This document shows, piece by piece, positions 1 to 46,004 of a stretch of DNA of 46,004 bases. Position numbers and translations under genes: made by a program. The stretch's first letter is position 1, and each line of letters begins with the position of its first letter. The stretch comes from a virus. Location of the stretch: positions 1-46,004 of the IMG/VR virus record IMGVR_UViG_3300015261_000005, one strand, 5' to 3'. Under the pieces are notes generated by a model. The model was given only the letters and a program-made list of their open reading frames with translations. It had not been told where the DNA came from and made no database searches.

Positions 1-48
1 ACCTTGACATGGTAGGGGTCACAAGTTCGATCCTTGTACCGCCCACCA
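1..48 (+). tRNA. tRNA-Val(GAC), 3' part only
   Basis: The 5' half lies outside the window. Visible parts are the anticodon loop TTGACAT (4-10) with anticodon GAC at 6-8, a T-stem ACAAG/CTTGT (21-25 and 33-37) around the loop TTCGATC, the acceptor strand ACCGCCC (38-44), discriminator A45 and encoded CCA (46-48). The anticodon-loop sequence and layout match bacterial tRNA-Val(GAC). The host tRNA is completed by this left copy, because the right copy has no matching 5' half. Confidence 0.85.
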
Positions 49-55
49 CTTTCCC
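1..55. repeat. attL: attL core repeat
   Basis: These 55 bases are identical to 45950-46004. They cover the anticodon loop, variable loop, T-arm, acceptor strand and CCA of a tRNA plus seven bases beyond it. This is the classic footprint of a tyrosine integrase that inserts into the 3' part of a tRNA gene and restores it. The integrase gene begins 43 bases inside. Confidence 0.95.
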
Positions 56-86
56 AAATGGCGCAAAGTGGCTTGAAGACAGCGAT

Positions 87-113
87 AAAGGAGCCTTTCA
101 CGGCTCCTTTTTT
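87..113 (+). terminator. Intrinsic terminator behind the tRNA, overlapping int stop
   Basis: A perfect 9-bp stem (87-95 with 102-110) closes a six-base loop and runs into six T residues (108-113). On the plus strand it would end transcription from the host tRNA before it enters int as antisense. The int stop codon (98-100, minus strand) lies in the loop. On the minus strand the stem is followed by few T residues, so it is a weaker terminator for the integrase operon. Confidence 0.8.
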
Positions 114-1207
114 CTTGCCTTACGCTGAGGCAAAAATCCCGGTTCTAACACGCAACTAGCACGCAGCACGTCCATGTATCCGTCGATGACGGCCACAGCC
201 TGGCCGAGGTAATCCGGCCGGTACTTCGCATAGATCTCCGTCTTGCCTCCGTACGCGCGGTGGCCGATGAAGCCGTTGATCTCAGCCTCCGGCACCGCCT
301 TGGCGCGCATCTCGGTGGCCATCGTGTGGCGGATGTCCTTCGCGATGAAGTGCCGAGGCAGCTTCGCCCGCGTGCGTATCTTTCGCCATGCCGTCTTAAA
401 ACTCTCGATGGGCTTGCCTCTCCACGCCACCAGCGGCCCCTCCTGCGCCTCCTCCAGCCACGGCATGAGGAATCGACCCACAGGCACGACCGGGCGGTGC
501 TTGCGCGTCTGGCGGCGCCCAGGTGGGTTTGAGTCGATGAGCCGACGGTCGAAGTCGACGAAGCTCCGGTGCAGGCCGAGGATTGTCTCCGGGCGCGACG
601 CCATACCGTACGCTAGCGCCAGGTACATGCGCTCGTGCGGAAGCTCGGCCGCGTTCCAGAGTGCGATCGACTGATCGACGGTCAGCACGACGTCGCGCGG
701 CGGTCCGTCCTGTCCTGGGATCACGTAGGGCACCGTATCGATCTCGCCTTCCTTCCATGCCCGTGTCAGCGCGGCCTTGCCCACGGTTAGGATCCGCTTG
801 ATGTAGCCGTCGGAAAGCGGGGGCGTCCGCTGACCCTTGAGCCAGACGATGAACTCCCGCTGCCGTTGAGGTGTGACCTCGGCCACCGTGGCACCGGCGA
901 AGAAGTCCGACCAGTAGCCCAGCGCCATGCGCGCCATCTCAGCCGACTCGGTCTCAGCGGCGTGCTGCTCGTAGTAGCGCACGAAGACCAGTTCGATGCT
1001 GGTCTCGTGCGCTGCCTGCTTGCCGACACGGCCGTGCTTCGCGAACCACTCCCACAGGATCAGCTTCGCCGCTTGAAGATGGTCTGTGCCAAGCGATGCG
1101 CGTCGCGTTTGTCGAGACTCTGGATCGAACCAAGTTCGACACCACTGTTCCGAGCCACGGCGTTTGCTGAGCCAGTAGTCGCCGATTTGGCCGGTGCGTT
1201 CCTGCAT
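98..1207 (-). CDS. int: Tyrosine recombinase (phage integrase)
   Basis: This 369-residue protein catalyses site-specific insertion and excision at the tRNA-Val att site. An arm-binding-like N-terminus (residues about 10-60) is followed by a core-binding domain (about 70-165) and a catalytic domain. Visible catalytic residues are R205, K236, R293 in the stretch DIRHT, H316 in IGHR and the nucleophile, probably Y326 in EIYAKY. The usual first His of the HxxR box is replaced by K290. The start overlaps the upstream excisionase-like gene by 148 bases in another frame. The N-terminus resembles a real arm-binding domain, so I keep this start. It is the last gene of the leftward operon and lies beside attL. 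Confidence 0.95.
   Translation of the reverse strand: MQERTGQIGDYWLSKRRGSEQWCRTWFDPESRQTRRASLGTDHLQAAKLILWEWFAKHGRVGKQAAHETSIELVFVRYYEQHAAETESAEMARMALGYWSDFFAGATVAEVTPQRQREFIVWLKGQRTPPLSDGYIKRILTVGKAALTRAWKEGEIDTVPYVIPGQDGPPRDVVLTVDQSIALWNAAELPHERMYLALAYGMASRPETILGLHRSFVDFDRRLIDSNPPGRRQTRKHRPVVPVGRFLMPWLEEAQEGPLVAWRGKPIESFKTAWRKIRTRAKLPRHFIAKDIRHTMATEMRAKAVPEAEINGFIGHRAYGGKTEIYAKYRPDYLGQAVAVIDGYMDVLRASCVLEPGFLPQRKARKKEP
148..165. repeat. Putative integrase arm-type site, left copy
   Basis: An 18-base sequence (ACACGCAACTAGCACGCA) occurs here and again, exactly and in the same orientation, at 45851-45868. The copies lie roughly 93 and 82 bases inside the two att cores, as expected for arm-type sites bound by the integrase N-terminal domain. 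This copy is inside the 3' coding part of the integrase gene itself. Confidence 0.65.
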
Positions 1208-1389
1208 TGCTGTCGATACTCGTCGAGGATGGATTCGGTGTAGCGGATGATTCGTTGCCCGATCCGCATCGGGTGGATCTTGCCGGCGACGCGCTCGCGC
1301 ATGAGCGTGGCCTTGCTGACGCCGAGACGGCGGGCGGCTTCGCCCTCGTCGAACGGCGCGTGTAGATCTTCAGCTGCCCCCACGGCCAA
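1060..1389 (-). CDS. Excisionase-like HTH protein
   Basis: A 109-residue protein. Residues about 13-55 form a MerR/AlpA-like winged helix (EGEAARRLGVSKATLMRERV, then an arginine-rich wing), the usual fold of phage excisionases. It lies directly upstream of int, as expected for a directionality factor. The C-terminal 50 residues are low-complexity and are encoded by the same DNA as the integrase N-terminus in a second frame. Its start overlaps the next gene upstream by 20 bases. The role is inferred from fold and position. Confidence 0.75.
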   Translation of the reverse strand: MAVGAAEDLHAPFDEGEAARRLGVSKATLMRERVAGKIHPMRIGQRIIRYTESILDEYRQQCRNAPAKSATTGSANAVARNSGVELGSIQSLDKRDAHRLAQTIFKRRS

Positions 1390-1711
1390 TCTCCTTCCTA
1401 ACTAAATTGGCGATCTGTTCCAGCGTCCCGAAGGCCATATACCGACCGGAGCCCAGGCTCGTCAGTGCTGCCTTTATGGGAACTTTCTTGGCATCTTTGT
1501 CGTACGCCTTCGTCGGGCGAACCCATATCAGGACTGAGGCGTCGAGGGAGGCGTCGGCGGCAACCATCCGGGCAGCCATGGCCTTACCTATGCCGCGCTG
1601 GCCGTTGCTGACGGACGCGAGCGACGGATACGGGATGTCTAGCTTTTCGGAGACCTCGGTAAGGCCCCCATTGCGCTCAACGTAGTCGAGCCAGTATTTC
1701 CTAGCATCCAT
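1370..1711 (-). CDS. Small HTH DNA-binding protein
   Basis: A 113-residue protein with an N-terminal helix-turn-helix-like segment (LTEVSEKLDIPYPSLASVSN, about residues 17-36) followed by a sequence like those of phage Cro/C1-related proteins. It overlaps the excisionase-like gene by 20 bases and the upstream gene by 11, so it belongs to the same transcript. It could be a second regulator or part of the excision control. I do not recognise a precise family. Confidence 0.6.
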   Translation of the reverse strand: MDARKYWLDYVERNGGLTEVSEKLDIPYPSLASVSNGQRGIGKAMAARMVAADASLDASVLIWVRPTKAYDKDAKKVPIKAALTSLGSGRYMAFGTLEQIANLVRKEIGRGGS

Positions 1712-1916
1712 CCTGATATCCCCATTCGCGCATGAGTTCGTCGGCCCTTTCCCTAATGAAATCGCACGTATCCCACGATCCGTGGCAGTGATTGCGGGCC
1801 TCGGCTATGGCCTGTGTTTGCGCATGGGCCAAGGCGGCATCGCGAGTCAACTCGTAACGATCACCATCGCCGTATGTGTATCCCGTCGTGTGGACTAGCT
1901 TGGTTAGCAGCCTCAC
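1701..1916 (-). CDS. Hypothetical protein, 71 aa
   Basis: A small, charged and probably soluble protein with two cysteines near the middle and one at the C-terminus. No known motif is visible. It overlaps both neighbours by a few bases (ATGA with the gene upstream), which supports a real, coupled gene in the leftward operon. Confidence 0.6.
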   Translation of the reverse strand: MRLLTKLVHTTGYTYGDGDRYELTRDAALAHAQTQAIAEARNHCHGSWDTCDFIRERADELMREWGYQDGC

Positions 1917-2536
1917 GCCCCACCTCCCGCCCCGGCCCTGGTTCTGGCGAGGTCGATGGCTGCGTCTATGTCGTGGCCTTCACCTTCGAAGTCGAATTCA
2001 ACGGAGACAGGGTCCATGGATTTCTTGTCGAACCACTTCTGTGTGTGATGCTCTTTCAAAAACTGATACCGCTCCGCATCCGCCACCGCCTCAACAAGCG
2101 CCTGGCCGTGGTCTCGTATCAGGTCAGCGCACGCACGGTTGTATGTGTCCTCCCATTCCCAGTTCGATGCGATGCGATCGTTTAGTTCGATGCACGCCTT
2201 CAACTCCTCAACCATGCTCACTGCCCACCTCCTTTCGGCGGTTCGGGTAGGGGCTTCCACACTCACCGCCTTGGGCTGGGTGGATAGGGCGGCGCTCCAT
2301 CCCTGCCACCGAAGATTCGTGAGGGTACTCACGTATCTATCGCTACCGTCGTCCCTGATGGTTACGGGATGTCCTTTCGCCATAGCCCACTTCTCAAACG
2401 CAGCTCGCACATCCGTCACGCTGGCTTGGGTCATGGCTCGTTTCTCTTGCTGGCATACCTTGCAAATTCCATGGCCGCCGCATCTGGCGACACTGCCATC
2501 ATCGTTAGGAACAACCCAGCCGTGACCGGCCATCAC
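1913..2536 (-). CDS. Hypothetical phage protein with N-terminal Cys cluster
   Basis: A 207-residue protein. Residues 19-28 carry C-x6-C-x2-C, suggesting a metal knuckle. The C-terminal part (RYQFLKEH ... HDIDAAIDLAR) resembles a tail shared by many small early phage proteins of unknown function. The 2536 start overlaps the stop of the upstream gene (ATGA). An internal Met at residue 35 is an alternative start and would remove the Cys cluster. The product is unknown. Confidence 0.6.
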   Translation of the reverse strand: MMAGHGWVVPNDDGSVARCGGHGICKVCQQEKRAMTQASVTDVRAAFEKWAMAKGHPVTIRDDGSDRYVSTLTNLRWQGWSAALSTQPKAVSVEAPTRTAERRWAVSMVEELKACIELNDRIASNWEWEDTYNRACADLIRDHGQALVEAVADAERYQFLKEHHTQKWFDKKSMDPVSVEFDFEGEGHDIDAAIDLARTRAGAGGGA

Positions 2537-3090
2537 CCACCCCCTGTCGGTGCTGCGTTGGAGGGTGATACCGCCAGCATTTCAGTGATGCGCTTGATAT
2601 CCCAAGCTGCAGAATTAACCTCGTGTTTCCACAGTTTCGAAGGTCCGTCCTCGACCGTTCCTACAGCACGAGATAGCTTGGTCTTAGCGTCCGAAAGTAG
2701 CGCGAGAAATTCATCAACAGGCACGAGGCTGTAGCCGGCGGGGATGGTGGGGGTGGCAAACAAAGGAACGACAGGATTGCCGGACGTACCGAGGTGGAAC
2801 AACCGCGACTTCTCAGCGCCTTCCTTGGTTACATTCGCGGGAACCGGTGTTCCGTCACTGAAATGACGGAGTATCGACCCGTCACTCAATGTCGGAAACC
2901 AAGCCACAGCCTCCCCCTGTGCAACGGGCCGGGGTTGGGATAGGTGGGCGTCGATGGCGTTGGCGCACTCATCGTGCCGACGCGCTTGGCGCTCCGCGAA
3001 ATCTGGATGCTGTGCTGCTAACTCCGAGCTTCGGACGGCCACGGCTTGCGCCCTATGCCAGTCGCGTACCTGCTCAAGCGTCATTGTCAT
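2533..3090 (-). CDS. Hypothetical early phage protein, 185 aa
   Basis: The ATG at 3090 is chosen because it has an AAGGAG ribosome site 8-9 bases upstream and overlaps the previous stop as ATGA. A longer frame extends upstream but lacks this support. The N-terminus (TLEQVRDWHRAQA) and the later segment with VPLFATP and a Pro-rich linker resemble modular small proteins of other phages whose role is unknown. It is soluble, with no catalytic motif visible. Confidence 0.65.
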   Translation of the reverse strand: MTMTLEQVRDWHRAQAVAVRSSELAAQHPDFAERQARRHDECANAIDAHLSQPRPVAQGEAVAWFPTLSDGSILRHFSDGTPVPANVTKEGAEKSRLFHLGTSGNPVVPLFATPTIPAGYSLVPVDEFLALLSDAKTKLSRAVGTVEDGPSKLWKHEVNSAAWDIKRITEMLAVSPSNAAPTGGG

Positions 3091-3365
3091 TTCGTCTGCT
3101 CCTTGGGGGTGCGGGCGGTGTCTACCGCTTCGATGAATGTCGGCCCGCGAAGATTTCCGATTTCGGCAGATGGTCCGTATCGATGTTGACCGCCCATATC
3201 CATCGAGCAAGTACGGAAATTGCGAGCGATCCAGTCCAACCGCTCACAGTCGTCGGCCGCTTGGCGGAGGGCGTTCGATGTGCGGATGTCGAAGCCGTAA
3301 TCGGCTGCGCCCTGGTCGTAGTCATTGGCCATCTGCCGCAACTGGTTGGGTTGGTAGCGGGTCAT
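3087..3365 (-). CDS. Hypothetical protein, 92 aa
   Basis: The ATG at 3365 overlaps the methyltransferase stop as ATGA, so I prefer it over a start 11 codons upstream. The protein is soluble and rich in Asp, Arg and Gln. The pattern QAADDCERLDWIARN followed by a glycine-rich stretch is common in small phage proteins of unknown function. Confidence 0.6.
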   Translation of the reverse strand: MTRYQPNQLRQMANDYDQGAADYGFDIRTSNALRQAADDCERLDWIARNFRTCSMDMGGQHRYGPSAEIGNLRGPTFIEAVDTARTPKEQTK

Positions 3366-4123
3366 GCTACTTGCTCCGTCACGTCGAACTGAATGCATCT
3401 TGCGGCAACGTAGGACTCAATGAATGCCGCGGCGATCTGCGGGACGATCGCATTGCGGGCGGCATCAGTTGCCTCCACGCATCGGGGAATCCCATGGTCC
3501 AAAGCTCGAAACCTGGCAAGTGCTCGTTGCCACCCTCCTTCCCACGGAAGTAGTTGCTGCTGCCCCCCCACTCGTCGATCCGGCCAGCTACGTGATTCTT
3601 TCCGTGATTGCTTGTTCCACTCGGAGTCGGCAACGAACCAGAGCCGGTCACGTCGATGGGGCGCATCTTCGGCACTCGCCGAAAGTACCGCCGCCCCGAT
3701 GGCGTAGTCGCGTCCTTCCAGGTCACCGCCGACTCCATCGAGCCAGCCGTGCCCAATCGCGTTTGCAACCTGCTCTCCAAAGATGACTGAAGGCTTGCGC
3801 TCGCGGATGAGGTGGAACCATGCAGGCCAGAGATGCCGCTTATCGTCAATCCCAGTGCGGCTACCTGCGACGCTGAAAGGCTGGCAAGGGCAGCTACCAG
3901 TCCAGACGGGTCGACTGTCCGGCCATCCGGCAAGTCGAAGAGCCAAGGACCAGCCCCCAAGCCCTGCGAAAAAATGACATTGCGTATAACCGATGAGTTC
4001 ATTTGGGGTGATGTCCTCGATGGATCGTTCGTCGACCACACCAGGCGCGATGTGACCGGCGTCAATGAGGTTGCGCAGCCACTGTGCGGCGTACGGATCA
4101 ATCTCGTTGTAGTAGGACTTCAC
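3362..4123 (-). CDS. DNA cytosine-5 methyltransferase
   Basis: A 253-residue protein that should transfer a methyl group from AdoMet to C5 of cytosine in phage or host DNA, probably to evade restriction. Motif I FAGLGG (52-57), motif IV with catalytic Cys in PCQPFS (C80) and motif VIII HRRDRLWF (156-163) are clear. Two motifs are altered: motif VI reads EQV instead of ENV, and the C-terminal motif reads RNAIVPQ instead of GNAxxPQ. The target recognition region is very short. No cognate endonuclease is adjacent, so it looks like an orphan enzyme. It overlaps both neighbours by four bases. Confidence 0.9.
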   Translation of the reverse strand: MKSYYNEIDPYAAQWLRNLIDAGHIAPGVVDERSIEDITPNELIGYTQCHFFAGLGGWSLALRLAGWPDSRPVWTGSCPCQPFSVAGSRTGIDDKRHLWPAWFHLIRERKPSVIFGEQVANAIGHGWLDGVGGDLEGRDYAIGAAVLSASAEDAPHRRDRLWFVADSEWNKQSRKESRSWPDRRVGGQQQLLPWEGGWQRALARFRALDHGIPRCVEATDAARNAIVPQIAAAFIESYVAARCIQFDVTEQVA

Positions 4124-4518
4124 AACAGTGCGTCCATGGCTTCTCGCTTCCTTTCCGCAGCGGCCATCACAGAGGCGATTCTTTCCTTATCGCCGCCAGG
4201 TTTCTGGCCCCAATAATTCGTCGCTTCGGAATAGGCATGATCAGCCTCAACCAACTCCCCCACCCGCGCCCGGAGCGAGGCGAGTTCTTCTTGCGAAGAT
4301 TGGTACATGCGATAGTTGGCATCGGCCAGTCGCTCAAAGCGTGCACGTTCTTCCTCAAGCGCCCTGTAGTCGGCGTGGGTGACGAAGGCCGTGGATACGT
4401 TGCAGTCGTGGCCGAAGATGACTTCTACCTTCGTATCGTTCATAGCTGCTTGCCTTTCTTCATCAAGACGAGGGTTGTAACCAGCCATCTTCTCTGACTT
4501 CGTCAGTCGTCTAGCCAT
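4120..4518 (-). CDS. Hypothetical coiled-coil protein
   Basis: A 132-residue protein with a long heptad-rich middle (about residues 48-90, rich in Glu, Ala, Arg and Leu) that should form a coiled coil. It overlaps the methyltransferase gene by four bases. The start at 4518 lies three bases after the upstream stop and has a GGGGTGA-type ribosome site. A later Met at residue 26 is possible. No catalytic motif is seen. Confidence 0.6.
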   Translation of the reverse strand: MARRLTKSEKMAGYNPRLDEERQAAMNDTKVEVIFGHDCNVSTAFVTHADYRALEEERARFERLADANYRMYQSSQEELASLRARVGELVEADHAYSEATNYWGQKPGGDKERIASVMAAAERKREAMDALL

Positions 4519-4521
4519 GGC

Positions 4522-4746
4522 TCACCCCTGCTTCAGCGCGTTGCGGGCGATGGCTGTGTGCCATCCGCATCGAAAACCATGGATTAGGATTTCGCCATCG
4601 GGAAGACATTCAGCGCAGGCGTGATCTGTCACCTTCTGACCATGCCGAACAATCCAACTAGCCATCTGTTCCACCTCGGCGGTGAGTTCGGCGATGCGGG
4701 CGTCTTTCTCCGCGATGATCTTTTCCTGCAAGTCGTGCATAGCCAT
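4522..4746 (-). CDS. Small coiled-coil protein with C-x2-C motif
   Basis: A 74-residue protein with an N-terminal helix of heptads (KIIAEKDARIAELTAEVEQM) followed by CAEC and a further Cys-Gly-Trp-His, a possible metal site. The start codon shares one base with the stop of the HNH gene (TAATG). Phage proteins of this layout are common but have no known function. Confidence 0.6.
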   Translation of the reverse strand: MAMHDLQEKIIAEKDARIAELTAEVEQMASWIVRHGQKVTDHACAECLPDGEILIHGFRCGWHTAIARNALKQG

Positions 4747-5243
4747 TAGGAGCCCTCCCGAGGTACTGGATTGAAATCGTGATACTTGGCTTTAGCGGCA
4801 AGGTAAGCTGCGTGAGCTTCTTCCTCAGTCTTGAAGCTTCCGAGGTTTATTCTCTTGTGGTTAACGCAGATCTTTGCTTGAAAGCGTTTCTTCCAAGGGA
4901 CCGCGCCGGTTAAATGATGTTTGTTGTACTGCTTTGCCAGGTTTTGACTGTTCTGCGCAGCGGAGCACTCTCGAAGATTATCGATGCGGTTGTCCGATCT
5001 ATCACCATTGATGTGGTCAATGAACTCATCCGGCCATCTTCCATGCACATATAGCCATGCAAGTCTGTGCGCGAGATAAGTACGGCCCTTTGCGTAGATT
5101 TTTATGTATCCGTTAGTCGGCTTTGGTGTAAGACGCTTAATGCATCCATCAACCATGATCCTTGAAAACAAACCCGCGTCTGGATCGTATGAAATGCATT
5201 CCATAAGATCCGATTGGGTCAGTCCATCGTTACGCGGTTTCAC
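4746..5243 (-). CDS. HNH homing-type endonuclease with AP2 domain
   Basis: A 165-residue DNA endonuclease of the HNH-AP2 type. An HNH core reads HRLAWLY ... FIDHINGDRSDNRIDNLR (about residues 58-93), followed by an AP2-like DNA-binding segment with KRINLGSF (about 118-155). Such genes are selfish elements that cleave intronless or gene-less alleles and spread by repair. The coding region is visibly richer in A and T than its neighbours, supporting separate origin. Even so, it is neatly coupled by 1- and 4-base overlaps to the genes on either side. Confidence 0.9.
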   Translation of the reverse strand: MKPRNDGLTQSDLMECISYDPDAGLFSRIMVDGCIKRLTPKPTNGYIKIYAKGRTYLAHRLAWLYVHGRWPDEFIDHINGDRSDNRIDNLRECSAAQNSQNLAKQYNKHHLTGAVPWKKRFQAKICVNHKRINLGSFKTEEEAHAAYLAAKAKYHDFNPVPREGS

Positions 5244-5578
5244 TCGCCTTCCCCCTCGGCACGCTGGAGGGCGGCGCGGGCTTTGGCTAGCGGCTCTTGC
5301 AGTTCACTGGCCGACTTGCCGTTGTAGTAGAAGCAACCGTCATCCCAGTTGGCATGCTTTTCCAGCGCGGCGTGTAAAGATGCGAGGGCATCTACGACGG
5401 AAGGCGTCTCACGAATGAGCTTCGTGTACGGGTCGTTCTTGACCAGCTCGACACCCTTGACGCCCTCCACCACAACATCGCCATTGGATGAAACAAGGTT
5501 CCACGTCGACTTACGCATGCCGCCGTGCTCGGTGCATTCCCAGCGCCATGTGACGCCCGTCCACTTCCTCTCGCTCAT
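5240..5578 (-). CDS. Hypothetical protein, 112 aa
   Basis: A soluble protein with an N-terminal aromatic-rich beta-like half (Trp, Gly, Val) and a helical C-terminus ending in an acidic tail. It overlaps the HNH gene by four bases. The sequence gives no functional motif. Confidence 0.6.
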   Translation of the reverse strand: MSERKWTGVTWRWECTEHGGMRKSTWNLVSSNGDVVVEGVKGVELVKNDPYTKLIRETPSVVDALASLHAALEKHANWDDGCFYYNGKSASELQEPLAKARAALQRAEGEGE

Positions 5579-5600
5579 GGCGTGTCCTTAGTAGTGGTGT

Positions 5601-5795
5601 TCATGCGGCACGCCCCATGGAGTGCGGTACATCAGTATTGGAAAGCCACGGAGCGCGAAGCTCGGGGTGGACGCTGTGCGGACAGATGGACGACCGGTGG
5701 GCGTAACGGCCCGGCTTCCCGTTGTCCCAGTACTCGCGCTGCTGCGTGGCCTGGTTGTCGAACCAGCCGGAGAAGAGGTCGGGCGTGCGCTGCAT
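5601..5795 (-). CDS. Small hypothetical protein, 64 aa
   Basis: The ATG at 5795 lies two bases after the stop of the upstream gene. The frame starts MQRTPDLFSGWFDNQ and ends 22 bases before the next gene. A longer version of the frame would run into the upstream gene and lacks a ribosome site. The function is unknown. Confidence 0.5.
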   Translation of the reverse strand: MQRTPDLFSGWFDNQATQQREYWDNGKPGRYAHRSSICPHSVHPELRAPWLSNTDVPHSMGRAA

Positions 5796-5797
5796 GG

Positions 5798-6415
5798 TCA
5801 GGCGGCCTCGGCCGACGGCTGGGCGGCGTCGAACTGCTCGATAGCCCACACAATGGCGTGGCAGCACCATAGGAAGCGGGTGGTGTAGCGCTCGGTGCCG
5901 ATCTCCCAGTAGTCAGAGAAAGACCACTGGCCGCCATTCGGACGGTCAAACGTGAAGTCACGTAGAGCGGGCATAGCCTCGTGTTCGCTGTCTGCGTGGC
6001 ACAGGATCTCGCGACGAACCTGGTCCCAACACTCCGTTCGAGCGTTGGTGTCCTCCGTTTCTTCCCAGGACGAATCGAACGAATCCGTGACGCTGCGAGT
6101 GAAAGCTTCCGAGTCCCACTCCTTCAAGCCGGCTGACCTGTCGGCCGCCTCGACTTTTTCACCCCAGTAGGACGGATTGATCCGACCACTCTCTGACCGG
6201 AAGAAATCGAACATGTCGCTGAGGCGCCAGAAGACGTAGGTGCCACAGTCTCCTGCGATGGTCAGGTAGCCCGGCCACGTGATGATGTCGTAGTGGTAGA
6301 CGCTGCTGCCGTCGGCCGCACGGAAGTGAAGATGGCGGTGCTTGCCGTCATTCTTCACAACCGTCATTACATGCGTCGCAACGTCTTTCAGGAAGGATTC
6401 TTTGGTGACGGTCAC
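5798..6415 (-). CDS. Hypothetical early phage protein, 205 aa
   Basis: A soluble protein with a conserved-looking N-terminal half (HLHFRAADGSSVYHYDIITW, then GDCGTYVFWRL around residues 60-70) found in many temperate phages of proteobacteria but not assigned a function, as far as I know. The C-terminal half is rich in Trp and Phe. It starts two bases before the YqaJ gene stop, which suggests it belongs with the recombination genes. Confidence 0.7.
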   Translation of the reverse strand: MTVTKESFLKDVATHVMTVVKNDGKHRHLHFRAADGSSVYHYDIITWPGYLTIAGDCGTYVFWRLSDMFDFFRSESGRINPSYWGEKVEAADRSAGLKEWDSEAFTRSVTDSFDSSWEETEDTNARTECWDQVRREILCHADSEHEAMPALRDFTFDRPNGGQWSFSDYWEIGTERYTTRFLWCCHAIVWAIEQFDAAQPSAEAA

Positions 6416-6417
6416 GG

Positions 6418-8154
6418 TCAGGCCGCCTTCTTCAGATCGTTGACGGCGCCCTGGATGACGGCATAGAGCCCGCGGTAGATAGCCAACAGGTCGTTCTCGG
6501 CGTAGAGCTTGGCGCCGCGTTCGGTGCTGGCTGGCTTGAAGCCGATCGACTCCAGGCCGTCGGCCGTGATTGACAGCGGGGCGATGCGGGCGTTGATGTC
6601 GCCGAGCTTGACCATGCGGGTGGATGTGGCCGGCGCCGTATCGAAGGGAAGTGGCGATTCCATGGCCCGAAGATCGGATTCGATGGAACGGACGGGGGTG
6701 GGGGCAGGCGTCGGTGCCAGAGCGGGAACAGGTGCAGCAGCCACTACAGGCTCCGGCTCGACCGCAGCCAGGCGCTTAGCCTCAGCATCGACGGCCTCCC
6801 GCTCGAGCTTCTCGCGCTCCTGCTGGCGGATGCGATCGCGCTCGGCTTCGAGCTTCGCCTCTTCGGCCTTCTTGTGCGCGTCGATACGGGACGTCACGGC
6901 CAGCCTGAAGTCTTCAAAGGGCTTGGCGACCAGCTGCTGCATGTCGGCCAAGAGGGCGCGGTATTCCGAAGCGTTCTCGGCGACCCATGCCAGCTTCGCG
7001 CGGATGTCCTTTGCCTGTCGGTCCACCACGATCTTCCCGTTGGCGAGCGCGGTGGCGATCTTGTCGTCGATGCTGGTGAGCGTTTTCAGGCCTTTGATGG
7101 CGCCGGCGAAGTCGGGCGTCACGACGTCCAGGCGAAGGCCTTCGAGGTCGCGCTGAGCCTCGAACAGGTGGTCGGCGAAGGCCGTCCGGGCAGCGGTCAG
7201 CCTTTCCTCGCGGCGGCTGGCCTTCTCCCGCTCAAGCAGCTTTTCGGCCATGAGGCGGTTGTCACGTACCAGCTTGGTGAGCATGTCCTTCTGGCGCTTC
7301 GCCTGGTCGACGCTCTCGATCTGCGCGAGCATCATCGCCTCGGCAGCATTGAGTGTGTCCTCGGCCTTCTTCATAGCCTTGATTTGCTGGTCGAGGTCGA
7401 CGAAGTCCTGATCGGTCTGCGGCTCGCGGATCAGCTTGTTGTCGAGGAAGTCGCGCAGGGCGGTTTCGAACGCGGCGAAGTTCTGGCGGACGGAGATCTG
7501 GCCGAGCACTGTTACAGCTACGGCAGGCAGGGCTTGGACAGGCTCGGCGACGATGTCCGGCTTCTGCTCCGGCAACGTGTAGTCGACGAGGTCGCGATCG
7601 AACTGGGCCCAGCCGTCTACGAGGCGCTCGAACCAGGTTGCGTCAGGCCATACCTCGGTCGAGACGAAGTTCTCCGGGGTGCCGTCGGAGACCGTGAAGA
7701 TCACGCGATCCGCGCCGGTGATCATCATGATCTGCTGGCACTGCGGCATGTGCGAATCGGGAACGTTGCCGGCGGCGACCATCGCGGCAAGTTCCTCGTT
7801 CCACTGCTTGTGCTCGAAGGCGGTGTCGAAGGCCATCGTCAGGCCGTCGCACGATGCCGACAGGTGGCCGCCGACGTCTTCATTGGAGCAGGTGACGGGG
7901 TAGAGGTCGTCCTCAATGAGCTGCTCAACGAGCGGGCGCGCCATCGCTTCGACATGGTGTCCGTAGTCGAGGATGTTCTCCTGCACCCAGTCGCTGAACT
8001 CCTTCGGGTTGCCGGTGTGCTTGACGCGAAGCAGCTCGGAACGCGTAGTTACCTTCGACAGGCCAAGCATGGCCGCGGCCTCGCTGGCGCCGTGGCGTGT
8101 CAGGCGGAATGCGGCCCACTCGTCGCTGCCCTGGACAAGGTTATGGATCTTCAT
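6418..8154 (-). CDS. YqaJ-type phage exonuclease with long C-terminal extension
   Basis: A 578-residue protein. Residues 1-210 match the lambda-exonuclease/YqaJ fold: GSDEWAAFRLTRHGASEAAAMLG near the N-terminus, GHHVEAMARP (about 65-75), SCDGLTMAFDTAFEHK with the catalytic Asp and Glu-x-Lys (about 103-118), and a Gln-rich helix. This family degrades one strand of duplex ends to feed homologous recombination. The remaining 360 residues are unusual: coiled coils, a Pro/Ala linker (about 465-490) and a helical C-terminus. That part resembles DUF1351-like phage proteins and may join the nuclease to a partner. The start shares one base with the stop of the probable annealing gene. Confidence 0.85.
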   Translation of the reverse strand: MKIHNLVQGSDEWAAFRLTRHGASEAAAMLGLSKVTTRSELLRVKHTGNPKEFSDWVQENILDYGHHVEAMARPLVEQLIEDDLYPVTCSNEDVGGHLSASCDGLTMAFDTAFEHKQWNEELAAMVAAGNVPDSHMPQCQQIMMITGADRVIFTVSDGTPENFVSTEVWPDATWFERLVDGWAQFDRDLVDYTLPEQKPDIVAEPVQALPAVAVTVLGQISVRQNFAAFETALRDFLDNKLIREPQTDQDFVDLDQQIKAMKKAEDTLNAAEAMMLAQIESVDQAKRQKDMLTKLVRDNRLMAEKLLEREKASRREERLTAARTAFADHLFEAQRDLEGLRLDVVTPDFAGAIKGLKTLTSIDDKIATALANGKIVVDRQAKDIRAKLAWVAENASEYRALLADMQQLVAKPFEDFRLAVTSRIDAHKKAEEAKLEAERDRIRQQEREKLEREAVDAEAKRLAAVEPEPVVAAAPVPALAPTPAPTPVRSIESDLRAMESPLPFDTAPATSTRMVKLGDINARIAPLSITADGLESIGFKPASTERGAKLYAENDLLAIYRGLYAVIQGAVNDLKKAA

Positions 8155-9224
8155 TAGTTGGCACCTCCGTCAGTCGCCCACGAGGCGATTTCGAGCTTCT
8201 GCTCGTTCGTGAGCAGGTCCTTGGTCTGGATCATTGCGATGAGATCGTTGACGGCCTTGGCACCGCCCTCGATTGCCATGCGCCATCCGGCCTTCTTCTT
8301 CTCGAACGTCTCATCGCTGCACGTCGGCAGCTCCGTGCGTGCGGTGGCGGGGGTGTGGGCGCCGGACTTTCCGGACTGCTCGGCCTTGTTCTCCATGACG
8401 CTCTTCCACGAGGACTCGCCGTCACGGATGGCGCCGTAGATGCCGCGGAGGTCCACGAGTTCGTTCGGCGAGCAGGTGTCGAGGGCATGGCCGAGGTAGT
8501 CGGCTAGATCGGACGCCTTGACGCCGATCTCGGCAAAGGCGTCTGCGATCTTCTTGCGCTCGGCACCGGGATCGCGCGCGGCCTCGTCCAGGCGAATCGA
8601 CTTGATGATGGCCTCGGCCTCATCCTGAAGGTCGCCGGGGATGATGCGCAGGCCGAGGGTGCGGATGGCCTTGGAGACCTGCGCCGCGCGCTTGTTGAGG
8701 ATGTCGTCCTCGGTCCCCGGCACCGTGTAGACGTTCTTGTTGTAGCTGTTCTTACGGACGCTGATGTAGGTCCCGTCTTCGCTCGGCCTCGACCGCTCGA
8801 CCGTCTTTGTGACGCGAACGTCGAGCGGGTATGTGACGTTCGATTCGAGGTCCGTTACGGAGACACGGTGCACTTCCTTCGTGTCGTCCTCGAAGATCAT
8901 GCTGGTCTCGACGAGCACGTTGGTCATGCAGCGGATGGCGACTTCAACGAAGCGGATGCCCAGGCCTTCGACACCGTTCCCGATAGGCTTGCGGTAGTAG
9001 GCCGACTTGTTGTGGGCGAAGCTGGGGCGGCGACACTCCTTGAGCAGGTCCTGACGCACCTGGTCCCACTGACGCGGCTTGCGCATCGCCATGACGTAGC
9101 GCGCTTCGACCATCGCCTTTGCCTGGGCGGCAACCGCCGACGATGCCGTTTCCTGCACGGCGAGGGTGGAGCTGGTGCCGCCAAAGTCTTCGCGGACGGC
9201 CACGGCATTATCGGGACGGGACAT
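8154..9224 (-). CDS. Probable recombination partner of YqaJ (candidate annealing protein)
   Basis: A 356-residue soluble protein that I recognise as a conserved companion of YqaJ exonucleases in proteobacterial phages, usually labelled hypothetical. The conserved core runs from about residue 45 (RPRQWDQVRQ-type helix) through YYRKPIGNGVEGLGIRFVE to EDDILNKRAAQVSKAIRTLGLR. The position mirrors lambda bet-exo, and the one-base TAATG overlap implies coupled, roughly equal synthesis. I infer a single-strand annealing role. No RecT, Erf or Sak signature is obvious. The ribosome site AGAGGAT precedes the start. Confidence 0.7.
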   Translation of the reverse strand: MSRPDNAVAVREDFGGTSSTLAVQETASSAVAAQAKAMVEARYVMAMRKPRQWDQVRQDLLKECRRPSFAHNKSAYYRKPIGNGVEGLGIRFVEVAIRCMTNVLVETSMIFEDDTKEVHRVSVTDLESNVTYPLDVRVTKTVERSRPSEDGTYISVRKNSYNKNVYTVPGTEDDILNKRAAQVSKAIRTLGLRIIPGDLQDEAEAIIKSIRLDEAARDPGAERKKIADAFAEIGVKASDLADYLGHALDTCSPNELVDLRGIYGAIRDGESSWKSVMENKAEQSGKSGAHTPATARTELPTCSDETFEKKKAGWRMAIEGGAKAVNDLIAMIQTKDLLTNEQKLEIASWATDGGAN

Positions 9225-9289
9225 ATCAATCCTCTGCCGGATCCGCCGGCTCGGTCTTAGGAAGGGGTAGTGCTAGGCGTGATTTGCAA

Positions 9290-9550
9290 TCAGCCTTCGA
9301 AGTTGACCCGGCGATACGGGTGCTTATCGGTCGCGGACTTGATGTGCTTGCCGAAGTGCGAACCGATGGACTCCGCGCCCTGGAATGCGGCGAAGTCGTC
9401 AGCGGTGAAGTTGTCGTAGTGGTAGAGGCTGCCGGGCTCGCCCTTGCTGTTCTTGAAGCGGATGGCGAGGGTGTTGCTTGCAGCGTCGTGGCCGATGCTG
9501 TGGATCTGCGAGGATTCCACGGGCACGAGCGCGATCTGGTGGGTCGTCAT
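9290..9550 (-). CDS. KTSC-domain protein
   Basis: An 86-residue protein whose core (IHSIGHDAASNTLAIRFKN, then GSLYHYDNF and AAFQGAESIGSHFGKHIK) matches the small KTSC domain family, of unknown function. The ATG at 9550 is chosen for its AAAGGAA ribosome site. Just upstream, a hairpin of GCCGGC arms (9564-9578) could hide that site. The frame stays open much farther upstream, but that part overlaps the structured RNA described separately. Gene and RNA leader probably form a unit. Confidence 0.85.
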   Translation of the reverse strand: MTTHQIALVPVESSQIHSIGHDAASNTLAIRFKNSKGEPGSLYHYDNFTADDFAAFQGAESIGSHFGKHIKSATDKHPYRRVNFEG

Positions 9551-9695
9551 TGCGAATTCCTTTGCCGGCGCTGCCGGCGTGTGGTTAGAGGTGGCAGAGA
9601 CCGGGCTCGACACCGGCTTAGTGGCCCCGCATCCGCGGTACTCGTGTTCGGCTGCTATTTCTTGGGTTGCGTGTCCGTCCACGCCGCTCTGCCGT

Positions 9696-9804
9696 ACAAA
9701 GAAACCCACTGACCTGCCTATCAGGCTTGCCCATCGACTCGGCGTGTAGCCCGCGTTATGCGGTTTCGATGGATCTGTGGTGCACCACCAGTGGGCTTCT
9801 TTGT
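9696..9804 (-). ncRNA. Candidate structured RNA, four-way junction, upstream of KTSC gene
   Basis: A closing stem of 16 pairs joins 9789-9804 and 9696-9711, with one U-G pair on the minus strand that would be an A-C mismatch on the plus strand. Inside it are three hairpins: the palindrome 9777-9788, a 7-bp stem (9766-9772 with 9731-9737) enclosing a CCGC/GCGG hairpin (9751-9763), and a CCTG/CAGG hairpin (9713-9725). Together they form a four-way junction. It lies in the roughly 280 bases between a small basic gene and the KTSC gene. I do not recognise a known RNA class. It could be a leader element, a small RNA or a processing signal. Confidence 0.6.
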
Positions 9805-9833
9805 GCCCCGTGCTACTCCACGGGGCGGGGAAC

Positions 9834-9974
9834 TCACCTTGCGCGGCGCTTTGCCTTGCGCTTCGCGATCCTTGCTGCGGCACGCAGAGAGCGAGCCGTG
9901 TTGTGCTTGCTGATGCGTCGGGTAGGCATCCAGAGCGGCTGGGCTGCGTTCTCGGTGGAAGGGTTCTGCAACAT
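9834..9974 (-). CDS. Small highly basic protein, 46 aa
   Basis: The ATG at 9974 has a GAAGGA ribosome site about eight bases upstream. An internal Met (9929) lacks one. The C-terminal 30 residues are packed with Arg, Lys and Ala and should form a basic helix, so nucleic acid binding is likely. It lies directly upstream of the structured RNA. Antitermination proteins of the N type are small Arg-rich peptides, but there is no specific evidence for that here. Confidence 0.5.
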   Translation of the reverse strand: MLQNPSTENAAQPLWMPTRRISKHNTARSLRAAARIAKRKAKRRAR

Positions 9975-10016
9975 GGGTAATCCTTCGGTTGGGCCGCTCT
10001 GTGCGGCGTGTTGTGA

Positions 10017-10154
10017 CTAGTGGCCGGTAGCGAGCGCAATGAGCGTCGTGATCGCCACTAGGCCGAGGTAGACGCCGATGAACTGCCACTCGGCGCGGGT
10101 GATCGGCCTGCGCGCGTGGGCGGTAGCGCGGATGTGGGCGAGGTAGTCGTTCAT
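10017..10154 (-). CDS. Small single-pass membrane protein, 45 aa
   Basis: The frame starting at 10154 overlaps the upstream stop as ATGA. A basic N-terminal part (His, Arg) precedes a hydrophobic segment at about residues 24-43, predicting one membrane helix with the N-terminus in the cytoplasm. Early-operon membrane peptides in phages are often host-interacting. No specific role can be read from the sequence. Confidence 0.6.
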   Translation of the reverse strand: MNDYLAHIRATAHARRPITRAEWQFIGVYLGLVAITTLIALATGH

Positions 10155-10357
10155 GCCGCGGTCGTTCCGGTCGGCATGACGTTGCGGAAGCGGCGGCCGT
10201 GCTCGTACGAAACCGACTTGGGCGTGCGCTCTTCGAGCAGCGGCAGTCCGGCGCGGATTGCTGCGCGCATCTCGGCCTCGGTCACGCCGTTCTGGCGGCC
10301 GTAGCGGCGAATGCGGCGGGCGTACTGCATGTGGGTAGTTGGGACAACGGTGCTCAC
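10151..10357 (-). CDS. Small basic hypothetical protein, 68 aa
   Basis: A basic, helical protein (RRIRRYGRQNGVTEAEMRAAIRAG-like core) with an HTH-like spacing but no clear family. It overlaps its neighbours on both sides by four bases (ATGA), which supports translation. Confidence 0.6.
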   Translation of the reverse strand: MSTVVPTTHMQYARRIRRYGRQNGVTEAEMRAAIRAGLPLLEERTPKSVSYEHGRRFRNVMPTGTTAA

Positions 10358-10668
10358 GCGGCATCCTCCAGGCGAATGGTTTCGAGGTAATCGAGATAGG
10401 CGTCAACGCGGGACCTAACGCGCCCGGGCTGCATGGACTCGGCAAAGCGGGTGAACTGCGCTTTCAGAAGACGCTCTTCGTCGTCGTAGACGTCGATAAG
10501 GTCGTCATCGCGCTGGCTGCGGTCCCGGAAGGGCAGGCCACGGCTCAGGAATAGGCACACGAGGACCTGAAGCTCCGCGCCGTCTTCGATGAATTCGAGG
10601 ATGTAGCGGCGCTTCGACATCATTTCTTCGATCGCGTCCGCGCGCTGCGTGTCCGTGTAGGCTCTCAT
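10354..10668 (-). CDS. Hypothetical acidic helical protein, 104 aa
   Basis: The start at 10668 overlaps the upstream stop as ATGA. A much longer open frame continues upstream but would cover another gene. Residues 20-60 are helical and hydrophobic in part (YILEFIEDGAELQVLVCLF), followed by an acidic stretch. No known motif is seen. Confidence 0.6.
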   Translation of the reverse strand: MRAYTDTQRADAIEEMMSKRRYILEFIEDGAELQVLVCLFLSRGLPFRDRSQRDDDLIDVYDDEERLLKAQFTRFAESMQPGRVRSRVDAYLDYLETIRLEDAA

Positions 10669-10988
10669 GCGGCTTCGTCCCGGGCGGCACGCATGGATGC
10701 CTGCACGGCCATGACGATCTTCCCGAGGTATGCCTCGTCGCGCTTCGTAGCGCGGACTCCACCGATCAATTTCCCGACCAAGTAGTCGACATCGCACGAG
10801 AGGAAGAACACCTCGACGCGATGCGCACCAGTCGCGCCCCACGTGGCAGTCCATGCCTTGTCGTAGCACTGCAGGATCACGGTGCCGCCGTTTGGTCGAT
10901 CGTTTACCCAGATGGCCACAATGGGATCGAGACCCGGCGTCCGGATACGGTCGACGACGGCAGGCAGGCTTTCCAGCTTCGCGCTCAT
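10665..10988 (-). CDS. Hypothetical early phage protein, 107 aa
   Basis: A compact alpha/beta protein with the segment GGTVILQCYDKAWTATWG and a following CDVDYLVGKL. This pattern recurs in small early proteins of lambdoid and related phages, without known function. It is coupled by ATGA overlaps at both ends. Confidence 0.65.
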   Translation of the reverse strand: MSAKLESLPAVVDRIRTPGLDPIVAIWVNDRPNGGTVILQCYDKAWTATWGATGAHRVEVFFLSCDVDYLVGKLIGGVRATKRDEAYLGKIVMAVQASMRAARDEAA

Positions 10989-11251
10989 GCCGCACCTTCC
11001 ATCGCCTGGGCGGCGAGGTCGGTGTAGTGGCCCTTGGCCTTGGCGATACCGATGGCGCGGTCAAACAGGAAGAGGGAGGCGCGATTGAGGGCCTCGTACG
11101 CCGACAGAACCTCGGCGATCACCGCAGCAGGGGTCGCGGTGTCGGCTTCCAACTCGGCGACCAGGTCGTTGACCTGAAGAGCCTGGCCGCCGACGCGCAC
11201 GCCAGCGGCGAAGGCGGGGCTGTCTGCGCTGACGAAGGTAAGAGCGCGCAT
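10985..11251 (-). CDS. Hypothetical protein, 88 aa
   Basis: A mostly helical, Ala-rich soluble protein. It begins three bases after the stop of the first gene of the leftward operon and overlaps the next gene by four bases. No motif is recognised. Confidence 0.6.
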   Translation of the reverse strand: MRALTFVSADSPAFAAGVRVGGQALQVNDLVAELEADTATPAAVIAEVLSAYEALNRASLFLFDRAIGIAKAKGHYTDLAAQAMEGAA

Positions 11252-11254
11252 GGC

Positions 11255-11431
11255 TTAGCCCTCGATCCCGAAGCGGACCGTGACGACACGAGCGCGGTCC
11301 CGGTTCGTCATGCGCTGGCCGTAGTAAGACGATTCGCGGACGGCAATCTGCGCAGCCTTGGCGAGTTCGGCGCTGATGCGGCCGGCGGCGAGGGCGTTGG
11401 TGATGAGTTCCGAGGCGGTCGTGATGCTCAT
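11255..11431 (-). CDS. First gene of the leftward operon, 58 aa, hypothetical
   Basis: The ATG at 11431 has a TTGGAG ribosome site. An upstream in-frame Met lies close to the predicted transcription start and is less likely. The protein is small and helical with a basic C-terminal half. The position, about 33 bases after the predicted start of transcription of the leftward promoter, is where lambdoid phages keep an antiterminator, but no Arg-rich motif is present. Confidence 0.6.
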   Translation of the reverse strand: MSITTASELITNALAAGRISAELAKAAQIAVRESSYYGQRMTNRDRARVVTVRFGIEG

Positions 11432-11470
11432 GGCTATCTCCAAGCCGGTTCTGGTCCGGCCTTGGAAAGA

Positions 11471-11499
11471 ACGATATGTCATCAACGCATATGCGTCAA
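11471..11499 (-). promoter_or_regulatory. Leftward early promoter (PL-like) with CI operator
   Basis: On the minus strand, TTGACG (11494-11499) and TATCGT (11471-11476) are separated by exactly 17 bases. The operator core 11485-11496 (ACGCATATGCGT) overlaps the -35 box, so repressor binding would block RNA polymerase. The whole minus-strand series down to int could be read from here. Confidence 0.7.
11485..11496. promoter_or_regulatory. Operator, left copy (CI/Cro site)
   Basis: A perfect 12-bp palindrome ACGCATATGCGT. A near copy at 13002-13013 differs at one base. The two sites lie over the two early promoters flanking the repressor region, as expected for shared repressor operators. Confidence 0.7.
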
Positions 11500-11593
11500 C
11501 CCCATAATCGAGAATGCGTGAAATATATTTTTGGTGTCACAAGCTATGAGACTGGCGCGGGCCAGCATGCGCGCTCCCAACAAGGAGGACCGC

Positions 11594-11824
11594 ATGGAAA
11601 CGAACTACGTAGTACAGGGCTTTGAGGCTGGCAAGAGGGGCGCACTGGTTGCGCTTCCAGCCGTGGCGTTCAAGAGCGAGGACCAGGCACGAGGGCGAGC
11701 CGAGCGCATGCGCCATCGTTGCGCTGGGGTCGTGGCGTTCGCCCAGTCTGCGGACATCGAGATCGGCGAGTATGCCGACCCCATCGTGTTAGTCACGTAT
11801 GGCGACGTGCCAGAGATGGTTTAG
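11594..11824 (+). CDS. Conserved small phage protein, 76 aa
   Basis: The ATG at 11594 follows a strong AAGGAGG site, so the longer upstream frame is rejected. The protein is soluble, with a mixed beta/alpha start (NYVVQGFEAGKRGALVALPAV) and an acidic end. It is transcribed away from the leftward promoter and toward the cI operon. I recall similar small proteins in phages of xanthomonads, without known role. Its expression in the lysogen is possible. Confidence 0.65.
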   Translation: METNYVVQGFEAGKRGALVALPAVAFKSEDQARGRAERMRHRCAGVVAFAQSADIEIGEYADPIVLVTYGDVPEMV

Positions 11825-11832
11825 CGAGGCGA

Positions 11833-12234
11833 TTAGCGGCTTATTCCTGCAACCTTACAATCGTCCGTCTCCGTCGCCTTCCACTTTGCGTAGTTCGCTT
11901 CGTCCTTCGCCTGGAGGAAAGCGGCGGAAACCATCCCAGCCTGTACGCAAACATCCATGGCGTTGCCATTCCGCTTGGCTATGCCGTACTGGGTCACCGC
12001 GTCCGAGCTCACCTTCCCGTAGATGTTGTCCATCGCATTCGTCGTAATAGGGTCTTTTGCACTGCCAGCTACGGCGAACCACCAGTAAAGGACCATCGCC
12101 GCAACGAGGACGCCGACTACCTGGCCAGCGTTGACTGACCGACGCCTCTTTTCAGGCACCCGCCCACAATGAGGGCACGACGGAGCCGACTCGCTGACGT
12201 CCTTTCCGCAATCCTTGCACTTCAAAATAGCCAT
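11833..12234 (-). CDS. Zinc-ribbon membrane protein in the repressor operon
   Basis: A 133-residue protein. An N-terminal zinc ribbon has C6, C9, C20 and C23 (KCKDCG and CPHCG), followed by a basic linker, one membrane helix (about 36-57) and a roughly 75-residue domain probably outside the cytoplasm with two more Cys. The start at 12234 has an AGGA site right behind the cI stop, so it should be made from the cI transcript in the lysogen. Such placement is typical of superinfection exclusion or host-modifying genes. The actual role is inferred, not shown. Confidence 0.7.
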   Translation of the reverse strand: MAILKCKDCGKDVSESAPSCPHCGRVPEKRRRSVNAGQVVGVLVAAMVLYWWFAVAGSAKDPITTNAMDNIYGKVSSDAVTQYGIAKRNGNAMDVCVQAGMVSAAFLQAKDEANYAKWKATETDDCKVAGISR

Positions 12235-12250
12235 TTTGCGTCCTAATCCT

Positions 12251-12955
12251 CTAATTTTGGTCGTCGAAGCTTTCTTCGGCACGGCCCACGACGGTGCCGC
12301 AGTAGGTCATCGGCTCGTCGACGGGGATCACGGGGAACTGAGGATTGAGGGGCACGAGCATGCGGCGGCCCGCGTCCTCTATGTACTGCTTGAAGGTGGT
12401 CTCGGCTTCGTCCGACAGTCGCGCCACGACCATGGCGCCGCTTCGCAGCTCTCGGGCAGGATCCACGATGATGATCGTGCCATCGGGGAACGATCGACGG
12501 TCATCCCTAGGGTTGTTCATCGAGTTGCCATGCACCTCTAGGGCATAAGCCAGGCGGCCAACCTTCAGCGACGTCTGGATCATCCGCTTGCCGGTGCCGC
12601 GGGCATAGGAATCGACAGCTTCCGCAAAAGATCCTGCCTCAACCCAGCTGATCAGGGGTACATGCCGGACCCCGAGTGCTTGCGTGAGCTGGAACGCGGT
12701 AGCTGCTTCGTCGACCTCGGCGCCAGCGGCTTCGGCATCCAGATAGATGCGACCGGCGGTCGTTTGGAGCGCCTTGGCCAGGGCAACCAGCTTGCTATGA
12801 GGAATGTCCTGCATCCCCCGTTCCATTCGCGAGATGTTTCCCTGCTCCAGGCCCGACGATTCCGCCAGCTGAGCCTGGTTGAGGTTGAGATGCGTGCGGC
12901 GGCGCCGAATGGCGTCCCCCAAGGCTTTGAGGTCTGTCATATGCATAGTCTGCAT
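12251..12955 (-). CDS. cI: CI-type repressor, LexA-like self-cleaving
   Basis: A 234-residue lysogeny repressor. An N-terminal XRE helix-turn-helix (about 9-66, with LNLNQAQLAESSGLEQGNIS) binds the operators. The C-terminal S24 peptidase domain has the cleavage site A107-G108 (in SWVEAGSF), nucleophile S145 (HGNSM) and general base K189 (TTFKQY). RecA-stimulated self-cleavage should cause induction after DNA damage. The start could be any of three nearby Met codons and none has a strong ribosome site. It is read from a promoter overlapping the cro promoter. Confidence 0.92.
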   Translation of the reverse strand: MQTMHMTDLKALGDAIRRRRTHLNLNQAQLAESSGLEQGNISRMERGMQDIPHSKLVALAKALQTTAGRIYLDAEAAGAEVDEAATAFQLTQALGVRHVPLISWVEAGSFAEAVDSYARGTGKRMIQTSLKVGRLAYALEVHGNSMNNPRDDRRSFPDGTIIIVDPARELRSGAMVVARLSDEAETTFKQYIEDAGRRMLVPLNPQFPVIPVDEPMTYCGTVVGRAEESFDDQN

Positions 12956-12987
12956 TAACTGTACCGCTCGTCGAAGGCAGGTACGCG

Positions 12988-13025
12988 CATAAATGTTGAC
13001 AGCGCATATGCGTCAGTGGCATTTT
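12988..13025. promoter_or_regulatory. Overlapping divergent cI and cro promoters with CI operator
   Basis: Plus strand: consensus -35 TTGACA (12996-13001) and a CATTTT -10 (13020-13025) serve cro. Minus strand: CTGACG (13011-13016) and TTTATG (12988-12993), 17 bases apart, serve cI. The operator core 13002-13013 (GCGCATATGCGT) lies in both. The predicted cro transcript would begin at about 13032, one base before the cro ATG, so it would be leaderless. The cI leader would be about 26 bases. Confidence 0.6.
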
Positions 13026-13032
13026 GTGCTCC

Positions 13033-13260
13033 ATGCGAAACGACATCCGCGAAGCACGAAAGATGAAGGGCCTGACCCAGCAGCAGATGGCGGAAGCCAT
13101 CGGCCGCGACCAGGCGACCGTAGCCCGCTACGAGGCGGGCATCACCGAGATCGGGAAGGACGTCGCGATGCCCATCGCGACACTCCTCGGTCTGAGCGTG
13201 CTCGATGTCCTGTATCCCGCACCGTCCAAGGCTTCGAAGCCCAAACGCAAAGCCGCCTGA
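13033..13260 (+). CDS. cro: Cro-like repressor
   Basis: A 75-residue XRE-type DNA-binding protein with a helix-turn-helix at about 13-40 (LTQQQMAEAIGRDQATVARYE) and a basic C-terminus. It lies opposite cI and should compete for the same operators. ATG 13033 is preferred to an upstream TTG at 13024 because the predicted promoter -10 box overlaps that TTG. No ribosome site is visible, in line with a leaderless message. Confidence 0.8.
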   Translation: MRNDIREARKMKGLTQQQMAEAIGRDQATVARYEAGITEIGKDVAMPIATLLGLSVLDVLYPAPSKASKPKRKAA

Positions 13261-13267
13261 TTCCCCT

Positions 13268-13286
13268 ACGCGGCGTGTCGCCGCGT
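13268..13286 (+). terminator. Strong hairpin after cro (tR1-like candidate)
   Basis: A perfect 8-bp G/C-rich stem (13268-13275 with 13279-13286) has a three-base loop, just after the cro stop. There is no T-run, so it is not a standard intrinsic terminator. It may pause polymerase, protect the cro mRNA end, or act with an antitermination system. Confidence 0.45.
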
Positions 13287-13331
13287 GATCAATTTCCTCA
13301 ACCACACGAGCACCTCTCAAAGGATTCGCCG

Positions 13332-13535
13332 ATGTACGCCGAACAGACCCACTTGCGGAACAAGGTCATCAAGGTCCGCCTCAATGAAGACGAGCGCGAT
13401 CTGGTGGATGCCCTTGCGCGCATCAACAAGACGCAGCCCGCAGTTCTGTTGCGCGACCTCGTTCTGGAGCGCCTCGAGCGCATTGAGCGCGCCGAAGCAC
13501 GTGAGCAGCGTAGCGGCAACGCGATCGCCGCTTGA
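13332..13535 (+). CDS. Ribbon-helix-helix-like DNA-binding protein, 67 aa
   Basis: The ATG at 13332 has an AAAGGA site. The segment KVIKVRLNEDERDLVDALARI reads as a beta strand followed by a helix, then a second helix (PAVLLRDLVLERLERI), which is the pattern of MetJ/Arc-type RHH proteins. It occupies the cII position, so it may regulate lysogeny or replication genes. Confidence 0.65.
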   Translation: MYAEQTHLRNKVIKVRLNEDERDLVDALARINKTQPAVLLRDLVLERLERIERAEAREQRSGNAIAA

Positions 13536-13566
13536 AGTACCCATTGCAGTCCCTTTTGGAGGCCCT

Positions 13567-13761
13567 GTGCGCCTTGACGATGGCATCCAACTGACGCCTT
13601 CCGAGAACTCTCGGATCAAGTCGTTTGCACTTAAACACGGCATTTCCCGCGAGGAAGCCGTGTCGCGCCTTGCGCGCGAGGAAATAGAAGACCGGTTCGT
13701 GGTGCGGAAACACCGCGCCAACGTAGTGCCTTTCAGGGCCCTCAAGAGGGGCGACTCGTGA
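13567..13761 (+). CDS. Small RHH/HTH-like protein, 64 aa, GTG start
   Basis: The GTG at 13567 follows GGAGG by four bases. Longer frames upstream overlap the previous gene in another frame. The core LTPSENSRIKSFALKHGISREEAVSRLAREEIEDRF predicts helices like those of ribbon-helix-helix or recombination-directionality proteins. The next small frame starts inside its stop (GTGA). Confidence 0.55.
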   Translation: MRLDDGIQLTPSENSRIKSFALKHGISREEAVSRLAREEIEDRFVVRKHRANVVPFRALKRGDS

Positions 13762-13853
13762 GCCTCACCCGATACGGATTCGACGCGACTGAGATCGCGG
13801 CCTGGTTCGACGCGTTCGTTGCCCTGCTGGAGTTCCGCGCATGTCCCAACTGA
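13758..13853 (+). CDS. Tiny overlapping ORF, 31 aa
   Basis: The GTG at 13758 overlaps the preceding stop and the frame ends 13 bases inside the next gene. It encodes an amphipathic, aromatic-rich peptide. Coupling at both ends is the only support. It may exist chiefly to couple translation. Confidence 0.35.
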   Translation: MSLTRYGFDATEIAAWFDAFVALLEFRACPN

Positions 13854-14179
13854 TCCGACAAGAACAATTCTGGGATCGGCCGGTGCGCGTCATTGAGATG
13901 CCAGCCGCACGCTCAACAGACCCCCAGTCATCCCACGACGCTGCCGACGTTCACACGGCCAGCGGCGCACGCCAGTGCCATATCGAAATCGTCGTGGCCC
14001 AGGTGAGGGCTTTTGAGGGCCTCACGAGTGCCGAGATCGCCGCACGCACCGGACTGGAGCGCCATGAGGCAGCTCGCCGGCTTCCGGACGCGGAGAAGGC
14101 CGGAGCAGTCCGTAAGGGCATGCCCCGGAAGTGCTCCATCAGCAACAAACTGGTCACGACGTGGTGGCCGGCACCGTGA
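13841..14179 (+). CDS. Winged-helix DNA-binding protein, 112 aa
   Basis: The C-terminal half (TSAEIAARTGLERHEAARRLPDAEKAGAVRKG) is a typical winged helix, ending with TWWPAP. The N-terminal 40 residues look disordered. It is coupled to the initiator gene by a GTGA overlap, so it probably helps to regulate or set up replication. Confidence 0.65.
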   Translation: MSQLIRQEQFWDRPVRVIEMPAARSTDPQSSHDAADVHTASGARQCHIEIVVAQVRAFEGLTSAEIAARTGLERHEAARRLPDAEKAGAVRKGMPRKCSISNKLVTTWWPAP

Positions 14180-14931
14180 GCACGTCGCTAATGGGCCAGT
14201 GCTGGCCCCTCCAGATGCCTCCGACACCGAAGTCGGTACTCATGTCGCTCGCCGATAACGCTAACGACCAGGGCTTCTGCTGGCCATCCATCTCGAAGAT
14301 CTGTGAACGCACGTGCTTCAGTAAGCGCGCTGTCATCGACGCTATCGCCTGGCTTGAGCAGGCAGGAATTCTTGCCGCTGACCGCACCAATGGTCGGCAC
14401 ACCACGTACGTCATTTCCCCTTCGGATTACGACGAACCGGTGCAGCAGGCGCACCAGTGCGGGAAAAGCACCAGTGCAGCAGGCGCATCGGAACCGGTGC
14501 AGCAGGCGCACCAACCGGTGCATCTCCCGCACCGACCGGTGCAGCAGCCGCACACTAACCATAAAGAACCACCATTAACCGTCAGGAAGAGCAACCGTCA
14601 AAAGGTTGCGCCTGCGATCGAGATCGATCTTCCCGATTGGCTTCCGGCCGAATCTTGGGATCACTGGATCGAGCATCGGAACTCGATTCGAAAGCCGATG
14701 AGCCAGCGGGCTGCCGAGCTTTCGATCAGCGCGCTGGACGATCTACGGGCCAAAGGGCACGACCCGGAGAAGGTCATCGACAACGCCATCGTTTGCGGAT
14801 GGATCGGCATCTACGAGCCGAAGGGCGTGCCACCGGCCAAGGTCCAGAGCACGGGCGCCACCGGTAGCCGCCAGCAGCAGCTTGAACAGCGCAATGAGCA
14901 GGTCGGAAACGACTGGCTCGCTGAAGCCTAA
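14176..14931 (+). CDS. Replication initiator, lambda O-like
   Basis: A 251-residue protein. The N-terminus is a winged-helix domain (about 12-90, with PSISKICERTCFSKRAVIDAIAWLEQAG) like the origin-binding domain of phage O proteins. A Gln/His/Pro-rich linker encoded by the iteron repeats follows (about 88-128), then a C-terminal domain (about 150-230) of the type that recruits the helicase loader. GTG 14176 overlaps the previous stop. An ATG 45 bases upstream is in frame but lies in the preceding gene. Having the origin inside the initiator gene is as in lambda. Confidence 0.8.
   Translation: MSTSLMGQCWPLQMPPTPKSVLMSLADNANDQGFCWPSISKICERTCFSKRAVIDAIAWLEQAGILAADRTNGRHTTYVISPSDYDEPVQQAHQCGKSTSAAGASEPVQQAHQPVHLPHRPVQQPHTNHKEPPLTVRKSNRQKVAPAIEIDLPDWLPAESWDHWIEHRNSIRKPMSQRAAELSISALDDLRAKGHDPEKVIDNAIVCGWIGIYEPKGVPPAKVQSTGATGSRQQQLEQRNEQVGNDWLAEA
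14436..14555. repeat. Origin iterons within the initiator gene
   Basis: Five copies of a 21-base unit (consensus ACCGGTGCAGCAGGCGCACC) start at 14436, 14470, 14493, 14514 and 14535. The last three are exactly head to tail. A run rich in A and T follows (about 14552-14600), suitable for unwinding. This is the lambda-ori layout and marks the probable phage replication origin. Confidence 0.75.
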
Positions 14932-14946
14932 GCCGAGGACACGACG

Positions 14947-15633
14947 ATGCACGACACCGAAAAGGCCCTATTCAAAACGCTCATCACCGATGCGATGGCT
15001 TACTACAGCAAGGACGTTTCCAAGTTCATGCTGCAGGTCTTCTGGGACGCGCTGAAACGGTTCGAGTTCGAGGACGTGTCGCGGGCTTTCAGCCTCCACG
15101 CACAGAACCCGGACAACGGGCAGTGGGCACCGAAGGTTGCCGACATCGTGAAGCTGATTGAGGGGTCGACGGCTTCGCAGGGCATGACAGCCTGGGCGAA
15201 GGTGCACAAGGCTATCGGGTCAGTCGGACGCATGCGCTCCGTGGCCTTCGACGATCCACTCATTCACGTTGTGCTCGACGAGATGGGAGGCTGGTACGCG
15301 CTGTGCAGCACAAACGAGGCCGAACTTCCTTTCAAGGCGCGCGAGTTTGAGAAACGCTATCAGGGCTACCGCCTCCGCCGTGAAACGCCGCCGTTCTCTC
15401 CTTACCTGATCGGCGGCCACGAGGCCGACAACCGTTCGAACGGTTACGCCACGCCGACGCCTCCCGCTCTCGTGGGCGACCCGGAACGTGCGTCGATCGT
15501 GATGGAGCGCGGGAGCAGGGAAGGGGCCATTCGCATCACCGACGGGCGGGAAGCTTCGCGTTTTGTAGCGAAGCGCTTGGCTGCCATGAATTCCTCCAGT
15601 AACAAAGATCCTGAGCCGCCGAGGGCCGCCTGA
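14947..15633 (+). CDS. Probable replicative helicase loader
   Basis: A 228-residue protein right behind the initiator, in the position of lambda P. The N-terminal 75 residues (WDALKRFEFEDVSRAFSLHAQNP, then WAPKVADIVKLIEG) match the layout of small phage helicase loaders and DUF6475-type proteins, a helical bundle that handles DnaB-type helicases. The C-terminal part is Pro/Arg-rich and probably flexible. The phage encodes no helicase of its own in this window, so it should load the host DnaB. A GAGGA site precedes the ATG. Confidence 0.65.
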   Translation: MHDTEKALFKTLITDAMAYYSKDVSKFMLQVFWDALKRFEFEDVSRAFSLHAQNPDNGQWAPKVADIVKLIEGSTASQGMTAWAKVHKAIGSVGRMRSVAFDDPLIHVVLDEMGGWYALCSTNEAELPFKAREFEKRYQGYRLRRETPPFSPYLIGGHEADNRSNGYATPTPPALVGDPERASIVMERGSREGAIRITDGREASRFVAKRLAAMNSSSNKDPEPPRAA

Positions 15634-15842
15634 TGAGTCCCGCAGAGACACGCATAGTCCAGGCACTCGCCGTTCGGCCAATGACCGTCAACGAGCTCGC
15701 CAACACCGTTTACGTCGAGCCTGGCCATCTGAGGCACTTGCTTCGTCGTCTTTCGGACGCGCGCATTGTCCAGATCGGCGCACACGCGCCTCGCTCACAG
15801 GTTCGGGGTGCGACGCCGCGCTATTGGGAGCGGGTGGCATGA
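15633..15842 (+). CDS. Small winged-helix protein, 69 aa
   Basis: A basic protein with an obvious helix-turn-helix (MTVNELANTVYVEPGHLRHLLRRL, about 17-40) and a wing. Its start shares a base with the loader stop (TGATG) and its stop overlaps the phosphatase start, so it is coupled to both. It probably binds DNA; the target is unknown. Confidence 0.65.
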   Translation: MSPAETRIVQALAVRPMTVNELANTVYVEPGHLRHLLRRLSDARIVQIGAHAPRSQVRGATPRYWERVA

Positions 15843-16546
15843 GCCGCGTCCAGCGCTTCCCCTGCAACACCCAGGGGCGCGACTTCGTTATCGGCGACGT
15901 GCACGGTTGCTTCGACGCTCTGCGCGACGCCATGACCTCGGTGGAGTTTGACGAGGGCCGGGACCGTCTCTTCTCGGTAGGTGACCTTGTCGACCGCGGC
16001 CCCTCGTCCGAGGAAGCCGTCGACTGGATCGCGCGGCCATGGTTTCACGCCGTTCGCGGCAACCACGAGCAGATGGCCATCGGTGTAGCCGCTGGTCGCC
16101 ACGACCAGGCGAACTACCTGCGTAACGGTGGTGGCTGGTTCCTCGCACTCGACAACTATCGCCAGAAGCTCACGGCGCAGGCCTTCGACACGCTTCCCGT
16201 GGCTATCGAGATCGCACATACCATCGGTCGCATCGGCATCGTTCATGCCGACATCTGGGGTGGCTCTTGGGACGATTTTACCGCTGAGATCGAAGGCGAC
16301 GTTTCGAACGGCCGCCGGCACAAGTTGGTCGAGGTCGCCTTGTGGTCGAGGTCGCGCATCCAGGCTCGTGACGCTACCGGGATCGCTGACCTCTTCGCGC
16401 TGTTCGTCGGTCATACGCCGGTGAAGGATCCGGTCGCCCTCGGCAACGTCATCTACGTGGACACGGGTGCCGTCTTCGGGAATGGCCTGACCATGATGGA
16501 GATCGGCAAGGTCCGTGCCGCCGGCGTTCTTGCGGAGGCCGCGTGA
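15839..16546 (+). CDS. PP2A-type Ser/Thr protein phosphatase (NinI-like)
   Basis: A 235-residue metallophosphatase with the full signature: GDVHG (19-23), GDLVDRG (48-54), GNHE (74-77) and a later GH-Thr motif. It resembles lambda phosphatase from the nin region. Two metal ions, usually Mn, would sit in the site. The role in phage growth is unclear. ATG 15839 overlaps the previous stop. A start five codons upstream is less likely. Confidence 0.9.
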   Translation: MSRVQRFPCNTQGRDFVIGDVHGCFDALRDAMTSVEFDEGRDRLFSVGDLVDRGPSSEEAVDWIARPWFHAVRGNHEQMAIGVAAGRHDQANYLRNGGGWFLALDNYRQKLTAQAFDTLPVAIEIAHTIGRIGIVHADIWGGSWDDFTAEIEGDVSNGRRHKLVEVALWSRSRIQARDATGIADLFALFVGHTPVKDPVALGNVIYVDTGAVFGNGLTMMEIGKVRAAGVLAEAA

Positions 16547-17007
16547 TGGCAGCCGTCGTCGTCAATAGCGCCGAGCGCCTGCAGAGCATCCTCGGCGACA
16601 TCCGGGAGCAGTGGGCAAAGCACCACTATCTGCGCGTCACTATCAAGACCGGCAAGGATCGATCGCTCGACCAGAATGCGATCTCCCACGCCTGGTACGA
16701 GCAGATCTCGCGTGAGCTTCGCGAGGACAGCCCGGAAGACGTAAAGGCCGAGTGCAAGCTCCGCTTCGGTGTGCCGATCCTTCGCGCGCAAGACGAAGAC
16801 TTCCGCGAGATCTACGACGCTTCGATCAAACGGCATCTGTCGCACGAGCAGAAGCTGCGCGCGATGCGTCTGCTGCCGGTGACTTCGCTGATGACCGTCC
16901 AGCAGCTGAGCCAGTACCTGGTGGACATGCAGAACGACTACGCGAAAAGGGGTGTCGTACTGGAATTTCCGGACGACGCGAAGCCTAGCCGGAGGGTCGC
17001 CGCATGA
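16546..17007 (+). CDS. ninB: NinB-like recombination mediator
   Basis: A 153-residue protein related to lambda NinB (Orf), which binds single-stranded DNA and stands in for RecFOR. The conserved features are KTGKDRSLDQNAISHAWYEQIS and the later region with RLLPVTSLMTVQQLSQYLVDMQ. A GTG immediately upstream at 16543 could also be used. The start overlaps the phosphatase stop. It groups with the recombination genes of the nin-like block. Confidence 0.85.
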   Translation: MAAVVVNSAERLQSILGDIREQWAKHHYLRVTIKTGKDRSLDQNAISHAWYEQISRELREDSPEDVKAECKLRFGVPILRAQDEDFREIYDASIKRHLSHEQKLRAMRLLPVTSLMTVQQLSQYLVDMQNDYAKRGVVLEFPDDAKPSRRVAA

Positions 17008-17363
17008 GGGCCTCAAAAGGTCTCGAACGGAAAACGCCGCTTCGCCAGCGCAAGCCGATGGTGAAGCGGTCTCGTCCGAAGATGACCGCTGCGCGTATGG
17101 AGGCGCAGGGCAGGCCGTGCACGATCCGCATCCCATGCTACTGCGAGCCCAATCCAGAGACGACCGTGCTCGCTCACTACCGGCTTGGCACCGGCGGTGG
17201 CCAGAAGCCGGACGACGAGCAGGCCGCTGACGCGTGCTTCATCTGCCACGAGATCGTCGACGGCCGGATGGAAGCACCCGAGTTCACGAAAGACCAGATC
17301 CGCCTCTGGCACGCCGAGGGCGTACTGAGGACACAAGAAGCCCGACGCCTGGAGGAAGCATGA
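17004..17363 (+). CDS. DUF1364 family protein (nin-region nuclease-like)
   Basis: A 119-residue protein with a very basic N-terminus and the family pattern GRPCTIRIPCYC, PETTVLAHYR and ACFICHEIVDGR, a set of Cys and His that should hold a metal as in HNH-type nucleases. Relatives occur beside ninB and resolvase genes in lambdoid phages. Activity is not established. It overlaps both neighbours by four bases. Confidence 0.8.
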   Translation: MRASKGLERKTPLRQRKPMVKRSRPKMTAARMEAQGRPCTIRIPCYCEPNPETTVLAHYRLGTGGGQKPDDEQAADACFICHEIVDGRMEAPEFTKDQIRLWHAEGVLRTQEARRLEEA

Positions 17364-17794
17364 TTCTCGCCATTGACCCTGGAACGACGCATTCGGGCGT
17401 TGTCGTGTTTGACGGATGCGGCGCTAGAGAGGCGTATGTGGCTCCAAATGATCAGGTCATCCAGCACATCCAGCTGTGGGCCTGGCCCGACATCGCCATC
17501 GAGATGATCGCCAGCTATGGCATGCCGGTGGGTGCCGAGGTATTCGAGACGGTTCGCTGGATAGGCCGGTTCCAGCAGGCCTTTCACTTTCCCGAACGGG
17601 TCAAATTGGTCTTCCGGAAAGACGTGAAGATGCACCTTTGCGGTACGCCGCGAGCGAAGGACGCCAACATCCGGCAGGCACTCATCGACAAGCTTGGCGC
17701 GCCCGGCACGAAGAAGGATCCGGGCCCTACATACGGCGTGAAGTCCCATGCTTGGGCAGCGCTCGCTGTCGCCGTCACCGCGATGGAGATCTGA
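17360..17794 (+). CDS. RuvC-like Holliday junction resolvase
   Basis: A 144-residue RNase H-fold protein with AIDPGTT (D6), the strand ending IEMIASYGM (E48) and AKDANIRQAL (D101). It resembles phage RuvC-type enzymes that cut branched DNA before packaging. The C-terminal SHAWAALAVA lacks the last acidic residue of classical RuvC, and His may replace it. The ATG overlaps the previous stop and follows GGAGGA. Confidence 0.75.
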   Translation: MILAIDPGTTHSGVVVFDGCGAREAYVAPNDQVIQHIQLWAWPDIAIEMIASYGMPVGAEVFETVRWIGRFQQAFHFPERVKLVFRKDVKMHLCGTPRAKDANIRQALIDKLGAPGTKKDPGPTYGVKSHAWAALAVAVTAMEI

Positions 17795-18009
17795 TGAGCC
17801 AGTCGTCTAAGGCTGCAACCATCCGTGCCGCGCTGGCCGCAGGTCCGGCGACCACGTCCGACCTTTCTGCCGAACTGGGTTGGCCCGGCCCCTACATTGC
17901 CGCTCAGCTCAGCGTCATGTGCAGGCGTGGCACGGCCCGACGCGCCGAGTACGTGGGCCCCGATAACCGCCGACGCTTCCTGTGGTCGCTGGGCAGGAGG
18001 TCGTCTTGA
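17794..18009 (+). CDS. Small winged-helix regulator, 71 aa
   Basis: A basic protein with a classic HTH (ATTSDLSAELGWPGPYIAAQLSVM, about 20-44) and a wing with several Arg. It is coupled to the resolvase by a TGATG overlap. It is similar in size and layout to the 15633 protein, possibly an old duplication. Confidence 0.65.
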   Translation: MSQSSKAATIRAALAAGPATTSDLSAELGWPGPYIAAQLSVMCRRGTARRAEYVGPDNRRRFLWSLGRRSS

Positions 18010-18177
18010 ATGACCGTCTACCACCACCTGACGCACGCGCTCCGGATCATGGCGATCGAGCCGGACTTCAAGAAATGGGGTCCGCTGATCGATGCGCTGA
18101 CACCAGAGCAGCAGGACGAGTGCCGTGTATGGCTGCGGCAAGAGGCGGCCATGTCCAAGAGCCGGGCCCGCGCATAG
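18010..18177 (+). CDS. Small hypothetical protein, 55 aa
   Basis: The frame starts immediately after the stop of the preceding gene and ends with TAG at 18175-18177. It encodes a helical protein with a WGPLIDALTPEQQDECRVWL core. Codon use is like that of the neighbours. It is short but well positioned. Confidence 0.6.
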   Translation: MTVYHHLTHALRIMAIEPDFKKWGPLIDALTPEQQDECRVWLRQEAAMSKSRARA

Positions 18178-18311
18178 GCTTCGAGGGTGTCCCCACCACC
18201 ATCCTCTCGCTCCAACTCGAACAAGCCAGGGACGACCTCAAAGCCTCGCAACGGCGCGCTGCGCTGATCCGCCGCGAACTGAAGCGGCGCAAACGACACA
18301 CCATCCGATAA
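18129..18311 (+). CDS. Small basic coiled-coil ORF, 60 aa
   Basis: The C-terminal 35 residues (SLQLEQARDDLKASQRRAAL followed by a Lys/Arg cluster) form a strongly basic amphipathic helix. The only ATG lies 49 bases inside the preceding gene, so the true start is uncertain. The frame is plausible but not secure. Confidence 0.4.
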   Translation: MAAARGGHVQEPGPRIGFEGVPTTILSLQLEQARDDLKASQRRAALIRRELKRRKRHTIR

Positions 18312-18329
18312 CCGAGAGCAGGGGACATC

Positions 18330-18863
18330 ATGAACGAAGCAAACCAGAAAAACCGCGCCGGCTTCCTCGAGCGCCTCGGGCAATTGGCTGGCACAACGGC
18401 CTGGCGCGAACCGGGCAGGGTGGGCGGAGGTACGCCGTACGCCGCGCGTGGGATGACCACCGAGAACGCGATGGCTCTATCACTTGCCATGGCGAAGAAG
18501 AATGATCGCGACGTGGGGCCATGGATCGCATACGCGATGGCCACAGGCGTCGAGGACCATCGGGCAGAGATCATCACCTGGTTGGCCGACAAGCTCATCG
18601 AAGGAACTCAGCATATCGGCGCCCGTAACCGAACGCGGATGCTCTCGATCGCCGCTGTCTGCTATTGCGACGTCGTCCAGGGGAACCATGAGCACAAGGT
18701 GCCGAAGGTCAATGCCCGAGACTTCACCATCTTGGTCAGCATCGGCATCGGCTGGCTTTGGATGTCGATGGAGGCGGCTGTGGAACGCGCCGAGCATGCG
18801 CTCCGGGCAACCGGTCGCCGCCGGCCGCGCGCGCCCGCGAACGTGAAGCCTCAGGCCGCTTGA
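18330..18863 (+). CDS. Hypothetical protein in the late-regulator position
   Basis: A 177-residue soluble, mainly helical protein with an AGGGGA ribosome site. It is the last gene before the bidirectional terminator and the lysis/late block, where lambdoid phages carry the antiterminator Q. I see no zinc motif typical of some Q proteins. Segments such as ARNRTRMLSIAAVCYCDVV and a basic C-terminus could contact DNA or polymerase. Its role as late activator is inferred only from position. Confidence 0.6.
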   Translation: MNEANQKNRAGFLERLGQLAGTTAWREPGRVGGGTPYAARGMTTENAMALSLAMAKKNDRDVGPWIAYAMATGVEDHRAEIITWLADKLIEGTQHIGARNRTRMLSIAAVCYCDVVQGNHEHKVPKVNARDFTILVSIGIGWLWMSMEAAVERAEHALRATGRRRPRAPANVKPQAA

Positions 18864-18917
18864 CGTCAAGGGGGGAACCACGTAGATTTCGCTACATCTC
18901 GGAATCCCACCGAAAAG

Positions 18918-18942
18918 AAGCCCGGCCATGCGCCGGGCTTTT
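18918..18942. terminator. Bidirectional intrinsic terminator
   Basis: A 9-bp stem (18918-18926 with 18932-18940) has a five-base loop. T residues follow on the plus strand (18939-18942), and on the minus strand a CTTTTC run follows the stem. It lies between the convergent genes 18330-18863 and 18948-19172 and can end both transcripts. Confidence 0.75.
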
Positions 18943-18947
18943 GCGTT

Positions 18948-19172
18948 CTAGTGGGTCGCCACGATGAGTTGCCATGCGATCGGCACGCCAGCCGGGTGCT
19001 GCCCATGATTTTGGGGCGGCAGTGGATCTCCTTGGTTCGCAGCAATGTTGTGTCCGCAACCACGGCATCGATAGATGCCGCTGTATGGCACGGGCTGACT
19101 TGGCCCATGGGTTCCATCGAATGCGGCGTGCTGGCTCGGCTCTAGGAAGTGCAGGTACTTGTAGACCGCCAT
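18948..19172 (-). CDS. Zinc-ribbon 'protein L'-like cargo protein, 74 aa
   Basis: A minus-strand gene set between early and late plus-strand blocks. The start at 19172 has an AGGGGA site. The protein contains YRCRGCGHNIAANQGDPLPP followed by QNHGQHP, giving C36, C39, H56 and H59 as likely zinc ligands, and ends with a hydrophobic strand. I recall similar small chromosomal proteins of pseudomonads labelled protein L, without known function. The orientation suggests independent expression in the lysogen. Confidence 0.65.
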   Translation of the reverse strand: MAVYKYLHFLEPSQHAAFDGTHGPSQPVPYSGIYRCRGCGHNIAANQGDPLPPQNHGQHPAGVPIAWQLIVATH

Positions 19173-19452
19173 GGTGTTCCCCTGATGCTGTGCTGGTCGG
19201 ACAAGTAAACCGACACCAGCCAAGCACATCCATAGGGCTTCCGACGTAGGTATATCCCTACACATTTTCACCGGTCAGGACCGCTTTCGCACATCGTCGC
19301 CCCGGCGTGAGCCGCTGCAGTGCCGCCACCCCTTGCGCTTTCCTCCCCTGGAGCGCGCCCGGTCTCACGCCGGACACGGCTAGCCGAGCCTGACCACCTT
19401 TACCAACGGGCCGCCGGCGCTTGGCGCGGGCCCATTTCAATTGGAGCTCCTC
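19173..19452. other. Intergenic late-control region, 280 bases
   Basis: No convincing gene. A palindrome GTAGG(TATATC)CCTAC lies at 19246-19261 over a possible minus-strand promoter (CTGACC then TATACC, 18 bases apart) for the cargo gene. A 10-bp inverted repeat (19302-19311 with 19364-19373) encloses 52 bases, and a G/C-rich hairpin lies near 19411-19428 just before the endolysin ribosome site. A late promoter and antitermination site for the lysis-to-tail operon are expected here, but I cannot place them securely. Confidence 0.4.
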
Positions 19453-19989
19453 ATGGACGCCAAGACATTTGCGGCGGCCGCTGGAGTTTCCGCTGCGCGT
19501 GCTGCTGAGTGGGCTGGGCCCGTTACTACGGCCATGGCCGAGTTCGGTGTTGATACGCCGAAACGCCAGGCTGCCTTCATCGCCCAATGGGGCCATGAGT
19601 CTGCCGGTTACGCTTATACGCGGGAGATCTGGGGTCCGACGCCTGCGCAGCTTCGTTACGAGGGTCGAGCAGACCTTGGTAACACGCAGCGCGGCGATGG
19701 CTCGCTCTACCGCGGGCGCGGATTGCCGCAACTCACCGGCCGCGCGAACTATGCAAAGGCCAGTGCCGCCCTCGGCGTCGACCTGGTGAAGAACCCGCAG
19801 CTGCTCGAGCAGACGGACCTGGCCGCGCGAGTGGCTGGCTGGTTCTGGCAGGCGAACGGCTGCAACGACTTCGCCGACAGCGATGACTTCGTCGGCCTGA
19901 CGCGCCGGATCAACGGTGGCACGAACGGACTCTCGGATCGCCAGGTGCGGTGGGTCATGGCAAAGAAAGCACTTGGTGTTGACGGGTGA
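19453..19989 (+). CDS. Endolysin, glycoside hydrolase family 19
   Basis: A 178-residue chitinase-class lysozyme that cuts peptidoglycan glycan strands. The family core is clear: AFIAQWGHESAGY with catalytic E49, a second acidic residue nearby (E58 in REIW), and the substrate-groove motif YRGRGLPQLTGRANY (86-100). No signal peptide or SAR helix is present, so release depends on the holin. The start has GGAG seven bases upstream. It is the first gene of the late operon. Confidence 0.9.
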   Translation: MDAKTFAAAAGVSAARAAEWAGPVTTAMAEFGVDTPKRQAAFIAQWGHESAGYAYTREIWGPTPAQLRYEGRADLGNTQRGDGSLYRGRGLPQLTGRANYAKASAALGVDLVKNPQLLEQTDLAARVAGWFWQANGCNDFADSDDFVGLTRRINGGTNGLSDRQVRWVMAKKALGVDG

Positions 19990-20321
19990 ACGAATCGATG
20001 GATATCAAGCGCGGCGACGACTCCAACTGGCATTTCAAGCTTGGACCGATCGAGCGCGCGGTCGTGGGCGGTGGTTTTGCGCTGCTCGTCTTCCTCATCA
20101 GTTACGTCTTCCATTCCTTCGACAGCAGGCTTGAGGCGCAGGACAAGACGATGCAAAGCGTTGTCACCTCTCAGGCGGTCACAAACGCCCAGCTGCAGAC
20201 ACTCAGCCAGCAGCTTTCCGACGTGCCTGCCCTGACTCGGCAGATGGCCGAGCTAAAGGTCAACACGGACCGAAATACGCAGGACATCCATGAGCTGCAG
20301 CAAGTGAGGCACCTCAAATGA
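19986..20321 (+). CDS. Single-pass membrane protein of the lysis cassette
   Basis: A 111-residue protein with one membrane helix (about 25-43), then a helical, coiled-coil-like tail outside or inside the membrane (about 45-110). It starts at GTG 19986 overlapping the endolysin stop; ATG 19998 is an alternative. The location between endolysin and holin suggests an antiholin or accessory lysis role. Confidence 0.65.
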   Translation: MNESMDIKRGDDSNWHFKLGPIERAVVGGGFALLVFLISYVFHSFDSRLEAQDKTMQSVVTSQAVTNAQLQTLSQQLSDVPALTRQMAELKVNTDRNTQDIHELQQVRHLK

Positions 20322-20596
20322 AACTCGTCAGTCACGCTGGCATCTGGCACAAGCTGTGGAGTATTCGCCTCGGTATCGCTGCTGCCCTCATGAAGGGCGC
20401 GGACGAGGCCTACCGCAGCATGCACCCGGACTGGGCTGCTCATCTTCCGCAGTGGCTGCTTGGCGGCCTTGGTTATGCATCACTGATGACCGGCATGGCG
20501 GCCACGGTTGCCGTCGTGGTCAAGCAGGCAAACCTCAGCCAGCCTCCTGACCCTCGACCCACCGTGCTAACCGACCAGAGGTTGCCGCCCGCATGA
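20318..20596 (+). CDS. Holin
   Basis: A 92-residue protein with an amphipathic N-terminus (KLWSIRLGIAAALMKGADEAY) like the DUF7940-type phage holins, and a strong membrane segment at about 46-68. The C-terminus is Pro-rich and polar. It lies between the lysis membrane protein and the spanins. It should form inner-membrane holes at the end of infection. Confidence 0.75.
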   Translation: MKLVSHAGIWHKLWSIRLGIAAALMKGADEAYRSMHPDWAAHLPQWLLGGLGYASLMTGMAATVAVVVKQANLSQPPDPRPTVLTDQRLPPA

Positions 20597-20964
20597 CCAA
20601 GATCTACGCCTACGCCATCGGCGCGCTGCTACTCGTCATCGCCCTGGGCGCCACGGGTTGGTATATCTCCGACCTTCGCGGCGACGTCGCCACGGCCAAG
20701 TCGAACCAGGCGATCGCCGAGGGCAACGTCAGCACGTGCGCGACCGCCCTGAAGCAGGCTGACCAGGCGACCGCCGACGCCGTCGCGCAGTCGAAGCTCT
20801 ACCACGATCAGGCTCAGGCCGCGATCGACGCTGCGACGACCCAGAAAGGCAAGAACACCGCCGCTGGCACCGTGTTCGCCACGAAGATCATCACGAGCGC
20901 CAAGACCACTGACTGCCAGTCCGTTCTGGAGGCCGCCTTATGTCCCGCGCTCTCTGGGTACTGA
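20593..20964 (+). CDS. i-spanin (Rz-like)
   Basis: A 123-residue protein with one N-terminal membrane anchor (about 4-24) and a periplasmic helical domain, typical of the inner-membrane spanin that helps to fuse inner and outer membranes in the last step of lysis. The o-spanin gene starts inside its 3' end, the usual Rz/Rz1 arrangement. Confidence 0.85.
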   Translation: MTKIYAYAIGALLLVIALGATGWYISDLRGDVATAKSNQAIAEGNVSTCATALKQADQATADAVAQSKLYHDQAQAAIDAATTQKGKNTAAGTVFATKIITSAKTTDCQSVLEAALCPALSGY

Positions 20965-21236
20965 TCGGCCTCGCGCTGCTCGCCGGCTGCGAGTCTGCGG
21001 TGAAGCCGGTCACGCCGCCGCAGATCGTGCACGTCGTGGTGAAGGAGTACATCCCGATCCCCGACGAACTGGTTCAGGACTGCCCGATTGCCGAGCCCGC
21101 CACCCTCAAGGTGCAGGAAGCCGTCCGGGTAGCCAACGCTCGCAAGGTCTCGCTGCAGAACTGCAATGAGGACAAGGCCGCTCTCCGGGCTCTCAAGCCC
21201 CCAGCGGTTGCCCCCGAATTTCAAGGATCCCCATGA
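20940..21236 (+). CDS. o-spanin lipoprotein (Rz1-like)
   Basis: A 98-residue lipoprotein with a signal sequence ending in the lipobox LLAGC (Cys17), so the mature protein is anchored in the outer membrane. The start lies 25 bases inside the i-spanin gene in another frame and has GGAGG eight bases upstream. The mature chain is Pro-rich, as usual for this class. Confidence 0.85.
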   Translation: MSRALWVLIGLALLAGCESAVKPVTPPQIVHVVVKEYIPIPDELVQDCPIAEPATLKVQEAVRVANARKVSLQNCNEDKAALRALKPPAVAPEFQGSP

Positions 21237-21595
21237 GCCGCCTCACCACTGATCCGACCGACCCCGACCTCACCCATGGCGATGACGCCGAGAAGGTAGA
21301 GCAGGCCAAGGCGTATCTGGTCATGTCTGCGGAGGATCGGGCCAAGGGCTTTGTCCGACCTGTACGCATCAACTACGTCCACCTGCGCGGTGAAGATGGT
21401 GGCGATCCGCCGCGCGTCATCGTAAGCATGAAGGGTTTGGTCGGGTGTGGCGTCGAAACGCGCATGTCGCGCGAGATTGCCGAAACGCACGCCCGGGACC
21501 CAAAGTTCTACAGCCACACCTATTGCGTGGGCTGCAAACAGCATCTTCCGGTTGCCCAGTTCTCGTGGGATGACGGCACCGCCGTCGGTTCCTGA
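21233..21595 (+). CDS. Conserved phage protein of unknown function, 120 aa
   Basis: A soluble protein whose C-terminus (HTYCVGCKQHLPVAQFSWDDGTAVGS) has a CxxC metal-like motif and recurs in small late proteins of many phages. No function is known to me. It overlaps the o-spanin stop by four bases. Confidence 0.65.
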   Translation: MSRLTTDPTDPDLTHGDDAEKVEQAKAYLVMSAEDRAKGFVRPVRINYVHLRGEDGGDPPRVIVSMKGLVGCGVETRMSREIAETHARDPKFYSHTYCVGCKQHLPVAQFSWDDGTAVGS

Positions 21596-21624
21596 GCCCA
21601 ATCTTTCAAATGACCGAGGTCACC

Positions 21625-22014
21625 ATGCACGACGAAACCGATACCCAGACCACCGCCCAGCCGGAAAGCCAGGCTCCCACCGCTCCGTTGAGCGAAGACC
21701 ACGCCGCCGCGCTCGAGCTGGCGTCGCAGGCCACGTCCCCCGAGGACAAGGCTGCCACCGCCGACTTGGTGAGCGAGGCCGCCGCACAGGCCGAGACCAC
21801 GGAAGCGGGTGCATCGGCGAGTGCCGCCCCGACTGAAGATGATGCGCCACTGCAGCCTCTCCCGCCTTCGGACTCGGAAGGTGAATCGCTCGGTGACACC
21901 GTGCACGACATCCTCACCGCGATCGAGGTCGACATCGAGTCCTTGATGCACAGCCCCATCGCGCTCGTCGCCTGGGTGCGTAGCAAGGTTGCCGAGGCCA
22001 AGGCGAAGCTCTGA
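21625..22014 (+). CDS. Acidic low-complexity phage protein, 129 aa
   Basis: The start at ATG 21625 is chosen because GAGG lies six bases upstream. An ATG at 21610 lacks a site. Residues 1-85 are Ala/Glu/Thr/Pro-rich and probably disordered; the C-terminal 40 residues form a helix. No motif indicates a role. It sits just before the terminase genes. Confidence 0.6.
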   Translation: MHDETDTQTTAQPESQAPTAPLSEDHAAALELASQATSPEDKAATADLVSEAAAQAETTEAGASASAAPTEDDAPLQPLPPSDSEGESLGDTVHDILTAIEVDIESLMHSPIALVAWVRSKVAEAKAKL

Positions 22015-22175
22015 TGGCTCGGGTGGATGTACGCATGCGCATACAGGTCGCCTGGTGGGTTCGCCCTTACCTTGGCCTCCGCAGGGCGTTGGCAAACCTC
22101 ACGGGCAACGTTCCTGACCTGGATGCCATAGGACGCCATATCGGTCTAGGCATCCGGGTGAAGGTCGAACGATAG
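22014..22175 (+). CDS. Small basic protein, 53 aa
   Basis: The start shares a base with the previous stop (TGATG). It is basic and aromatic at the N-terminus (RMRIQVAWWVRPYLGLRRAL) and ends with TAG at 22173-22175. Coupling and codon use support a real gene. The function is unknown. Confidence 0.6.
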   Translation: MARVDVRMRIQVAWWVRPYLGLRRALANLTGNVPDLDAIGRHIGLGIRVKVER

Positions 22176-22177
22176 CC

Positions 22178-22194
22178 GGCGCCCCGATGGCGCC
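22178..22194 (+). other. Hairpin upstream of terminase
   Basis: A GGCGCC/GGCGCC stem (22178-22183, 22189-22194) has a five-base loop and no T-run. The 59 bases before the small terminase gene are where many phages keep a packaging site, so this may be structural DNA or an mRNA element. No decision is possible from sequence alone. Confidence 0.35.
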
Positions 22195-22234
22195 TTCACA
22201 TGGAGAGGCGGCCTGATACCGACCTACTGACTGC

Positions 22235-22798
22235 ATGGGCGCACCCCGAATCAACGCGGCGTCCAAGCGGGCAGCCGGTGGCACGAAAGCTACGAAGCCC
22301 CAGAGGGATGCGAAAGCTCCCAAGACGGGGAAGACGAAGAAGGTAGCCACACGGACGGGGCGCCCATCGAAGTTCCGTGATGAGTTCATAGACCAGGGCG
22401 CCAAGCTGACCCGCATGGGCGCTACGGACGCCCAGCTCGCCGATTTCTTCAAGGTAACTCTCTCGACCCTGTACCTGTGGAAGGTCCAGCACGAGGAGTT
22501 TTCGGAGGCCTTAAAGCGAGGCAAGGACGAGATCGACTCCCAGGTGGAGCAATCCCTATTCCGCCGGGCCATGGGTTACACGCACGACAGCGAGAAGATC
22601 TTCCAGTCGTTCGGGGCCGTTGTTCGGGCCAAGACTCAGGAGCATTACCCGCCTGATACCACCGCGATGATCTTCTGGTTGAAGAACCGGCAGCCCGAGA
22701 AATGGCGGGAGAAACCTGATGGTGGAGCGGATGACGCCCCGCCGACGCCGGTGAAGGTGTCGATCGAGGTGCGTGATGCCCGCCGCGGAAGTTCTTGA
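22235..22798 (+). CDS. Terminase small subunit
   Basis: A 187-residue DNA-recognition subunit of the packaging motor. A Lys-rich N-terminus precedes a helix-turn-helix (MGATDAQLADFFKVTLSTLYLWK, about 61-83) and a helical oligomerisation region (SQVEQSLFRRAMGYTH), with the late motif TAMIFWLKNRQPEKWR typical of the family. It overlaps the large subunit gene. No strong ribosome site is seen. Confidence 0.88.
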   Translation: MGAPRINAASKRAAGGTKATKPQRDAKAPKTGKTKKVATRTGRPSKFRDEFIDQGAKLTRMGATDAQLADFFKVTLSTLYLWKVQHEEFSEALKRGKDEIDSQVEQSLFRRAMGYTHDSEKIFQSFGAVVRAKTQEHYPPDTTAMIFWLKNRQPEKWREKPDGGADDAPPTPVKVSIEVRDARRGSS

Positions 22799-24116
22799 GA
22801 TTCGACCCAGCCTGAATGTGCCTCAGGCGGCTTTCCTAGCGCTGCCGCAGAAGTTCAGGGCGTTCGTCGCGGGCTTTGGTTCCGGGAAGACGTGGGTCGG
22901 GTGCTCCGGCCTGTGCCAGCATTTCTGGGAGTTCCCGGGAATCAACGCTGGGTACTTCGCGCCGACCTACCCGATGATCCGGGACATCTTCTTCCCGACG
23001 ATGGAAGAGGTGGCCTTCGACTGGGGCCTGCGCACCGTCACGCGTGAGGCGAACAAAGAGGTCCACGTTTACTCAGGTCGCCAGTACCGCGGCACGGTCA
23101 TCTGCCGCTCGATGGAGAAGCCGGAGACGATCGTCGGCTTCAAGATCGGACGTGCACTGGTCGACGAGCTGGACGTGCTCAAGAAGATCAAAGCGCAGGC
23201 GGCTTGGCGCAAGATCATCGCTCGACTACGCCAGAACGCGACCGGCCTGACCAACGGCATCGACGTCACGACGACGCCTGAGGGCTTCCAGTTCGTCTAC
23301 GAGCAGTGGGTGAAGGAAGTCCGCGACAAGCCGGAGCTGGCCACCCTTTATGGGATGGTCCAGGCCAGCACGTATGACAACGAAGCGAACCTGCCGCCCG
23401 ACTACATCGCCTCACTGCTGGCCAGCTACCCGCCGCAGCTGATTCAGGCGTATCTCGACGGCCAGTTCGTCAACCTGCTTGCCGGCACGGTGTACCACCA
23501 GTTCAGTCGCACGCTAAACAACTGCTTCGAGTCACTGGAACACGGCGAGGCCGCCCACATAGGTATGGACTTCAACGTCGGCAAGATGGCCGCCGTGGTC
23601 CACGTACAGCGCGAGGGCGTGCCTTACGCCGTCGACGAGATCACAGGCGGCTACGACACTCCGGACATGATCCGGCAGATCAAAGAGCGGTTCTGGGCGT
23701 TCGACGATGCCCAGGGCAAGTACCTGAAGTCGCGCGAGATCACGATCTACCCCGATGCCTCCGGCGGCTCCCGCAAGTCGGTCAACGCCTCGGAGACGGA
23801 CATCAAGCTGCTGCGGGACGCGGGATTCCGCGTGTCGGCACCGGAGGCCAATCCGCCGGTGAAGGACCGCATCAACGCGATGAACGCCATGTTCTGCAAC
23901 GCAGCAGGCGAACGACGCTACAAGGTCAACACGCTTCGCTGCTCGACATACGCCGACCACTTGGAACAGCAGATCTGGGCCGAGAACGGCGAGCCGGACA
24001 AGACGGCTGGCGCAGACCACACGAATGACGCGGGCGGGTACTTCATCCACCGCACCTATCCACTGATCAAGCCGGTCATCGCCCGGGCGATCAACCTGCC
24101 ACACATGGGCCGCTGA
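22776..24116 (+). CDS. Terminase large subunit
   Basis: The 446-residue ATPase and nuclease that packages phage DNA into the prohead. Walker A reads GFGSGKT (about 33-39). A Walker B-like segment GRALVDELD lies at about 125-133. The nuclease half starts near MDFNVGK (about 265), with a further Asp in YPDASGG. ATG 22776 has GAGG seven bases upstream and overlaps the small subunit gene by 23 bases; a GTG sits directly before it. Confidence 0.93.
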   Translation: MPAAEVLEIRPSLNVPQAAFLALPQKFRAFVAGFGSGKTWVGCSGLCQHFWEFPGINAGYFAPTYPMIRDIFFPTMEEVAFDWGLRTVTREANKEVHVYSGRQYRGTVICRSMEKPETIVGFKIGRALVDELDVLKKIKAQAAWRKIIARLRQNATGLTNGIDVTTTPEGFQFVYEQWVKEVRDKPELATLYGMVQASTYDNEANLPPDYIASLLASYPPQLIQAYLDGQFVNLLAGTVYHQFSRTLNNCFESLEHGEAAHIGMDFNVGKMAAVVHVQREGVPYAVDEITGGYDTPDMIRQIKERFWAFDDAQGKYLKSREITIYPDASGGSRKSVNASETDIKLLRDAGFRVSAPEANPPVKDRINAMNAMFCNAAGERRYKVNTLRCSTYADHLEQQIWAENGEPDKTAGADHTNDAGGYFIHRTYPLIKPVIARAINLPHMGR

Positions 24117-24120
24117 CCGC

Positions 24121-25575
24121 ATGTTCGATACCCTCGCCAATCTGGTCCCCAAGGATGGCGACCTGCCGGCGCGTGCATGGCGTCTCGACGTCTGGTCGCG
24201 CGTGCTGGACGGGTCGATCTACGATGTTCTGCACTACCAGTTCCACGAGGAGAAGAACGGCGCGGACGAGTATGTCCCGGTCCGTGACCGCCGCCCGAGT
24301 GTGCGCACGGGCCTGATCCGTACGGTGGTGGACGACAGTATCTCGCTGCTCTTCAGCGAGGGGCACTTCCCGGCAATCCAGTGCCAGGACGAGAACACCA
24401 AGGACGCGCTCGACGCATTCACCAAGGACGCCAAGCTCAACCTGGCAATGATCGACGCCGGCACCCGCGGTTCCGTGGGCAGCGTGGCGATCATGGTCCG
24501 CTTCATGTCCAAGCGCGTCTTCCTCAAGGTCATGCCCACGGCGTACCTCACGCCTGTGTGGAAGGCCGACGAGCCGGACACGCTGGAGAAGGTGGTCGAG
24601 CGTCGGAAGGTCGACGGGAAGACGCTGAATGCCGCTGGATACGACGTGAAGGCGGATGCCACCGTCTACTGGTTCGAGCGGGAGTGGAACACGGTCGGAG
24701 AGATCTGGTATCTCCCGGTCAAGGTGAAGGATAAGGAAGCCGCCAAGGTCGAGGACAAGCCGCGATCGACGAACCACAACCTCGGGTTTGTCCCGGTGGT
24801 ATGGGTGAAGAACCTGCCCGGCGGCGACGACATCGACGGTGAGCCGACCTTCGGAGTCGAGCCCATCAACACGACCATGGAAGCGGACTATCTGCTCTCG
24901 CAGGCTGGCCGTGGACTGAAGTACAGCGCCGATCCGACCCTCCTGATCAAGGAATCGGCGGCGACTGACGATGGCAAGCCCATGGTTCGTTCTGCTGCCA
25001 ACGCGATCGTCGTCGGCGAGAAGGGCGATGCCAAGATGCTTGAGATCAACGGCACTGCGGCCGAGGCCGTGCTGACGTATGTCGCCAAGCTTCGGGAGTT
25101 CGCTCTGGAGCGCATGCACGGCAACCGCAGCAACGCGGACAAGCTCAGTGCGGCCCAGTCGGGCAGGGCGCTCGAACTGATGCACCAGGCGCTCATCTGG
25201 CTTGCGGACAAGCTCCGTGCGAGCTACGGCGAGGGCGCACTGCTGGATGTCTACCGCATGGTGGTCCGCGGCAGCGCCAAATACCCGCTGACGATCGACG
25301 GGAAGGAATACGGAACGTTGTCGGTGAAGGAGCCGGTGACGCTCACCTGGCCCGCATGGTTCCCGCCGACGGCAGATGACCGGCAGACGCTGGCCATCGC
25401 GCTCACGACGCTGATCAAGGCTGGGGCTCTCAGTCGGGCCACGGCGGTGAAGATCATCGCCAGCGACTACGACATCGCGGACACAGACGCTGAAATGCTC
25501 CTTATCGACGCTGAGCGCAAGCAACTGCTCGCCGAGCTGCCTGCTGCGAAGACGAGCGTCGCTACCACCGAATAA
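24121..25575 (+). CDS. Portal protein
   Basis: A 484-residue protein that should form the dodecameric portal at the head vertex. It follows the large terminase by four bases and has the size and helix-rich C-terminus of SPP1/HK97-type portals (for example SAAQSGRALELMHQALIWLADKLR at about 340-363). Recognition rests on size, position and this stem-helix region rather than on a catalytic motif. Confidence 0.85.
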   Translation: MFDTLANLVPKDGDLPARAWRLDVWSRVLDGSIYDVLHYQFHEEKNGADEYVPVRDRRPSVRTGLIRTVVDDSISLLFSEGHFPAIQCQDENTKDALDAFTKDAKLNLAMIDAGTRGSVGSVAIMVRFMSKRVFLKVMPTAYLTPVWKADEPDTLEKVVERRKVDGKTLNAAGYDVKADATVYWFEREWNTVGEIWYLPVKVKDKEAAKVEDKPRSTNHNLGFVPVVWVKNLPGGDDIDGEPTFGVEPINTTMEADYLLSQAGRGLKYSADPTLLIKESAATDDGKPMVRSAANAIVVGEKGDAKMLEINGTAAEAVLTYVAKLREFALERMHGNRSNADKLSAAQSGRALELMHQALIWLADKLRASYGEGALLDVYRMVVRGSAKYPLTIDGKEYGTLSVKEPVTLTWPAWFPPTADDRQTLAIALTTLIKAGALSRATAVKIIASDYDIADTDAEMLLIDAERKQLLAELPAAKTSVATTE

Positions 25576-25600
25576 CGGCGAGGGTTGATCCCCCGCTTCA

Positions 25601-25620
25601 AGGCTGGCGTAAGCCAGTTT
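25601..25620 (+). other. Hairpin with GTAA loop after portal gene
   Basis: CTGGC-GTAA-GCCAG (25604-25617) extends by weaker pairs and is followed by TTTT. It resembles a weak intrinsic terminator or an mRNA stabiliser between the portal gene and the next small gene. Full termination here would silence the head genes, so partial read-through is implied. Confidence 0.4.
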
Positions 25621-25638
25621 TCCCACGGAGAAGGCCTG

Positions 25639-25917
25639 ATGCCTGACGAAAACGCTTCACCGCTTACCCTCAACACGGCCCCGCGCGAGATCTGCGAGCA
25701 GATCGGCGTGCCTGGCTGCATCGTCCTCGTCGCGAACGTGGACGGCTCCATCGGCTTCAGCGCTCACGGCCTGAACAACATCAAGGCCAACGAGCTGCTG
25801 AGCGTGGGTATCCACATCAACCTGAGCCAGCACGACCTGATGGTCCGTGCCGGTGCAGCCGGTGAGGATGCTCAGCGTGTCCAGGCTTCCTGCGATGCTG
25901 AAGGAGGTGTCGCATGA
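25639..25917 (+). CDS. Hypothetical head-module protein, 92 aa
   Basis: The ATG at 25639 has GGAGAAGG upstream. The soluble alpha/beta protein includes CIVLVANVDGSIGFSAHGLN. It is located between portal and scaffold and overlaps the scaffold start by four bases. I do not recognise a family. Confidence 0.65.
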   Translation: MPDENASPLTLNTAPREICEQIGVPGCIVLVANVDGSIGFSAHGLNNIKANELLSVGIHINLSQHDLMVRAGAAGEDAQRVQASCDAEGGVA

Positions 25918-26474
25918 TCCGCTTCGGACGTAAGCGCCACCGCCTCATGGAAGAGAACCCCGGTCCGCCGGCAGGTCCCGTCAGTGCCCCCGCACCGGCC
26001 CCGCGTGAGCCTGAGACGTTCTCCAAGGACTACGTGCGCGAACTGCGTGCTGAGAGCAGTGGATACCGTCTGAAGGCCAAGGAGCAGGAAGACGCTCGGA
26101 AGGCAGCGGAGGACGTAGCCAAGGCCGCTACCGAAGCCGCCGACGCGCGCATTACTGAGGCTACCAACGTCGCCAACCAGCGCATCATCCGCGCCGAGTT
26201 GAAGGCTGTGGCCATCAAGGCTGGCATCGTGGATCTCGACGGCCTGAAGCTGGTCGACCTCGCGAACGTCAAGCTCAACGATGCGGGCGAAGTCGAGGGC
26301 GCGGACGCACTGATCGAAGGCCTCAAGACCGCCAAGCCCTACCTGTTCGGTGCGCCGAGCAGCAGCAGCACCTCGACGCCGCCGAGCAACACGCCGCCGT
26401 CGACGAAGAAAGCGACCGAGATGTCGAAAGAAGAGTACGACGCAGCACGTCGGGATGCGACCCGACGCCGCTGA
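25914..26474 (+). CDS. Capsid scaffolding protein
   Basis: A 186-residue protein with a Pro/Ala-rich start, a long Ala/Glu/Lys coiled-coil helix (about 38-105) and a basic C-terminus, the classic profile of internal scaffolds that guide prohead assembly. It lies directly before the major capsid gene. AAGGAGG precedes the ATG by six bases. No protease motif is visible, so removal of the scaffold may need no phage protease. Confidence 0.8.
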   Translation: MIRFGRKRHRLMEENPGPPAGPVSAPAPAPREPETFSKDYVRELRAESSGYRLKAKEQEDARKAAEDVAKAATEAADARITEATNVANQRIIRAELKAVAIKAGIVDLDGLKLVDLANVKLNDAGEVEGADALIEGLKTAKPYLFGAPSSSSTSTPPSNTPPSTKKATEMSKEEYDAARRDATRRR

Positions 26475-26546
26475 TCACCACTGATACCCATCGGGGCCAG
26501 GCGCCCAGGGGAAAGCCAATTCCCAACCCCGATAGGAGTTACCCAC

Positions 26547-27875
26547 ATGGGTATCCAGAACTTCCCGGCTGCCCTGCAGCCGATGATCCAGCAGGGCTAC
26601 CTCGAGCGTGAGTTTCAGGACGGCATCCAGTCCGTCCTGGGCTTCCGCGACATCGCGCGCCGTGAGGCGTTTCCGAACAAGATCGGTGAAACCATCACCA
26701 AGACCCGTCCGGGTCTCAAGGCGCCCGTTACCACCCCGCTTAACCCGTCGACGAACACCAACCTCGACAACGGTCTGACGCCGGGCACGTGGACGATCGA
26801 GCAGTACACGCTCTCGATCAACCAGTACGGCGACACGATCGATCTGAACACGGTCACCAACCGCGTCGGTATCGTCGAGCAGTTCCTCCAGAACGCCAAG
26901 ACCAACGGCGTGCAGTCGGCGCAGTCGCTCGATCGCCTGGCCCGTAACTCGATCTTCAATGCGTACATGGGCGGCAACACCCGCGTACGCACCACGCTCG
27001 GCGCCCCTGGTGTCGCGCTGGCGGTCGATGACATCCGTGGCTTCCAGTTTGTGTTCGTCAACGGGGTCCTGATCCCGGTCAACGGCACCAACACCATCGC
27101 CGTGACCGTGGGCAGCAACACCTACACGCTCGTAGGTGCGGTGGCCGACGGCAGCAACGTCTCGACCGCGCCGAACGGTATCAGCGGTGTGCTGACCTTC
27201 TCGGGCAACGTGACGGTTGCCGATGGCACGCTGAACAACGATGTCACCGCCTACAACCTGGGCACCGGCGTCGCTCCGTTCATCCTGCGTCCGAATGGTC
27301 GCGGCAACACGTCGAAGATCGTCGGCACCGACCTGTTCACCATGGGTGCGATGCTCGACGCCGTGGCCTATCTGCGTTCCAACGCAGTGCCGACCATCGG
27401 CGGCATGTACAACCTGTACCTCGATCCGGTCAGTTCCCGCCAGCTGTTTGCGGATCCTGACTTCAAGCTGCTCTACCAGGGCGCTACCGGTGCGGCGAAG
27501 GAGTTCCGCATGGGCCGCGTCGTCGAACTGGTCGACGTCCGCCTGATCCCGACCACCGAAGCGTTCATCCAGACCCTCGCCGGCGTGAAGATTCGCCGCG
27601 CGATCCTCTGTGGTGGCGAGGCGCTGGTCGAGGCTGACTTCGATGGCATGGCCTCCGAGGACCTGGCTGGCAACAACGCGCAGATCGACATGGTCGACGA
27701 CATCGTCCACGTCACTCGCGAGCCGCTCGACCGCCTGCAGCAGATCATCGCTCAGTCGTGGTACTGGATCGGCGGCTTCACGGCCCCGACCGACCAGACG
27801 GTCAATGCGACGATCGTTCCCACGGCGAGCGCGAGCTACTACAAGCGCGCCGTGGTCATCGAGCACGCCGGCTAA
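26547..27875 (+). CDS. Major capsid protein
   Basis: A 442-residue shell protein, probably HK97 fold of the P22-like long type. An inserted beta-rich domain seems to occupy residues about 155-240 (VNGVLIPVNGTNTIAVTVGS and Gly/Asn-rich turns). The N-terminal arm contains RREAFPNKIGETI and the C-terminal part PTTEAFIQTLAGVKIRRAIL. The strong TAGGAG site and the terminator-like hairpin after the gene fit high expression. Confidence 0.88.
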   Translation: MGIQNFPAALQPMIQQGYLEREFQDGIQSVLGFRDIARREAFPNKIGETITKTRPGLKAPVTTPLNPSTNTNLDNGLTPGTWTIEQYTLSINQYGDTIDLNTVTNRVGIVEQFLQNAKTNGVQSAQSLDRLARNSIFNAYMGGNTRVRTTLGAPGVALAVDDIRGFQFVFVNGVLIPVNGTNTIAVTVGSNTYTLVGAVADGSNVSTAPNGISGVLTFSGNVTVADGTLNNDVTAYNLGTGVAPFILRPNGRGNTSKIVGTDLFTMGAMLDAVAYLRSNAVPTIGGMYNLYLDPVSSRQLFADPDFKLLYQGATGAAKEFRMGRVVELVDVRLIPTTEAFIQTLAGVKIRRAILCGGEALVEADFDGMASEDLAGNNAQIDMVDDIVHVTREPLDRLQQIIAQSWYWIGGFTAPTDQTVNATIVPTASASYYKRAVVIEHAG

Positions 27876-27891
27876 CCCCGGCCTGAGGCGT

Positions 27892-27909
27892 GCGGGGCTT
27901 CGGCCCCGC
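27892..27909 (+). promoter_or_regulatory. UUCG-capped hairpin after the capsid gene
   Basis: A perfect 7-bp stem (27892-27898 with 27903-27909) is capped by the extra-stable TTCG tetraloop. Only three T residues follow, so it is probably an attenuator or an mRNA 3' protector that allows more capsid than connector to be made. Confidence 0.6.
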
Positions 27910-27928
27910 CGCTTTCTGGGAGAGCAGC

Positions 27929-28171
27929 ATGACCCTCGGCACCAGCTACATCCCCGATTCCATACCGCACGCGGTTGGGAACGGCCAGATTCAGAGCTTG
28001 AGCTCCGCTCAGGTCTCGACCAAGTACGGCGCTGGCAACATCAAGACGCCGACCCGAAACTTCACCCTGCGATTCCAGGGCGCACTGATGCAGTTCTTCG
28101 CGAACGTGCCATTCGTCGTCACCTCGGATCTCGCTACCGCTCTGGCAGCCGCAAATGCCCCCGTCGTCTAA
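27929..28171 (+). CDS. Hypothetical structural protein, 80 aa
   Basis: The ATG at 27929 has a GGGAGAG site. It is small and Ser/Ala/Thr-rich with FTLRFQGALMQFFANVPFVV in the middle, and overlaps the next gene by 17 bases. The position after the capsid gene suggests a decoration or head-completion protein. Confidence 0.6.
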   Translation: MTLGTSYIPDSIPHAVGNGQIQSLSSAQVSTKYGAGNIKTPTRNFTLRFQGALMQFFANVPFVVTSDLATALAAANAPVV

Positions 28172-28550
28172 CAAGCACGCCGCGATAGCCGCCAAGCTCG
28201 AGCGGGACCGTGCGGACCTCTTGCAGGGACGCGCCGAGCTGGATCGTGACCGTGACGCACTTGCTCAGGATCGATCAGCGCTGGATGTGGCCAAGGCCGA
28301 CTTCGCCGCGACGGTCACGGAGTTCGCCGAGCACGTCGATGCCATGGTGGGCCGAGTTCCTGCTCCAATCGTGCAGGCCGTTCACTCGGCCCGTCCGACG
28401 CCATCCACGATCTGCCTGACCCATTCCTATGGGTTCACCGAGAACGGTGTGCTCAAGCACTGGCCGGCGGGCAAGGCCATCACCAACGCCGACGACATCG
28501 CGCTTCTCTTTGCGCGCGGGGCGCCCATCGAGGGATACGACCATGAGTGA
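28155..28550 (+). CDS. Hypothetical head-module protein with coiled coil, 131 aa
   Basis: The N-terminal coiled coil (about 8-60, Arg/Asp/Ala heptads) is followed by a compact domain with ICLTHSYGFTENGVLKHWPAG and a final LFARGAPIEGYD, a pattern recurring in phage head modules. It may bind the capsid or connector. It overlaps both neighbours. Confidence 0.65.
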   Translation: MPPSSNKHAAIAAKLERDRADLLQGRAELDRDRDALAQDRSALDVAKADFAATVTEFAEHVDAMVGRVPAPIVQAVHSARPTPSTICLTHSYGFTENGVLKHWPAGKAITNADDIALLFARGAPIEGYDHE

Positions 28551-28860
28551 CGGCGTCTACGTCTCGCAGGGAAAGAACGCGGCACTCAACATCGCCGCGG
28601 CCACCATCGTCAACCAGGGCGCAGGCCCAGGCCTCTACAACACGGGCCCCAAGGGCCGCGTCCAGCGGGTCAGCGTCATAGCCGCGGGTAGTACGGCGGG
28701 CGGGGTGTTCGACTCGGCCACGGTCGCTGGCGCCGTGACGGCCAACCAGCTGGCAGTGATCCCGAACACCGTCGGCACATACCTGGTAGACATGCCCTTC
28801 TTCGCTGGCCTCGCTGTCATCCCCGGCACGGGCCAAGTGCTCGCGGTCTCCTACGACTGA
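28543..28860 (+). CDS. Small beta-rich structural protein, 105 aa
   Basis: A Gly/Ala/Val-rich beta protein (GRVQRVSVIAAGSTAGGVFD) of the kind found as head fibres or decoration proteins. The start overlaps the previous stop (8 bases). Its place between capsid and connectors supports a virion role. Confidence 0.65.
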   Translation: MSDGVYVSQGKNAALNIAAATIVNQGAGPGLYNTGPKGRVQRVSVIAAGSTAGGVFDSATVAGAVTANQLAVIPNTVGTYLVDMPFFAGLAVIPGTGQVLAVSYD

Positions 28861-28869
28861 GGTGATGTC

Positions 28870-29271
28870 ATGGCGTTGACCGATCAGGAGCGTGTGGATA
28901 TTCGCCGCTTCTGCGGGTATCCGATGTTTGGCGGCGTCCCCTCGAGCTTCCAGTCGTACCGCTTCTTCCAGGCATACGGCACGCTCGAATACCGCATGAC
29001 GAACCTGTCGGCGGACGAAGAGGCGACGTTGCGCACGACCTACCTAACGGGCGTCAACAACCTGTTCCAGCTGGAGCAGGCGGTGACGTCGGCGAGCGAC
29101 AACCTCGACACGGATCAGGCCGCGGTCTGGACCCACAACAAGAACGAAGTGCGCGACCGCATGCGTCTCTACAACATGTGGCGGCGTGAACTGTGTGCCT
29201 TCCTTGGCGTGCCGGCAGGTCCGGGCATGGCGGGGTCGAGCACCGGCGGCTCGATACCTCTGGTGGTCTGA
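28870..29271 (+). CDS. Probable head-tail connector protein, 133 aa
   Basis: A helical protein with an N-terminal RRFCGYPMFGG segment and a WTHNKNEVRDRMRLYNMWRR helix. This resembles small adaptor proteins that dock under the portal. It is coupled to the next gene by a TGATG overlap. Assignment rests on size, helical make-up and position. Confidence 0.6.
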   Translation: MALTDQERVDIRRFCGYPMFGGVPSSFQSYRFFQAYGTLEYRMTNLSADEEATLRTTYLTGVNNLFQLEQAVTSASDNLDTDQAAVWTHNKNEVRDRMRLYNMWRRELCAFLGVPAGPGMAGSSTGGSIPLVV

Positions 29272-29918
29272 TGGACGGGCAAAAGCTTCAGGGCAAGGTC
29301 TATTACGGCTACGCGCAGTCGGCGAAGCGTATCGGCCTTGAGTTCCAGCAGTACCGTCCGCTGGACGTTGCTGGCGCCATCGCGCCCGGGAACCTTATCG
29401 GCCCACTGGTAGCCAGCTTCAACGCGCAGGACATGAAGTACGGAAAGGCCAGCGCCTATGGCAAGCCCGTATGGTTCTGCCTCGCCGACGGTCGGGTCCT
29501 GTCGGTAGGCGACTACCTGGTGCGTGGCACCTCGACGTTCTTCATCGCCGGCATGCAGCCACTTCTACCGATCCTCGCGGTGGAGTGCAACCGGGTCCTG
29601 TCGTTCTTTCGCCCGCAGCAGCTCCCCGGTGCAGGTGCCATGGGCTATGGCGGCAACACCATGGCCAACCAGACGCCCATCGCTCAGCAATACCCTGCAT
29701 CGGTTCTGCAGGGCACGAAGGGCGAGAGGAACGACACGGGCTTGCCCGGGGACGTCAAAGTCCCATGGTGGGCCATCCTCATCCCTTCGTTCCCGGGCGA
29801 TGTGCAGCTGCGCACGGACGACGTGGGGATCGACGAGCACGGCCGGCGGTATGTCATCGCCAGTGCCGAACAATCGGACCTCGGCTGGCGGCTCACCGCA
29901 GCTGAGGCGGGCACCTGA
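29271..29918 (+). CDS. Head-tail joining (neck) protein, 215 aa
   Basis: A mixed beta protein beginning MDGQKLQGKVYYGYAQSAKR. I recognise this layout from neck-region genes of temperate myoviruses and podoviruses but not a named family. Starting exactly at the previous stop, it belongs to the connector set. Confidence 0.6.
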   Translation: MDGQKLQGKVYYGYAQSAKRIGLEFQQYRPLDVAGAIAPGNLIGPLVASFNAQDMKYGKASAYGKPVWFCLADGRVLSVGDYLVRGTSTFFIAGMQPLLPILAVECNRVLSFFRPQQLPGAGAMGYGGNTMANQTPIAQQYPASVLQGTKGERNDTGLPGDVKVPWWAILIPSFPGDVQLRTDDVGIDEHGRRYVIASAEQSDLGWRLTAAEAGT

Positions 29919-29931
29919 CGCAGGAACGCAT

Positions 29932-30786
29932 ATGGCAGACCTTACCGATGCGCTGAACGCCATCGTTGGCCTGCTTGCGCAGGCGCTATACCCGAACGGG
30001 ACGGGCCAGCCGTCAGCGACGGGAGACACCACGATCGTTTACCCGGGGTGGCCGCAGGCGTCACAGCTTGATGCGGACCTCGCCGGGTTCTCGAATGGGT
30101 ACGGCGGGCGCGTGCATGTCTCTGTCTTCCCCCGGGACGGCGAGACCCTCCAGCCTGCTTACTCGAATGCCTGGGCCCCGCTGAGCCAGCAAGCGGCGAC
30201 GGTGATTATGTCGATCGCGGGGCAGGCAATCACCCTTGGCGGCACGGTGAGCGCGCCGCAGAACGTCGCGGTGCTCGCAGGCGGCCAGGCCTATACGTAC
30301 GCGGTGCAGGGAGGTGACACGCTTACCAGCATCGCTACAGCGCTCGCCGTGCAGATCCCGGGAGCGACCAGTAGCGGCACCATCCTGACGATCCCTGCGG
30401 GGGTGAAGGTCGTGGGGGCGCGCGCTGGCGGATCCGGTGTCATGCAGCGCGAGCTTCAGCGTCGCAAGCGTCCTGTGCAGGTGACCATATGGGCCGACAC
30501 GCCCGACCGGCGCCAGGCGTGCGCACGGATCCTCGACGTGGCTCTGGCCGCGGCTGAGTTCGTATCGCTGCCCGACCAGACAGGTGCACGGCTGGTCTTT
30601 CAGACCAGTCATGAGATCGACGCGACCCAGAAGGCCAATCTGTACCGCCGCGACATCATCTACACGGCTGAGTATTCGACCACCCAGACCCAATCCGCGA
30701 CGGAAGTGGTCGTCGTGCAAGAAAACATCACCTTTGGTGTCGTCGGTGCAACAGCGCCGGCAGCCACCAAGACTATCTTCCAGTGA
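29932..30786 (+). CDS. Neck/tail structural protein, 284 aa
   Basis: The start at 29932 follows CAGGAA. The protein has a beta-rich middle with a LysM-like segment (YTYAVQGGDTLTSIATALA, about 123-141) and a C-terminal part rich in Gln/Thr/Val. It is located between connector and sheath and is probably a tail-terminator or neck protein. The longer frame upstream overlaps the previous gene and is rejected. Confidence 0.6.
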   Translation: MADLTDALNAIVGLLAQALYPNGTGQPSATGDTTIVYPGWPQASQLDADLAGFSNGYGGRVHVSVFPRDGETLQPAYSNAWAPLSQQAATVIMSIAGQAITLGGTVSAPQNVAVLAGGQAYTYAVQGGDTLTSIATALAVQIPGATSSGTILTIPAGVKVVGARAGGSGVMQRELQRRKRPVQVTIWADTPDRRQACARILDVALAAAEFVSLPDQTGARLVFQTSHEIDATQKANLYRRDIIYTAEYSTTQTQSATEVVVVQENITFGVVGATAPAATKTIFQ

Positions 30787-30793
30787 GGGCGCC

Positions 30794-30967
30794 ATGGCAC
30801 GACACCTGATCGTTTCCGAACCGTTCGGCGATTACACGCGCGGCAGTCGCATCAGCGATGCGAAGGAAATCGCCGCGATTCTCGACTCCGACCAGGCTGG
30901 CCATGTGCTGCCGATCGACGTCGAGGATCCGCCGTCACCCACGAGAATGCCCAGCGCTTCGGACTGA
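30794..30967 (+). CDS. Small hypothetical protein, 57 aa
   Basis: A short acidic protein (RHLIVSEPFGDYTRGSRISD and a Pro-rich end) placed just before a terminator and the sheath gene. Small genes with this pattern often precede sheath genes in temperate phages. The function is unknown. Confidence 0.6.
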   Translation: MARHLIVSEPFGDYTRGSRISDAKEIAAILDSDQAGHVLPIDVEDPPSPTRMPSASD

Positions 30968-30989
30968 GTCCCCGCGCTACATCACCGAC

Positions 30990-31015
30990 AAGCCTGCCTA
31001 GAGCGGGCTTTTTTT
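30990..31015 (+). terminator. Intrinsic terminator before the tail sheath gene
   Basis: A stem of eight pairs (30990-30997 with 31003-31010, one U-G) has a five-base loop and runs into seven T residues (31009-31015). It separates head and tail gene blocks. Late transcription must pass it by antitermination, or the tail genes need a promoter of their own. Confidence 0.75.
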
Positions 31016-31031
31016 ATGCCCGGAGACACCC

Positions 31032-32549
31032 ATGACTCAGATCGTCCAGCAGGGCGCGATTAACACGACCGCGCTGATCGTCCCCGACCTTTACGTGCAG
31101 ATCGTCACGCCAGCGGTTTCGCAGCTCAACGGTGTTCCCACCAACGTTCTCGGCATCGTCGGTACGGCAAGCTGGGGCCCGGTCAACGCCCCCGTGGTCT
31201 TGGGCAGTTCCGCAGACTTTGCCCGTCAGTTCGGCGCCATTCAGAACCGAAAGTACGACCTCGGAACGGCCGTGGCGATCGCCGTACAGCAGGGTGCCAA
31301 CAATATCGTGGCGGTACGGGTCACCGACGGCACCGATGTCGCGGCTAGCGGCGTGCTCACGACCTGCATCACGTTCACCAGCAAGTACACCGGCAGCCTG
31401 GGCAACTCGGCCAGCGTGCAGATCGCCACCGGCAGCGCGGTCGGCAGCTTCAAGGCGATCGTCTCGATGCCTGGACTCGTCGCCGAGGTGTTTGACAACA
31501 TCACCGGCACCGGGAACGCCTTCTGGGTGAACCTCGCCGCGGCGATCAACGGTGGCCAGTACGGCGTCCGTTCCGCCTCGCAGCTGATCGTCGCCACAGC
31601 GGGGGCGGGCGTCACTGCTCCTGCCGCCAGCACCACGCCGCTCACCGGCGGTACGGACGGTGCCACCACGATCACCTCGGCGGTCATGGTCGGTGTCGAT
31701 ACGGTCCCGCGCAAGGGCATGTACGCCTTGCGCAGCAGTGGTGCAAGCGTTGCCATGCTCGCCGACGTGGACGATCTGACCACCTGGTCGGTGCAGGTAG
31801 CCTACGGGCTGTCCGAAGGCACCTACATGATCTGCACCGGCCCCGCCGGCGACACGATTGCCAACGCGGTCACCACGCGCGCTTCGGCGGGTGTCGACAG
31901 CTACTCGTTCAAGCCGATCTTCGGCGACTACTGCTACTGGGCTGATCCCGTCAATGGCGTGACGCGCCTGGTGTCGCCGCAGGCGTTCTGTGCAGGTCGA
32001 CTCGCGAACCTCGCACCGCAGCACAGCAGCCTGAACAAGCAGATCTACGGCGTCGTCGCAACGCAGAAGACCAGCCAGAACCTGCAGTACTCCACTGCCG
32101 AGCTTCAGACGCTAATCCAGTCGGGCTGGGATGTCCTCACCAACCCGGTGCCCGGCGGCAGCTACTTCGGCATGCGGGTCGGCCACAACGGTAGTTCGAA
32201 CCCAGCGATTCAGGGCGACAACTACACCCGGATGACGAACTACGAAGCGTCGACGATCGGTGCTGGCATGGGCCGCTTCGTGGGTCGCCTCCAGTCCAGT
32301 CAGCCTAACGATCCGCTGCGGCCGGAAGTGAAAGGTACGCTAGACGCGTTCCTGCAGGCGCAGATCGACCAGAAGCAAATCGACAGCTTCACGACACAGT
32401 GTGACCTCAACAACAACCCTCCGCAGCGCATTTCCGCTGGCTACCTCCAGGCCGACGTCGCGGTTCGCTACCTCGGCGTGGTCGAGAAATTTATCGTTAA
32501 CGTCCAGGGCGGCCAGACGGTCGTCACGCGGCAGTCCGTCACGGGCTGA
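31032..32549 (+). CDS. Tail sheath protein
   Basis: A 505-residue contractile sheath subunit. The N-terminal region (LYVQIVTPAVSQLNGVPTNV, then GIVGTASWGPVNAP) and the C-terminal region (around PAIQGDNYTRMTNYEASTIG, then VVEKFIVNVQGGQTVV) follow the pattern of myovirus sheath proteins. Its presence next to the tube gene shows a contractile tail. Confidence 0.9.
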   Translation: MTQIVQQGAINTTALIVPDLYVQIVTPAVSQLNGVPTNVLGIVGTASWGPVNAPVVLGSSADFARQFGAIQNRKYDLGTAVAIAVQQGANNIVAVRVTDGTDVAASGVLTTCITFTSKYTGSLGNSASVQIATGSAVGSFKAIVSMPGLVAEVFDNITGTGNAFWVNLAAAINGGQYGVRSASQLIVATAGAGVTAPAASTTPLTGGTDGATTITSAVMVGVDTVPRKGMYALRSSGASVAMLADVDDLTTWSVQVAYGLSEGTYMICTGPAGDTIANAVTTRASAGVDSYSFKPIFGDYCYWADPVNGVTRLVSPQAFCAGRLANLAPQHSSLNKQIYGVVATQKTSQNLQYSTAELQTLIQSGWDVLTNPVPGGSYFGMRVGHNGSSNPAIQGDNYTRMTNYEASTIGAGMGRFVGRLQSSQPNDPLRPEVKGTLDAFLQAQIDQKQIDSFTTQCDLNNNPPQRISAGYLQADVAVRYLGVVEKFIVNVQGGQTVVTRQSVTG

Positions 32550-32579
32550 GCGGTCTCCGCGGCCTCGTCTTCCACATAA

Positions 32580-32596
32580 GGGCGCCTCTGGCGCCC
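32580..32596 (+). other. Hairpin between sheath and tube genes
   Basis: A 7-bp G/C stem (32580-32586 with 32590-32596) has a TCT loop and no T-run. It is probably an mRNA-processing or stabilising element that sets the sheath-to-tube ratio. Confidence 0.45.
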
Positions 32597-32615
32597 GCGC
32601 TCCACGGAGATATCC

Positions 32616-33050
32616 ATGCCCGCCAATAATTTCACCATCGGCAAAGACATCAGTCTGACCATCGTTACGACGGCCGGCATCCTGGCGTTGCCGATCACCA
32701 CGACCAGCTTCGACGCGAAGCCGCAATACAACAAGGTCCGCGGCGTCTGCCTGGACGGCGTCAACCGCGGCTTCAACGCCCCGACGGGTTGGGACCTGAC
32801 CTTCGGCCTCGACCGCTCCAGCTCCGTCGTGGACGACTTCTTCGCCCAGCAGGAGGCGGGCTACTACGCCGGCCAGAACACCTTGACGGGATCGATCTCC
32901 GAAACGATCCAGGAAGCCAATGGTTCGGTCTCTCAGTACCGGTACACCGGCGTGATTCTCGCGCTAGACGACGCCGGCAAATTCACCGGTGATGCGAAGG
33001 TCAGTCAGAGCATTAGCGCGTTCGCCTCCCAGAAACTCAAGGTTGCCTGA
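32616..33050 (+). CDS. Tail tube protein
   Basis: A 144-residue beta-rich protein located after the sheath, with the pattern DISLTIVTTAGILALPITTT at the start and TGVILALDDAGKFTGDAKVS near the end, as in inner-tube subunits of temperate myoviruses. It should polymerise into the rigid tube. Confidence 0.85.
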   Translation: MPANNFTIGKDISLTIVTTAGILALPITTTSFDAKPQYNKVRGVCLDGVNRGFNAPTGWDLTFGLDRSSSVVDDFFAQQEAGYYAGQNTLTGSISETIQEANGSVSQYRYTGVILALDDAGKFTGDAKVSQSISAFASQKLKVA

Positions 33051-33055
33051 ACCCC

Positions 33056-33433
33056 ATGTCCGAACCGACTCTCACCGTTACCCAGGCTGGCACGGATGCA
33101 TCGGCTCCTGCCGTGCCTGCCACTCCCGCCGCTCCTGACCAGGTCGTCGACTCCAAGGGTAGGGCGTACGTCCTGAAGAAGATGTCGCCGCTGGAGCAGT
33201 TCCGTCTCGTGCGTCTCATCGGCGATGCCCCGCAGATGTACATCAACATGGTGGCTCCGCTCGTCTGGATTCGCTCGATCGACGGCGAAGTGCTGGCGCC
33301 ACCGGCCAGCCAGCGCGAAATCGACGCCTTGATTCAGCGCCTCGGCGAGGAAGGCATCGAAGCCGTCATGGAGGCCGTCGAGAAACTGTCTGGGGGCGCA
33401 GCGGCCGCGGCCGGAGATGCACTAAAAAACTGA
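33056..33433 (+). CDS. Tail assembly chaperone, short product (G-like)
   Basis: A 125-residue protein with a disordered Ala/Pro start, then YVLKKMSPLEQFRLVRLIGD and a helical C-terminus rich in Ala. It lies between tube and tape measure, where phages encode the chaperone that coats the tape measure. The zero-frame stop TGA (33431-33433) follows a slippery sequence directly, which permits a longer product. Confidence 0.85.
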   Translation: MSEPTLTVTQAGTDASAPAVPATPAAPDQVVDSKGRAYVLKKMSPLEQFRLVRLIGDAPQMYINMVAPLVWIRSIDGEVLAPPASQREIDALIQRLGEEGIEAVMEAVEKLSGGAAAAAGDALKN

Positions 33434-33606
33434 TCGGGCACGTTGCTATTCGCGAGACCCTGTGGTGCATCGCGAACAACGTGCCGTGGGATAAGGCCTG
33501 GGAACTCGACGAAGTCGAGCGTCAGGGTTACGCGATCATGTTTTCCGAGTTCAAGGGCGCTGAGTTCGACGTCCATACCATGTCCTTCAAGGATTCGCCG
33601 AAGTGA
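33056..33606 (+). CDS. Tail assembly chaperone, -1 frameshift fusion (GT-like)
   Basis: Ribosomes slipping back one base at 33424-33430 continue in the -1 frame from 33430 to a stop at 33604-33606, adding 58 residues (starting LIGHVAIRETLWCIANNVPW) and giving about 183 residues. The added part contains WELDEVERQGYAIMFSEFKG, a sequence type usual for the second chaperone domain, and has no start codon of its own near the junction. The ratio of short to long forms usually governs tail assembly. Confidence 0.85.
33424..33485 (+). promoter_or_regulatory. Programmed -1 frameshift signal
   Basis: The slippery heptamer A AAA AAC (33424-33430) is in the correct zero-frame phase and is followed at once by TGA. 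Six bases later a long stem begins: 33437-33445 pairs with 33477-33485 (9 bp), then after a three-base bulge 33449-33455 pairs with 33470-33476 (7 bp), leaving a 14-base loop. Site, spacing and stem all fit a strong -1 signal. Confidence 0.9.
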
Positions 33607-34088
33607 AGCAGTTCGACAGCCTCGGGGCCTTTGCGGCTCATCTTCTGACGACGGCTACCGCCGAAGCCGTAGCCCTCCACGAGGGTCTGGTAGCCGCCGC
33701 GGTCGAGGTCGAAAAGTCCGCGAAGGGCGAGATCGGCACCTATCAGGCGGCAATTGGTCCATTCCCCGCCTGGGCGCCCTTGGCTGACTCAACGGAAGAC
33801 CAGAAGGCGAGGATGGGCTATCCAGCCGATTCCCCCCTGCTGGCCTCTGGCGAGATGCAGGAGAGCTACGCGCACGAGGTCGCAGGCCTTGAGGCGGTGA
33901 TCGGTACGGCAGACCCCAAGGCCCTGTACCACGAGATCGGGACGGAGCGAATGCCGCCACGACCTGTGCTTGGGCCGGCGCTTCTGCACAACAGGGAAAG
34001 GATCGAGCGACTTATCGGTGAGGCTGCGGTCGCCGGCATCCTGGGTGGCAAGCTCACTTCGGCTCAGATGGGTTACGAGAAGACGTAA
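33603..34088 (+). CDS. Tail completion/virion morphogenesis protein
   Basis: A 161-residue protein starting at GTG 33603, overlapping the chaperone fusion stop, with AAGGAT eight bases upstream. The motif ADSTEDQKARMGYPADSPLL followed by LYHEIGTERMPPRPVLGPAL near the C-terminus is typical of HK97 gp10-like or Mu/P2 tail-completion proteins at the head-tail interface. Confidence 0.75.
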   Translation: MKQFDSLGAFAAHLLTTATAEAVALHEGLVAAAVEVEKSAKGEIGTYQAAIGPFPAWAPLADSTEDQKARMGYPADSPLLASGEMQESYAHEVAGLEAVIGTADPKALYHEIGTERMPPRPVLGPALLHNRERIERLIGEAAVAGILGGKLTSAQMGYEKT

Positions 34089-34327
34089 CCGAGCAGAACG
34101 TATATCAAGAACCCGAGCACCAATAGCAAGCCGAGAGCGCCGATGGCTATGGTCATCGAGAGCAGACCGACGGCGATTCGCATGTGACCGGGCATCGGGT
34201 TTTCCCACGACAGGACCGGAACGCGGTCACGCCTAGCGCCGCGCGGCACCGCACGTATGTGCGGCAGTTGCTCGCCGGACGCGTCCGCGAACCATTCACG
34301 CACCCGGATGTGCAGAGGAACCGCCAT
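34073..34327 (-). CDS. Antisense-oriented small membrane protein in tail operon, 84 aa
   Basis: A minus-strand frame fills a 237-base gap between two tail genes. Its codons show the same G/C third-position bias as phage genes. GAAGG lies eight bases before ATG 34327, which overlaps the divergent tape measure ATG. The N-terminal half is basic and Trp-containing; residues about 51-83 form one long or two short membrane helices. Orientation suggests lysogenic expression. A shorter version from 34195 is possible. No family is recognised. Confidence 0.55.
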   Translation of the reverse strand: MAVPLHIRVREWFADASGEQLPHIRAVPRGARRDRVPVLSWENPMPGHMRIAVGLLSMTIAIGALGLLLVLGFLIYVLLGYVFS

Positions 34328-36305
34328 GTTCGAAGCCTTCTCGGTTGGAGTCAGGATCAGCCTGATCAACCATGCCAGTTTGGGCCTGGCCGCGTTGTCG
34401 CGCAACTTCCTGTCGACCGAGGCCGACGCAGCCCGGCTGGAAAAGAGGATTTCCTCGATTCAGAAGCAGATGAAAGCGGGCCTCCTGATCGGTGGCATCG
34501 GCGCTGCTGGACTGGCCCTCTTCAAGGCCCCTTTGGATGAGGCGAAGAAGTTCCAGACGGAAGTGGCGCGTTTCCAGTCGCTCGGCTTCGGCGATGCCGT
34601 CAACCGGCAGGCAGTCACCTTTGCCCGCGGCATGAACACCATAGGCACCAGCGCGCGCGACAACATGATGCTGGTCGGCGATGCCATGGCGGTCTTCAAG
34701 GACCTGCATCATGCCGAGTTCGCCGCGCCGATCATGGCAAAGATGAAGTTCGGCAACGAGGCGCTGTACGGCAGCGAGCAGGGCGGGGCCAACGAACGCA
34801 AGTTCATGGACATGCTCAAGGTGATCGAGTTCCGCGGTGGCCTTTCTAGCCAAACGGAATTCTCGACCCAGGCGGACTATGTTCAGAAGGTCATCGCCGG
34901 CAGCCGTAACCGCGTCGACTCGACGGCTCTCCTTCAGGCCTTGAAAACGGGTGGTGTCGCGCTGTCCCGGCGCAGCAACGAGTCGTTCTACCTCGGCGCT
35001 GAGCCGCTGATTCAGGAATTTGGCGGCTCGCGCTACGGCACGGCGGCCATGTCGATCTACCAGAACCTGGTGCAGTCCCGCGGGACGATCACGGCGCAGC
35101 AGGAGATGTATCGCCTAGGACTGCTCGATAAGTCCAAGGTTGAGTTCAACTCGCTCGGAAAGCTCAAGAAGGCGCTCCCTGGTGCATTCAAGGGATCAGC
35201 GGTCCTCGAAAACGAGGGTGAGCTGTCGTTGTTGGAGAAGGTGCTACTCCCGGCGTTCGCCAAGAAGGGCATCACCGGCGACGAGGATGTCATCCGCGAA
35301 CTAGGCATGATCATGGGTAACCGGACGGCATCCGGCCTCATGGCGCGCATCTACCAGCAGCGGGCACAGATTCACACTCAGACGGCGGCGAACAGGAACG
35401 CGTTGGGCATCGACGCCATGGCTGCCACAGGGAATGGCACGCTCGCTGGCAAGGAAATCGATCTCCACGCCAAGTACGCGACGCTGATGCTCAATCTCGG
35501 CGACACGGTACTCCCGCTGGCAGTCCATGGCCTCGAGCTGCTGATCCCCGCTCTGAAGGGGTTCTCGGACTGGGTCACGACGCACCCGAAGACCGTGAAG
35601 GCCCTCACCCTATCGTTCCTTGGTCTCTCAGCTGCGATGGCGATCGGCGGCACGGTGATCTTGCTGAGCGCCGCGTTCCGTGGTCTCGGTCTGGCACTGG
35701 CCTTCAACGCGATCGGGGGCTGGGCGGGCATCCTCAAGGTCGCGAGCAGCATGCGAGTCTTTGGCACCGCCATGCTCTTCAGCCAGGTGGGAGGGGCCGG
35801 TGGAATCACCAGCATCGGGAAGAGCCTGACAAGCGTCGCAGGAGGTCTGGGTCTTGTGACACAGGCTGCCGGCGTGTTCATGGCCTTCTACGCTGGCTGG
35901 AAGGCTGGCGGTTGGCTCAATGACCACGCCGTCGACCCTGGCGTTCGCGCCCTCACGGGCCAGAAGAGCGACTCGCTCGGAAGCATCGTATCCGACCTGT
36001 GGAACCCGTTCGACAAGAAGACCGGCAAGCGGCATTTCTCGCCTTGGCTCGCCGCGGGGCGACTGTTCACCGACGACCCTCTAGGCCGCAAGGCTGAGGG
36101 TGAGGCAATAAGCGGGTCGCCCTACATTCGCGCTGGGAACGGCTCAGTAAGCTCCGGCGGCGGAGACGTCTACATGGACGGCAGGAAGGTCGGCAAGGTC
36201 ATCGCGCCACACCTCGCCGATCAGCTCAGCGCTCCGCAGCGCGGATCCAACACGTTCGACATGACAGCCACGCCGTCACCCGTCGGCCTGAACCAGACTC
36301 GCTGA
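34326..36305 (+). CDS. Tail tape measure protein
   Basis: A 659-residue protein whose length sets tail length; by the usual rule this would give a tail of about 100 nm. The N-terminal helices are followed by a long alpha-helical region, then hydrophobic Gly/Ala segments (about 430-540) as in tape measures that enter the host membrane. ATG 34326 has AGAGGA upstream; earlier in-frame starts lie outside the expected site. It follows the chaperone set. Confidence 0.85.
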   Translation: MFEAFSVGVRISLINHASLGLAALSRNFLSTEADAARLEKRISSIQKQMKAGLLIGGIGAAGLALFKAPLDEAKKFQTEVARFQSLGFGDAVNRQAVTFARGMNTIGTSARDNMMLVGDAMAVFKDLHHAEFAAPIMAKMKFGNEALYGSEQGGANERKFMDMLKVIEFRGGLSSQTEFSTQADYVQKVIAGSRNRVDSTALLQALKTGGVALSRRSNESFYLGAEPLIQEFGGSRYGTAAMSIYQNLVQSRGTITAQQEMYRLGLLDKSKVEFNSLGKLKKALPGAFKGSAVLENEGELSLLEKVLLPAFAKKGITGDEDVIRELGMIMGNRTASGLMARIYQQRAQIHTQTAANRNALGIDAMAATGNGTLAGKEIDLHAKYATLMLNLGDTVLPLAVHGLELLIPALKGFSDWVTTHPKTVKALTLSFLGLSAAMAIGGTVILLSAAFRGLGLALAFNAIGGWAGILKVASSMRVFGTAMLFSQVGGAGGITSIGKSLTSVAGGLGLVTQAAGVFMAFYAGWKAGGWLNDHAVDPGVRALTGQKSDSLGSIVSDLWNPFDKKTGKRHFSPWLAAGRLFTDDPLGRKAEGEAISGSPYIRAGNGSVSSGGGDVYMDGRKVGKVIAPHLADQLSAPQRGSNTFDMTATPSPVGLNQTR

Positions 36306-36315
36306 TAGGACACAC

Positions 36316-37272
36316 ATGGCTTCGACGACCGTAACGCTGGGCGACTTCGAGTTCGCCGGGATGGAGGTGCCCGAGAGCATCCCATTCGGCGGCCGGCAGG
36401 CCCTGGTGGTGCACAAGCTGATCGGCGGTGATCGCGTCATCGACGCCATGGGGCCCGATGACGATCCGCTCGAATGGAAGGGATGGTTCCGTGGCGCGAC
36501 TGCCATGGCACGCGCGTTGTACCTCGACACTCAGCGAAAACTTGGCAAGCCGTTGACGCTCACCTGGTCTGAGCTGCGCTACCTGGTGGTTATCTCGTCG
36601 TTCTCGGCGGACTTCCGTAGGCCCTACGAGATCCCGTATCGGATCAGCTGCGAGGTGGTCGAAGACCAGACCGCACCCGTCAACGTCCTTGCGCCATCGT
36701 CGATCGACGACGTCATGGACGACGACATGGGTACTGCGAACGGGTTGGGCGGTCTGATCGGCGATAGCACACTCTCATCGCTACTCGGCGGTCTGGACAC
36801 GGCCATCAGGGGCGTGTCGAGCTTCGCTAACGCGTCCACGGCTGTGATCAACGGCGTTCTTGCCCCGATTTCCGCGGTACAGGGACGCGTTACTGCGCTG
36901 ATCGCCGGCTCGGGCAACAGCATCCAGAACATAGGGACTTTGGGCGGTGTGCTGCCGGGAACCCCCATCGGCCTCTCGTCTTCGGCGCTGACGACGCAGG
37001 TCATCAGCTTCAACAGCCTCCCCAACCTGTACTCGCTGCAGAATGTCGTCGGTCGAATGGGGGCGAACCTCGGCTCGGTCTCCGGGAGCGCGCGGCCGGT
37101 GACGATGTCCGGTGGCAACCTGATGGACGTGGCCGCCAGCGCCTACGGCGACGCGTCATCGTGGACGGGTATCGCCAAGGCGAACGGGCTGACCGATCCG
37201 GTTCTTACTGGCACGCAAACCGTGGCGATTCCACTTCGCCCGGACACGGCGGGAGGTGTCCTCGGTGGCTGA
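36316..37272 (+). CDS. Tail/baseplate protein with C-terminal LysM
   Basis: A 318-residue protein. The N-terminal domain (VTLGDFEFAGMEVPESIPFG, then DDDPLEWKGWFRG) resembles the Mu gp43/DNA-circulation-type or P2 gpU-like tail proteins. A low-complexity linker leads to a LysM-like C-terminus (GGNLMDVAASAYGDASSWTG, about 256-275) that may bind peptidoglycan or the hub. It lies between tape measure and hub. Confidence 0.75.
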   Translation: MASTTVTLGDFEFAGMEVPESIPFGGRQALVVHKLIGGDRVIDAMGPDDDPLEWKGWFRGATAMARALYLDTQRKLGKPLTLTWSELRYLVVISSFSADFRRPYEIPYRISCEVVEDQTAPVNVLAPSSIDDVMDDDMGTANGLGGLIGDSTLSSLLGGLDTAIRGVSSFANASTAVINGVLAPISAVQGRVTALIAGSGNSIQNIGTLGGVLPGTPIGLSSSALTTQVISFNSLPNLYSLQNVVGRMGANLGSVSGSARPVTMSGGNLMDVAASAYGDASSWTGIAKANGLTDPVLTGTQTVAIPLRPDTAGGVLGG

Positions 37273-38416
37273 CGTACAGACCCTTGAAGCTGTCGCGGCT
37301 GTTGTTGACGACTCCACCAATCCGGCACGCATTCCGCGCGGGATGGTCAAGATCAACGGTGTGGCATGTCCAGCGTGGATCGAGTTCGAGATCGACAGCA
37401 ATACGTTTCACGAGGCTGACACCTTCAGCGTCTTACTGGCGATTTCCGATCTAGAGTCGCCCCAGGATCTGGCATGGATGACCAGTCAGTCGACCATCAG
37501 TGTCGAGGTCCTCGCAGGCTTTCCTAAGAACGCAGAGAACTACGGCGCCGCGGACTTGACGTCGTGGATCACCGGGAATGTGGACCAGATCGAGTTTGAC
37601 CCGTGTGGGAGGGCATTGACGCTCAGCGGCCGCGACCTGACGTCCCTGCTCATCGACGCCAAGACAACGGAGAAGTGGCAGGCCCAGACGGCGAGCGAGA
37701 TCGCCACCACACTGGCAAATCGCCACGGTCTCACCCCCGTCGTTACGGCAACCTCCACGCCCGTCGGCCGGTATTACCAGATCGACCACGTATCGATGAC
37801 CTCGACCGATACCGAATGGGAGTTCCTAACCTGGCTCGCGGTACAGGAAGGCTTTGCTGTGTACGTGAAGGGCAAGGAACTGCACTTCGAGCCACGCGCA
37901 AACCCTGATGACGCTAACGTTGTCGACATCCAGTGGCAGGAGCCCGACAACGAATTCGGCTACTTCCGTTCGAACACAAAGCGTCTCAGCTTCAGCCGCA
38001 CGCTGACCGTCGGGAAGGGTGTTGTCGTGCAGGTCCGTTCGTGGAACCAGAAACAGAAGAAGGGATTCAACGCGACCTATCCGACCTCCAACGCCAAGGG
38101 CATTCGGCCAGGATCCGCCAGCGCCCCGGCTCAGGTGTACTCCTACGTCATTCCAAACCTGACGCAAGAGCAGGCCCTGCAGCGAGCCCAGACGCTCTAC
38201 AACGAGCTGATTAAGCACGAGATGAGGTTCCGCGCTGATCTTCCTGCCGACGATGATCTCGATTCGACTTGGATGGCGAAGGTGAGTGGCACCGGCACCG
38301 ACTTCGACCAGAAGTACTTCATCGAGAGCGTTAATCGGTCGATGTCGAACGGCGGCGGCTACACCATGTCCCTTCGGGGAAAGAACCACTCCGACCAGAC
38401 GAGCCCCGTTCCATGA
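37265..38416 (+). CDS. Baseplate hub protein (gpD/gp27-like)
   Basis: A 383-residue protein with beta domains typical of late-control/hub proteins (ALTLSGRDLTSLLIDAKTTE, QIDHVSMTSTDTEWEFLTWL). GTG 37265, eight bases after GGGAGG, is preferred; a GTG nine bases earlier overlaps that site. It forms the trimeric hub above the spike. It overlaps the LysM protein stop and the spike start. Confidence 0.85.
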   Translation: MADVQTLEAVAAVVDDSTNPARIPRGMVKINGVACPAWIEFEIDSNTFHEADTFSVLLAISDLESPQDLAWMTSQSTISVEVLAGFPKNAENYGAADLTSWITGNVDQIEFDPCGRALTLSGRDLTSLLIDAKTTEKWQAQTASEIATTLANRHGLTPVVTATSTPVGRYYQIDHVSMTSTDTEWEFLTWLAVQEGFAVYVKGKELHFEPRANPDDANVVDIQWQEPDNEFGYFRSNTKRLSFSRTLTVGKGVVVQVRSWNQKQKKGFNATYPTSNAKGIRPGSASAPAQVYSYVIPNLTQEQALQRAQTLYNELIKHEMRFRADLPADDDLDSTWMAKVSGTGTDFDQKYFIESVNRSMSNGGGYTMSLRGKNHSDQTSPVP

Positions 38417-38979
38417 GTAGCCACCTACACAACGCGCTTCGCGGCATTGCATCAGCGGCCAATCAAGGTAGGGCAGGCACGAGACTTGGTGTGGTCAGTG
38501 GTTATGACCCGGACCGTTACGCGATCAAGGTGAAGTACCCGCCGGACGACGTCGAATCGGGGTGGATACCTCTCGGAGCCCTCATGGTCGGCAACGGCTA
38601 CGGCATCCTCGCCCCGCCGGCGATTGGCGACCAGGTAAAGGTCGAGTTTCAGGACAGTGCCGTCGACGCCGGCATCGCAGGCCTGACACTGTTCAATGAC
38701 GTCGAGGTCCCGCCCCGCGTTCTTCCTGGGGAGATCTGGCTTCTCCACAAGTCGGGGGCCTTCTTCAAGCTCACGAACGATGGGAAGGCTTCGTTCTCAG
38801 ATGCGCACGGCGCTTCAGTGACGCTCAACGGGGACGGGACGATTACGTCAGCGGGCACTTGGACGCATACCGGCAATGTGGCGTTCAACGGCCAAGTAAC
38901 AGCTAACGGCCACCGCATCGATGACACCCACAAGCACATCAATAGCGGCGGCACCGGGCTCGGTGGCGTCCCGCAGTAA
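38413..38979 (+). CDS. Baseplate spike protein (gpV-like)
   Basis: A 188-residue protein with an OB-fold N-terminal part (RLGVVSGYDPDRYAIKVKYP) and a C-terminal beta-helix needle ending in HRIDDTHKHINSGG, where His residues would bind iron at the membrane-piercing tip. The ATG overlaps the hub stop. Confidence 0.88.
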   Translation: MSSHLHNALRGIASAANQGRAGTRLGVVSGYDPDRYAIKVKYPPDDVESGWIPLGALMVGNGYGILAPPAIGDQVKVEFQDSAVDAGIAGLTLFNDVEVPPRVLPGEIWLLHKSGAFFKLTNDGKASFSDAHGASVTLNGDGTITSAGTWTHTGNVAFNGQVTANGHRIDDTHKHINSGGTGLGGVPQ

Positions 38980-38987
38980 GGAAGGCC

Positions 38988-39395
38988 GTGCCCAACCTCA
39001 ACGATATCGATCACCTCTGGGGCGGCGACACGGCCGTATCTGCCACTGCTGATCTAGGCACGGTCGAAGCGACCTCGCGAGGACAGCAGCGGGTGCTTCG
39101 GCGCCTCCTTACCAACCCGCGAGCGATCCTTCCGGATGGGTCCGTTCTTCCAGCTGACTACCCGTTTCATCCCGACTACGGTGCAGGCCTTCCACGCTAC
39201 GTGGGCCTCGCTGTAGACCCTTCCCAGGTCGTCGCCCTGATCAGGGGCCAGATATTGCTGGAGGACTCGGTAGCGCGCATTCCACAACCACAGATCACGG
39301 TTTCGCAGTTCTCAGGCGGCCTGTCGGTGGAGATCAGGTATACGGACGCCGCGACCAGCACGCCGGCGACGCTCTCGTTCAACGTCAACCAGTGA
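38988..39395 (+). CDS. Baseplate wedge protein (gpW/gp25-like)
   Basis: A 135-residue GTG-started gene with AAGGAAGG upstream. The lysozyme-like gp25 fold is indicated by RRLLTNPRAILPDGSVLPADYPFHPDYGAGLP near residues 38-70 and the beta end. It joins sheath and wedge. Confidence 0.85.
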   Translation: MPNLNDIDHLWGGDTAVSATADLGTVEATSRGQQRVLRRLLTNPRAILPDGSVLPADYPFHPDYGAGLPRYVGLAVDPSQVVALIRGQILLEDSVARIPQPQITVSQFSGGLSVEIRYTDAATSTPATLSFNVNQ

Positions 39396-39401
39396 GCCCC
39401 C

Positions 39402-40529
39402 ATGCCCAGCGTTAATTCGAAGAGCTTCACCCAGCTGGTCACGGACTTCGCGACGAGCGTTCAGGCGCGGTCGACGGCCCTTGCCGACTTCACTGTCGGC
39501 TCCGTGCTACGCGCGCTTTCCGAGACCGCGGCGAGTGTCGTCGTCTGGCTCGAGGGCCTAATCCTTCTTCTCCTCGCGACGACCCGCGCAGCGACGAGCA
39601 ACGGGCCGGATCTCGACACCTGGATGGCCGATTTCGACTTTTATCGGCTCAATGCGGCGTTCGCCGGAGGCCTGGTGTCGTTCGCCCGCTTTACGCCGAC
39701 GATGCAGGCCGTCGTCCCTATCAATGCACTTGTCCAGACCACCGACGGATCGCTTCGCTACGTCGTCGTCATCGACACGACGAACTCGGCGTACAGCGCG
39801 CCGTTGGGTGGATACGTCATTCCCGCCGGTACGGCGAGCCTAAACGTTCCGGTCACCGCGCTGGTCGCTGGCGCTGCGGGCAATGCGGTGGCCAATTCGA
39901 TCACCGTGCTTGCCCAGGCTGTCCAGTACATCGATACGGTAACCAATCCGTCAGCCTTTACATCGGGAGCCGACGCGGAGACGGATCCCGCGTTCCGCAC
40001 GAGGTTCGTGGCCTACATAGCGAGCCTGTCCCGCGCTACGAAGGCGGCAATCCTGAGCGCCGTCCTTTCTCTGAAGGTAGGGGCTAGCGCGTCCTTGGTC
40101 GAGAATGCCGACTACAACGGCACATACCATCCTGGCTTCTTCTATGCCGTCGCCGATGACGGGTCAGGCACGCCTGGCTCGACGTTCCTCGCCTCGGCTG
40201 CGAACGCGATCGACGCGGTTCGTCCTTTCACGGTCGGATTCGCGGTGTTCTCGCCCGTCGTCGTAACGGCCAACGTCGCGATGGCGGCGGCGATCGCGGC
40301 AGGGTATGACCCGGTTGCGACGAAGTCTCTGATCCAGACGAACGTACTTGCTTACATCGCAAGCCTTACGCTTGGCCAGACGCTCACGTATACGCGCCTG
40401 GCCCAGGTCGCCTATGACGCCTCCCCGGGCGTAACGAACATCACGGGCCTTACCCTGAATGGGGGAACGGCCGACATCGCGGCTACCGCGAAACAGCGTG
40501 TTCTCGGTGGAACGGTGACCGTATCGTGA
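39402..40529 (+). CDS. Baseplate J-like protein
   Basis: A 375-residue wedge protein. Key stretches include GPDLDTWMADFDFYRL (about 68-83), FARFTPTMQAVVP, and ETDPAFRTRFVAYIASLSRA (about 195), all seen in gpJ/Mu gp47-like proteins. It overlaps the gpI-like gene by four bases. Confidence 0.88.
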   Translation: MPSVNSKSFTQLVTDFATSVQARSTALADFTVGSVLRALSETAASVVVWLEGLILLLLATTRAATSNGPDLDTWMADFDFYRLNAAFAGGLVSFARFTPTMQAVVPINALVQTTDGSLRYVVVIDTTNSAYSAPLGGYVIPAGTASLNVPVTALVAGAAGNAVANSITVLAQAVQYIDTVTNPSAFTSGADAETDPAFRTRFVAYIASLSRATKAAILSAVLSLKVGASASLVENADYNGTYHPGFFYAVADDGSGTPGSTFLASAANAIDAVRPFTVGFAVFSPVVVTANVAMAAAIAAGYDPVATKSLIQTNVLAYIASLTLGQTLTYTRLAQVAYDASPGVTNITGLTLNGGTADIAATAKQRVLGGTVTVS

Positions 40530-41203
40530 TCGGCGACCTCGACGACATCTTCGCTCGGCTCAAGGGGAAGCTTCCCTCCCGCTGGTTCGGCGGCACTGGT
40601 GACGCGCTCCCGGTTTTCGACGGCGTTCTTGCGGGGCTGGCCAGCCTACTCAGCTTCGTTTACACGCTCTACGTCTACGCAAGGCTGCAAACCCGCATCA
40701 AGAACGCCACGGATGGCTGGCTGGACATGATCGCGGCCGATTTCTTCGGGCCGGGGCAGGTGACGCGAAAGACGGGACAAGGGGATGCTTCATACCGTCT
40801 GATCATCCTTGCCAACCTCTTTCGTGAGAAGGCAACGCGCCCGGCAATAGTCAACATACTCACTTCGTTGACCGGACGAGCACCAACGATCATTGAACCC
40901 ACGCGGCCGGCCGACACCGGGGCTTACCGGGCTCCGAACTCGGGGTACGGTGTCGCCGGCGCCTACGGCTCGATGTCGCTTCCGTACCAGGCCTTCGTTA
41001 TCGCCTACCGGCCTGTCAGCACCGCGGGCCTCGCTTCGGTAGCCGGATATGGCATACCCACCGGGGCCTATAGCACGGCATCCCAAGCTGAGTACGCGTC
41101 CCTGACGATGGTCACTGGAGGTGTATCAGATGCCGATATCTTCGCGGCTATCGACGCCGTAAAGCCTGCCGGAACCATCGTTTGGACCCGCATCACGAAC
41201 TGA
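40526..41203 (+). CDS. Tail protein I-like/wedge protein
   Basis: A 225-residue protein starting at GTG 40526. It lies directly after gpJ, the usual place of gpI. The N-terminal helices (IGDLDDIFARLKGKLPSRWF) and Tyr/Ala-rich end (GYGVAGAYGSMSLPYQAF) fit proteins linking the wedge to the fibre. Family assignment is mainly from order. Confidence 0.7.
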   Translation: MIGDLDDIFARLKGKLPSRWFGGTGDALPVFDGVLAGLASLLSFVYTLYVYARLQTRIKNATDGWLDMIAADFFGPGQVTRKTGQGDASYRLIILANLFREKATRPAIVNILTSLTGRAPTIIEPTRPADTGAYRAPNSGYGVAGAYGSMSLPYQAFVIAYRPVSTAGLASVAGYGIPTGAYSTASQAEYASLTMVTGGVSDADIFAAIDAVKPAGTIVWTRITN

Positions 41204-41232
41204 CGCGAAAGCGCTTATCTACTCAGCCACCT

Positions 41233-41256
41233 TGCCCGCATCCGCGGGCATTTTTT
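41233..41256 (+). terminator. Intrinsic terminator before the tail fibre gene
   Basis: A perfect 7-bp stem TGCCCGC/GCGGGCA (41233-41239, 41244-41250) has a four-base loop and six T residues (41251-41256). The fibre ribosome site follows within ten bases, so the stem could also modulate fibre translation. Confidence 0.75.
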
Positions 41257-41271
41257 GCCCGGAGAAACCCC

Positions 41272-42594
41272 TTGGATCGTCAGATCATTTACCCCGGCCA
41301 GATCCCACTCGAGACAGATCAGCTATTCCAGAACCGCGCGACGATGGTGGCTCTTGGAAAGATGATCGGAGCCATTCTCGGCACAGGCAACGTCGTGACC
41401 GGCCTCAGTGTCGGACCGAATACCCCCGCTGCCCTGAATGTAGTCGTGGCGCCTGGCGAGATGTATTCCCTCCAGAACGTCGATGGCACGGCATATAGCT
41501 CACTGCCAGCCGATACCACGCATACGTGCGTGAAACAGGGATTGAGTTCCGATCCCGTGATCGTGGCCTGTCCGGCTCCGGTGACGGCTGGCTTTTCGAT
41601 CAACTACCTCATCGAGGTCACCTTTCAGGAGGTGGACGGATCGTCGGTCGTCTTGCCGTACTACAACGCGAGTAACCCCACGCAGGCCTTTAGCGGGCCG
41701 AATAACTCGGGTGCGGCGCAGTCCACGCTCCGGCAGGGAAAGGCCGTTGTTCAGGCGAAGGCAGGCATTGCGGCTGCGACTGGGACCCAGGTCACTCCTG
41801 CCGTCGACGCCGGCTTCGTCGCTATCGCTGTTGTTACGGTCGCGAACGGACAGACTACGATCACGGCAGGCAATATCGCGGCGGTAACGAGCAATAGCGT
41901 TCTTACGCAGTCAATGCTGTCGCTTATACAGTCCAATCCTGCGCAGTTCGACAATTCGTCGAAGCTGGCTACGACCGCATTTGTGAAGGCGTCAGGATTT
42001 CAGTTCTCGTCGACGACTCAGTATCTCGCTGGTGCTGGCCCGCTCGCATTAACCGCGAGCCAGGCCGGAAGCTTCATCGACCTCGGTTCGACGTACACGG
42101 GCGACATCGCTCTACCGGCCCTCAGCTCGGTGCCAGATGGTGCAACGTTTTACATCTGGTCGGGAGCTGGCGCGACCTTCAACGTGAATCGAGTTGGATC
42201 TGATGTCATCTTCAACGGGATAACGGTTGCGTCGTCCATCACCATGTCGCAAGGCGACACGCTAGTCATTGGAAAATCCGGGCCCGCTAACGGTTGGGTC
42301 GCAATGTGGGGCTCCGCACAGTTTCTGTTCTCAGCCGTTGGGCAATCGTTGGCGCCCAAGCCTTCGGCGACCGCCACGATTGGAAAGTTTCAAAGCCTGA
42401 TCGGGACAATCGGAAATGCGGCGACACTTCCCGCGGGAGGTACATGGGCATACCAGGCCCTCCCGTTCAACAACTCCGGTCAGGTTTCTCAGGCGTCGCC
42501 GGCCCCAGTGGCCGGCGTGGCAGCGGGAGGAGCGGCGGTTGGTGCCGCTACGGCAGGCTTCTTTTGGTACGGCTTCGCATGGAGGATTCAGTGA
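41272..42594 (+). CDS. Tail fibre/host-recognition protein, TTG start
   Basis: A 440-residue beta-rich, Ala/Ser/Thr-rich protein beginning at TTG 41272, eight bases after GGAG. Earlier in-frame starts would read through the terminator and lack a site. The N-terminus (DRQIIYPGQIPLETDQLFQN) is the attachment part seen in baseplate-linked fibres of such phages. The variable middle and Gly/Ala-rich C-terminus (about 405-440) should contact the host surface. Confidence 0.78.
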   Translation: MDRQIIYPGQIPLETDQLFQNRATMVALGKMIGAILGTGNVVTGLSVGPNTPAALNVVVAPGEMYSLQNVDGTAYSSLPADTTHTCVKQGLSSDPVIVACPAPVTAGFSINYLIEVTFQEVDGSSVVLPYYNASNPTQAFSGPNNSGAAQSTLRQGKAVVQAKAGIAAATGTQVTPAVDAGFVAIAVVTVANGQTTITAGNIAAVTSNSVLTQSMLSLIQSNPAQFDNSSKLATTAFVKASGFQFSSTTQYLAGAGPLALTASQAGSFIDLGSTYTGDIALPALSSVPDGATFYIWSGAGATFNVNRVGSDVIFNGITVASSITMSQGDTLVIGKSGPANGWVAMWGSAQFLFSAVGQSLAPKPSATATIGKFQSLIGTIGNAATLPAGGTWAYQALPFNNSGQVSQASPAPVAGVAAGGAAVGAATAGFFWYGFAWRIQ

Positions 42595-43013
42595 TGTTTG
42601 ACGATTGCATCTACGACGGTACTGGCGCGGTCCTGTGCACGTATCGGGGCTACCCGTTTCAGTGTTCGGAACTGGAGACGCCTGACGAATGGGCCCAGAT
42701 TCAAGGCTTAGTTGCATCTGGTGATATTGAAATCGCCCCTTACGTCGCTCCGGCCGCGCCGACTTCTGAGGCCGTTGCAGCGTTCGACGCTGCGACCGTC
42801 AAAGTGCAGCGTGACGCTCTACTCGCACAGAGCGATTGGATCGTGAGTCGCCACCGCGATCAGCGGGACAGCGGCGTCCCTACGAGCCTGACGAACGACC
42901 AATACGTCGGCTGGCTGACTTACCGCCAGGCGCTTCGTGATATCACGCTCCAAGACGGTTGGCCGAGCAATGTCAGTTGGCCCACCAGTCCTGCGCTACC
43001 TGCCGACAGCTGA
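42594..43013 (+). CDS. Tail fibre assembly chaperone-like protein
   Basis: A 139-residue protein with a C-terminal half QRDALLAQSDWIVSRHRDQR, then LTNDQYVGWLTYRQALRDIT and the end WPSNVSWPTSP. This is the pattern of small chaperone proteins encoded after fibre genes. ATG 42594 follows GGAGGA. It is the last late gene; its end overlaps the convergent acyltransferase gene by 18 bases. Confidence 0.8.
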   Translation: MFDDCIYDGTGAVLCTYRGYPFQCSELETPDEWAQIQGLVASGDIEIAPYVAPAAPTSEAVAAFDAATVKVQRDALLAQSDWIVSRHRDQRDSGVPTSLTNDQYVGWLTYRQALRDITLQDGWPSNVSWPTSPALPADS

Positions 43014-44078
43014 CGACGACGTGTCTGCCGCCGATAGCGCTGGGAGCAGGTCGGCGGCGGGCTTGTGGTGAAAGGCCTTGCGCAGTACCCGCGCATGGAA
43101 CTGGAACTCCAGCCAACCATAGGTAATGCCGACAGCGACCGCCGTGCAGGCCATTGTCATCCATATGACCGCGAAGCGTGGCGAGGCAGCGCCGTGGGGA
43201 ATTGCTCTATAGACCGCAGCGATTGCGATCACGTGAACAAGATAGAAGCCGTAGGAGACATCACCAAGCTTCACGGCGAGGCGGGGGAAGACCACTCGCT
43301 GCGCCGTGAGTAAGGTGGCTCCATACGCCACGCCGAGGAGCAGATAGCTGGGTACAGCGCTGGCGAATGGCGCATTGAGCGCAGCCGACCAAGCGCAGAG
43401 CGCCAACGCCGCGAGATAGGCAGGGTGCACGGTCTGTGGAATAGGCTGCGCCGTTGCCAGAAGCAGGCCGAAGGCGAAGAGCATCGAGACGGGCGACAAA
43501 AGGATCAGCCAGCCAGGGTAGAAGATGAAGTGGTTCGCTGCCTCAGCGTCGAATCCGCCGAGTGGGCGGTACGTGTTGAACACGGCGATCGCGAGGATCC
43601 AGAGGATGCACGCGCCCGGAATGGCGGACCGGCGCACTTTTAATAGGATGAGCAGGTACGTCGCGACGTAGAAAGCCATCTCGTAGCAGAGCGTCCAGTA
43701 CGGGATCATGTAGGAGTTGTTGAGGTCTGACGCCGGCAGCAGGAGAGCCGACCAGCCGTCAAGATGCCATTCCGCTGCACCCGTTCCCAAGACGAGGAAG
43801 CTGAGGGCGATGGCGATCCAGAATGGGGGAAAGATTCGAACGGCGCGATGCAGGATGAAGGCCTTGCCTTGGCCCAGACATTGCCCCATCACGAACCCAG
43901 AGATCACGAAGAACAGGTCGACGCCCATGCGACCGAAGTTGATCGGAAGGAAAGGTTCGTAAGCGATGCCGCGCGCGCTGCAGGCGTAGAACGTCACGTG
44001 CTGAAAGAGGACCAAAGCGCAAGCCACGGCCCTCAGCGCCTGAGTTCCGTCTCGTTGGGTCCGAGCGCTATCGGTCAT
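42996..44078 (-). CDS. Membrane acyltransferase, probable O-antigen modification
   Basis: A 360-residue multi-pass inner-membrane enzyme of the acyltransferase-3 family. The catalytic pair R16-x10-H27 lies in the first helix, followed by RMGVDLFFVISGF and about ten hydrophobic segments. Members acetylate or otherwise acylate surface sugars. Located just after the fibre genes and on the opposite strand, it is a classic lysogenic conversion gene that would change the phage receptor and block superinfection. The substrate cannot be read from the sequence. Confidence 0.88.
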   Translation of the reverse strand: MTDSARTQRDGTQALRAVACALVLFQHVTFYACSARGIAYEPFLPINFGRMGVDLFFVISGFVMGQCLGQGKAFILHRAVRIFPPFWIAIALSFLVLGTGAAEWHLDGWSALLLPASDLNNSYMIPYWTLCYEMAFYVATYLLILLKVRRSAIPGACILWILAIAVFNTYRPLGGFDAEAANHFIFYPGWLILLSPVSMLFAFGLLLATAQPIPQTVHPAYLAALALCAWSAALNAPFASAVPSYLLLGVAYGATLLTAQRVVFPRLAVKLGDVSYGFYLVHVIAIAAVYRAIPHGAASPRFAVIWMTMACTAVAVGITYGWLEFQFHARVLRKAFHHKPAADLLPALSAADTSSSAVGR

Positions 44079-44142
44079 GTCTGTTCCGCATGGGTGGCAT
44101 GGCCATTGTACCGGCGACCCGTACCAGCGCTATCCTCGGCCC

Positions 44143-44835
44143 ATGTGCGGACGCTACGCCACCTTCGGACCCGTATCGCTGAGCCGTGAGGCTAAGACGG
44201 TGCTTGACCAGCTCGAGCTGGATATCGTCAGCGAGATCAACCAGCGGGACGACCAGTTCAATATCGCCCCGACCCAGAAGGCCCTGGTCATCGCCAGCGG
44301 GGAGCACGGCTACGAGATCAAGCCGCTGCGGTGGGGCCTGGTCCCCAGCTGGGCGAAGGACGAGAAGTTCGGCGCGAAGGCGATCAACGCGCGCGCCGAG
44401 ACCGTCGCGACCAAGCCCGCCTTCCGGGCGGCGTTCAAGAAGCGGCGCTGCCTCGTGCCAGCGTCCGGGTACTTCGAGTGGCGCGTGGAGGATGGCGGCA
44501 AGCAGCCGTACTTCATCCACGACCCGGCCGGCGACCTGCTCATGTTCGCCGGCCTCTGGGAGGCATGGCGGCCCGCAGACGGCTCCGAGCCCATCAAGAC
44601 CTTCACCATCATCACCGGTGAGCCCGGCAAGGTGTCCGGCGACATCCATGCCCGGCAGCCCGTGATCCTGCCGCCCGATCTCTGGGCGGTCTGGTGCGAT
44701 GGCATGCCCGACGAGGCCAGCGCAACGCTGGTGGCGGCGCCCGAGGCCGAGCTCGTCTATCACCCCGTGCCGAAGGCCGTTGGCTCGCCGCGGAACAAAG
44801 GGCCAGAGCTCGTCGAGCCGATAGCCATCGGTTAG
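44143..44835 (+). CDS. SRAP (HMCES/YedK-type) abasic-site crosslink protein
   Basis: A 230-residue protein that would form a covalent bond with abasic sites in single-stranded DNA through Cys2, exposed after Met removal. Visible key residues are C2, N40 (NIAPTQ), E86 (NARAET), E112 (YFEW) and H169 (HARQPVI; the usual reading is HxRMP). ATG 44143 is forced by the need for MCGRY. It diverges from the acyltransferase across 64 bases. It might protect phage or host DNA during SOS or single-strand replication. Confidence 0.9.
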   Translation: MCGRYATFGPVSLSREAKTVLDQLELDIVSEINQRDDQFNIAPTQKALVIASGEHGYEIKPLRWGLVPSWAKDEKFGAKAINARAETVATKPAFRAAFKKRRCLVPASGYFEWRVEDGGKQPYFIHDPAGDLLMFAGLWEAWRPADGSEPIKTFTIITGEPGKVSGDIHARQPVILPPDLWAVWCDGMPDEASATLVAAPEAELVYHPVPKAVGSPRNKGPELVEPIAIG

Positions 44836-45176
44836 ACGGCATCAGCGACCCTATGTGCGAACACGTGAAGAGTCAGGTCGCTTCGACCCATCACGACTCC
44901 CGATCCGTTTAGCGAGTCCCCGCCGCTGAACTCCCCCGTGAAATCGAGCTCATAGTCGTCCAGCCCAGAGAATACGGATGTCGTCGCCACACTCCACTTG
45001 GACACGTGGATCCTGCCAGTCGTCTTTTCCTCGCCCGTTTGCAGGCGACCACGGTAGACATACGCGTGGTCGCCGCCATTGATGGTCCCGTCCTTGATCG
45101 TCACAATACCGTGGCCGAAATCGTGGTCGCGGCTCGGCGACGTTGAAAACGACACTTCGTAGATCCCGTCGTACAT
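44832..45176 (-). CDS. GrlR-like regulatory domain protein
   Basis: A 114-residue beta-barrel-like protein. ATG 45176 has a strong AGGAGGAAA site; the longer frame is rejected. DGIYEVSFS at the start, then GHGIVTIKDGTINGGDHAYV and YRGRL, follow the pattern of GrlR, a negative regulator of type III secretion in enterobacteria, and of uncharacterised relatives in other bacteria. A role in the lysogen is inferred. It is convergent with the SRAP gene, overlapping four bases. Confidence 0.65.
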   Translation of the reverse strand: MYDGIYEVSFSTSPSRDHDFGHGIVTIKDGTINGGDHAYVYRGRLQTGEEKTTGRIHVSKWSVATTSVFSGLDDYELDFTGEFSGGDSLNGSGVVMGRSDLTLHVFAHRVADAV

Positions 45177-45281
45177 GACTTTCCTCCTGTAGTTCGTGAA
45201 GGATGCTCCACCCGCGGATAAGGTCAAGGCTTGGCCGCGTGAATCCGCACGCGTGAGACCGGTCGGCGCTACCCTGCGGCG

Positions 45282-45623
45282 ATGATTGTTTGGGAACGCA
45301 CAGGGGACCGTCTTGATGCCCGCTCACAGTGCCAGGGTGGGACCTTTGCGTCCCTGATGCCCGATGGTGACCGGTGGGTGGTCGTCTGGTGGGTGGGGCC
45401 GTGCGGCCGCGCGCGCGTGCCTTCGGAGAAAAAGGGGCGGGCATGGATCGAGCGATTCGCCGGCCGGAGCCTGGCGCATTTGGGCCGGCTCGCCGCGACC
45501 CCTGGGACAGGACCCAGCATCGCCGGCGGGTACGTAAAGCCGACTGCCGAGGAGCAGGCCCGCTACGACGCCTTCACTGCGTCGTACGTCGCGCCTAAGC
45601 GGACACGGAAGCGATCCCGCTGA
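45282..45623 (+). CDS. Hypothetical cargo protein, 113 aa
   Basis: A basic soluble protein with a Trp/Val-rich middle (DGDRWVVVWWVGPCGRAR) and a Lys/Arg tail. No strong ribosome site is present. It overlaps the convergent minus-strand gene by 29 bases. Function unknown. Confidence 0.55.
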   Translation: MIVWERTGDRLDARSQCQGGTFASLMPDGDRWVVVWWVGPCGRARVPSEKKGRAWIERFAGRSLAHLGRLAATPGTGPSIAGGYVKPTAEEQARYDAFTASYVAPKRTRKRSR

Positions 45624-45801
45624 ACCTCGGGTGGCAGTGAGGGCAGGCGTTTGCCACGACGCGGCCAGCGCGCAGGAGGTTGAGTGGGTAGTCGACGCCA
45701 TGGATTCGGCAGCGACCGCGGGCTGCAAGCGATCGCCGGCGGACGGCGGCACGGTCGACGGACCGCACCGGAAGAGGGCGAAGCAGGGAGTGTCGGGTCA
45801 T
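45595..45801 (-). CDS. Small basic protein with Cys/His cluster, 68 aa
   Basis: The C-terminal half carries CRIHGVDYPLN and ACPHCHPRF, a likely zinc site with CxxC and several His. The N-terminal half is Arg-rich. The start is uncertain because no ribosome site is visible before ATG 45801, and a longer frame from 45858 exists. It lies next to attR. Confidence 0.45.
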   Translation of the reverse strand: MTRHSLLRPLPVRSVDRAAVRRRSLAARGRCRIHGVDYPLNLLRAGRVVANACPHCHPRFSGIASVSA

Positions 45802-45850
45802 AGCCAGTATGATCAGGTAGCGGGGTCTCAGGGACCGCGACCTGGCACTG

Positions 45851-45868
45851 ACACGCAACTAGCACGCA
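45851..45868. repeat. Putative integrase arm-type site, right copy
   Basis: Identical to 148-165 over 18 bases and in the same orientation. It is 82 bases from the attR core. No gene is seen between 45802 and the core, so this region probably serves recombination. Confidence 0.65.
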
Positions 45869-45902
45869 CCGGTGCTGTAAGCCGCATTCCTACGTCGTCA
45901 AA

Positions 45903-45921
45903 AGCGATCCTGAGAATCGCT
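45903..45921. other. Inverted repeat near attR
   Basis: AGCGAT and ATCGCT arms (45903-45908, 45916-45921) lie 29 bases from the attR core. It could be a binding site for the excisionase-like protein or a host factor. There is no T-run to make it a terminator. Confidence 0.4.
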
Positions 45922-45949
45922 AAGTTGCTGTATTCCCTGATGTCACCCG

Positions 45950-46004
45950 ACCTTGACATGGTAGGGGTCACAAGTTCGATCCTTGTACCGCCCACCACTT
46001 TCCC
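45950..46004. repeat. attR: attR core repeat
   Basis: An exact copy of 1-55, including the 3' part of tRNA-Val. The upstream bases do not complete a tRNA, so this copy is a non-functional remnant left by integration. Confidence 0.95.

What the first reader, a model, noticed from the sequence alone, without database searches (positions are those of the whole stretch)
9551..9833. Four-way-junction RNA upstream of a KTSC-domain gene
About 280 bases of the tightly packed leftward operon hold no convincing gene but form an RNA with a 16-pair closing stem (9789-9804/9696-9711) and three internal hairpins (9777-9788, 9731-9772, 9713-9725). The one imperfect pair of the closing stem is U-G on the minus strand but A-C on the plus strand, matching the transcribed strand. 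A further hairpin (9564-9578) lies next to the KTSC ribosome site. This could be an unnamed phage RNA or leader paired with a protein domain of unknown function.
Basis: partly seen in the sequence, partly recalled or inferred. Interest (0 to 1): 0.75.

Follow-up and report, generated by a model that had tools for sequence, protein, structure and literature searches.

The report
New pseudoknot RNA in phage operons
A non-coding stretch in a prophage's early operon carries a previously undescribed RNA, a pseudoknot set directly on a long helix whose tip is freely exchanged between phages, and it recurs in prophages of one bacterial family where it probably helps the phage control its own early messenger RNA.

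Summary
About 26 distinct relatives were found in viral contigs and Rhodanobacteraceae genomes. In them the 16-bp closing stem is conserved by base pairing, not by sequence: 96.8% of cells pair and 14 of its 16 pairs show two-sided changes. The "four-way junction" is not conserved. Once the closing stem is removed, the tips fold no better than shuffled sequence (mean z -0.2), and they are swapped between otherwise near-identical phages. It is a hairpin (9805-9826) whose loop pairs with four bases just upstream (9829-9832), an H-type pseudoknot, in 25 of 25 testable copies, stacked directly on the closing helix. The KTSC link is coincidental: 3 of about 26 copies. Elements sit once per phage (two phages carry two) in the leftward early operon, usually 1-5 nt after a stop codon, before unrelated genes. 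There is no Rfam match and no blastn match in public phage records. Function is inferred: most likely a cis-acting early-mRNA element read by a host factor, perhaps put-like. mRNA processing or stability is the main rival.

The parts
9829..9832 (-). S1a: 5' strand of the pseudoknot helix (UUCC; CUCC, CUCG or GCCC in relatives)
   Evidence: Pairs fully with the hairpin loop in 25 of 25 elements at this offset; mean 0.5 and at most 3 of 25 at other offsets; 8 two-sided changes at one pair
9805..9826 (-). Conserved hairpin GCCCCGU-GGAG-UAGC-ACGGGGC: S2 stem 9820-9826/9805-9811, loop segment S1b 9816-9819 pairing with S1a, L3 9812-9815
   Evidence: 7-bp stem 100% paired in 26 distinct sequences, with a C-G/U-A double change; alignment A5
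9789..9804 (-). Clamp helix, 5' strand (ACAAAGAAGCCCACUG), directly abutting S2 with no spacer
   Evidence: 14 of 16 pairs show two-sided changes, 95.4% of cells paired
9712..9788 (-).
   Evidence: z = -1.2 here, mean -0.2 over 22 caps; caps unrelated between relatives with similar flanks
9696..9711 (-). Clamp helix, 3' strand (CAGUGGGUUUCUUUGU)
9593..9693 (-). Optional second domain, closed by GGCAGAG (9687-9693) with CUCUGCC (9593-9599)
   Evidence: Separately closed domains in L214, L022, L237, L238, L227, L218 and L232 with different stem sequences; absent in L006, L217, L223, L226, L229 and L219
9564..9578 (-). Hairpin GCCGGC-AGC-GCCGGC just upstream of the KTSC ribosome site
   Evidence: Present before KTSC in relatives without the RNA (L001, L002, L003, L007, L009)
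9290..9550 (-). KTSC-domain gene (86 aa), downstream neighbour; not a partner of the RNA
   Evidence: PF13619, E = 5.2e-16
9834..9974 (-). Small basic ORF (46 aa, net charge +12) whose stop codon lies 1 nt before the pseudoknot
   Evidence: phrog_29852 (unknown function), E = 4.6e-6; charge; spacing
9586..10003 (-). Accessory cassette (small ORF, RNA, second domain) absent from closely related phages
   Evidence: L001 and L003 align up to 10004 and again from 9585/9591
11471..11499 (-). Candidate promoter of the leftward early operon (TTGACG-17-TATCGT), about 1.6 kb upstream
   Evidence: Consensus scan only; 2 sites found against 3.6 expected

Best explanation
The region encodes a structured RNA of the leftward early-operon transcript. 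It is an H-type pseudoknot (S1 4 bp, L1 2 nt, S2 7 bp, no L2, L3 4 nt) stacked without a gap on a 15-22 bp clamp helix whose base is conserved (ACAAG/CUUGU). The tip of the clamp is an unconstrained, exchangeable cap. Shown here (computationally): the structure, the strand, the family, its narrow distribution and its place in the operon. Inferred: it acts in cis on the early transcript and is read by a host factor, since no shared phage protein was found near it. My first choice is a put-like role, in which the nascent RNA binds the transcription machinery and keeps it moving through the early operon.
For: Pairing conserved without sequence conservation in the clamp. Pseudoknot pairing in 25/25, found after a model was built without it. 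G-U over A-C bias 24:5 for the sense strand. Nearly invariant sequence in S2, L3 and the clamp base, the pattern of sequence-specific recognition. One copy per phage in all but two viral records, in the leftward early operon wherever the neighbourhood was read. The 5' strand starts 1-5 nt after a stop codon in 16 of 25, with mostly unrelated upstream genes, that is, in untranslated RNA. Downstream genes are unrelated, so control is not gene-specific. No protein family near the element is shared by all. Caps carry no structural signal of their own, so the pseudoknot and clamp are the working part. HK022 putRNA is a precedent for a protein-independent, cis-acting early-operon RNA of two adjacent stems (PMC9378689).
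Against: No enrichment of intrinsic-terminator-like sites downstream of the element (15 in 106 kb, against 7 in 39 kb upstream). It lies about 0.6-2.5 kb into the operon rather than at its start, and no second copy was found in the rightward operon, whereas HK022 has putL and putR. There are no expression data. The L219 group has a loop L3 of only 1 nt, tight for a classical pseudoknot. The element is dispensable: close relatives lack it.
Confidence: 0.37

Rival explanations
1. mRNA processing or stability element. The pseudoknot and clamp, set right behind a stop codon, protect the 3' end of the upstream message or present a double-stranded RNase III-type cleavage site that separates upstream and downstream parts of the operon.
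For: Position 1-5 nt after stop codons. S2 plus clamp make about 22 or more stacked base pairs. Further stable domains and a ribosome-site hairpin follow. Cap sequence is irrelevant.
Against: Near-invariant sequence of S2, L3 and the clamp base is not needed for a mere barrier or a dsRNA cut site. Only one such element occurs per operon.
Confidence: 0.3
2. Trans-acting RNA. The pseudoknot and clamp are a scaffold that displays or releases an exchangeable cap, which acts as a decoy, small RNA or specificity determinant against host or competing phages.
For: Caps are replaced within otherwise about 97-98% identical sequence (L018/L019). Identical caps occur in phages with 77% identical flanks (L229/L284). 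A tRNA T-loop-like sequence lies in the L217/L225 cap.
Against: Caps alone are no more structured than shuffles. No better complementarity to their own operon than to other phages'. No tRNA found by ARAGORN or Rfam.
Confidence: 0.2
3. A DNA-level element: the inverted repeat acts as single-stranded DNA, for example as a recombination or mobile-element end, explaining cap exchange.
For: Conserved ends with a variable middle; cap exchange; cassette absent from relatives.
Against: Sense-strand G-U bias 24:5. Consistent orientation with transcription. A pseudoknot joined to the clamp. Essentially one copy per phage.
Confidence: 0.06

Closest known systems
HK022 put RNA (phage antiterminator RNA)
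   Same: Phage RNA of two directly adjacent structured stems in the early-operon transcript; no phage protein needed (for put: PMC9378689)
   Different: put is about 70 nt, two stem-loops with a G at the bifurcation and a triplex in stem I, in both early operons. Here there is an H-type pseudoknot with no spacer before the clamp, a variable cap, and only the leftward operon. No activity shown.
Lambda nut sites (boxA/boxB)
   Same: Hairpin in untranslated early leftward-operon RNA
   Different: No boxA enrichment (37 matches against 46 expected), no N-like protein found shared by the family, and the loop is tied up in a pseudoknot
c4/P4 CI antisense immunity RNAs
   Same: Structured RNA in an early phage operon with variable parts
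   Different: No complementarity to own operon above background; no Rfam match
Type III toxin-antitoxin RNAs (ToxI) and AbiF RNAs
   Same: H-type or pseudoknotted RNAs in phages and plasmids (own knowledge)
   Different: Not tandem repeats here, no toxin gene recognised next to it, no Rfam match

Membership tests
Any Rfam 15 family | Score at or above the family's model threshold | tested here: not met
   No gathering-score match in the window; none at E<=1 for 20 element loci apart from a chance-level viral match outside the element; none at E<=5 for 9400-10100
HK022 put | Two adjacent stem structures in early-operon RNA | tested here: met
   Pseudoknot hairpin directly followed by clamp helix in the early operon
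HK022 put | Simple stem-loops separated by a nucleotide at the bifurcation, about 70 nt | tested here: not met
   Zero-nucleotide junction, H-type pseudoknot, variable cap
HK022 put | Copies downstream of both early promoters | tested here: not met
   One site per record, or two in tandem, in the same operon
HK022 put | Suppression of termination through the RNA polymerase beta' zinc-binding domain | not testable with these tools
   Needs transcription assays
Lambda nut | boxA next to a boxB hairpin | tested here: not met
   No boxA next to the element; no excess in the window
c4-type antisense RNA | Loops complementary to a target in the same operon | tested here: not met
   Self complementarity equals non-self over 18 elements
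tRNA or tRNA-like | Recognisable cloverleaf with canonical features | tested here: not met
   ARAGORN none; Rfam none
KTSC-associated leader RNA | Conserved linkage with KTSC genes | tested here: not met
   KTSC follows 3 of about 26 elements; only L006 and L022 of the KTSC loci searched besides the window carry it

The most novel reading that the evidence does not exclude
A new architecture of phage RNA in which a constant pseudoknot and clamp act as a docking module for an exchangeable, rapidly evolving cap. Separately evolved versions (L018/L019-type, L017, L053) would exist in other phages, and cap choice would matter in phage-host or phage-phage conflict.
Probability: 0.15. Interest if true: 0.85.

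Novelty: new variant of a known kind. Interest (0 to 1): 0.6.

Why it matters
It defines an RNA family that Rfam lacks, with an unusually clear pseudoknot signal, in a part of phage genomes (the early operon) where very few RNA-only control elements are known. If it acts like put, it would be an unrelated solution to protein-free control of host RNA polymerase. The compact, sequence-constant core and the free cap make it easy to test by mutation.

Tried and rejected
Four-way junction as conserved feature: rejected, caps differ between subfamilies and carry no structural signal. KTSC partnership: rejected. tRNA-like reading of the L217/L225 cap (GGTTCGAATCC) and of the window's second domain (ending CUGCC-ACC): not supported by ARAGORN or Rfam. 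Antisense immunity RNA: no self-target. Protein-coding explanation: no frame open in all, lengths not multiples of three. boxA/nut: no. Shared RNA-binding phage protein: none among genes near the element. Terminator enrichment as support for antitermination: none. Published phage records (INPHARED): no blastn match for the window region, and only short chance-level matches for the conserved 5' part. Genome search hits with E above 1e-3 were inspected and look like chance. The descriptor scan had a high background (24 hits against 18 in reversed sequence), so the sister elements in other phages rest on individual inspection, not on the scan. One fuzzy-match script timed out.

Full report
OBSERVATION. 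Rfam has nothing like it. The window is a virus record with a prophage layout: integrase (98-1207), RecE-like exonuclease (6418-8154), S24-type repressor (12251-12955), terminase and tail sheath genes. The stretch is a large gap in an otherwise tightly packed part of the leftward early operon.

RELATIVES. Phages that encode close KTSC relatives showed two with the same RNA, L006 and L022, and a pattern search of genomes gave a third, L214 (Rhodanobacteraceae bacterium ZG21-1). These four gave an alignment with a hand-set structure in which the 16-pair stem pairs without gaps, with 8 pairs changed on both sides. A covariance model then found 8 of 234 genomes of the same family, and pattern scans added about 20 viral contigs. 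In the 26 distinct sequences 96.8% of cells pair, 15 of 23 pairs show two-sided changes, and all shuffles and slid controls fall well below. Samples from the order and class gave nothing convincing outside the family; a more sensitive rerun on the family found no further convincing genomes.

THE PSEUDOKNOT. The hairpin just 5' of the stem (9805-9826) is the best conserved part. Its loop segment GGAG, CGAG or GGGC is matched by CUCC/UUCC, CUCG or GCCC exactly two bases upstream of the hairpin stem. This holds in 25 of 25 elements; at 189 other offsets the mean is 0.5 and the maximum 3. The model used to find the family did not contain this strand, so the test is independent of the search. Geometry (4 bp, 2 nt, 7 bp, 0 nt, 4 nt) fits a classical H-type pseudoknot, by established knowledge of such folds. 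The L219 group has a shorter loop and is less certain. S1 type (CUCC or CUCG) and the S2 variant (GCCCC or GCCCU) occur in all four combinations, so the changes are not a single event.

THE CAP. With the clamp removed, 22 caps have a mean z of -0.2 (standard error 0.17). Caps are exchanged: L018 and L019, carrying a sister version, are 97-98% identical on both sides with unrelated caps, and L229 and L284 share an identical 85-nt cap while their upstream flanks are 77% identical. One subfamily keeps cap-side pairs by compensatory change, so part of the extended clamp is still under selection.

CONTEXT. Elements occur once per phage (two tandem copies in G886 and G888), within the leftward early operon about 0.6-2.5 kb from its start, and start 1-5 nt after a stop codon in 16 of 25. 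The following genes are mostly unrelated. No nearby protein family is shared by all; the broadest cluster, 11 of 16, lies 3-6 kb upstream near the presumed repressor region and was not identified. In the window the RNA belongs to a 418-bp cassette (9586-10003) that relatives L001 and L003 lack. A second closed domain (9593-9693) follows in some members, closed by different stem sequences.

STRAND AND CODING. Stems hold 24 G-U and 5 A-C/C-A cells, and the sense strand folds better in 17 of 21, which supports RNA of the transcribed strand. No reading frame is open in all members.

MECHANISM. Conservation is concentrated in S2, L3 and the clamp base, with a cap free to change. I take the pseudoknot and clamp as the part that is recognised, in cis, in untranslated RNA. 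The absence of a shared nearby phage protein points to a host factor. A put-like effect on transcription is my first choice, by analogy with HK022 (PMC9378689); it is not a member of that family. Terminator placement does not support it. An mRNA processing or stability role is nearly as likely. A trans-acting cap is less likely because caps lack structure and self-targets, but cap exchange keeps it open.

SISTER ELEMENTS. L018/L019 (position about 6445), L017 (5249) and L053 (5500) show the same layout with different sequences; L063 and L075 share the L018-type clamp with another 5' hairpin. The scan that found the first ones has a high background, so these are leads.

Noticed in passing
L018:6445-6611 and L019:6445-6617; also L017:5249, L053:5500, L063:6376, L075:6601: Possible sister elements with the same layout but other sequences in other KTSC-bearing phages; in L018/L019 the cap alone is replaced between 97-98% identical flanks.
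   Followed up: partly
window 9834-9974: 46-aa, strongly basic peptide (net charge +12, arginine-rich end) ending 1 nt before the RNA; phrog_29852, unknown function. L226 also has a basic ORF (+11) in this place, most others do not.
   Followed up: partly
window 9593-9693; L214, L022, L237, L238, L227, L218, L232: Optional second RNA domain with its own closing stem of differing sequence; L004 has parts of it without the pseudoknot and clamp.
   Followed up: partly
L217, L225, L233, L236 caps: Cap contains a tRNA T-loop-like GGTTCGAATCC and one compensated pair between two versions (CCAAGG/CCUUGG, CCGAGG/CCUCGG); no tRNA predicted in L217.
   Followed up: partly
L227:971-1405 and L231:339-773: Two elements of this family in tandem, 318 bases apart, with different caps.
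   Followed up: no
window 9564-9578 and the same place in L001, L002, L003, L006, L007, L009: A short GC-rich hairpin followed directly by an AAGG-type ribosome site and a start codon, preceded by ACACGCCG-like repeats that also bound the inserted cassette.
   Followed up: partly
L280 and L293, about 0.5-1.8 kb downstream of the element: Repeated terminator-like hairpin (GCGGGTTCKTCCCGC then T-rich) between early genes.
   Followed up: no
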